Positions 1 through 34,628 of a stretch of 34,628 bases of DNA are shown here, one piece after another (within the stretch, counting starts at the first letter, position 1; each line of letters begins with the position of its first letter). The notes under the pieces are model-generated. The model saw only the letters and a program-made list of their open reading frames with translations, ran no database searches and was not told where the DNA came from. The stretch comes from a virus: positions 1 through 34,628 of IMG/VR virus record IMGVR_UViG_3300035122_000009; one strand, written 5' to 3'. Position numbers and translations under genes: made by a program.

Positions 1-1743
1 TCTTCTTAAGGTATCTAATGCCCTTCGGCATTGTTCGTGGTTGATGAGGGTTGCTGCCTCACCTTTCGTCAGCGGTGGCATTTCACCGCCCTTAAGAACG
101 TGCAGGTTGCGCAGCATTTTAATCTGCCCTGCCGACGGCTCGCCGCTGCGCCAGCGTTTGCTGCGTTCATTCAAAATACTCTGTCCCTGCGTGCCGGCGA
201 TTTCCGCCGCTGCGTCGTTGGCGCTTTCAAAATCCTTGTATTTCCCGATGCGCCGCGCGCCGCCGTCGAGTCGCACGCGGTTGACCCACTTCGGCTGCAT
301 CAAGCGCCACACCTCAAACCCACCGTTCTGTACGATCATGAGGCTCAGTGACCGCCCGTCGGCGTCCGTGCCGATACTTAAAGTATGCACCATGCCGTCG
401 GTGAACCACGCGAGGCGCGAGTTGCCGAAGAGGTCGAGCGCTGCCAGATACACATCGTCGGGCGAAGCGTCGATGCCGCCATCGAATGCAGGCAGTGGAA
501 AGAGTGGGTGTGTCAACCCCTGCTCACGGGCGCGGTCTTCGGCTTTTTTGAGTGTGATGGGTTTGCCCATAATCGAGCCGGCCATAACCAGGTCACGCGC
601 ACCCTTCGGCACCACGTCGATAATCACAGCGTTGGGATGACCGGCGTCGTCTGCCAGGCCTGCCTTTTTATCGAACCAACGCAACACACGCCCCGTCATT
701 TGAATATATGCCCCGTCATGTTGCGTGGGACGGCAGATCAAAGCGCAACTCGCGCGCGGCGCGTCGAAGCCTTCGATGAAGATGGCGCAGCCACAAAGGA
801 CCTGTATCGCGCCGTTATGGAATTTTTGGATAATGGCGCGGCGCTCCTCGCGCGGCGTCGTGCCGTCGATGGCATCCGCTTTAATACCAGTATCCCGGAA
901 CGCCGCCGCCAGGTCGTGCGCCTGTTGCACGCTGGCGGTAAACGCAATCGTCGGCCTATCGTGCGCAACTTCTTTCCATTTCTCAATAATGATTTCGAGC
1001 GCCGACGCCAGCGACAGGATGCGACCGGTTTCGCCTTGCGCGTAGTCGCCGACGGCATTCGTTCGCACGTCGCTGAAATCGTGCTCGTCCCGGTCCAGAT
1101 GCGCGGCGTAGGCCTCGAATTCGGTGATGCACCGGAGCGTATAAATAGCGTCCTTAATCGAAACCTTATACGCCGGTTCCGGGCCGAAGATACGCCCAAT
1201 GCCCAGCCCGTCGCTCCGAGTCGGCGTGGCGCTCGCGCCGATGAGTCGCATCGCAGAGTTGGCGGTGTAGAGTGCCGCCAGTGCCGCTTTCGGGGTGCGC
1301 GCGGCGCTGCGGTGACATTCATCGTAAAAACATACGTCGAGTGCGCCGGCGGCTAAAAGCGCGTCCATCCGACCGGGCGAGGAGAGGGTCTGGATAGAGC
1401 TGCTGATAATCTGCGCCCCAACGTCGTTCTGCCCGGCCTTCACGACGCCGGGCACGGGCAGTGTGGGCCAGTCGCGCAGGATGCGCTCGACGGGTTGTAG
1501 TACCAATTCATCGGTATGCGCGATGCACAAAATACGCAGTGCCGCGTCACGCGCCAGCAACGCATCGAAGACGCCGAATACGGTTTCGGTTTTGCCGCTC
1601 CCCGTCGCCATTGCCAGTAGCGCAGCCTGCCGCGTCGCGCCGGCGGCGTGCAGAAGCGACGCGCGCGGGTGCGGTTCCTGCTCCATCAGGGCGAGCGCAC
1701 TATCGCGGGCGTCTATTTGGTAAGGGCGGAGGGTGATGGTCAT
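1..1743 (-). CDS. SF2 DNA helicase (DECH box), C-terminus cut by window edge
   Basis: An ATP-dependent superfamily 2 helicase, probably for phage DNA replication or recombination. The minus-strand frame is open for all 581 codons from the ATG at 1743 to base 1, so the end is missing. Motifs in order: Q-like N-terminus (LRPYQIDA), Walker A GSGKT at about residues 48-52, DECH at 141-144, SATP at about 171-174, and motif VI QMTGRVLR at about 348-355. The last visible residues, with a TKGEAATLI stretch, resemble a short tail found on many phage helicases, so little is probably missing. The ATG overlaps the upstream stop as ATGA, which suggests translational coupling. The family call is firm; the exact role is inferred. 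Confidence 0.88.
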   Translation of the reverse strand, partial: MTITLRPYQIDARDSALALMEQEPHPRASLLHAAGATRQAALLAMATGSGKTETVFGVFDALLARDAALRILCIAHTDELVLQPVERILRDWPTLPVPGVVKAGQNDVGAQIISSSIQTLSSPGRMDALLAAGALDVCFYDECHRSAARTPKAALAALYTANSAMRLIGASATPTRSDGLGIGRIFGPEPAYKVSIKDAIYTLRCITEFEAYAAHLDRDEHDFSDVRTNAVGDYAQGETGRILSLASALEIIIEKWKEVAHDRPTIAFTASVQQAHDLAAAFRDTGIKADAIDGTTPREERRAIIQKFHNGAIQVLCGCAIFIEGFDAPRASCALICRPTQHDGAYIQMTGRVLRWFDKKAGLADDAGHPNAVIIDVVPKGARDLVMAGSIMGKPITLKKAEDRAREQGLTHPLFPLPAFDGGIDASPDDVYLAALDLFGNSRLAWFTDGMVHTLSIGTDADGRSLSLMIVQNGGFEVWRLMQPKWVNRVRLDGGARRIGKYKDFESANDAAAEIAGTQGQSILNERSKRWRSGEPSAGQIKMLRNLHVLKGGEMPPLTKGEAATLINHEQCRRALDTLRR

Positions 1744-2237
1744 TCGTTGACGACTTCCTTTTTTACTTCATCGAAGTAGAACAACCAACCAACGCCAACG
1801 CCGATATCGGACGCTAGGGGCGTATCGTCATTTTCGAAAAGGCACGGCGCATCGGCACTTACCGATAAATATACGCCGTATTTTAGGCAGAGCATTTGCA
1901 CCTCGCGCAAGAATTTTTCAGTTTTTGTCTCGTTCATCTCAAATTTAATGACGTATGATCGCCCGACTTCATCCCATGAATACGCATTGGGTTTTGGTGG
2001 GGTGGTTTCCCACCGCCGCCGGAATGCGAGCGGCGCTTCTTCAACCTCAGTCGCGCTTTCGCAGGCGAGGCAAACGTCAAAGACGCGCGGTTTGCCACCG
2101 GGCGGCGTTAACGCGAGTCGCGTCGCCGCCCGCGCGCACTGTGGGCACCGGTGCGGTTCGGCTAACGATTCCCATGACCACTTAAAACCGCCGTCCAAAA
2201 GTTCACGGCAAAGTTCGTCGAATTCATTTAGGTTCAT
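1740..2237 (-). CDS. zinc-ribbon-like hypothetical protein
   Basis: A protein of 165 residues that I do not recognise. CPQC at residues 31-34 and CLAC at 56-59 form a CxxC-x21-CxxC pair typical of a small zinc ribbon; the rest is acidic and aromatic without a known motif. The frame extends upstream to 2411, but the ATG at 2237 (MNLNEFDEL) has GGAG about 8 bases before it and overlaps the previous gene by only 14 bp, so I prefer it. The stop overlaps the helicase start as ATGA, which puts it in the replication operon and suggests a nucleic-acid or protein-binding accessory role. That role is inference. Confidence 0.65.
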   Translation of the reverse strand: MNLNEFDELCRELLDGGFKWSWESLAEPHRCPQCARAATRLALTPPGGKPRVFDVCLACESATEVEEAPLAFRRRWETTPPKPNAYSWDEVGRSYVIKFEMNETKTEKFLREVQMLCLKYGVYLSVSADAPCLFENDDTPLASDIGVGVGWLFYFDEVKKEVVNE

Positions 2238-2529
2238 AGATGATCTCCAAAAGCTCCAACCGTTCACACCGAAATTTTCCGTCGGTACTATACGGTACAA
2301 CCACCCCAGCGAGGTCCAACCAGCGAATGCGGCATTTCCAGACGGGAGAATGTGGGTATTCGCGTTCGCACCACTCGCGGGTTGCGACATTAACGCCGCA
2401 CCCACAGTCATTGGTGCGGTTGGCGTTTGCGACTTCCGTCAAGAAGTTGCCGGTCCGCCAGTTCCATGATTCGGGCGCGGCGGTGTCTTTGAGAACCCGC
2501 CGCTTAACTTCGTAACTGTCGTAATACAT
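2224..2529 (-). CDS. hypothetical protein, cysteine-containing
   Basis: A 101-residue protein of unknown function. The ATG at 2529 (MYYDSYEVKRR) has GAGG about 8 bases upstream; a longer frame reaching 2712 lacks such support and runs over the neighbouring gene, so it is rejected. Visible features are a CGCG cluster near residue 43, further single cysteines (WCER, WKCRI, FRCER) and many aromatic and charged residues, giving no family assignment. It overlaps the following gene by 14 bp. Confidence 0.55.
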   Translation of the reverse strand: MYYDSYEVKRRVLKDTAAPESWNWRTGNFLTEVANANRTNDCGCGVNVATREWCEREYPHSPVWKCRIRWLDLAGVVVPYSTDGKFRCERLELLEIIYEPK

Positions 2530-2591
2530 GATAATTCCTCTAATCGTCAACCGCGCGGGCCTTGTGCCCGCGCGTGGGTGCGGAGCGATTG

Positions 2592-2915
2592 CTAGATCAA
2601 TGCCCTTAGGGCTTCTTGATACTTCTTTTCCATCATTTTTGCCTGTCCGAACAAACCGCGCGATACAAGTTCGCGTTGTTCTTTTTGTAATGACTCGCAG
2701 GTCTCTTCCCAATCATCATAGAACACGATCTGATTAGGATAGAACTCTTTAATGGACGGCGATAGATCAATATCGGAAAAGGTTTTATCTGCAAACTGCG
2801 GAGAAATCGCAACGAGGGCAGTATTGCCATTATCAAAGTATCCTACAAATGTACCGACCCAGTTTCGATAAGAACCGTCTATGATCTTTACTTTATCATT
2901 TCTTTTGAGTACCAT
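2592..2915 (-). CDS. small protein with SH3/KOW-like start
   Basis: A 107-residue protein with AGGGAG about 8 bases upstream of the ATG. The first 35 residues (KVKIIDGSYRNWVGTFVGY) read like an SH3-like beta barrel of the KOW kind: a valine-rich strand, a G-x-(Y/F)-x-N-x-x-G turn and another strand. The second half is helical and charged (EETCESLQKEQRELVSRG). The function is unknown; binding RNA, DNA or polymerase would fit such a fold but is inference. The gene is visibly more AT-rich than its neighbours. An 81-base gap separates it from the next gene upstream in the operon. Confidence 0.6.
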   Translation of the reverse strand: MVLKRNDKVKIIDGSYRNWVGTFVGYFDNGNTALVAISPQFADKTFSDIDLSPSIKEFYPNQIVFYDDWEETCESLQKEQRELVSRGLFGQAKMMEKKYQEALRALI

Positions 2916-2990
2916 GATGTTGCTCCCTAGTTGCTTAACTATCTATATCATATCACGCCCCATCCCCCGCGCCCTAGTGTCATTCGTCCA

Positions 2991-3010
2991 TGACATTCAG
3001 TCGAATGTCA
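2991..3010. repeat. 8-bp inverted repeat across a stop codon
   Basis: TGACATTC, a four-base AGTC spacer and GAATGTCA form a perfect hairpin that contains the stop codon of the P-loop gene on the minus strand. No T-run follows on either strand, so it is not a classical terminator. It could protect an mRNA 3' end or be a protein site. Confidence 0.4.
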
Positions 3011-5048
3011 CATGATTCGGTGGTCTGCCGCGCTGGCCAGGAAATACCGCCGGTGCAACCCGCCCGCCCCAGATTTCGGTGATTTTTTCGAGCCATCCCC
3101 CGCGTTGCGCCCGGCGCTTTACGCGCTCTTCGCTTTCGGCGTTGTAGCCCAATGCCTCGCCGATTTCGGCGTACCCGAACGGCAAATTATCCCGGTAGTG
3201 CGCCACTAGGAACGGCACGAGGCGGACGTAATCCTGCCAACTAATCCAATCATATTCGGACTTACCCCCCAGCGCGGCGCGGGGGTCGGTGTAAAGTGCG
3301 TCGATTTCGACGGTAGGGATGGCGGAGAGGAGCCAGATATCGCAATCATTGGTGAGTGGACGCGCGCGGTAAATCGCCTGCGCCATTTCGACGGTGCGAA
3401 ACTGTTCGTGCAGCGTCTCCATGACCTCGTTGTCGAAATAGCCCGACACCGGTCGGTGCGGGATGCGGTCGCTGTTAAGCAGTGGGTAGGCGCGTCTCGT
3501 TACGGTATGCGCACTATCCGCCAACGGCGCGATATTCTCCGCGAGCGCGACGGCCTGGCGGCGGATGCTCTCGCCCGGCGGCGACGGCGCGCCCACCACG
3601 AATAAAGCATCGACGTTTTGGAAACGGTTCTCCCCGCGTAATGCGCCGAAGTGCAGGGTTTCGAAGTCGGCGTCTTTGAATATCGCCTCCACCGCTTTAT
3701 GGCAGACGATGCCGACCTTACGGTAGTCGTGGTAAGCCACGAATGCGCGCACCGTCGCCAGCATGTCGGCGGCGCTTTCCTTCATGCGTTCGGTGCCGTT
3801 GGTGCGATTGATGATTTGAAACACGCGCCCGCGCCGCGCGATGGCGGGGCGGAAGATATCGACTTCGACGCCGGGAAACATCTGCTGGTAAAGCGGCGGG
3901 TGCGCGGTGGCGTCCAAAACGATAACGTTGTCGGGCATTTTGGCGGCGACGCGCGCCCGGTCAATCAGGTGTAAGCCGTTGCTATCAATCCAGCAGCGCG
4001 ACTCCCAGCGCGGCCAATCATTCGTATACGCGCGGTATTCCTGGTCGATGAGGCGCAGGAAATCGTAGAGGTACCAGTACGGCGCGGCGTGTACATCGGC
4101 GGCAGAGGTTACGCGCGGCGCATCCGGCAGCACGTCGTAGTCCAGGTCGGCGAGCGCATAAACGTTCGTCAATTCGGTTTCGATCTGTTCTAGAAACTTG
4201 CGGGCCTTGAGGGTTTCGCCGCGCGCTGCCAACGCCTGGAGTTTGCGCGCGAGATCAACCGTCACCGGCGAGGTATCACCGACCGCCAACCCCCGCGGCG
4301 GAATGATCCGCTCGGAGATAAAAACGTTCAGGGGATTTTCGTCAATGATTACGGCGTCAAATGTGCCAGCGTTCAGTCCAGTAATGAGGTGTTGGTGCCT
4401 TGCAAAGACGATGGGTTTTTGTTTGGCGAGCCGGGACTGGACGCGAAACGGGCATTGATGTTGCCACGTGGGGCAAAGCTGGTAACACAATTGCCCGGCG
4501 GGGTAGCCTTTCGTCAACCACGGTAACATGGCGCCCTCGAATAAACGGCAGGCAGTTTCACCATCGTCGTTCACCGGGGTAGACATCGCCAGCCAGTAAT
4601 GCCAGCGCGCGGCCCGAAAACCCGGAATCGTGGCGGCGATGTTATCGAAGCCGTCGTGACGCGGGGAGAGCCACAGGATACGCGCGCCGCTATCCTGTGC
4701 AGCATGGACCGCCGCGTAGGTTTTGCCCGCGCCAGGCGGCACGATAATGAGGTGGAGTTTGTTGTCGTGACTCGTAATCAGGTGTTCGATGCGGCGCGGG
4801 AAGTACGCGCGGAGGCGTTCGACGGGGATGGCGTTCTCTGAAAACTGCGGCGCGGGGATGCTCAATTCCTCTAACTCTTCAAGGCTTGACCACTGCACCG
4901 ACCAATCCTGGAGCGGCGGCGGGGCCTCGCGTAAATCCGGCGCGGTCCAATCCGCCGCGTCGTTCTGGCGGCGCTCCGCTAGGAACCGCGCGATGGCGGC
5001 CTGCGCGCTTTGTTCGGAGTCGAAGAAGAGGTCGAGAAGGGTAGACAC
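2997..5048 (-). CDS. DinG/XPD-like P-loop helicase with four-cysteine cluster
   Basis: A 683-residue predicted ATPase. Walker A PPGAGKT is at 104-110 and the Walker B region AVIIDENP at 232-239. Between them lie cysteines 167, 188, 192 and 199, the place where DinG/XPD helicases carry their iron-sulfur cluster ligands. A VIVLDATAHPP stretch at about 375-385 looks like SF2 motif III or IV, and MAQAIYRARP at 555-564 like motif VI. The C-terminus (about 622-657) has a helix-turn-helix look followed by basic residues. The start is GTG at 5048, just after the stop of the upstream gene; no other start occurs before residue 154. Helicase function is inferred from motif order; the cluster is a prediction. 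It is the second helicase-like gene in the operon. Confidence 0.7.
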   Translation of the reverse strand: MSTLLDLFFDSEQSAQAAIARFLAERRQNDAADWTAPDLREAPPPLQDWSVQWSSLEELEELSIPAPQFSENAIPVERLRAYFPRRIEHLITSHDNKLHLIIVPPGAGKTYAAVHAAQDSGARILWLSPRHDGFDNIAATIPGFRAARWHYWLAMSTPVNDDGETACRLFEGAMLPWLTKGYPAGQLCYQLCPTWQHQCPFRVQSRLAKQKPIVFARHQHLITGLNAGTFDAVIIDENPLNVFISERIIPPRGLAVGDTSPVTVDLARKLQALAARGETLKARKFLEQIETELTNVYALADLDYDVLPDAPRVTSAADVHAAPYWYLYDFLRLIDQEYRAYTNDWPRWESRCWIDSNGLHLIDRARVAAKMPDNVIVLDATAHPPLYQQMFPGVEVDIFRPAIARRGRVFQIINRTNGTERMKESAADMLATVRAFVAYHDYRKVGIVCHKAVEAIFKDADFETLHFGALRGENRFQNVDALFVVGAPSPPGESIRRQAVALAENIAPLADSAHTVTRRAYPLLNSDRIPHRPVSGYFDNEVMETLHEQFRTVEMAQAIYRARPLTNDCDIWLLSAIPTVEIDALYTDPRAALGGKSEYDWISWQDYVRLVPFLVAHYRDNLPFGYAEIGEALGYNAESEERVKRRAQRGGWLEKITEIWGGRVAPAVFPGQRGRPPNHVTFD

Positions 5049-5054
5049 AATGAT

Positions 5055-5414
5055 TTAAGCTTCAAGTGCGGCTTTCAATTCTTGGATTTTTTCATTTGGC
5101 AACTTCCATAAATCACGAAGATTGATATGCGGGACTATTTTTTTAGCCGGTAGCTTTTTATTCAGGCGCGCGCGCTCCGCTATTAAATCGGCAATTTGAC
5201 CTTCAAGATCATCAATTTCTCTTTCATGAAATTCAATCTCGTCCCTCAAATCATCGATTTCATCATCAATGCCAGCGACCTCAAGTTTGATTTCTTCTAT
5301 ATCCAATTCGCCATTGTCTAGTACTTGCCAGCAGGCCCAACACTGCGGGGCATACAAATTGCCATATTGATCTAAGCGGTTATTGATATCGGTTCCGCAT
5401 GTCGCGCATTTCAT
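5055..5414 (-). CDS. zinc-ribbon plus coiled-coil protein
   Basis: A 119-residue protein. Cysteines 3, 6, 25 and 28 (CATC and CWAC) make a compact zinc ribbon; residues about 38-88 are an acidic coiled coil rich in I, D, E and L in heptad spacing, followed by a basic linker and a short helical end. GAGGAG lies 7 bases before the ATG. It ends 6 bases before the GTG of the P-loop gene, so the two are probably co-translated. The architecture suggests a small oligomeric adaptor. No known family is recognised. The gene is AT-richer than its neighbours. Confidence 0.65.
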   Translation of the reverse strand: MKCATCGTDINNRLDQYGNLYAPQCWACWQVLDNGELDIEEIKLEVAGIDDEIDDLRDEIEFHEREIDDLEGQIADLIAERARLNKKLPAKKIVPHINLRDLWKLPNEKIQELKAALEA

Positions 5415-5433
5415 GGTATTCTCCTCTCGTGAC

Positions 5434-5461
5434 TTGACATATTCTTACCGTGTGTTATACT
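5434..5461 (+). promoter_or_regulatory. forward sigma70-like promoter inside the minus-strand operon
   Basis: TTGACA at 5434-5439 and TATACT at 5456-5461 are separated by 16 bases. It fires rightward, against the surrounding genes, and the start would fall near 5468, only about 28 bases before a strong terminator. The -35 box continues as TTGACATAT, the same nine bases found in the divergent control region near 10665-10690, which suggests shared regulation. Confidence 0.6.
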
Positions 5462-5467
5462 TGATTC

Positions 5468-5522
5468 GATGCAACTAACCTTGTATCCGCCGCCCGCCGC
5501 GCCCACCAGCGCGGCTTTTTTT
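5468..5522 (+). ncRNA. candidate short RNA between promoter and terminator
   Basis: The expected transcript runs from about 5468 to the T-run ending at 5522, roughly 55 nt, mostly the terminator hairpin plus about 28 bases of leader. It is antisense to the intergenic part of the minus-strand operon mRNA. An ATG at 5469 sits at the presumed first base, so a leaderless leader peptide with a built-in terminator is an alternative. Its existence is inferred from the paired signals only. Confidence 0.35.
5496..5522 (+). terminator. rho-independent terminator, forward
   Basis: GCCGCGC at 5496-5502, a CCACCA loop and GCGCGGC at 5509-5515 pair perfectly, followed directly by seven T (5516-5522). The T-run is on the plus strand, so it stops rightward transcription from the promoter at 5434 and not the minus-strand operon. 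Confidence 0.75.
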
Positions 5523-5570
5523 GTGTGTCTTGTCATTGTAACACGGGCGGCTGATAGTGTGGAAATGACA

Positions 5571-5849
5571 TTATGGCATCATCCACCGCGCCCGGCAATC
5601 ATCGCACCGGCCCTGTTCGCGTTTGCCACTGCGGTAAAATGCGATACGTTCCGAGCCGCAGCGTGGGCATACCTCGCCACGCTGCCGGGCATACATCCGG
5701 CGCTCACACGCTTTGCATAGGTTCTGGCGCGGGCGCGCATCGGACATCACGAGATCATCCGACGGCGCGCGGTTGCACAAGCCCGAACGCGGGTTATCAC
5801 TCGCGTAGATATGCCAGGTGGAGCCGGCAGCGCGGCGGGCGTAGAACAT
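5571..5849 (-). CDS. small protein with paired zinc knuckles
   Basis: A 92-residue protein with seven cysteines: C25, CKAC at 45-48, CPRC at 61-64 and CDDC at 82-85. The last two pairs form a ribbon (CPRC-x17-CDDC), and C25 with a nearby His or the CKAC pair may form a second site. It is basic (many R and K), which suits nucleic-acid binding. The ATG follows the stop of the preceding gene with no gap. The function is unknown. Confidence 0.6.
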   Translation of the reverse strand: MFYARRAAGSTWHIYASDNPRSGLCNRAPSDDLVMSDARPRQNLCKACERRMYARQRGEVCPRCGSERIAFYRSGKREQGRCDDCRARWMMP

Positions 5850-6158
5850 TTATTTCACCCGAATCGACGCCGAACGCTTACTCTCTTCGCGAAAGCCTAT
5901 TAGCCATGGGTGTTGGTCAAGCATTTTTTCAAGCGATTTATTAAATCGAACGCTCTTTGCCGCCTCGATGTAGGTCACTTCGCCGGCGTCGAGTGAGAGT
6001 TTTTTGTCGCCGGTTTGGAGGAAATAATCCTCCACAAGGCCCTGAAGCCGCGCGCGTTTGGCACTTAGTTCCAGTTCGACTTTCAGGGCGTTGACTGCAT
6101 CGTCGGCGCGTTTGTAGTCTTCGAGCGCCTGGTTGATGAGGGCTAAACGGTCATTCAT
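5850..6158 (-). CDS. coiled-coil hypothetical protein, Gp157-like layout
   Basis: A 102-residue protein with GAGGAG 8 bases before the ATG. Residues 1-45 form a helical coiled coil (ALINQALEDYKRADDAVNAL); residues 50-102 contain a short strand-rich part with a lysine-rich end. This helix-then-strand order recalls the siphovirus Gp157 family, but I see no diagnostic motif, so this is only a suggestion. The gene is followed without a gap by the zinc-knuckle gene. Confidence 0.6.
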   Translation of the reverse strand: MNDRLALINQALEDYKRADDAVNALKVELELSAKRARLQGLVEDYFLQTGDKKLSLDAGEVTYIEAAKSVRFNKSLEKMLDQHPWLIGFREESKRSASIRVK

Positions 6159-6173
6159 TTCGATTTCTCCTCT

Positions 6174-6800
6174 CTATATTCCTAATTGGTCTTCTATCCA
6201 TTTTTGTGTTTCTGGGTGCAATACGCGGCCGTCCGTCGTCTTCTGATACCATCCCTTCGTGTCGGGGTTGCCATAAGCGCGCCCTGCCCCGCGCCAGTCT
6301 GCCAGCATTTCGCGGCGGTAGCGGTCGGGCATCGGTAGCGCACCGTTGTTGAGAAGGGCCACGGTGCGCCCGGCAAGAAAGTCGCCCATCTCGGTTGCCG
6401 GAAATGGTATCACCCCTAATCCATGCACCGCGATACCGGGAGCATAGTTGTCTATTGTGGTATATTTGAAATTGCCTTCCGGTCGGTCATTCATTAAAAA
6501 CCACCACTGCCAATGATGTTTGTTGCGGCGCTGGTGCTTGAGCCACGCGAGATTAAAGGCGCGCTCGACATCTTCTTTTGTAAGCAGAAAAACGTTGTTG
6601 TTTCGCGCTATATAATATTCCTTGCTTTCGCGCACCGGATATTCGCCATAGAAGTACCGCGCATAGGGAATAAACTCATCCGGTAGAAACTTTGATAGAT
6701 CGTGTAGTAGGCCTAATAGCGGCACACCTAATTTGCACGCTTCGATGAAGACGAACCACTTGTGCCGCAGCACCGATTTCAGATATTTGAGATAGATCAT
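6174..6800 (-). CDS. DUF5662 family phage protein
   Basis: A 208-residue protein. The N-terminus (YLKYLKSVLRHKWFVF), HDLSKF at about residues 33-38, PYARYFYGEYP, and a histidine-rich AWLKHQRRNKHHWQWW segment match my memory of the DUF5662 family common in phages. The HD pair and the later histidines could bind a metal, as in HD-type phosphohydrolases, but no activity is established to my knowledge. The ATG at 6800 overlaps the stop of the LexA-like gene as ATGA, so I prefer it to the longer frame starting at 6827. Confidence 0.75.
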   Translation of the reverse strand: MIYLKYLKSVLRHKWFVFIEACKLGVPLLGLLHDLSKFLPDEFIPYARYFYGEYPVRESKEYYIARNNNVFLLTKEDVERAFNLAWLKHQRRNKHHWQWWFLMNDRPEGNFKYTTIDNYAPGIAVHGLGVIPFPATEMGDFLAGRTVALLNNGALPMPDRYRREMLADWRGAGRAYGNPDTKGWYQKTTDGRVLHPETQKWIEDQLGI

Positions 6801-7057
6801 TTTCCATTCCCTTCTGGCGCAATCCACCGCGCCCCTACAACTTTAATCCCGCACATTTGATTGCCCTTGCCGACAATCACTTCAATGCGGCCCTTTAATT
6901 CCAGTGTTTCGATCCCGTATCGTACTACTGAAACACTCGTGTAGTCCGTGAGATCAATCAACTGGCGCAGCGACGGCGCGCAGCCGTCGTTTTCGGTTTT
7001 GTAGTCTACGATAGCCCGGTATAAACGCTCCAGGCGCGCGGCGTAACGGTCGGTCAT
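6797..7057 (-). CDS. LexA-like winged-helix DNA-binding protein
   Basis: An 86-residue protein resembling only the N-terminal DNA-binding domain of LexA. The pattern of a first helix (LYRAIVDYKTENDG), APSLRQL, then a recognition helix (YTSVSVVRYGIETLELKGRIEV) matches the LexA scheme aPSlReia...stV..hl..Le.kG. There is no autocleavage domain, so it would not respond to RecA itself. GGAGG lies 5-6 bases before the ATG. Likely a small phage regulator; its target is unknown. Confidence 0.65.
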   Translation of the reverse strand: MTDRYAARLERLYRAIVDYKTENDGCAPSLRQLIDLTDYTSVSVVRYGIETLELKGRIEVIVGKGNQMCGIKVVGARWIAPEGNGK

Positions 7058-7223
7058 TGTTTCCTCCGACTCTCCGGGCTTTCACGCCGCGCGATTCTAA
7101 AGAGCGCATGATTGCGTTGTGTCTCGCTTTTGCACCATTCATCTGAAAACCGATTAATTCTTTGGTCGCTACGTGCCAGACTATGCGCGCGCCAGAGACG
7201 GTATAGTGCAGTCGGTAATTCAA
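6954..7223 (-). CDS. small hypothetical protein, start and frame uncertain
   Basis: Two overlapping frames compete here. Frame A starts with TTG at 7223, overlaps the previous stop as TTGA and has a coding-like base pattern (many codons starting with G), but runs 104 bp into the LexA-like gene. Frame B starts with ATG at 7233 after GGGAG and ends with an ATGA overlap at 7054 (59 residues), but its composition is less protein-like. Removing one A from the AAAA run just before 7223 would join frame B's start to frame A, giving MKKLNYRLHYTVSG. I list frame A. The function is unknown. Confidence 0.4.
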   Translation of the reverse strand: MNYRLHYTVSGARIVWHVATKELIGFQMNGAKARHNAIMRSLESRGVKARRVGGNNDRPLRRAPGAFIPGYRRLQNRKRRLRAVAAPVD

Positions 7224-7399
7224 TTTTCTTCATTGGCTTTCTCCCGTTCGTCTAATATCTTTTCAACCCCCCGAATTCCGCGATAAATTTCGTCCATCGC
7301 GGCTATTGTAGCGGCGTCTTGAACGCCGCATTCTCGCAGCACTTCCGAGAGGTGGAGCGCATTAATGCGCAGGGTAACGAAGGCTTCGTAGACTTTCAT
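7220..7399 (-). CDS. short acidic helical protein
   Basis: A 59-residue protein (MKVYEAFVTLRINALHLSEV...) with an ATGA overlap to the gene before it and a TTGA or 14-bp overlap with the gene after it. It is predicted mostly helical and acidic towards the end (DEREKANEEN). Tight coupling on both sides and a plausible composition support it as real. The function is unknown. Confidence 0.55.
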   Translation of the reverse strand: MKVYEAFVTLRINALHLSEVLRECGVQDAATIAAMDEIYRGIRGVEKILDEREKANEEN

Positions 7400-7596
7400 C
7401 CCAATACCTCCTTCACCCGCGCCACCGCCGCGCCGAAGTCGGCGACGGGCGTGCCGTCTACGCAGTAGTGACCGTCAATGAGATTGACGATACGAGTAGT
7501 GTACCCCGACCACGGCGCGCGGGATTGAAGTTTGCGCAGTTCTGCAATAGCATTCCAGCATTTAGCGCGCAGTTCGGTAATGGATTTGAGGTTCAT
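7396..7596 (-). CDS. short hypothetical protein
   Basis: A 66-residue protein with GGGAGAG about 6 bases before the ATG. The first half is a helix (ITELRAKCWNAIAELRKL); the second has strand-like NLIDGHYCVDG and a closing helix (FGAAVARVKEVLG). It is linked by ATGA overlaps to both neighbouring genes. No family is recognised. Confidence 0.55.
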   Translation of the reverse strand: MNLKSITELRAKCWNAIAELRKLQSRAPWSGYTTRIVNLIDGHYCVDGTPVADFGAAVARVKEVLG

Positions 7597-7826
7597 TTTT
7601 TCTCTCCCATCATTTTTATGGCGTCGCGTAACCCATCGGGGCCGGTAAATTTGATAGTATCCCCAACGACCGTTTTGCCGTTGGGGTTGACCTGAACCAG
7701 ATAGGTGCGCGTGGCGGTGCGCACCGTGCCGCGCCCGGTTTCGTCGAGGGTCATGGACTGGACATTAGCGGCGTCTATCTCTTCTCCGGCGCGAATGAAT
7801 TCGGCAAGAAATTTAAAGACGTTCAT
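7593..7826 (-). CDS. short hypothetical protein
   Basis: A 77-residue protein starting at the ATG at 7826 (MNVFKFLAEF), preceded by GGGAG and AGGA. The frame extends to 8033, but that extension would run through the tRNA-like element and has no better ribosome site. The protein has a helical start, then alternating strand-like segments (GTVRTATRTYLVQVNP, KTVVGDTIKF) suggesting a small beta fold. It is the first gene after the tRNA-like element in the direction of transcription. Confidence 0.55.
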   Translation of the reverse strand: MNVFKFLAEFIRAGEEIDAANVQSMTLDETGRGTVRTATRTYLVQVNPNGKTVVGDTIKFTGPDGLRDAIKMMGEKK

Positions 7827-7882
7827 TTTCCTGATCTCCCTTTCTAAACTTCTTTTATTCCACGCGCCCGCAGGCGCGCGAG

Positions 7883-7967
7883 TGGCAGTCGCCGGACTCG
7901 AACCGGCTGCACGGCGTTGTTCACCGCCGCTCCACCAACGGATTTTAGGACTTGCGTCCAGACTGCC
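7883..7967 (-). tRNA. tRNA-like element, unusual 5' half
   Basis: On the minus strand a 5' GGCAGTC (7967-7961) pairs perfectly with 3' GACTGCC (7890-7884) as a seven-base acceptor stem. Just inside is a textbook T arm: GCCGG, loop TTCGAGT, CCGGC. The discriminator is A and no CCA is encoded. The remaining 53 bases do not give a standard D and anticodon arm. They can form a four-base hairpin with a GCAA loop, and a five-base hairpin CGGCG/CGCCG with an eight-base loop GTGAACAA; TTGGTGGAGC resembles part of a D loop. It may be a diverged or degenerate tRNA, or a tRNA mimic. The amino acid cannot be assigned. Confidence 0.5.
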
Positions 7968-8116
7968 TATTTTTTGACCCATTGCCCGGTGCCGGTGCGT
8001 TTGAGTTTGCCGGCCTTTGCCAGCGCTTTGCACGCCTTGAGTTCGCGTTGATTGCGCGGTGCGATAATGCCGCCAAAGCGCGCAAAACTCAGAATGCGGC
8101 GTTTAAGTTTGTTCAT
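7967..8116 (-). CDS. tiny basic protein abutting the tRNA-like element
   Basis: A 49-residue, strongly basic protein (MNKLKRRILSFARFGG...). The stretch RELKACKALAKAGKLKRTGTGQWV looks like the last helix and wing of a small winged-helix protein, but this is weak. The ATG overlaps the stop of the Dam-like gene as ATGA. The last base of its TAG stop is also the first base of the tRNA-like element, so RNA processing there would trim the message directly at the stop codon. Confidence 0.6.
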   Translation of the reverse strand: MNKLKRRILSFARFGGIIAPRNQRELKACKALAKAGKLKRTGTGQWVKK

Positions 8117-9051
8117 GACCTTAACCCCTTGAAAAGTTTAAGTTGTGCCGCCTTTAAACAATGCGGCGAAAACCATATCGTTTCGCGCGCCGCGTTCGCG
8201 CGCCCGCGCCCGTTGCCTTGTGAGCCGTAGCCGCCGTTAGCCTTCCATGCGAAGCGCTCCCAGGTGTCCGGTATTTCATCGTTGTGTTCGGTGTCATATC
8301 CACAAAGCGCAATGCGCATCAACGGGTCGTCGCCGTGTTCAACTGCCCACCGGCGCACCGCAACGGCGACGCTATCGCTATCGACACCGTAGAGACCGGT
8401 GACGCGCTCGTCTGTGGAATAGGGCGGGTCAAGAAAGACGGCGGTAAGACCGTGGCGCGTCGTGACGCTGGGACCGGTGACGCGCGTCCAGTCTCCGCAG
8501 GTGATGCGCACGCGCGCCAGGCGCTTGGAAAGCAATTGAAGGTAATCAGGTAGACGCCGCGCGAGCATTAATTTACCCTCATCACCCAGGCGCGGCAGTT
8601 GCCGCCGGTTTACGCCCATTCCGGCGTCCCCTAAGTGTGGTAGTTGGCGGTGTTCAACTTGACACCAACCCCTACCTATCCAGGCACTGATCCCCCACAC
8701 CCACCAGCCCGCCGCTTTCGCATCGTACCATTCCGGGTCTCCGAGCATCCGCTCCACGTCGGCGCGAGCGTTGCGTAGCCACGTATGCCGCGCCGTCAGG
8801 TCGATCTCGGATACCGGCCAATCGGCGTGCTTAGCGACTTCCTCCGGCGCGGCTTGTAATGAGCGCCAGAAGTTCACAAGCAGGCCGTCAGTATCGTTCA
8901 CGGTTTCGGTGTGTGGCTCGTGTGGGCGCGACAATAGCACCGCCCCGCTGCCAAAAAATGGCTCGACGTAATTTTTTACATCGCCGAAGCGTTGCCATAC
9001 GTCAGTTGCAACACGCGATTTGCCGCCGAAATATGGAAAGGGGGCTTTCAT
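8113..9051 (-). CDS. Dam-type DNA adenine methyltransferase (D12 class)
   Basis: A 312-residue N6-adenine methyltransferase of the alpha (Dam/D12) class. FPYFGGK at residues 5-11 and FFGSGAV at 32-38 form the S-adenosylmethionine site; DPPY at 208-211 is the catalytic motif. The central part holds two copies of RQLPxLGDxG (about 135-144 and 150-159), an internal repeat in the target-recognition region that I have the impression is frequent in phage Dam homologues. The recognition sequence cannot be read from the gene. Likely roles are protection against host restriction or marking phage DNA. ATGA overlaps couple it to both neighbours. No restriction endonuclease is nearby. Confidence 0.88.
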   Translation of the reverse strand: MKAPFPYFGGKSRVATDVWQRFGDVKNYVEPFFGSGAVLLSRPHEPHTETVNDTDGLLVNFWRSLQAAPEEVAKHADWPVSEIDLTARHTWLRNARADVERMLGDPEWYDAKAAGWWVWGISAWIGRGWCQVEHRQLPHLGDAGMGVNRRQLPRLGDEGKLMLARRLPDYLQLLSKRLARVRITCGDWTRVTGPSVTTRHGLTAVFLDPPYSTDERVTGLYGVDSDSVAVAVRRWAVEHGDDPLMRIALCGYDTEHNDEIPDTWERFAWKANGGYGSQGNGRGRANAARETIWFSPHCLKAAQLKLFKGLRS

Positions 9052-10421
9052 GACCCTAACTCCTCAAATAAAGTTCCTTCCCAGTCGGGTGTTTTTTCGG
9101 TTGCCAGACCGTCACCCGCGCGCCACGCCTGCCAGACCTCTAGGTCGGTGCGTGTCTTTGCCAGATCAAGATACTCGCCGCTGATTTCGACCGCAACCCC
9201 GCGCCGGACTAATGCGTTGGCAACCATTGCGGTAACGCCGGTGCCGCCGAAAATGTCCAAGACGGTGGCGGGGATGGCGGGGGCGTCGGCGTGTTCGCAG
9301 GTGGGGCGAAAGCCGAGGGTAGATACCTGTGTATTCCCGCGCGGAACAGATTCCCATCCATTGTAAAACTCTTGTCCGGTTGTGTTTTTTCTAAAGGTTC
9401 CAGATTGATTAAACTCTCTTTCCGTCACTCGCTCCCATTGCGCGCCGCACACGCTACATACTCCGCGCTCGCTCGTGCTGGCCTTGATGAATGGCTCCAC
9501 CAGCGCCGGCGGGAAGGTGGCGTAGTGCGCGCCGGGGTAGGGCTTGGGGTTGACTTGCAGCGCCGCCGGTAGATCGTGGCTGTCGAGCGGCAGGTCGCTA
9601 TCTCGCAGCGCTTCCAATTGCGCGATTTCATGTCGGCGCTGAAAGATAGCAAAGTCTATTGACTCGTTCCAGGCGTCGGTAGTGCGGCGGTTGCGGCCGG
9701 CGGGGTTTATGAAATCACCCATTTTTTCAGAGCTTCCGACACCCGCATAGTATCTTTGTTTTTGTGCCGGGGTTGCATTATCATCTTGTTTAAGATGAAG
9801 TCCATATTCATAACGCGCGAGGCTTTCTTTTTTATGCCCCACCCGCACCGCGTCCGCATCGTAGAAGTAGCGCGCGCTTTTAGTCAGCATGATGATATAT
9901 TCGTGCGCGGTAGAAGGGCGGTCGCCCACGCTTTCAGGCATCGGGTTCGCCTTGAGCCAGGCGAAAAACGAGCGTACCCACCAGCCGTCGGTTTGCAGCG
10001 CGAGCGCGAGGCGCTGCGGGATGAGCATCAAGTTTTTTGCAGGGAGATTGGACGCAGCATTGCCGCGCGTATTCACGTCACTCGCCGCATTCCGCCTGGA
10101 TTGAAGTGATTTTTTACCCTGATTACTAGGGGCATTCGGGTTGTATCCATTAAAGCCAGAATACCCATCCCCCATATTTACCCAGGCCACGCCGTCGGCG
10201 CGGAGCACGCGCTTAACCTCGCGGAAGATTTCAACCATGTGTTTAAGGTAAAGCTCCGGCGTCGGTTCCAGACCGAGTTGTCCGGTCCAGTCGCCGTAGT
10301 CTACATCCTGCGCTGCATACCGGCGAAGCGCGTAGTAAGGCGGCGAGGTAATGCAGGCGTGTACGCTGTTGTCAGGTAGCGGCAGCGCGCCGGCGTTGGC
10401 CTGGATAAGGTGAATATCCAT
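9048..10421 (-). CDS. beta-class DNA methyltransferase (N6-A or N4-C)
   Basis: A 457-residue DNA methyltransferase. Motif IV TSPPYY at residues 25-30 precedes motif I DIFGGTG at 389-395, so the catalytic motif comes before the cofactor motif, as in the beta class of amino-methyltransferases. TSPPY is compatible with adenine-N6 or cytosine-N4. The roughly 340 residues between include a likely target-recognition region and a CSVC pair (with a later CEH) that may hold zinc. It starts at 10421, sharing one base with the regulator's stop codon (TAATG). With the Dam-like gene it forms a two-methyltransferase cassette, most simply an anti-restriction function. Confidence 0.87.
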   Translation of the reverse strand: MDIHLIQANAGALPLPDNSVHACITSPPYYALRRYAAQDVDYGDWTGQLGLEPTPELYLKHMVEIFREVKRVLRADGVAWVNMGDGYSGFNGYNPNAPSNQGKKSLQSRRNAASDVNTRGNAASNLPAKNLMLIPQRLALALQTDGWWVRSFFAWLKANPMPESVGDRPSTAHEYIIMLTKSARYFYDADAVRVGHKKESLARYEYGLHLKQDDNATPAQKQRYYAGVGSSEKMGDFINPAGRNRRTTDAWNESIDFAIFQRRHEIAQLEALRDSDLPLDSHDLPAALQVNPKPYPGAHYATFPPALVEPFIKASTSERGVCSVCGAQWERVTEREFNQSGTFRKNTTGQEFYNGWESVPRGNTQVSTLGFRPTCEHADAPAIPATVLDIFGGTGVTAMVANALVRRGVAVEISGEYLDLAKTRTDLEVWQAWRAGDGLATEKTPDWEGTLFEELGS

Positions 10422-10627
10422 TAGTATTTATTCCCCATTTCCGGGTGACTAACACGAATACCCCCGCGCCAGTGAGCAACGGCGTTTTGTTCACGCTGGT
10501 TGAAATAATCGTCTAGAATCGCACGCAGCGCCGCCGAAAAATTGCACGGCGCAACGGAACTTTCATCGGCCTTGCACTGCACTTTTTTAATCAGGTCTTC
10601 GGTCAGGTAAATTTGTTTTGGTATCAT
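10421..10627 (-). CDS. ribbon-helix-helix regulator
   Basis: A 68-residue protein. The start PKQIYLTEDLIKKVQ (strand then helix) followed by NFSAALRAILDDYF (second helix) has the Arc/MetJ/CopG ribbon-helix-helix layout; such dimers place the strand in the major groove of palindromic operators. The tail after residue 46 is probably disordered. GGAGGTGA precedes the ATG closely. It is the first gene of the leftward operon and sits next to a divergent promoter pair with a 9-bp inverted repeat, so self-regulation and control of the recT side are the natural inference. Confidence 0.65.
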   Translation of the reverse strand: MIPKQIYLTEDLIKKVQCKADESSVAPCNFSAALRAILDDYFNQREQNAVAHWRGGIRVSHPEMGNKY

Positions 10628-10644
10628 ATCTCACCTCCGCATTC

Positions 10645-10673
10645 ACTATACCACGCATGACAACATATGTCAA
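10645..10673 (-). promoter_or_regulatory. leftward sigma70 promoter for the early operon
   Basis: On the minus strand TTGACA (10673-10668) and TATAGT (10650-10645) are 17 bases apart. Transcription would start near 10638, just before the ribosome site of the ribbon-helix-helix gene. Its -35 box lies inside the left half of the shared inverted repeat. Confidence 0.75.
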
Positions 10674-10690
10674 GCATTTGGTTGACATAT
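10665..10690. promoter_or_regulatory. candidate operator between divergent promoters
   Basis: ATATGTCAA (10665-10673) and TTGACATAT (10682-10690) are perfect inverted copies with 8 bases between them. Each half includes the -35 box of one of the two divergent promoters, so one bound dimer or tetramer could block both. A nested TGACA-5-TGTCA repeat lies at the left half. The adjacent ribbon-helix-helix protein is the likely ligand; this is inference. Confidence 0.55.
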
Positions 10691-10710
10691 ATGCAACATG
10701 GGTGTATAAT
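10682..10710 (+). promoter_or_regulatory. rightward consensus sigma70 promoter
   Basis: TTGACA (10682-10687), a 17-base spacer and TATAAT (10705-10710) match the bacterial consensus exactly. Transcription would begin near 10717, giving a short leader with AAGGAG before the ATG at 10741. This should be a very strong early promoter unless repressed through the overlapping inverted repeat. Confidence 0.85.
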
Positions 10711-10740
10711 GACAGCACGATTAGATAAGGAGAAAAGATA

Positions 10741-11070
10741 ATGAAGTTCCAAAAAGTCAGGGTCAAGGGTTCGGATATGATTCGATTGGGTATCAACGGC
10801 GACGGTAGTGGCTACCTGCTGAATATCATCAGCAGCGAAAAACACCGCGTCCGCAACAGCGGAATGCACCAGGTCATTGATACCGGCGACCTCATGGCAT
10901 GGCCGGTTGCGCCAGTCTGGATGCGTCCGGTTATGCGAACCGGGTATTTTAGCGTCGTGTTGAGCGGCGCGGAACTGGCGCGGCGATATGATGCTTGGTG
11001 CGCGGCTCAGGATGAAGATGCGGACGCAGCGGCGGCGCAGGTGGCCGACCTACGTGCCGCATTAGTTTAA
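10741..11070 (+). CDS. hypothetical early protein
   Basis: A 109-residue protein with AAGGAG about 9 bases before the ATG, first gene of the rightward early transcript. The N-terminal two thirds look like a beta-rich fold (KFQKVRVKGSDMIRLG, GYFSVVLSG); the end is an alanine-rich helix. No family is recognised. Placement just before recT suggests a recombination or replication partner, for example a single-strand-binding or regulatory protein, but no motif proves it. Confidence 0.6.
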   Translation: MKFQKVRVKGSDMIRLGINGDGSGYLLNIISSEKHRVRNSGMHQVIDTGDLMAWPVAPVWMRPVMRTGYFSVVLSGAELARRYDAWCAAQDEDADAAAAQVADLRAALV

Positions 11071-11094
11071 TTTATATCTATAAGGAGATCAGGC

Positions 11095-12060
11095 ATGAGC
11101 GACAATTCAATCGTTCCGTTTCAGGAAGTGCAGGCCCTTTCACGGGCATTCTATCAATCGGGCTACTTCAAAGACGCCACGAGTGAGGCGCAGGCCATTG
11201 TCAAGGTTATGTTCGGCCAGGAACTTGGCTTCGGGCCGGCGGCGGCAATGTCCGGGATTTATATCATCCAGGGTAAACCGTCCTTGAGCGCTAACCTCAT
11301 GGCCGCCGCCGTCAAACGCAGCGGGAAGTATGACTATCGCGTGACCGTGATGGAAGATAAAGAAGTTTCAATCGAATTCTTCCAGCGTGTCGGTGATGAA
11401 ATGGAAAGCATCGGAATAAGTCGATTCACTGAAGCCGACGCCAAGCGCGCGGGCACAAAAAACACCGACAAATTCCCCCGCAACATGCTTTTCGCCCGCG
11501 CGATGTCCAACGGCGTAAAATGGTTTTGCCCAGATATTTTCACGGGCGCGGCGGTTTATGAGCCGGGGGAACTGGGGGCAAGCGTCAACTACGAGACGGG
11601 CGAGATCATTGATATGCCGACAATCACGACGACGCCGCGCGACGACAACGAGAAACAAAATAACCCCAACCTGCTGCAATGGTGGGGTGACGAAAAACCC
11701 GAAAAGCCAGAACTTGACGGTATCGTTCGCCCGTGGTCGAGCAGCACGACGCGCGCGGCGCTGCGCTTCAAAGCATATGCGCAGTTCACCCAGCACGGCG
11801 ATAAGATGGCAAGCGATGGCAAACGAGGGGCAACAATTGCCTCGCTTAATACGCTCATGGACGGCGACGAAGGGCGCAAGGCATTACTTCAAGCCGTATT
11901 TGACACGGATACGAGCAAGACCCTCACCGACCAGCAATGCAATGCGCTGCTCGGCTGGGCGGATAGCAGAGAAGCCAAACAGGAGGCTATGAACCTTACC
12001 CCCGATCTCTGGTGGGGTGATGATGAAGCCCCGCCTGAAGATGAGGACATCCCCATTTAA
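11095..12060 (+). CDS. recT: RecT-family single-strand annealing protein
   Basis: A 321-residue protein. The block from about residue 28 to 75 (EAQAIVKVMFGQELGFGP, GIYIIQGKPSLSANLMAAAVKR) and FPRNMLFARAMSNGVKWFCPD at about 128-148 are highly characteristic of phage RecT-like recombinases, which anneal complementary single strands during recombination and repair. Residues 150 onward are linker-like and acidic and may contact partners. AAGGAGAT precedes the ATG. The gene lies between the consensus promoter and a strong terminator, so it is the main product of the rightward early transcript. No partner exonuclease is adjacent. Confidence 0.82.
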   Translation: MSDNSIVPFQEVQALSRAFYQSGYFKDATSEAQAIVKVMFGQELGFGPAAAMSGIYIIQGKPSLSANLMAAAVKRSGKYDYRVTVMEDKEVSIEFFQRVGDEMESIGISRFTEADAKRAGTKNTDKFPRNMLFARAMSNGVKWFCPDIFTGAAVYEPGELGASVNYETGEIIDMPTITTTPRDDNEKQNNPNLLQWWGDEKPEKPELDGIVRPWSSSTTRAALRFKAYAQFTQHGDKMASDGKRGATIASLNTLMDGDEGRKALLQAVFDTDTSKTLTDQQCNALLGWADSREAKQEAMNLTPDLWWGDDEAPPEDEDIPI

Positions 12061-12080
12061 CTTCCCCGCAATTCCCCTTG

Positions 12081-12109
12081 AGCGCTGCCCATATCGGGCA
12101 GCGCTTTTT
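12081..12109 (+). terminator. strong rho-independent terminator after recT
   Basis: AGCGCTGCCC (12081-12090), a five-base loop and GGGCAGCGCT (12096-12105) form a perfect 10-bp stem followed by a T-run and TTTG. It ends the rightward early transcript 20 bases after the recT stop. Confidence 0.9.
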
Positions 12110-12317
12110 GTTTGTATATCCATTAATGCGCCATTTACTACATGCGCACAACTTTCTCACACTCGGCATATTTTCAATTCATTCAACCTTACGCAAACCT
12201 TAAGCATAAAAAGGTCCAAGTTTCAGTAAAGCGCGCGGTCATAATTTGGTTGTGTGTTCGCATGACTTAAAAACCGAAAATTAATAGGTGCAGTAAGTTA
12301 ATTAAGCGCGAGATTAA

Positions 12318-12345
12318 TACCGGTATTTTGCGCAATACCGGTATA
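12318..12345. repeat. duplicated 10-bp palindrome ATACCGGTAT
   Basis: The self-complementary word ATACCGGTAT occurs twice, separated by 8 bases (TTTGCGCA, itself nearly symmetric). The whole 28-bp unit is close to a palindrome, a layout typical of a binding site for a dimeric or tetrameric DNA-binding protein. Confidence 0.6.
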
Positions 12346-12361
12346 TGTGGCGTGTATGACG

Positions 12362-12464
12362 TATAGGACCGCCATATATAGCCAATTAATTACCATCGCC
12401 CCCGATTCAAGAGAATCCTACTACTGAAAAAGGTAATTAATTAGCCATAGGTGGCGGTCCTATA
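12362..12464. repeat. imperfect inverted repeat with 33-bp arms
   Basis: The left arm is 12362-12394 and the right arm 12432-12464; 28 of 33 positions pair. The outer 13 bases (TATAGGACCGCCA) and inner 11 bases (AATTAATTACC) are perfect; mismatches are in the middle. The spacer is 37 bases. It could extrude as a cruciform or fold in RNA. There is no flanking transposase, so an insertion sequence is unlikely. Confidence 0.75.
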
Positions 12465-12521
12465 TGAACGCGCCCCCATATCTGGGTATTTGTTGTGTTG
12501 GTGTTATTCACGTGCTTAAAA

Positions 12522-12549
12522 TTGACAGGCTCGAAAAGTATGGTATAGT
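12522..12549 (+). promoter_or_regulatory. late promoter P1, extended -10
   Basis: TTGACA (12522-12527), a 16-base spacer and TATAGT (12544-12549) preceded by TGG, an extended -10. First of three successive forward promoters ahead of the late genes. Confidence 0.65.
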
Positions 12550-12633
12550 GGTAGTGGAAGATTGTATCATATCGGCGATTTTTTGCGCTTTTGGATTATG
12601 GATAAAGCGTGTCCACAATTAGAAAATCGGAGG

Positions 12634-12663
12634 TTGACAATCGCGCTGGTTCCGGTTTATAAT
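12634..12663 (+). promoter_or_regulatory. late promoter P2
   Basis: TTGACA (12634-12639), an 18-base spacer and TATAAT (12658-12663). Transcription would start near 12670 and meet a terminator-like hairpin at 12714-12738. Confidence 0.65.
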
Positions 12664-12669
12664 GGAATT

Positions 12670-12740
12670 GCATTAGGAACAGCGGTTCATTTCTTTCTTT
12701 TCTCCTCGTGGCAGGGGCGGTCAACTGGCCGCCCCTTTGA
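12670..12740 (+). ncRNA. candidate short RNA with CTCCTC tract
   Basis: The expected transcript from P2 to the hairpin is about 70 nt. Its unpaired part is pyrimidine-rich and contains CTCCTC (12702-12707), complementary to the GAGGAG ribosome sites used by several genes here (for example before the small terminase and the tail-tube gene). A regulatory RNA acting on translation, or simply an attenuated leader of the late transcript, are the options. No transcript data are available. Confidence 0.3.
12714..12738 (+). terminator. terminator-like hairpin before late promoter P3
   Basis: GGGGCGG (12714-12720), an eight-base loop and CCGCCCC (12729-12735) pair perfectly, followed by TTT, then GACTTTT. 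The T-tract is interrupted, so termination may be partial. The -35 box of the next promoter overlaps it. Confidence 0.55.
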
Positions 12741-12766
12741 CTTTTGCCCCAACCCTGACGTATAAT
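12737..12766 (+). promoter_or_regulatory. late promoter P3
   Basis: TTGACT (12737-12742), an 18-base spacer and TATAAT (12761-12766). Transcription is predicted at about 12773, the first base of the next ATG, so the late mRNA from this promoter could be leaderless. Confidence 0.6.
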
Positions 12767-12772
12767 GACGGT

Positions 12773-12880
12773 ATGAGTGAAGCGGAGTGGTCGGTTTTAC
12801 GTGACTGTTTGATTATGTTATTCATTCTGGCCTGCGGTGTATGCATCGTGGGCGGAGTAGTATTGTGGTTGGTGCAATGA
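12773..12880 (+). CDS. tiny single-pass membrane protein
   Basis: A 35-residue protein: a short polar start (MSEAEWSVLRD) and one hydrophobic segment (LIMLFILACGVCIVGGVVLWLV) long enough to span a membrane. The ATG is about 7 bases after a -10 box and has little ribosome-site character, so leaderless translation is possible. Its TGA overlaps the next ATG as ATGA. It is too short to name; a holin-like or superinfection role is only a guess. Confidence 0.5.
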   Translation: MSEAEWSVLRDCLIMLFILACGVCIVGGVVLWLVQ

Positions 12881-12966
12881 AAGCCAAATTCTTTGACTGG
12901 TTCATCTTCGCCGTTTTCATGGGCTTTTGTCTCATGGCGGCGGTGTTGCAGATGAGGAGTGTATGA
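12877..12966 (+). CDS. tiny membrane protein
   Basis: A 29-residue protein (MKAKFFDWFIFAVFMGFCLMA...) with one hydrophobic helix and a basic start. It is coupled by ATGA overlaps to the tiny gene before it and to the small terminase after it. The two small membrane proteins form a pair at the head of the late operon. The function is unknown. Confidence 0.5.
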   Translation: MKAKFFDWFIFAVFMGFCLMAAVLQMRSV

Positions 12967-13433
12967 ACGACAAGTTGGGACGCCCGACCGCACTAACGCC
13001 AGAGGTACACGCGCGTATCGTCGAAGCTGTCGAAACCGGCGCGACCTATGAATTAGCGGCGTCCTACGGCGGCGTATCGTATGTTACATTGAATAACTGG
13101 CGCAACCGTGGGCAGGCCGAACTTGACCGCGTGGCTAATAATCCGCGTGCATCAATTCGAAAAAACGAACAGCCGTTTGTTGACTTTTTTAATGCAATAA
13201 AAAATGCTGAGGGTAAGGCCGCCATGAAATGGCTACAAATGATTGACGACGCCATGCCGGAAAACTGGCAGGCGGCGGCCTGGAAATTGGAGCGGCGTTA
13301 TCCCGACGATTACGGACGGCGCACCGAGTTAACCGGTAAAGGCGGCGGTCCCGTCGAGGTAGATGTTAGTGATGCACGCGATGCAATACAACGCCGGCTG
13401 GCTGGCCTCGCAGCCGCCGAAGATTCAGAATAG
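12963..13433 (+). CDS. terS: terminase small subunit
   Basis: A 156-residue DNA-recognition subunit of the packaging motor. Residues about 10-55 have a helix-turn-helix look (EVHARIVEAVETGATYELAASYGGVSYVTLNNWRNRG), as in phage small terminases and related Hin-type domains; the middle is helical, and the end (PDDYGRRTEL, ending in an acidic tail) matches typical TerS sequences. I chose the ATG at 12963, with GAGGAG just upstream and an ATGA overlap, over a longer frame from 12927. It is directly followed by the large subunit, which confirms the call by context. The packaging site is probably nearby. Confidence 0.82.
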   Translation: MNDKLGRPTALTPEVHARIVEAVETGATYELAASYGGVSYVTLNNWRNRGQAELDRVANNPRASIRKNEQPFVDFFNAIKNAEGKAAMKWLQMIDDAMPENWQAAAWKLERRYPDDYGRRTELTGKGGGPVEVDVSDARDAIQRRLAGLAAAEDSE

Positions 13434-14655
13434 TTTCGTTCAGTCGCTCAGCGCACGCGAAACCGCCACGCTACTTTATGATTGGTCGTTTTGGGCGCGC
13501 GAGAAACAATTGCCGCCGCCCGGCGATTGGCGCTTCTGGCTTCTCCTGGCCGGGCGCGGGTTTGGTAAAACCCGCGCGATTACGGAGTTTGCGCGCCTAA
13601 TGGCGGAGGCGCAACCCGGTTCGCGTGGTGCGCTCGTGGCGTCAACCGCGAGTGATGTACGTGACGTATTAATCGAAGGGGAAAGCGGTATCTTGAATAT
13701 TTCGCCGCCGTGGTTTATGCCGAAATATGAGCCATCGAAGCGCCGCCTGACGTGGACGAACGGTAGTATTGCCACGACCTACAGCGCAGACGAACCGGAC
13801 CGTCTGCGCGGTCCGCAGCACCATTGGGGCGCGGTCGATGAACTGGCGGCATGGCGCAGGCCGGAGGCCTGGGATATGTTTCTTATGGGTCTGCGCCTGG
13901 GACACGACCCCCGCGCCGCCATCGCTACCACGCCGCGCCCGACGCCTGCCATTAAAAAACTCCTCGATGATCCTACCGTCGCAGTAACGCGCGGCACCAC
14001 CTACGAAAATCGCGCTAACCTCGCGCCGGTATTTTTTGAAACCATTATTCGCCGTTACGAAGGGACGCGCCTGGGGCGACAAGAGCTTTTAGCCGAAATT
14101 TTAACCGATGTACCGGGCGCATTATGGAAGCGCGATGACATCGACAAAGCGCGCGTCAACGCTGTGCCCGACCTGGCGCGCGTTGTGGTGGGCGTCGATC
14201 CGGCGGTTACAGCGAACGAAGATAGCGACGAAACCGGCATCATCGTAGCAGGCATCGACGGTGCACGGCAAGGGTACATGCAAGATGACGTATCCCTGCG
14301 CGCTTCCCCGCAACAATGGGCAGCAACGGCGGTGCGCGCCTATTATAAATACGCCGCCGACGCCCTCGTATGCGAGGTGAACAACGGCGGGGATATGGTA
14401 GAATATACCATAAAGACGGTAGACCCGAACGTGCGGGTTATTCAGGTGCGCGCCTCGCGCGGCAAATATACACGCGCCGAACCTATCGCGGCTTTGTATG
14501 AGCAAGGGCGCGTGCATCACGTCGGGGAATTCGCCACGCTCGAAGACCAGATGTGTACTTGGGTGCCGGGGGAAAAATCCCCCGACCGGATGGACGCCCT
14601 CGTATGGGCTTTTACGGAACTGGCATTAGAACCGCCCGCGTTGTGCGTGGCGTAG
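13363..14655 (+). CDS. terL: terminase large subunit
   Basis: A 430-residue packaging ATPase and nuclease. Walker A GRGFGKT is at residues 64-70, and Walker B WGAVDE at about 155-160. The RNase H-like nuclease starts at VVGVDPA (Asp 278), with further acidic residues (CEVNNGGD at about 336-343, and Asp 410 in SPDRMDAL). The start is uncertain: ATG at 13363 follows GAGG closely and gives a 71-bp overlap with terS; ATGs at 13372 and 13381 are alternatives. The enzyme moves and cuts concatemeric DNA at the portal. Confidence 0.92.
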   Translation: MLVMHAMQYNAGWLASQPPKIQNSFVQSLSARETATLLYDWSFWAREKQLPPPGDWRFWLLLAGRGFGKTRAITEFARLMAEAQPGSRGALVASTASDVRDVLIEGESGILNISPPWFMPKYEPSKRRLTWTNGSIATTYSADEPDRLRGPQHHWGAVDELAAWRRPEAWDMFLMGLRLGHDPRAAIATTPRPTPAIKKLLDDPTVAVTRGTTYENRANLAPVFFETIIRRYEGTRLGRQELLAEILTDVPGALWKRDDIDKARVNAVPDLARVVVGVDPAVTANEDSDETGIIVAGIDGARQGYMQDDVSLRASPQQWAATAVRAYYKYAADALVCEVNNGGDMVEYTIKTVDPNVRVIQVRASRGKYTRAEPIAALYEQGRVHHVGEFATLEDQMCTWVPGEKSPDRMDALVWAFTELALEPPALCVA

Positions 14656-14665
14656 GAGTAGGAGT

Positions 14666-15046
14666 ATGGCAACCGAACTTACGAAATCGGCGCAGGTGGG
14701 GCATACCGTACAATACCAATACGGCATTGCGACCGGCGCGGCGGCGATTGATCATATTTTCACGGTGGCGGGGTATCCGCTCATCATTGACCGTTTGACC
14801 CTGGCCTTCAGCGCCGCACCCACCACGAGCGAAAACCTCATCATCAAGATTGATAGTATAAGTGGTGCAGCATACGATGTTGAATTGTACAATCGGGACG
14901 CGGCGAGTATCAGCCTAACCGACCTCGTTTTGACTTCAGATGACTTTGGTGCAATGCCGCTCGCCATCGGGGATATCCTGACGGTGACATTTACGAATAC
15001 CGATACACGCACCTGGGCCTTGACCGTCGCGCTCCGGGAGGCCTGA
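14666..15046 (+). CDS. beta-rich virion-type hypothetical protein
   Basis: A 126-residue protein with GGAG repeats before the ATG. It is rich in T, S, V and D, with alternating strand pattern (LIIKIDSISGAAYDVELY, DILTVTFTNTD), typical of small virion surface or decoration proteins. There are no cysteines or catalytic motifs. It lies between terminase and portal, a place that usually has no such genes, and is the first of three similar beta-rich genes. The function is unknown. Confidence 0.6.
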   Translation: MATELTKSAQVGHTVQYQYGIATGAAAIDHIFTVAGYPLIIDRLTLAFSAAPTTSENLIIKIDSISGAAYDVELYNRDAASISLTDLVLTSDDFGAMPLAIGDILTVTFTNTDTRTWALTVALREA

Positions 15047-15049
15047 ACG

Positions 15050-15520
15050 ATGCCCATCGAAAATGGTCAACCCGGTTGTTTTGATGGCATCCTTCAGGCG
15101 TCTCGGAATCAGCGCATTATTTCACGCTGGATAAACGATAAAGTTGTGGGATCAGCCGACCCGACCGTTCTTATCGACGGTCCATCTGGCGACCAACCGG
15201 GTATCTATTACAATATCCCTGAGAATATGCAGTTGATTGTAACCGATGTTGCGGTTTGGGTTACGACCCTGAGCGATAATGCAAAATTCGAATTCGGGAT
15301 ATGCACCGCGATTAATGGCGGCGGGACATTCGTACCGCAGTCCGTTGCTATTCCGGTCGCTACTGAGAACAAAGCGGAAAGTTCAAGCTTTGCGCTTTCC
15401 GCTCCCGGCCAAGCCATCCGCTATAGTGACGACGTGCGGAGCGTAACCTGGCGTGTGACCCCCAACGATACCGACACTACCGTAACCATTGAATGGCGCG
15501 GATTTATAGAGAGAGAATAA
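15050..15520 (+). CDS. beta-rich protein with MPIENG start (copy 1)
   Basis: A 156-residue protein starting MPIENGQ. Strand-rich segments (MQLIVTDVAVWVTTL, SVTWRVTPNDTDTTVTIEW) suggest a beta sandwich, similar in style to the neighbouring genes. It shares its first six residues with the next gene, which suggests a shared targeting or assembly signal, or a duplication. A virion component such as a head decoration or spike protein is plausible but unproven. Confidence 0.6.
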   Translation: MPIENGQPGCFDGILQASRNQRIISRWINDKVVGSADPTVLIDGPSGDQPGIYYNIPENMQLIVTDVAVWVTTLSDNAKFEFGICTAINGGGTFVPQSVAIPVATENKAESSSFALSAPGQAIRYSDDVRSVTWRVTPNDTDTTVTIEWRGFIERE

Positions 15521-15521
15521 A

Positions 15522-16295
15522 ATGCCTATCGAAAATGGACGCAAGGCTACCAACGTAAGTAATGTCTTGTCAGTTTACCTGGATCGTAACCAGCGCCAAC
15601 TTGATATGCAATGGCTGGGTAAATTCGTTGCGTTGGTGACGGAAGGCGCGGTATCCAGCGGTTCCCCGCAGGCCGTGACCGCCGGCATTGGTAAATTATT
15701 CATCGTGGTAAATGCCGGGTCGGACGTAGATGGCACCCTGACTGTGACCGGAACGAAGGTAGATCGTAATACCGGCGCGGAGACCGGGAGTTTCACCGAA
15801 GATATTGTCATTGACACCCTGACGACCGACGATAGCGACACGGACGCGGAGGGGAATATCCGGTATGCGTTCACGGATGCCTACATAACGGCGAACTGGT
15901 ATAGCGGTTCCGCGCAATTGTCGAGCGATGACTTGACCCTGACGGACATTGACGTTTACGGTGTGGCATTCGAACAATTCAATGACGTGAATGACACGAC
16001 GCTTACCACGCTCGACCTGACGGCGACGCCGACGAATACCGCCGCATGGTTGTACCTGTACCTGTACAAACTCGCGCCCGACGCATCCACCAAAAAATGC
16101 GCCGTAACACGCGAAATCAGCCTTTCGGTGGCGGTAGGCGTCTCTGAGGCAAATGTTCCTTATCGTCTGCGGCGCGGCAAACAGGCAGTGCATATTAATG
16201 GTGTGCGCGAGGGTGTGGTTTTGAATTGTTTCTTCGGTCCCGACGCGCAGATATATTGGAATGACATTGATCTAAAACTCTGGTTCAATCAATAG
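15522..16295 (+). CDS. beta-rich protein with MPIENG start (copy 2)
   Basis: A 257-residue protein starting MPIENGR. It has a long run of beta-strand-like, threonine-rich sequence (GKLFIVVNAGSDVDGTLTVT and TLTTLDLTATP) and a C-terminal part with aromatic residues (LYLYLYKLAPD). Only the first residues and the general style match the gene before it. The composition resembles minor virion surface proteins. It ends 7 bases before the portal gene. Confidence 0.6.
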   Translation: MPIENGRKATNVSNVLSVYLDRNQRQLDMQWLGKFVALVTEGAVSSGSPQAVTAGIGKLFIVVNAGSDVDGTLTVTGTKVDRNTGAETGSFTEDIVIDTLTTDDSDTDAEGNIRYAFTDAYITANWYSGSAQLSSDDLTLTDIDVYGVAFEQFNDVNDTTLTTLDLTATPTNTAAWLYLYLYKLAPDASTKKCAVTREISLSVAVGVSEANVPYRLRRGKQAVHINGVREGVVLNCFFGPDAQIYWNDIDLKLWFNQ

Positions 16296-16302
16296 GTGGC
16301 TT

Positions 16303-17931
16303 ATGTGGCCGTTTAATCGCCGCAAAAAAGACGAAACTATCACGCTCCCGGCGCAGTTATACCACATGTCCCCCGGCGGCGCGGTATCACGCATCGACCC
16401 GAATAGCCGGTTTGGGCAGTGGCAGCGCACCGCGCACGCCATGCGCGCCTCATTCACACAAAATCTAGTGCAGTCCCTCATGGCGGACTATACCGATGTC
16501 AGCGATGATTTGCTGAGCCGCGCCTATATCCAATCCGTCACCGCATCGGCGTGCATTGAATTGAATGCGCAGGCGGCGGCGAGCGTGCCTCTGATGGTGC
16601 AGGATGTCGCCGACGAGGTTTTGGACCAACACCCGTTGAATGATTTCGTAGACCGCGCCGCTGTGCTCTTGTGGCATATCAGCGTCAGCCAGGACATCTG
16701 GGGGCGTGCGTACCTGCGCAAACGCCGCGATGACTACGACGGCCTGGGGCGGCTGCAATGGTTGTGGACGCCGGATGTAGAGCCGCTAACGCGGTGGGAT
16801 AAAAACGGTGTTGAACACATCGTGGCGTACCGGTACGCCAACGAACCCATCCCGGCGCACCAGGTCATTGATCTACCACTATTTGACCCTAGCGACCGTT
16901 TGGGCGCGGTATCCCCGCTCGAAAAGGTCATCACGCAGGTGAGCATCAGCCGCAATATGGCGGTATTCACGGCGAACTTCTTTTTCAACGGCGCGACCAT
17001 GAGCGGGATTCTGAAACTACCGGGTATCAACAACGAGGCGGATTTACGGCTCCAGCAGCAGCAATTCGCTGCCCTGCACGCCGGCGCGCGAAAAGCCTGG
17101 AAACCCTTCGCGACGAATATTCGCGATGCAGAATGGGTGCCCACCTCCGCGCCGCCGGAAGAGCTTGCAATGGCGGAGTTGCATGGCATCACGCAAACCG
17201 ACATTGCGAGAGCATTTAAGGTCAACCCGGTGTTGGTCGGATTGACGGACGCCGGGGACCCGCTCAGTAGCCAGAATACGTATGATGCAATCCTGGCGGA
17301 TCATTTGCGTAGTACCATCATTCCGCGCCTGCGCATGAACTTGACAGAGATTAATGAACAATGGGCGTGGCGCGACTTTGAACCGGCGCGGTACTACAGT
17401 CTCGCGCCGAACCTTGCCGAAATGGATTTACTCAGTCAGATTACGCGCGAGGACGTGGACACCACTACGGCGTTGTGGACGACGGGGCAGATTACGCTCG
17501 ACGAAAGTCGGGAGCGCACCGGCAACGCGCCGCTTAATGGCAGCAACGGCCAAGTCGTGTTGGTAAACGGATTATTGTATCCGGTTAATCGTTTGGCCGA
17601 AGTTGCTAATCAGAACGCCGACAATGTTGGTGCGCAGCCGCAATTGTCACCATTTATGTCTGTTGAACCTATTCAAATCGAAACCCCGCAGCCTCCGCAA
17701 CTCTCCGCCCGCGCCGCTTCCCCTGCCCTACACGAACTTGATAATTGGCGGCGCAAAGTAGACGCTTCGACGCCGGATTGCGACTTTTACCTCGACGCGC
17801 TGGAGGGGCACTCGGCGGCGGCATGGTTGCGCGGCGCATTGGATATGCGCGAGGATGTGACTACTGCGTTCTGGATTGCGCGGCAGTGGATACGCAGCGG
17901 CGAACCGCCGCCGGGCATTTGGGATTTTTGA
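16303..17931 (+). CDS. HK97-type portal protein
   Basis: A 542-residue portal, the dodecameric ring that seats the packaging motor and later the tail. Residues 1-400 carry the family pattern: an early helical clip region (ASACIELNAQAAASVP), DIWGRAYLRKRRD, AVSPLEKVITQVSI, NFFFNGATMSGIL, and DIARAFKVNPVLVGL followed by SSQNTYDAILADHL. The last 70 residues, after a proline-rich linker, form a separate helical piece (LHELDNWRRKVDAST and on), which may be an appended domain. The start at 16303 follows the preceding stop by 7 bases. Confidence 0.9.
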   Translation: MWPFNRRKKDETITLPAQLYHMSPGGAVSRIDPNSRFGQWQRTAHAMRASFTQNLVQSLMADYTDVSDDLLSRAYIQSVTASACIELNAQAAASVPLMVQDVADEVLDQHPLNDFVDRAAVLLWHISVSQDIWGRAYLRKRRDDYDGLGRLQWLWTPDVEPLTRWDKNGVEHIVAYRYANEPIPAHQVIDLPLFDPSDRLGAVSPLEKVITQVSISRNMAVFTANFFFNGATMSGILKLPGINNEADLRLQQQQFAALHAGARKAWKPFATNIRDAEWVPTSAPPEELAMAELHGITQTDIARAFKVNPVLVGLTDAGDPLSSQNTYDAILADHLRSTIIPRLRMNLTEINEQWAWRDFEPARYYSLAPNLAEMDLLSQITREDVDTTTALWTTGQITLDESRERTGNAPLNGSNGQVVLVNGLLYPVNRLAEVANQNADNVGAQPQLSPFMSVEPIQIETPQPPQLSARAASPALHELDNWRRKVDASTPDCDFYLDALEGHSAAAWLRGALDMREDVTTAFWIARQWIRSGEPPPGIWDF

Positions 17932-18749
17932 AACTGCCGCCGGTTACGCGCCAAACCGACGGCGAAAATGAAGGCGCTGCGCCAGAAGAGGCCGCCCAAT
18001 ATTGGGCGCGCTTCGATGAATTGCAAGCCGATCTAGGCACCGAATGGCTGGCCTGGATGGGGCGATTATGGGAACAGGCGCGCACACAATTATTGGATCG
18101 GCCGGGGATTTTTAGCGCCGACCTATTCGCCGCCGACGAACGATTAATTGCCGAATGGACCGGCACGGCAGATGCCCCCGGACCATTGACGGCGCTGGTA
18201 TTGGCGGGCATGGCGGCGGGCATCGAAGCGGTGGAGGACAACAAAGCCGCCGACTATCGCGCCGTGGTCGAACAAGTCATCGACTTTGACCTACTCAGCC
18301 AAGAGGCGCTGGATTTCGTCAACAGCTACCTCTTTGATCTCATCAAAGACATTAACGCCACGACGGTGCAAAAGTTACAGCAGATTATCGCAGCGTGGCT
18401 CGAAAGCGGCGAACCAGTGAGCGTTCTGGAAACCCAATTAGAGGGGGTTTTTAACGACAAGAACCGCGCTAAACTTATCGCACGTACCGAAAGCGCGCGG
18501 GCCTACAACGAAGGTACCTACAACCGGTACGAAGCGGCGGGTGTTACGGAGGCAACCTGGCAGACGGTACGCGATGCGATGGTTTGCCCGATTTGCCGCC
18601 GTTTACATAATCAAGTTGCCTCGTTTCGTGCAGGCTGGGTGCATCCGGGCGGGTCGGGCGATGAAGCCAAATTCGCCGGGAAAACGTATAGGCCGCCGGC
18701 GCACCCGCAATGCCGGTGTTTCACGCGGCCTTACGTGAGGAACCTATGA
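17928..18749 (+). CDS. MuF/SPP1 gp7-like head morphogenesis protein
   Basis: A 273-residue minor head protein. The C-terminal part (residues about 175-273) has the MuF signature: LIARTESARAYNEGTYNRY, then VCPICRRLHNQ and a closing PPAHPQCRC cysteine-histidine set. The preceding helices are typical of the family, which binds the portal inside the prohead. The open frame extends back into the portal, but that part is a shadow. I chose TTG at 17928, which overlaps the portal stop as TTGA; there is no better in-frame start near the boundary. Confidence 0.82.
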   Translation: MKLPPVTRQTDGENEGAAPEEAAQYWARFDELQADLGTEWLAWMGRLWEQARTQLLDRPGIFSADLFAADERLIAEWTGTADAPGPLTALVLAGMAAGIEAVEDNKAADYRAVVEQVIDFDLLSQEALDFVNSYLFDLIKDINATTVQKLQQIIAAWLESGEPVSVLETQLEGVFNDKNRAKLIARTESARAYNEGTYNRYEAAGVTEATWQTVRDAMVCPICRRLHNQVASFRAGWVHPGGSGDEAKFAGKTYRPPAHPQCRCFTRPYVRNL

Positions 18750-19081
18750 CCAGAGAAGTATATAAATCACTTTTAATTACAGCGCATTATTCACCAGAAG
18801 ATTCCGCTGTTCTTTCATATTGTACATATGATTGGCGCGGTAGTCAGTTTGTTGAAATGACAGACGAACTTGTCTATGACTTGATCGATCCTAGTACACT
18901 AAGCATAGGAGACTTTGTGCAAATAGGACCTTATCGACTCCGTTTCGTTGGACGTAATGAAGAAAGAAGGTCTTGCCTTTTTGAACGTAGCAATTCTTTT
19001 CTTGATAGAATATGCGTCCTTGCCTATAAGATTTTTATTCGATTGTTTGAGCGCGGTGATATCAAGGTATCTAGATTATAA
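18746..19081 (+). CDS. hypothetical protein, AT-rich gene
   Basis: A 111-residue protein with GAGG before the ATG and an ATGA overlap with the head protein. It begins TREVYKSLLITAHYSPEDSAV, continues with a beta-like centre (SIGDFVQIGPYRLRFVG) and ends in a helix (CVLAYKIFIRLFE). No family is recognised. Its DNA is clearly AT-richer than the head genes around it, which suggests later arrival or a different codon history. Confidence 0.6.
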   Translation: MTREVYKSLLITAHYSPEDSAVLSYCTYDWRGSQFVEMTDELVYDLIDPSTLSIGDFVQIGPYRLRFVGRNEERRSCLFERSNSFLDRICVLAYKIFIRLFERGDIKVSRL

Positions 19082-19094
19082 TTAGAGGAGTCCG

Positions 19095-19316
19095 ATGTTA
19101 ACCACCGATAGTATTCTCGATATGATGCCCGCCATGAGGGAGCGCCTAGCACAGGATGGAAAGAAGACTTTAGCGCGCCTTATCCTGTGCGATATATACG
19201 GCTATAGCTGGCAAGAAGCCGACGAAATGGTCGAGGCGGGCGTAGAAATAGGGTATGTGCCAGATGAGGAAGATAACAGTGCCCCTCGCCTTTGGCGACG
19301 CCACCGACCCGGATAA
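19095..19316 (+). CDS. small hypothetical protein
   Basis: A 73-residue protein with AGGAG 4-5 bases before the ATG. Residues 1-50 are helical and acidic (ILDMMPAMRERLAQDG, QEADEMVEAGVEIGYV); the last 15 (SAPRLWRRHRPG) overlap the start of the next gene and may be partly accidental. No family is recognised. Confidence 0.5.
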   Translation: MLTTDSILDMMPAMRERLAQDGKKTLARLILCDIYGYSWQEADEMVEAGVEIGYVPDEEDNSAPRLWRRHRPG

Positions 19317-19734
19317 ACTCGCGCGCGTGCTTCTCTACGCGGCGCGCCGCGCGGCTGCGGTGGCGGAGCAATCCGTAAGCGAATACCCACCGCCGCGCAA
19401 CACGACGATGAAAGCGGTGCGCGGCAAAACATTTTTGAGCCTGAAGCAGCAAGGGTATTTCTTTTGGGCACTAAAAAAGGGCATTATCAAATTGCCGTAT
19501 CGACGCACCGGTGGCTTAGGGCAATCCATCACGACCGACGTGTACGCCCGTGCTGACGCGGTGGGGTTTCATATCGGCACGAATAAAACTGATGCGCAGT
19601 ATGTTATCGGCGAAAAAGACGACCAGGCCGCGTATCATCAAGACTGGTGGACGCCATTACCGGAGAATGTTCGGCAGCATGCCGACGCCATTAAAGCGGA
19701 GTTTATCGACGCCGTGAAAGAAGGATTGAAGTGA
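19279..19734 (+). CDS. head-tail region protein, possible HK97 gp10-like
   Basis: A protein of about 151 residues in the head-tail joining region. It has an early helix (DKLARVLLYAARRAAAVAEQSV), then YPPPR and basic linker, GLGQSITTDVY and a late IGEKDDQAAYHQDWW segment. The size and order resemble HK97 gp10-type tail completion proteins, but the match is weak. ATGs at 19255 and 19264 are possible starts; GTG at 19279 has AGGAAG 6-7 bases before it and shortens the overlap with the previous gene, so I prefer it. Confidence 0.6.
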   Translation: MPLAFGDATDPDKLARVLLYAARRAAAVAEQSVSEYPPPRNTTMKAVRGKTFLSLKQQGYFFWALKKGIIKLPYRRTGGLGQSITTDVYARADAVGFHIGTNKTDAQYVIGEKDDQAAYHQDWWTPLPENVRQHADAIKAEFIDAVKEGLK

Positions 19735-20516
19735 AACGTATCTTTGCGATCCTATTCTCTTTTGGTCTGGCGCTCGCCTTTTTAGACGGTACACTCGCGC
19801 TTATCGACCCGCTGGGTATCGTGCGGTTTCGCGGCGACCTGCGGCAATTCTATGCCGAAGCATCGCACCTGAGCGACGTTACCGACTATGTTTTAACGCC
19901 GGGCATTCATGACTTTGGTGATTGGGTGATGGCGGTGGATACGGACGGGCGGCGCATTGTGCCGGATACGGCGCAGGATTGCGTGCAGACCCTGGCATTC
20001 GTCGGTGACTCGGTGACGATGGGCTTCGGCGTCGATGATGCAGAGACGTGGGTTAATTTGGTGGCACGCGAGTTTCCGGGGCTTTGTTTCATCAATGCCG
20101 GGGTGTCGGGTTACAACAGTCGAAGCGTCAGGGAGACATTACCCGCCGCCGATATCTACATCTACTACATCGTCGAAAACGACGTTGAAACCGTTACGCC
20201 GCCGCATCCGTCAAGCCCTTTAGACTCGACGCTTTACCGCTACCTATGGTATCTCTACCACAAGCCGCACGTAGGGACTAAAGCAGAGCTTGCGCGCTTC
20301 TGGGCAGACATCGAAGACTTGGCAGCGCGCGGGATATACTTTGTAGGGGACAGCGACCTGATGGCGCGCGTCGCCGCGCAGTATCCTGCACAATCGTTCA
20401 TGGTGGAGCGGTGGAATACAACCGTGAGTTGGGCGGATGGGCACGCCGATGCAAACGGGAATCAGGAGATCGCCACGCAAATGATAGAAATAGTGAAAGA
20501 GGTTTTGAATGGATAG
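19731..20516 (+). CDS. SGNH/GDSL hydrolase with N-terminal membrane signal
   Basis: A 261-residue predicted esterase. Residues 1-25 are a basic start plus a hydrophobic stretch (IFAILFSFGLALAFL), a signal peptide or anchor. The hydrolase blocks follow: GDSVTMG with Ser 94, AGVSGYNS with the block II glycine, VEND with Asn 150, and DGH with Asp 236 and His 238 followed by ANGNQEIA, the usual end of the family. Such enzymes remove acetyl or acyl groups from sugars or lipids. It starts with GTG in a GTGA overlap. Its location among head genes is odd; it may modify host envelope polysaccharide. The substrate is unknown. Confidence 0.8.
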   Translation: MKRIFAILFSFGLALAFLDGTLALIDPLGIVRFRGDLRQFYAEASHLSDVTDYVLTPGIHDFGDWVMAVDTDGRRIVPDTAQDCVQTLAFVGDSVTMGFGVDDAETWVNLVAREFPGLCFINAGVSGYNSRSVRETLPAADIYIYYIVENDVETVTPPHPSSPLDSTLYRYLWYLYHKPHVGTKAELARFWADIEDLAARGIYFVGDSDLMARVAAQYPAQSFMVERWNTTVSWADGHADANGNQEIATQMIEIVKEVLNG

Positions 20517-20905
20517 CACATTTTTGCTGATAGCTTTTGTAATCGCGGTAATTATTTGGGCTTATGGTATTGATGTATCGCAGAGGAAAAGAATAGAGAC
20601 TCGGGGGGCGGCAGTTCATTGCGAAAATCGAAAGGGAAACCCCATATATACCAACGCCCGAAAGTCCATATGTGGGCGCTCTCTGGAAATTCATAAAGAC
20701 AAACGAAATCGAAGTCTTTTCTGAAATTCGCGTCAACCCCTTCTTTTTGCAATCGCTTGCACCACTAGATAAGCGCGATGTAGTTTGTTTTGCTTCGCAT
20801 CCCCTTAAGGCTGACGATAGCCTTAAGTTTTTTGAGGTGGTATATCACGGGCAATGTGTAGCTGATTTGCCAGAAATAAAGGCGGGGTTTAATTATGTCC
20901 AATAA
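20509..20905 (+). CDS. small membrane-anchored protein split by a frameshift
   Basis: The first frame (ATG at 20509) encodes one membrane helix (FLLIAFVIAVIIWAYGI) and a basic linker, then runs out of frame to a stop at 20724. The next forward frame is open from 20597 to the stop at 20905 and encodes protein-like sequence (RQFIAKIERETPYIP, ALWKFIKTNEIEVFSEIRV). They meet at a run of six G (20603-20608); dropping one G joins them into a 131-residue protein. It may be an assembly error, a real inactivating change or a programmed shift. The gene is AT-rich. The function is unknown. Confidence 0.6.
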
Positions 20906-21107
20906 CATTACATTTGTTTCAACGGGCGACGATGCTCTTGAGGTGCGTGAAACACCCCAACTCGACCCGCTCGAAAAATACCTCCGCGCCCGACGCGACG
21001 CCTTACTTGCCGAACTGCGCGCTATCGAGGATATCCTGGGCATCGACCCAACTCTGACGGCAAGTCAGGCGCGGCGGGCGTATACGCGCTCGAATGAGCG
21101 CGCTTGA
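20895..21107 (+). CDS. small helical hypothetical protein
   Basis: A 70-residue protein. After a short polar start, residues 24-52 form a charged coiled-coil-like helix (LEKYLRARRDALLAELRAIEDIL); the end is basic. It overlaps the previous frame by 11 bp. No family is recognised. It is the last gene before the capsid promoter. Confidence 0.5.
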   Translation: MSNNITFVSTGDDALEVRETPQLDPLEKYLRARRDALLAELRAIEDILGIDPTLTASQARRAYTRSNERA

Positions 21108-21133
21108 CCATTTGTTATTATTCATGCTAAAAT
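21104..21133 (+). promoter_or_regulatory. promoter upstream of the capsid gene
   Basis: TTGACC (21104-21109), an 18-base spacer and TAAAAT (21128-21133). It overlaps the stop of the preceding small gene and would start RNA near 21140, in front of a terminator. Confidence 0.45.
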
Positions 21134-21139
21134 GATGGC

Positions 21140-21226
21140 AACATAGCTGAGGCGCACCGCGCCGACGCATTTTAGCGCTTGGGAATTCTTGGGCGCACTT
21201 CACCTGATGGTGGGGTGCGCTTTTTT
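21140..21226 (+). ncRNA. candidate short RNA or attenuated capsid leader
   Basis: From the predicted start near 21140 to the T-run at 21226 is about 87 nt. It contains a small GGCGC-ACC-GCGCC hairpin and then the terminator hairpin. Either an independent RNA, or an attenuator that limits or times capsid expression. Inferred from signals only. Confidence 0.3.
21193..21226 (+). terminator. strong terminator directly before the capsid gene
   Basis: GCGCAC-TT-CACC, a TGAT loop and GGTG-GG-GTGCGC pair over 12 positions, two of them T-G wobble pairs in DNA terms, followed by six T. It ends 12 bases before the capsid ATG, so it would also stop readthrough from the upstream late genes unless bypassed. 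Confidence 0.8.
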
Positions 21227-21238
21227 GTTTGAGGGATT

Positions 21239-23557
21239 ATGCCGTACCAAATCGAAAAACGCGGCGAGCAGTGGTGTGTGGTCAAAGAGGCGACCGGCGA
21301 ATCGATGGGGTGCCACGCCACCGAAACGGAGGCCGGCGCGCAATTGACCGCGCTTAACATCGCGGAATTCGGCAACCGCAGCGTCTTACGGCGCGTCTCG
21401 CTGGTGGAGCCGGAAGGTATCATCGAAGGACACCTAGCATTATGGGGTAGCCCGGCGCAGCGCGACGAATACGGTACCTGGTTCGACCGCGAAAGCCCGC
21501 CCGAAATGGCGCTCGATTTTTTACCCTTCCCCATGTCCTACGAACACTTCGGTGATGACATCACGAAAATCGTCGCCGAAATGTACACCGTTTGGCCAGA
21601 CGCCGACGGTATTCGGTACCGCGCCAAGCTAGATCGGCAGCGTTTGGACGACGATGAATTCGAACGTATCGTCGGTGAAATCAAACGCGGCGAACTCGGC
21701 ACTTCGTCGGCGAGCGCGGAGCATATCGCGCAATTCGACGAAGATGGGCGGTTCGTGCGGTGGCTGCTCTCCGAGGTGAGTTTGACAAAATCGCCGGCGG
21801 AGCGCCGAATGCCAAGCGTGGTTTTAGTGAGATCAAAAATTCAGCCGGTCCAGTCCGAGGAAGACAACGCGGCGCGTTGTGACGACTGCCCGGATAATGC
21901 ACAGCAGAAACGAAATAGTGAGGATATAACAATGCCCGAATCGAAACGTCAGCTTCCCGCCGACGCGCTTAATCCCGACCTGGCGAGCGGCCTCCAGGCC
22001 CTCGTTGATGCCTGGGGTGTCGATGTCGTTATGGACGCGCTCAAGGTGTTGGGCGGCGGCGAAAGCGAAGAAGATGAGACCATGATGTCGGCGGAAACCG
22101 TCAACATGGAAGACCTGCGATCGATGGTGCAAAAACTCGGCGAACAGAAACAACGCAACGCCGAAACCGCACGCATCACGGCGCTTGAAAATGAAGTCAA
22201 ACAATTGCGGATGCGTAAGCCCGCGCCCGCCGGCGACGAGACGCCGGAGTTCGTGACCCTGCCCGCGCCGCGCACCCCGCAAATTCGCGGCATGACGCCG
22301 CGTAATCTGGTGGGCAAAACCGCCGCCGACCTCGCCACCGCCTACATGATTAAACGCTCGCTTATTCCTGAAGAGATGCGCGCCGTTCCTGGCGTGCGCC
22401 CGCTGCGCGATGAAACGACTCGCGCGCTCGCCGACATGGTTTTCGCCGAAGCGGAGAAGGGCAACAGTCATGCTGAATCCGCCGTGCGTAGCCTACGGTA
22501 TGCCGTCGGCTCCAACGCAACGCGCGCCGACATCATGGGCAGCGATGTCACGGGCTACGGCGACGAATGGGTCGGCGTATTCTATGAAGAAACCTTATGG
22601 GAAAAAATCCGCATCGCGCCCATTTGGGAGACGTTGCGCGCGAAGGGGCTGAATGAAAAAGCGGTGCCGCGCGGCTACGAAAGCGCCACGATCCCGCTGG
22701 AAGGCGCGGACCCGACCTGGTATAAGGTCGCGCAGGCGGCGAATATCAGCGCGTCGGGGTTGCCGGAAGGCGTCCCGGCGTCGAAGGTGGGCACGTCGAA
22801 TACCAGCGTAACGACTTCTGAAGTTGCCGCGCTCGTATGGTATAACGACACATTGGAAGAGGATAGTATCGTAGATGCGGCGTCGAATATCCGCCGCCAG
22901 ATGGAAATCTCCGCGCGGGAACAGGTTGAATACTTGCTCATTAACGGCGACACCGAAACCGCCGCTAGCACCAACATCAACAAAGTGGACGACACGCCCG
23001 CCGCGAATGTTTCCTATCTTGCCTTCAACGGCTTCCTTAAACTCCCTCTCGTCACGAATACCGCCAACGCGCGCGACGCCGGTACCACATTCGATGAAAA
23101 CGACTTCCGGCTTTTGCTCACGTTGTTGGGCACGAATGGGCGCGCCGCCTCCGACCGCCGGATGCTGGCCTTCCTAATGGACTTTGCAACACAGGATGCG
23201 GCACTGGCAATCCCGGCCTTTGCGTCGCGCGACGTGTACAGCAACGCCACCATCGAAACCGGCGAACTCGTCAAGGCTTACAATGTCGATATCCTGGTAT
23301 CCGACCAGATGGCGCTTGCCAACAGCAGCGGCAAAATCAGCGTGACCGCCGCCAATAATACGCGCGGGCGCATCCTGCTCATTCGCCCCGACCAATGGTG
23401 GATTGGACGCAAGCGCGAAATGACCGTCGCTACGCAGCGCTGGGAACCGGCGCGCAGCACCGCCATCGTGACCTCGTTCCGCATGGGTTTGACCTACCGG
23501 AGCACCGACACTGGCGATAGCGCCGCCGCCGTTTCCTACAACGTTGCGGTGAGCTAA
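21239..23557 (+). CDS. prohead protease - scaffold - major capsid fusion
   Basis: A 772-residue fusion. Residues 1-45 form a small N-terminal domain often seen before prohead proteases. Residues about 60-200 are a U35-type protease: EGHLALWG, likely catalytic His 103 in MSYEHFG, Ser 156 or 157 in LGTSSASAEH, and EVSLTKSPA. Residues 232-345 are charged and helical, a delta or scaffold-like region. From about 350 an HK97-fold capsid follows (SDVTGYGDEWVGVFYEE, YLLINGD, RPDQWWIGRKREM). The ATG is preceded by GAGGG. Separate protease and capsid genes are more common; here no stop separates them. An internal start at 21932 could supply capsid alone. Confidence 0.88.
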   Translation: MPYQIEKRGEQWCVVKEATGESMGCHATETEAGAQLTALNIAEFGNRSVLRRVSLVEPEGIIEGHLALWGSPAQRDEYGTWFDRESPPEMALDFLPFPMSYEHFGDDITKIVAEMYTVWPDADGIRYRAKLDRQRLDDDEFERIVGEIKRGELGTSSASAEHIAQFDEDGRFVRWLLSEVSLTKSPAERRMPSVVLVRSKIQPVQSEEDNAARCDDCPDNAQQKRNSEDITMPESKRQLPADALNPDLASGLQALVDAWGVDVVMDALKVLGGGESEEDETMMSAETVNMEDLRSMVQKLGEQKQRNAETARITALENEVKQLRMRKPAPAGDETPEFVTLPAPRTPQIRGMTPRNLVGKTAADLATAYMIKRSLIPEEMRAVPGVRPLRDETTRALADMVFAEAEKGNSHAESAVRSLRYAVGSNATRADIMGSDVTGYGDEWVGVFYEETLWEKIRIAPIWETLRAKGLNEKAVPRGYESATIPLEGADPTWYKVAQAANISASGLPEGVPASKVGTSNTSVTTSEVAALVWYNDTLEEDSIVDAASNIRRQMEISAREQVEYLLINGDTETAASTNINKVDDTPAANVSYLAFNGFLKLPLVTNTANARDAGTTFDENDFRLLLTLLGTNGRAASDRRMLAFLMDFATQDAALAIPAFASRDVYSNATIETGELVKAYNVDILVSDQMALANSSGKISVTAANNTRGRILLIRPDQWWIGRKREMTVATQRWEPARSTAIVTSFRMGLTYRSTDTGDSAAAVSYNVAVS
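21918..21934 (+). promoter_or_regulatory. internal ribosome site and in-frame ATG for capsid
   Basis: AGGA at 21921-21924 lies 7 bases before an in-frame ATG at 21932 (residue 232, MPESKRQLPAD), exactly at the joint between protease and scaffold-capsid parts. Starting here would give a 541-residue capsid precursor in excess over the fusion. Confidence 0.6.
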
Positions 23558-23568
23558 GGAGTAATGAC

Positions 23569-23970
23569 ATGACACTTACAGTATATCCCAGCGGTGCGAT
23601 TCAGCAGGGTATCCCTGGCAATGAAAGTATGCCGCAAACCGAAGTCATCACGGCATCGGACGAAAGCGAACTCTATGTCGGCGGCAACATCTTGATTATC
23701 AGCGCGGGCGCGTCGTGTGATGTCACGATGGCAGACCTGGGCGACCCGGCGAGCGGCAAAGTAAAACTGGGGGCGTCCTACACGGTGACTACGACCTCCG
23801 TCGCCGGCGGCAATCATACCCTGACTCTGCCCGATGGCGTGCTCTTCAACGGCACCGCCGCCGCGAATGTGGCGACGTTCGACGCCGCGCACGAGTTTTT
23901 GGGCTTCACTATCGTAAGCGCAACCCTGGCTGTAGTGTGGGCGAATCCCGCCGGCATTACGTTTAGTTAG
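23569..23970 (+). CDS. small beta-rich virion protein, possible capsid decoration
   Basis: A 133-residue protein with AAGGAG before the ATG, directly after the capsid. It is beta-rich and glycine, threonine and valine-rich (SYTVTTTSVAGGNHTLTLPDG), with no charged clusters. Position and composition fit a decoration or cement protein that binds the capsid surface; there is no clear family match. Confidence 0.6.
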   Translation: MTLTVYPSGAIQQGIPGNESMPQTEVITASDESELYVGGNILIISAGASCDVTMADLGDPASGKVKLGASYTVTTTSVAGGNHTLTLPDGVLFNGTAAANVATFDAAHEFLGFTIVSATLAVVWANPAGITFS

Positions 23971-23981
23971 GGAGGTGACGT

Positions 23982-24980
23982 ATGGGTAGCACACTTCTGA
24001 ATCTCAAAAAGGGCGTGGCGACACTCAGCGACCTCGCCGACGGCGGCGCGGCCTACGGCGTACCATCCGGTAAAGCGTACTGGCTCGACACCACGAACGG
24101 CAACGATAATAACGACGGTTCAATTGAGGCGCCGTTCAAAACGCTCGCCTATGCCTACGCCGCGTTACGCACCGGGTACGGCGATACGCTGTACTACGTG
24201 GCATCCAGCACGGCGGCGGGCAGTGCGGGCAGCGTCTCGCTTACCGAGACTTTCACGTGGTCGAAGAACAACACATCATTGATCGGCGTGACTGCCGAAA
24301 CACCGGTTAGTCCGCGCGCCCGCATTGTGCAGGCATCGACGGCAACCGGTGTTTCGCCGATGTTCAACGTCACCGGGTTTGGCAACCGCTTTGAGAATAT
24401 TCAATGGTTCCAGGGCGTGGCCGATGCCACGAGTTTGATCGACGTGCAGGTCACGGGCGACCGCAACGCCTTCACTAATTGCCACTTCGCGGGCGGCGGC
24501 AACGCTACCCAAGCAGTGGACGGTGGCGCGTCGCTGAAATTGAACGGGGCCGAGGAGTGTGTTTTCAACAACTGCACCATCGGCGTTGATACCATCGCGG
24601 CAGCTACTGGCATGACGGCACTTACCTTCGACGGAAGTTCGGCGCGCAATATTTTCAACAATTGCCGCCTCGAATTACTCGCGGGTAATTCCGGCGCAGT
24701 TCTGGTTGAACTTGTGGATGCGACTTCAGTAGACCGGTGGAACGAATTCAACTGGTGTTCGTTCTTTGCGAATAGCGTCAACAAAGCCACTACCATCGCG
24801 AGCGCGTTTGTTATCCCGAATGGACATACGACTACGGCGACGATTTTCATCAACTATCCGAAGTCCAGTTTAGGCTTTACGGACTGGGATGCTGACGACC
24901 GTGGTATCCTGTACATCAATACGGGCACGATTACGGGCGGCGGCAACGCCGGCTACTCCGTAGTCTCTGCGAGCGCGTAA
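23982..24980 (+). CDS. right-handed beta-helix protein
   Basis: A 332-residue protein with the pattern of a parallel beta helix: DTTNGNDNNDGSIEAPFKTL (the usual opening of pectate-lyase-like phage proteins), then repeated N and C ladder turns (FENIQWFQG, NAFTNCHFAGGG, CVFNNCTIG, NIFNNCRLELLAG). Such folds serve as surface spikes or polysaccharide-binding or cleaving proteins. No catalytic residues can be assigned. Located between capsid and connector genes, it is more likely a head-attached spike than a tail fibre. Confidence 0.72.
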   Translation: MGSTLLNLKKGVATLSDLADGGAAYGVPSGKAYWLDTTNGNDNNDGSIEAPFKTLAYAYAALRTGYGDTLYYVASSTAAGSAGSVSLTETFTWSKNNTSLIGVTAETPVSPRARIVQASTATGVSPMFNVTGFGNRFENIQWFQGVADATSLIDVQVTGDRNAFTNCHFAGGGNATQAVDGGASLKLNGAEECVFNNCTIGVDTIAAATGMTALTFDGSSARNIFNNCRLELLAGNSGAVLVELVDATSVDRWNEFNWCSFFANSVNKATTIASAFVIPNGHTTTATIFINYPKSSLGFTDWDADDRGILYINTGTITGGGNAGYSVVSASA

Positions 24981-24982
24981 CC

Positions 24983-25330
24983 ATGACGAGGATTCTTGTT
25001 CGGTGGGGGTATCGCGGCGCGCCGTCGGGCGAGCGGTATATCCCCGCCGGGGAATACGACAGTGAAAATGAAGGATTGCTGGGGTTGTGGCAGTACCTGG
25101 TGCAGAACGGGCATGCCGAAATCATCGACGAAGGTGAACCGGTTGAATTACCTACCGATGCGCCGGATTATCCCGACCCCGGTAGTTTCACCGTATCCGA
25201 ACTGGAGGCGTGGTTAGAAGAAACCGCGCCGCCGCCTGCAATCGCCGGCCTGATGTGGTCGGATGAAATCGACGGCAAAAACCGGGGCGGCGCGCGGTCG
25301 TTGTTAGAGGAGTACATGAATGCCGGTTGA
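24983..25330 (+). CDS. small head-tail region protein
   Basis: A 115-residue acidic protein. It starts with a strand-like segment (TRILVRWGYRGAPSG) and, after a proline-rich linker, has FTVSELEAWLEE near residue 73, which resembles a HeH/SAP-type helix pair, although the part after it is irregular. Placement right after the beta-helix and before the connector is usual for small head proteins. The function is uncertain. Confidence 0.5.
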   Translation: MTRILVRWGYRGAPSGERYIPAGEYDSENEGLLGLWQYLVQNGHAEIIDEGEPVELPTDAPDYPDPGSFTVSELEAWLEETAPPPAIAGLMWSDEIDGKNRGGARSLLEEYMNAG

Positions 25331-26198
25331 AACCGCGCCGCTTTTGCTTTTAAGTGAACTGCGGCGGCGACTGAATACGACGATTGATACCGACAAAGCG
25401 AGTTCAGCGCAGGTGACGGACGCTAACCTGCGCCTGCGCGAACTCATTCAATCGGCTTCTGAGATATTCAGCGAATTGTGCAACCAACGGCGCTTCGACC
25501 GGTACTACGCCACGCGGTATTATACGCCGTGGTCGCTCGAAAATGACGGCGATCTGTTGAGCGCCTACGAATTGTTACTCGACGCCGACTTACTCGAAAT
25601 CGACACCATCACCAACGGCGATGATACGAGCATCACGACCGGCTACCAACTCATGCCGCGCAACCAAAACGAAAAGCGCACCATCTTACTCAACCGGAAC
25701 GGTTCGGTATACTGGACTGCGCCGGGGGGTACCGACGATCCGGTGAATTCCATCGAAATTGCCGGGACGTGGGGTTATGGCGGTGCATTCGAATCGAGCG
25801 GCGATACCGTGCAGGATGATCCGCTTTCGAGTAGCGCCACGACCGTGACGGTCACAGCTTCCAGCAACTTTGAGGTTGGGATGATGCTTAAGTGCGAAAG
25901 CGAATATCTATACGTGACGGCGCTTGCTACCGACACGACCCTCACGGTCAAACGCGCCTACAACGGCACGACGGCAACGGCGCACGTGAGCGGCACGGTA
26001 CTCAGTTACTACGTTGCCGAACAACAGGTCAGGCAGCAGGTTTCACGTTTGGTAAGCGGGACACTTGAGCAAATCAAATCCCCGATGTTCGGCACCGTCG
26101 TCATCGCGGATGTCAGTCTCCCGGTAACAGTTGACGAGGTACCGAACGACGTGCTTAAAGCTGCTGAGCGGCTAAAATATCGTATGAGGATAGGGTAG
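25320..26198 (+). CDS. head-tail connector (gp6-like) with inserted beta domain
   Basis: A 292-residue protein. The N-terminal 65 residues (LLLSELRRRLN, LRELIQSASEIFSELC, RYYATRYYTPW) and the C-terminal helix pair (VRQQVSRLVSGTLEQI, DVLKAAERLKYRMR) fit gp6-type head-completion proteins. Between them, residues about 167-235 are an inserted beta domain (VGMMLKCESEYLYV, LTVKRAYNGTTATAH), a module seen in many phage connectors and tail proteins. It overlaps the previous gene by 11 bp. It would form the ring between portal and tail. Confidence 0.7.
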   Translation: MPVETAPLLLLSELRRRLNTTIDTDKASSAQVTDANLRLRELIQSASEIFSELCNQRRFDRYYATRYYTPWSLENDGDLLSAYELLLDADLLEIDTITNGDDTSITTGYQLMPRNQNEKRTILLNRNGSVYWTAPGGTDDPVNSIEIAGTWGYGGAFESSGDTVQDDPLSSSATTVTVTASSNFEVGMMLKCESEYLYVTALATDTTLTVKRAYNGTTATAHVSGTVLSYYVAEQQVRQQVSRLVSGTLEQIKSPMFGTVVIADVSLPVTVDEVPNDVLKAAERLKYRMRIG

Positions 26199-26714
26199 AT
26201 GGCGCTTACCCCCACCGAACAGGTTGTCGAACGCCTCGCGCAGTGCTGGCACGAAATCACCGGCGTGCGCACCCGCCATACTGCGCCGCCTCAAGACGCC
26301 TTCGTAGATGAAAAATTGCCGGCGGCGGTGCTGATTGTGCGCGGACTCACCGGCACTTCGTTCACCGACCCATCCCTAACCCAACAAACACGCGCCTATG
26401 TCTGTCGCCTTTTCGTTTCAGTAGTGGATGAAGGCACAGAAGTGCCGGGCCTGGGCGCGGAAAAATACCAAGAGGCGGTCGCGTACCTGGACCGCGCGCA
26501 CGTGTATTTCATCAACCACCGGGACCTGAGCACTACCGGCGGCATTGTTAGCGATGTAGACACACAAGCCGGCTTGGGTGTTGTAGTGCCGCCGCTGCAT
26601 ACCTTAACAGATACCGGCATTGTGCCGCGCACCGGTCCAGGCGGCGCGCAATATTGGACCATCGAGTTTAATCATCAAATTACAGTACGATTATCGTACT
26701 GTTTTGAGGAGTAG
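26199..26714 (+). CDS. tail completion or minor tail protein
   Basis: A 171-residue protein beginning directly after the connector stop. It has an early helix (TPTEQVVERLAQCWHEI), a central strand-rich part (RAYVCRLFVSVVD) and a late YWTIEFNHQITVRLSYC segment. Its size and place, just before the tail tube, match gpU or HK97 gp10-type tail terminator proteins, though sequence motifs are weak. Confidence 0.6.
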   Translation: MALTPTEQVVERLAQCWHEITGVRTRHTAPPQDAFVDEKLPAAVLIVRGLTGTSFTDPSLTQQTRAYVCRLFVSVVDEGTEVPGLGAEKYQEAVAYLDRAHVYFINHRDLSTTGGIVSDVDTQAGLGVVVPPLHTLTDTGIVPRTGPGGAQYWTIEFNHQITVRLSYCFEE

Positions 26715-26718
26715 GTTT

Positions 26719-27591
26719 ATGACTCAAATTACCAAAGGCGCAATTACAGGTTTTGCGTTTGCGCAAATGTGGACGGTAAAAGACTGCTACAGCTACGGAC
26801 AGTTGAACACCGACACCGCTGTTTCGACGCCGGCGACCTCGCACGCCTATCTCATCCGTGACCCGAAAACGTCGGGCGTCCCGCAAATCTCGCGCGAGGT
26901 ATTGACACTCACGGGCGGCGATACCATCAAAGGCGCGCGAATGTTCGGTCCATCATCGATTGATAGTTTTCAGATTACGACCACGACGCTTGACGCTGAT
27001 TTGGTTGCGTTGGTGACCCGAACGAGCGTAGATCAAACGACGAATGATGTATGGTCAGAGGTTGGATTCAATTACGGCCTGGGCAATCTGCCCAACGTCG
27101 GATTGTCGCTGCACGCGAATTTCCAAACCATTGATGAAAGCTGCGACACGCTCCAGAAGTGGTTTAATTTGATTTTTCCATCGTGTCAGATTTCACCGCA
27201 GTACCCGACGCCTTCGTTTCAGGCCGAAGCGGATATGACCTGGCAGGTGCAGCCGTCGATGGTAGGCAAGCGACCGAACGGGGATGCGTTCGATAGCAAT
27301 TTAGGTCTGGAAAATAATCAAGACTTGGCTTATGCCATCATTAGCGATTATCCGGTCGCACTTACTACGTGGTTTGCGGATGGTATAGCCACAACCTTTA
27401 ATACGGCCTACCGCCCGATGTCTACGACCGTTACGGTGAATTCAACACAAAACCATTTTGCAGTGAATGGCACACCAACCGCATTGACGAGTATCGTCAT
27501 TGCGTCGGGGTTGGCGACGGCAGCGGCGGCGGGTTCGGACGGGGACGTGAATGTTCTCATGTACGAAACTCAGTTCAAGGCCGTGAGTTAA
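26719..27591 (+). CDS. major tail (tube) protein
   Basis: A 290-residue protein. GAGGAG is 7-8 bases before the ATG at 26719; a longer frame from 26620 is rejected because it overlaps the previous gene. Sequence is beta-rich with many S and T, with internal DSFQITTTTLDADLVALV and LPNVGLSLHANFQTI segments, and a C-terminal Ig-like part (TTVTVNSTQNHFAVNG). Position before the chaperone pair and tape measure makes the tube protein call likely. The sequence family itself is not one I can name. Confidence 0.7.
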   Translation: MTQITKGAITGFAFAQMWTVKDCYSYGQLNTDTAVSTPATSHAYLIRDPKTSGVPQISREVLTLTGGDTIKGARMFGPSSIDSFQITTTTLDADLVALVTRTSVDQTTNDVWSEVGFNYGLGNLPNVGLSLHANFQTIDESCDTLQKWFNLIFPSCQISPQYPTPSFQAEADMTWQVQPSMVGKRPNGDAFDSNLGLENNQDLAYAIISDYPVALTTWFADGIATTFNTAYRPMSTTVTVNSTQNHFAVNGTPTALTSIVIASGLATAAAAGSDGDVNVLMYETQFKAVS

Positions 27592-27592
27592 C

Positions 27593-27877
27593 ATGATTGG
27601 CACGAAAGATAAAGACGGCGCGGTCATTTGGCCGCGCCTTGCTTTAAATGGCAGACCGGCGCGCACGTTTTACACCATGCGCTTTCTAGACGCGACGCGC
27701 TTTGTTTTGGTTCCGCCGGGCATGGCGGCAGATCTCGTTGAACAGAAGATTTTAGAGTTGGCGAAAGCCGAAAGGCAAGCGGTCAATGGCGAAAACCTTG
27801 ACGGTGGAGGCGATACCGGGAATATGGACGCTGGAGGTGCTGGCGAGCACGCTCGCAAACGCAAGCGCGGCGGATGA
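27593..27877 (+). CDS. small tail-region protein
   Basis: A 94-residue protein starting 2 bases after the tube gene. The first 65 residues look real (VIWPRLALNGRPARTFYTMRF, VPPGMAADLVEQKIL); the last 30 are glycine and charge-rich and overlap the chaperone gene by 92 bp in another frame, so the true end or frame may differ. The function is unknown. Confidence 0.5.
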   Translation: MIGTKDKDGAVIWPRLALNGRPARTFYTMRFLDATRFVLVPPGMAADLVEQKILELAKAERQAVNGENLDGGGDTGNMDAGGAGEHARKRKRGG

Positions 27878-28250
27878 TAGGCGCGCTTTATATGCGGCGC
27901 ATATGCCAGAAGAAACTCGTAATTTACACGAATGGTTACTCGGTGCCATTAGTTATACAGTGGATATGGAGGTTGACGCCGAAAAGCTTCCTCAGCTTCA
28001 CATGCTTTGGGAACTCGTGAAAGCGAACGACCCCAAACTATGGGGGTATTTAGAGGAAGAAGTTGAAATTGAACTCATTGATCTCTGGTATGATAGCGTT
28101 GCGCAACGTCTAAACACCGTAAAAAACTTGCGCAGCGAAACCGCGAATGGCGCGACGCCGAACGCGAATTCTGGCGCGGTTTCGCACGACGTGACGGACG
28201 CCCCCGAACCGAATGGTTCGACGGAGACGACCCATTCGACCTCAGTCTAG
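27786..28250 (+). CDS. tail assembly chaperone, gpG-like
   Basis: A 154-residue protein, the short product of a G/GT pair. Its first 115 residues are helical and acidic (HEWLLGAISYTVDMEVDAEKL, WELVKANDPKLWGYLEEE); the final 40, after the slippery site, are low-complexity (many N, T, S, A), as expected for an unconstrained zero-frame tail. Such proteins coat the tape measure during tail assembly. The start at 27786 overlaps the previous gene by 92 bp. Confidence 0.7.
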   Translation: MAKTLTVEAIPGIWTLEVLASTLANASAADDRRALYAAHMPEETRNLHEWLLGAISYTVDMEVDAEKLPQLHMLWELVKANDPKLWGYLEEEVEIELIDLWYDSVAQRLNTVKNLRSETANGATPNANSGAVSHDVTDAPEPNGSTETTHSTSV

Positions 28251-28429
28251 CGGAGTGGACCTATAACGGCTATCCCGCGCGGCTCGTGCGGATGGCGGCG
28301 ATTATGTACAAAAACAGCGGGTATAGTCGCCTACCGTCCCCGGAAGAGGTCGGCGGCATTGATCCACAATGGTATGCTGCGATTCAGCAGGCATTACGTG
28401 TAATGGAGTTTTGGGCACAAGATGAGTGA
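27786..28429 (+). CDS. tail chaperone frameshift product, gpGT-like
   Basis: A -1 frameshift at 28121-28127 would fuse the first 114 residues of the G-like protein to 100 residues read in the -1 frame, to the stop at 28427-28429. That part is clearly coding (REWRDAEREFWRGFARRD, EWTYNGYPARLVRMAAIMY, PQWYAAIQQALRVMEFW) and has no start of its own nearby, so frameshifting best explains it. The product (about 214 residues) ends overlapping the tape-measure ATG. In lambda the GT form recruits the tube protein. Confidence 0.75.
28121..28127 (+). other. slippery site A AAA AAC for -1 frameshift
   Basis: The zero-frame codons GTA AAA AAC contain the heptamer A AAA AAC, which fits the X XXY YYZ rule. 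The -1 frame is open from before this site to 28429. GC-rich inverted segments just downstream could assist pausing, but no clear pseudoknot is visible by eye. Confidence 0.75.
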
Positions 28430-30734
28430 ATCGATTGATTTTACCGTAAACTTCCCCCTCGGAAGTAAAGCGGGCCTCGCCGCCGCCGAAAAAGCTAAAG
28501 CTGATTTAGACCAGTTCGCTAAATTACTTGTCAAAATTGACAAGGCCGGCGGCATTGCAGCTATTGCTGGTGACCCAAAACTTTTACGCCAAGTGAGTAA
28601 AGAGCTTGACGATATTGCCGATTCTGCAAGTTCGGCGGCAGGCGAAGCGCAAAAACTCCGCAAAAATCTTAAGCTTGATGATATAGGCGACGGGGCAGCA
28701 GCCGGAGATTTTATAGGAAAAGCCGACACCGCATTTTCTGCGCTTGGGACACTAACGGGATCGCTTGAAATTGCGGGAAGCGAAACCCTAAGCCTTGTTA
28801 GTGATGTTCTTGCTGCTGTAGATGCCGTTAGTGCGCTACGTGGCGCAACCGCCGCAAGTGCAACCGCGAGTACGGCGGGCGCAACCGGCGTCACTGCGTT
28901 CGTGGTTTCATTGGGGCCTATCGCGTTGGTGGGTGCGGCGGCGGCGGCGGCGGTTGGATTAGCCGCTATTGCGCTCGGAGATTTAGCCAGGGATGCACAA
29001 GAGCAAGCTAATCAAATACGCGAGGCGTCCGAAGAGGGCAAAAAGCTCACGCGCGAAATTGCCGCCGGCCTGACCACGGAAGAGGCTAAACGGCGCGCAG
29101 ATGAACTGAATAATTTGATTGATACGGAAGAGCAAAATCTGCAAAGGGCACAGAATGCATACGCGCAGATGAATCAGGGACTTAATGATACTTTTGGTGT
29201 TTTTGCCGGCGTCGTGGGTGCCGGGGTAAAGGCATTTGATAACAGAGAAGAGGAGCTTGCCGCATCAATAGGAAAATCGGAAGAGAACCTAGCTAAGTTA
29301 AAGACTGAGTTAGGAGTGGTGAACGGTGTTCTTGAGGATACATCTCTTGCCGCCAATGACGCGGCGGCGGCGCTCAAAGAACAGAACCGCGCCGCCATCG
29401 ACGGGGCGCGGGAGGCGGCGGAGTTGGAAAAACAGCGCGCGGCGCTTTTACGTACCGCCACGCGCGATACACTCGATAGTCAGGTTGCCGCCTCAGAAGA
29501 AGCCGTAGCCGCTTATGATACGCAGTTGGCGGCGCTTGAGGCCATCGCGGAAAAGACGCCGGAAGTTGAGGAGGAAATCCAGGCGGTCAATGCGGCGCGC
29601 GAAAAGGAAATCGACAACCTCAGGTTTTTAGAAACGGCGGTAGACAGCGTAGTAACGGCGCGCGAACGAGAAGCGGCGGCAGCGAAAGAGGATGCGGCGC
29701 GTCAAGAAGCGATGGCCGACGCTTTAGAGGAAGCGGCAAAACGCGCGGAAAAAGAAGCGGATGAAATACAAAAGCGCGAGGAGGATCGCGCAAAAGTCAT
29801 TACGGATAACGCCTCAAGGATTGAAGATATTGAACGGCGTTTAGGGGAGCGGCGCGAGGATGCGGCGCGGGCCTATGCAGATAAACTCGCAGACATCAAC
29901 CGCAAAGCCGGGGATGATGCGGCAAAGGCGGAGCGCAGTAATGCCTACAAATTAGCCGATATCCGTACTGATGCGCTCCGCAGCGCGCAGGCGAATGAGC
30001 GCGCATTAGGGGATGAAGCGGCATCTATCCGACTGAATACGCAACGCGCTGAAATTGAAAGTTCACTCAAATTACAGCAAGACGCGGCGCGGCGGCGGCG
30101 GCAAGCTGAAGAGGATGAGATTGATTTGATTGCAAGCCGGGATTTTGCCGGACTTGCCTCCTTGCGTCGCCGCAACGCATTTGAGGAGAGCGAAACAAAA
30201 ATCGCCGCGTCGGAAGAAAAAGCGCTCCGAGAGGAGCAAACGCGGCAGCGCCTGGAGGATTTGAAAACCTCCGCCGCCATCGAAGCGCGCGAACTCAAGA
30301 TTGAAACTCAGCAGCGGATTTTAGACCAACGCGAGGCATTCAGTCAGGAACGCACCGAACGCGCCGAACAGTACAGTATCGAACTGCGTGAGGCTGCCAT
30401 TGCGAATGATCGAAAATTGCGCGATATTCAAATTGCAAACGACCGAGAATTATCGGTGCAGGCTAATGCATTTAATCAGGAACTTGCATTATACCAGAAC
30501 GCGGCAATGCAACGGCTGAATATTCTACAACAAGCTGAAGGTCAAGCGGCACTCATTCAGCAGCGCGCCATGATGACAGCAAATCAAATGGCGCAGGCGG
30601 TAACGCAGATTTTTAATCAACAGCGCACTGCCACCGTAAATCAGACTTTTAGCGTAAGTAATGCGAATCCGCGCCAGGTACAGCAACAAGTCGGCACGGA
30701 AGTACGCCGGCAATTGAGCGAGGTGCTGCGATGA
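28422..30734 (+). CDS. tail tape measure protein
   Basis: A 770-residue protein that sets tail length. It has a globular-like start, a hydrophobic alanine and glycine-rich segment at about residues 140-190 (VSLGPIALVGAAAAAAVGLAA) and a very long charged coiled coil from about 190 to 720 (E, K, R, A and Q-rich), then a Q-rich end. The hydrophobic patch may insert in the host membrane on DNA entry. By the usual rule of about 1.5 angstrom per residue the tail would be around 110-120 nm long. The ATG overlaps the GT stop by 8 bp. No lysozyme or peptidase domain is seen. Confidence 0.88.
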   Translation: MSESIDFTVNFPLGSKAGLAAAEKAKADLDQFAKLLVKIDKAGGIAAIAGDPKLLRQVSKELDDIADSASSAAGEAQKLRKNLKLDDIGDGAAAGDFIGKADTAFSALGTLTGSLEIAGSETLSLVSDVLAAVDAVSALRGATAASATASTAGATGVTAFVVSLGPIALVGAAAAAAVGLAAIALGDLARDAQEQANQIREASEEGKKLTREIAAGLTTEEAKRRADELNNLIDTEEQNLQRAQNAYAQMNQGLNDTFGVFAGVVGAGVKAFDNREEELAASIGKSEENLAKLKTELGVVNGVLEDTSLAANDAAAALKEQNRAAIDGAREAAELEKQRAALLRTATRDTLDSQVAASEEAVAAYDTQLAALEAIAEKTPEVEEEIQAVNAAREKEIDNLRFLETAVDSVVTAREREAAAAKEDAARQEAMADALEEAAKRAEKEADEIQKREEDRAKVITDNASRIEDIERRLGERREDAARAYADKLADINRKAGDDAAKAERSNAYKLADIRTDALRSAQANERALGDEAASIRLNTQRAEIESSLKLQQDAARRRRQAEEDEIDLIASRDFAGLASLRRRNAFEESETKIAASEEKALREEQTRQRLEDLKTSAAIEARELKIETQQRILDQREAFSQERTERAEQYSIELREAAIANDRKLRDIQIANDRELSVQANAFNQELALYQNAAMQRLNILQQAEGQAALIQQRAMMTANQMAQAVTQIFNQQRTATVNQTFSVSNANPRQVQQQVGTEVRRQLSEVLR

Positions 30735-31165
30735 CATGCCCGTATCTTGGCAATGAAAACTATAAACTTGCCGCCGGGTATAATCAGGCGGGGAGCTTGG
30801 CAACCTTAGAAGGAATACTGCCAAGTGGCGATATTTTTGCATTTCAGCCGGTAAGTGGGGGTTTTCAAGACTATGATCCCGGCGTGCTCAAAATTGGGCC
30901 GACCGGCGAATATCGTGTCGGCGGTTACGCCTCAACAGTATGGCGACTTAGTTTCGTAACGGCCAAACAAGAGGCGTATCTGCGGGACACATTTTGCAGC
31001 AGTGGACACAGTGGTGAGGTGACGATGCGCACCGATACAGTAACAGCACTGTCATTTGCCAACTACAACGCCGTGATACTGTTACCCAAACGCAGTGATT
31101 TGATTTATAAAGATGGCGTGTTTCGAGACTACCGCATACTCTACACAAGGTTGGTGGCGCTATGA
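30731..31165 (+). CDS. small tail-tip or distal tail protein
   Basis: A 144-residue protein with an ATGA overlap with the tape measure and another with the next gene. It is beta-rich (TVWRLSFVTAKQEAYL, VTALSFANYNAVILLP) and of compact size. Its place between tape measure and a large tail protein fits a distal tail or hub-associated protein. No specific family is recognised. Confidence 0.6.
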   Translation: MTCPYLGNENYKLAAGYNQAGSLATLEGILPSGDIFAFQPVSGGFQDYDPGVLKIGPTGEYRVGGYASTVWRLSFVTAKQEAYLRDTFCSSGHSGEVTMRTDTVTALSFANYNAVILLPKRSDLIYKDGVFRDYRILYTRLVAL

Positions 31166-34100
31166 CGGACGTAACCCCGCCGCTCGCCAGTTCTGATGTT
31201 CGTAAAGCGTGGTACGGTGATCAATACCTATCCTTTTCGCCGAATCCGACGTGTTATTCGGCGCGCGTCAATGGCGCAATCAGCGGCGGCGAAAGCGTAG
31301 CCGAGATTACCTTTGATGCCGGTACGGGCGTGCTCGCCAGTATCGAGCCGGGTATGACGGTGCTCATCTCGCATACATCGAATAAATATGATGCATATCT
31401 GAGATTACGCACGCGCAAGGCAACGGCGATTTTGGGCACGCTTTACGTCAATGAAACCAGCGCCGAAATCGATGACAATGATTACATTTTCGTTTTGTGG
31501 GATTGGGATGTCTGGCCGAAGCTGCCACGCGATACCGGTACCACGCGCTATAACGACTATGATGATACATTCAGTGCCACGAATAATGGCATGCCGCCGA
31601 TTATCAGCGATCTCGAAATGGTCTACGTTGGGGAAACATCGAGTGGGATACTGCAAATCCGTTTTCAACCCACTGCCATTGCTGCCACCAGCGGCGCAAC
31701 CATTAGTTCGTATCTTTTCGATGTCATCTACGGGAGCGCCACTGTTGCAGCGGGGGCGGAGGCCTCGAATGACGTTACTTACAATTTCGCAGAAGGCTTT
31801 AACGTCGCAAAACTCATTGTCACCGATAGCGCGGGGCGCACCTCGACGCGGTATATTCCGGTGTTCGCGCACGGCGCGAGTTTTCCATTCGAGCTTGGCT
31901 TTGATGGTGCGACCATTACCGGCGATAAAGGAAAATGGAACGCGACAATTACCGGGTCGGAAGACATCGCGCGCGACGATGTATTAGATCGAACGCTTAC
32001 CGTTATATGGTCGAAGGAGTATTACGCCGGCGTTGAAACCAACCTCGTAAGTAACGTGAATTTCACGGGTCGATTACTCAAAGAAACTACAGCTATTCAA
32101 GTCGATGAACCGTTCATTCAATACCCCGAAACGACGTTTCAGGTCGAAGGCCCGGCGGATGCGCTCGGAAGCACGTCGGGGCAATTGGTGACACTCGTAA
32201 ATGATGCCTCGCCTGCCGCCTGGGATGAAATTAATGATTTGACGCCGTGGCGCGCGGCATGGTATGTGCTCAATCAACTAAGCACCGCGTCGTATGTATG
32301 CTGTTTTGAGTTCGATGATACGTCGGCGGATTACGAATATGAACGCCTGACAACTACTTCGCAGGATTTATATGCATCTATTGCCGATTTGATGTTCAGC
32401 CGAATGCAGGTCTTAGAATTCAGCGCACAGGGCATCGGGTACATCAACCCGGATGCGCGGTACTTGACGACGGCGCAACGTGCCGCACTTACAACCGTTC
32501 TGGCGCTCACGGAAGACGACCGCGCCGAAACGAATATCGACCGTGAATACCGTGAAGACATCGGTAAGTTGTCGGGGTATGCAGGGTACTACAATACGGG
32601 AAGCGGATACATAGCACTCATTGGCGCGTATGCGCCCGGCGTAGCGCAGGGCGCGGGCATTGAGGATGCGCAGTACAACAAACAGATTTTAGCCGCCGAC
32701 CAATCCAAAACCGACGCGGAATCGGAATGGGCCGACCGAATTGCTAATCATTTCGAGCGGCTACAACCTAAAGCGCAGCTTCAAGTTACGATGTTATCCG
32801 GCGCGTATCACTGTATCATGCCCTCCGTTTCGCAGTGGTGGACCTGGGCATTACCCGAAAATGACACCGGTAGACCGGTGTATACCGGTTCGACGCGGTG
32901 GATTTTGGAGCGCATCGAATGCGTACATAATCATGATGAAGGAAGTCGTTCGGTAGCACTGACGTTTACGATAGAAACGGAAGGCGGTGCAACCTTGACT
33001 TTTGACCCGCCGGTACCATCGGAATATTCATTCTCTAAATTCGATTGGCCACCATTTAATACGCTGCCTATGTTCCCTTCGGTGTCGCCATTTTTGCCCG
33101 CCAGCCCGACGGTTGCGGATTTTCACCCGTTCCCGCAAGACCCAATGGATGTGACGAATTTCCCGCCAAAGGACGGCAATACTATTGTTGCGGTAACGCG
33201 CAATGAAAGCACGCATACCGAAAGCGCATTATTCGTGACAACAAATGGCCTTAATCCGGTTCCATCATGGCGCGAGATCACTCCCTCGCCGGATACTGAA
33301 GTACGGTATTTTGAATATAAAAGCCGAATCGGGGAAAATTTAGAGGCGTATTGTTTGACTTATGATGGGTCAGATACTACGTTTTGGTACACCGAAAATT
33401 TTATTGAAGGGGAATGGACAGATCAATTTACCTGGGAAGACCTTCGCTTTGATTATATCCGCATCGCACCAGAAGGCGGTGTATACGTTGTAGGGACTTA
33501 CGACGCCGGGACGCCATCGAGTTACACCGACAATATGACGACGGGTTTAGGTGCAAATACGAGTGTGCCGGGCGCGAGTTATCCCTTTGGGTTTTGGGGA
33601 TGCCCCGGTACCGTTCGGTACTACGGTACCGACCCAGCGGGGACGTATAACGCGGCGGGCGGGCGTACCGGCGGCGGCTGCGTACTCGGAGATGATAGTA
33701 CCTGCGTACCACCGCCACAACCCACTAAGAAAAACGAAGCGACCGCCATTGTTGATTTAGGAGTTGTGACCACGATAACCGCCGCTTCGTTTTACCACGT
33801 GCAAAGCGCCGCTGGGATTGGGCATAGCGCCGCGATACGTGCTTACGACGCAAGTGGAACCTACATCACCGATATGACACTCGATAGCTCAAATAGCTCA
33901 ACGTCGTGGCGGCAGATCACATTTAGTGGCGTACAGGCCGCGCGGTATATCGTATTCACGACGGAAACCCTAATTGGCACCACGACTAAACTTGACGACT
34001 TGAGTATCACTTATGGCACCCCCGGCGGTGCGATTTCGACGTATACCGATGATGATGGCACAACGTTCACCGGGATTCAAACTATTGGCACAACGCCGGG

Positions 34101-34628
34101 CACTGAGCAATGCGGTTCGGATAGTATCAAGGTCGGACTATTGGCGAGTGGAGAACAGCCGTTTTTAGCGGGCGCGCTCACTCAAGTCATGACAACGGAT
34201 AACGCTACGTCGGGCGGGGATGTCTACACGACAGAAACCAATAGCCCTGCATCCCCCATCAATCCGGTATGTATCGTAGTGCCGTTTTACGCCTCAGATG
34301 GTACGACCAAAAACACCGAAACGAATACGCCAGAATATTTAGTTGGCTCGAATACGGCGGATGGGTCGGGCGATACGATTTATTATGTCACGACCGGCGG
34401 CGCAGCGGCGCTTACACAACCCTCGGCGGGATACGTCGTGTATAATCCTGCGGGCATGGCGATGGGATGGTGGAACTCTTCGAAAATCGCTGCGCTCATG
34501 AGTACCGGCGGCACGGACATCAAACTCTTCACGAGCGATGACGGCGGCACAACCTGGGATGATCGGGGTGTCGTGGGGGGTATCGGGTCAGGCGCGGCGC
34601 AAGCGGTGCAGTTTCGGCAGGGGGACAC
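31162..34628 (+). CDS. large tail protein with Asp-box motifs, cut by window edge
   Basis: The frame from ATG 31162 (ATGA overlap with the gene before) is open for more than 1,150 codons to the right edge; the end is missing. The first 620 residues look like a tail-hub or baseplate-type protein. The part after residue 650 is rich in T, G and S with aromatic residues. Near the edge TSDDGGTTWDDRG is an Asp-box (BNR) motif of beta-propeller folds, and YTDDDGTTF earlier is a degenerate copy. A cysteine-rich, proline-rich linker lies around residues 815-855. Probably the receptor-binding or central tail fibre protein; any glycan-related activity is inference. Confidence 0.75.
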   Translation, partial: MTDVTPPLASSDVRKAWYGDQYLSFSPNPTCYSARVNGAISGGESVAEITFDAGTGVLASIEPGMTVLISHTSNKYDAYLRLRTRKATAILGTLYVNETSAEIDDNDYIFVLWDWDVWPKLPRDTGTTRYNDYDDTFSATNNGMPPIISDLEMVYVGETSSGILQIRFQPTAIAATSGATISSYLFDVIYGSATVAAGAEASNDVTYNFAEGFNVAKLIVTDSAGRTSTRYIPVFAHGASFPFELGFDGATITGDKGKWNATITGSEDIARDDVLDRTLTVIWSKEYYAGVETNLVSNVNFTGRLLKETTAIQVDEPFIQYPETTFQVEGPADALGSTSGQLVTLVNDASPAAWDEINDLTPWRAAWYVLNQLSTASYVCCFEFDDTSADYEYERLTTTSQDLYASIADLMFSRMQVLEFSAQGIGYINPDARYLTTAQRAALTTVLALTEDDRAETNIDREYREDIGKLSGYAGYYNTGSGYIALIGAYAPGVAQGAGIEDAQYNKQILAADQSKTDAESEWADRIANHFERLQPKAQLQVTMLSGAYHCIMPSVSQWWTWALPENDTGRPVYTGSTRWILERIECVHNHDEGSRSVALTFTIETEGGATLTFDPPVPSEYSFSKFDWPPFNTLPMFPSVSPFLPASPTVADFHPFPQDPMDVTNFPPKDGNTIVAVTRNESTHTESALFVTTNGLNPVPSWREITPSPDTEVRYFEYKSRIGENLEAYCLTYDGSDTTFWYTENFIEGEWTDQFTWEDLRFDYIRIAPEGGVYVVGTYDAGTPSSYTDNMTTGLGANTSVPGASYPFGFWGCPGTVRYYGTDPAGTYNAAGGRTGGGCVLGDDSTCVPPPQPTKKNEATAIVDLGVVTTITAASFYHVQSAAGIGHSAAIRAYDASGTYITDMTLDSSNSSTSWRQITFSGVQAARYIVFTTETLIGTTTKLDDLSITYGTPGGAISTYTDDDGTTFTGIQTIGTTPGTEQCGSDSIKVGLLASGEQPFLAGALTQVMTTDNATSGGDVYTTETNSPASPINPVCIVVPFYASDGTTKNTETNTPEYLVGSNTADGSGDTIYYVTTGGAAALTQPSAGYVVYNPAGMAMGWWNSSKIAALMSTGGTDIKLFTSDDGGTTWDDRGVVGGIGSGAAQAVQFRQGD

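Follow-up and report, generated by a model that had tools for sequence, protein, structure and literature searches.

Positions 5434-5522 of a tailed-phage fragment likely form a small-RNA gene on the strand opposite the early operon. The fragment, hereafter the window, is the whole 34,628-nt stretch of DNA that we analyzed (IMG/VR virus record IMGVR_UViG_3300035122_000009, positions 1 to 34,628), and it carries terminase, portal, RecT-like, and helicase genes. Our preferred reading, to which we assign a probability of roughly 0.4, is that of a self-contained phage gene whose cis-antisense RNA, together with the opposing promoter, would limit the early transcription or mRNA that reaches the replication genes. 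The promoter and terminator, the structure of the predicted product, the orientation, and the gene order are read directly from the DNA, and the unit itself is likely real; its mechanism we infer from this arrangement. It is probably a fresh example of a familiar type, the phage antisense small RNA, and not something unprecedented. The features of the locus are:

1..1743, minus strand: DNA helicase gene, downstream in the operon and cut by the window end (PHROG 16, E 6e-58; ResIII and Helicase_C)
2997..5048, minus strand: second gene downstream, for a 683-aa P-loop protein of the replication module (32% homologue in a Chloroflexota prophage, where a helicase homologue adjoins it)
5055..5414, minus strand: downstream gene, AT-rich, 119-aa protein with CxxC motifs and a coiled coil (open reading frame list, domain search)
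5415..5570: 156-bp gap between two genes of the left-going early operon, which holds the unit (open reading frame list)
5434..5461, plus strand: sigma70-type promoter, TTGACA-N16-TATACT, with an extended -10 (TGTTATACT); one of 6 strict promoters in the window, 0.2 expected
5468..5522, plus strand: predicted untranslated RNA, 55 nt, its first base placed 7 nt after the -10 box
5468..5487, plus strand: predicted 5' hairpin, GAUGCAA-CUAACC-UUGUAUC, 7 bp with a 6-nt loop; also a DNA dyad and possible operator
5488..5495, plus strand: C-rich single-stranded linker CGCCGCCC in the predicted fold
5496..5522, plus strand: intrinsic terminator, 7 G-C pairs, 6-nt loop, T7 (sequence and fold)
5571..5849, minus strand: upstream gene, 92-aa zinc-ribbon-like protein (open reading frame list, domain search)

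The first-pass annotation had described a promoter closely followed by a terminator, and both elements are present. The boxes TTGACA (5434-5439) and TATACT (5456-5461) lie 16 nt apart, match the consensus at 11 of 12 bases, and include the TG of an extended -10; the terminator stem GCCGCGC-CCACCA-GCGCGGC occupies 5496-5515 and is followed by TTTTTTT. The opposite orientation that had been claimed is confirmed as well, as the flanking genes (5055-5414, 5571-5849, 5850-6158 and on) are all on the minus strand. Promoter and terminator thus point away from all adjoining genes and are situated where the left-going early operon has its widest gap. A mere chance association of promoter-like and terminator-like sequence is very unlikely. 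Against dinucleotide shuffles, the whole window has 6 strict promoters where 0.2 would be expected and 3 strict distinct terminators where 0.1 would be expected; besides the 5434-5522 unit it contains no promoter-terminator pair of the strict kind, and a unit this strong was absent from all 300 shuffles. When the criteria were eased slightly and applied to about 1.42 Mb of loci from other phages, 200 promoters were found and, among them, 3 distinct units, all apparently running in the same direction as their neighbours. As a positive control, the relaxed scan found the late promoter-terminator of P22 (37852-37945) but missed sar and oop, which have weaker promoters, and the scarcity of such units in other phages therefore tells little.

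The predicted RNA (55-57 nt) folds at -20.9 kcal/mol with a z score of -3.66, to which the terminator contributes part, and none of 200 shuffled sequences was as stable. Its fold consists of two hairpins joined by the C-rich linker. The 5' hairpin, which the earlier description did not contain, begins exactly at the predicted first base. Hairpins of this kind with 7 pairs start at 0.9% (~1%) of window positions; a chance placement at the predicted +1 is improbable, though not overwhelmingly so. The hairpin is more stable on the plus strand (-4.8 kcal/mol) than on the minus strand (-1.0 kcal/mol) because its one G-U pair becomes A-C there. The plus strand looks like the RNA strand, and the G-U pair is a small but independent sign of this. 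No Rfam covariance model matched the predicted RNA at gathering score. The idea of a short antisense RNA thus stands in its sequence elements, namely a strong promoter, a structured 5' end, a strong terminator, the opposite orientation, and a two-hairpin build like that of sar and OOP; the RNA itself is predicted.

A stable two-hairpin fold that leaves the linker exposed and has a 6-nt loop (CUAACC) would also suit an RNA that acts in trans, pairing with a host message or another phage message or binding a protein via the linker or the 5' loop, with its position being incidental. Numerous small RNAs of various types are made during P22 infection, among them antisense RNAs and others that end shortly before a gene (PMC13397905), which is in keeping with this possibility. 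When the 5' part was matched against unlinked translation starts of the phage, however, the best pairing reached -33.8 kcal/mol compared with a 5% null of -34.7, no better than a shuffled RNA predicts, and we hold a role in trans to be possible though doubtful.

The 5' hairpin corresponds in the DNA to a near-perfect 20-bp dyad, GATGCAA-N6-TTGTATC, spanning +1 to +20, a classical operator position. The promoter could accordingly serve as a repressor-controlled roadblock, with the RNA as a by-product, and the phage encodes conceivable repressors: of the operon's products, the one at 6797-7057 has a weak match of the LexA-like DNA-binding kind, and a small one at 10421-10627 looks like a ribbon-helix-helix protein by eye, with no Pfam match. 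Phage operators usually occur in sets, but the window has no second copy of the dyad at 5468-5487 within two mismatches, which makes this explanation improbable.

A different operator had been suggested from nine bases (TTGACATAT) shared with the operator at 10665-10690. These bases are indeed present at 5434-5442, and the window has only three exact copies, each at a strong promoter, but they amount to the -35 consensus plus TAT (6 of the 9 are the -35 hexamer), and the promoter of an unrelated phage (locus L096) likewise starts with TTGACATAT. The operator at 10665-10690 is a two-armed dyad, whereas 5434-5442 carries one arm; the two-arm dyad of TTGACATAT is absent at the promoter of the 5434-5522 unit. 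When the two regions were aligned locally, their score was matched by 73 of 1000 shuffles. Given a single arm that is mostly -35 hexamer and an unremarkable alignment, shared control is not supported. At the other site itself (10645-10710), back-to-back strong promoters share the dyad 10665-10676/10679-10690, and the first leftward gene codes for a 68-aa protein of ribbon-helix-helix appearance, as judged by eye. This is likely a self-regulated early switch.

The predicted transcript start also lies one base before an ATG (5469), and the unit had been proposed to encode a leaderless peptide with a built-in stop signal. If so, translation could control the terminator in the manner of an attenuator, with three proline codons before the stem, and another likely leaderless gene at 12773 gives the idea some backing. 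The frame from ATG 5469 has no stop ahead of the terminator, however. It stays open for 83 aa through the terminator and antisense to the zinc-ribbon gene, matches no PHROGs family, and has its start codon inside the 5' stem, which leaves the proposal unsupported; we regard a peptide gene as extremely unlikely. The apparent leaderless gene elsewhere in the window (12737-12879, plus strand) has a promoter at 12737-12766 and encodes, from ATG 12773, a 35-aa peptide with a single membrane span, its stop overlapping the start of the next small frame. This phage may therefore use leaderless starts.

The unit might instead mark a cassette boundary. GC content falls to ~0.40 from ~5050 and is regained only at ~5500-5600; the 119-aa gene has a GC content of ~0.40-0.44 compared with ~0.6 on either side. 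An AT-rich gene in a GC-rich operon suggests a recent arrival. The promoter is directed away from this gene, and both elements of the unit might have come along with a recently inserted cassette made up of the gene and its flank, or might limit stray antisense transcription at its boundary, without any role for the RNA. This account is unlikely: a 5' hairpin at +1 and a near-consensus promoter look maintained, not decayed, and a promoter retained merely to be terminated would be without use. The gap region also has inverted repeats at 5531-5544/5557-5570 and 5484-5496/5544-5556. Directly past the terminator, an imperfect dyad (TGTCATTGTAACAC/GTGTGGAAATGACA) at 5531-5570 covers a weak promoter-like site on the minus strand (TCCACA-17-TACAAT, 5563-5535), although sites that match at 9 of 12 bases are frequent by chance.

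We searched for relatives of the locus in phage, viral, and Chloroflexota collections and found none that carries it. Relatives identified via six window proteins share only the terminase (at most 62%), the DUF5662 protein, and the RecT-like protein, and none retains the early locus. Neither the 683-aa nor the 119-aa protein had a tblastn match among 50,697 phage records, no relatives of the 119-aa protein were found, and the 683-aa protein lacks relatives in the phage and viral collections as well as a Pfam or PHROGs match. The nearest relative found for the latter is in a Chloroflexota prophage, G125 (32%, E 1.4e-62), where its homologue adjoins a homologue of the window's helicase, alongside genes that we take, by eye, to be RecT-like and primase-like. 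Chloroflexota genomes contained this one syntenic prophage and a fragment (G451) that ends at the informative side. The synteny with G125 marks the genes that follow the unit as the early operon's replication half and makes a Chloroflexota bacterium the probable host of the phage. The early operon of this distant prophage has no strong opposing unit. Scanning viral contigs for the pattern of the 5' hairpin plus a T-run gave 9 matches, none with a convincing promoter and most within open frames. A covariance model built from the single sequence had no match in 1.25 Mb of loci other than the window itself, and in 158 genomes from the same class as G125 it gave two weak matches, which comprised the terminator hairpin only and were without promoter.

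Known cis-encoded antisense RNAs of phages are short and untranslated, and each has a terminator and a promoter of its own, the latter on the strand that opposes the target; the unit has such a promoter and such a terminator, and its predicted RNA is of this kind. The sar RNA of P22 is similarly short (68-70 nt) and is annotated at 15021-15090, on the strand opposite arc-ant and in the gap between these two operon genes. It shares with the unit the -10 sequence TATACT and the order of parts, in which a hairpin that begins at +1 is followed by a short linker and then by the terminator hairpin. We detected no sequence similarity between the two, and the genes differ. Whereas sar abuts the start codon of the antirepressor gene ant (from 15091) and blocks its translation, the downstream gene here encodes the CxxC/coiled-coil protein, and its start codon (5414) is 54 nt from the RNA start (5468); the predicted RNA therefore leaves the ribosome-binding site of this gene uncovered.

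The arrangement also resembles OOP and its promoter pO in lambda and P22, where an opposing short terminated transcript with two hairpins lies ahead of the early operon's replication genes. In the window, the promoter opposes the operon directly ahead of the genes for the 683-aa protein and the helicase, which are in the same order in the prophage G125. Lambda OOP, which we presumed to span 38599-38675 (it is not annotated in the lambda record), folds similarly, with a hairpin from +4. OOP promotes decay of the cII mRNA by RNase III (PMC12197685). It overlaps the 3' end of cII (or of c1 in P22), however, whereas the predicted RNA ends (5522) 49 nt short of the stop codon of the upstream gene, which encodes a zinc-ribbon-like protein and not a CII-like regulator. 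Neither the start site nor the upstream frame is touched, and thus the unit is not a homologue of sar or OOP. Since both the downstream ribosome-binding site and the upstream frame are uncovered, a direct block of translation by the RNA is unlikely. Lambda pO, situated opposite the early operon at the start of O, lowers the pR transcription that reaches the origin by opposing transcription (PMC3985674).

Control of early transcription in cis, our preferred reading, could proceed as follows. The strong host-type promoter would fire whenever host RNA polymerase can reach the phage DNA and would give a 55-nt RNA with a structured 5' end and no usable reading frame, transcribed against the early operon immediately before its replication half. 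The RNA would form a perfect duplex with the early mRNA within the intercistronic stretch, and polymerases from the unit's promoter would collide with those from the early promoter at 10645. Cleavage of the duplex by an enzyme of the RNase III type and collision of polymerases may then together limit how much mRNA is made from the helicase gene and from the genes for the 683-aa P-loop and 119-aa proteins, and could thereby affect replication; the model for this outcome is the effect of pO/OOP on transcription that reaches the lambda origin. If the RNA is made, it would represent sar/OOP-like antisense control far outside the enteric phages and without sequence relation to theirs, opposing mini-transcripts ahead of phage replication genes would seem to arise repeatedly, and the unit would be a short element through which gene control in a group of uncultivated phages could be tested. 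To our knowledge, phage RNA regulation in Chloroflexota is unstudied. It would be a bold generalization, and one that we doubt, that Chloroflexota phages possess, as a convergent counterpart of OOP/pO, a small antisense RNA whose only target is the gap between two operon genes, with neither a start site nor a coding region included, and which sets expression of the replication half apart from the rest of the early operon by cleavage or collision.

A terminator immediately after a promoter is also found in late leaders of the pR'-tR' type, such as that of P22, but these run with their genes while the unit at 5434-5522 runs against its neighbours. A second mini-unit in the window is a better match to this kind (12634-12745, plus strand). 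It is situated just ahead of the late genes and has a promoter that matches at 12 of 12 bases, a terminator at 12713-12736, and no reading frame. A further plus-strand promoter is nearby (12522-12549), and comparably placed sense-strand units are present in the prophage G125 (L123:3128-3204) and at L096:3357-3476. The non-coding stretch 12362-12464 contains a 33-bp inverted repeat (88%) around a 37-nt centre, a possible origin or regulatory site, for which an Rfam search gave a spurious microRNA match only. A third mini-unit (21104-21228, plus strand), in the structural-gene region just upstream of a 772-aa gene, combines a TTGACC-18-TAAAAT promoter with a strong terminator at ~21191-21222, and its RNA fold has a z score of -3.29.
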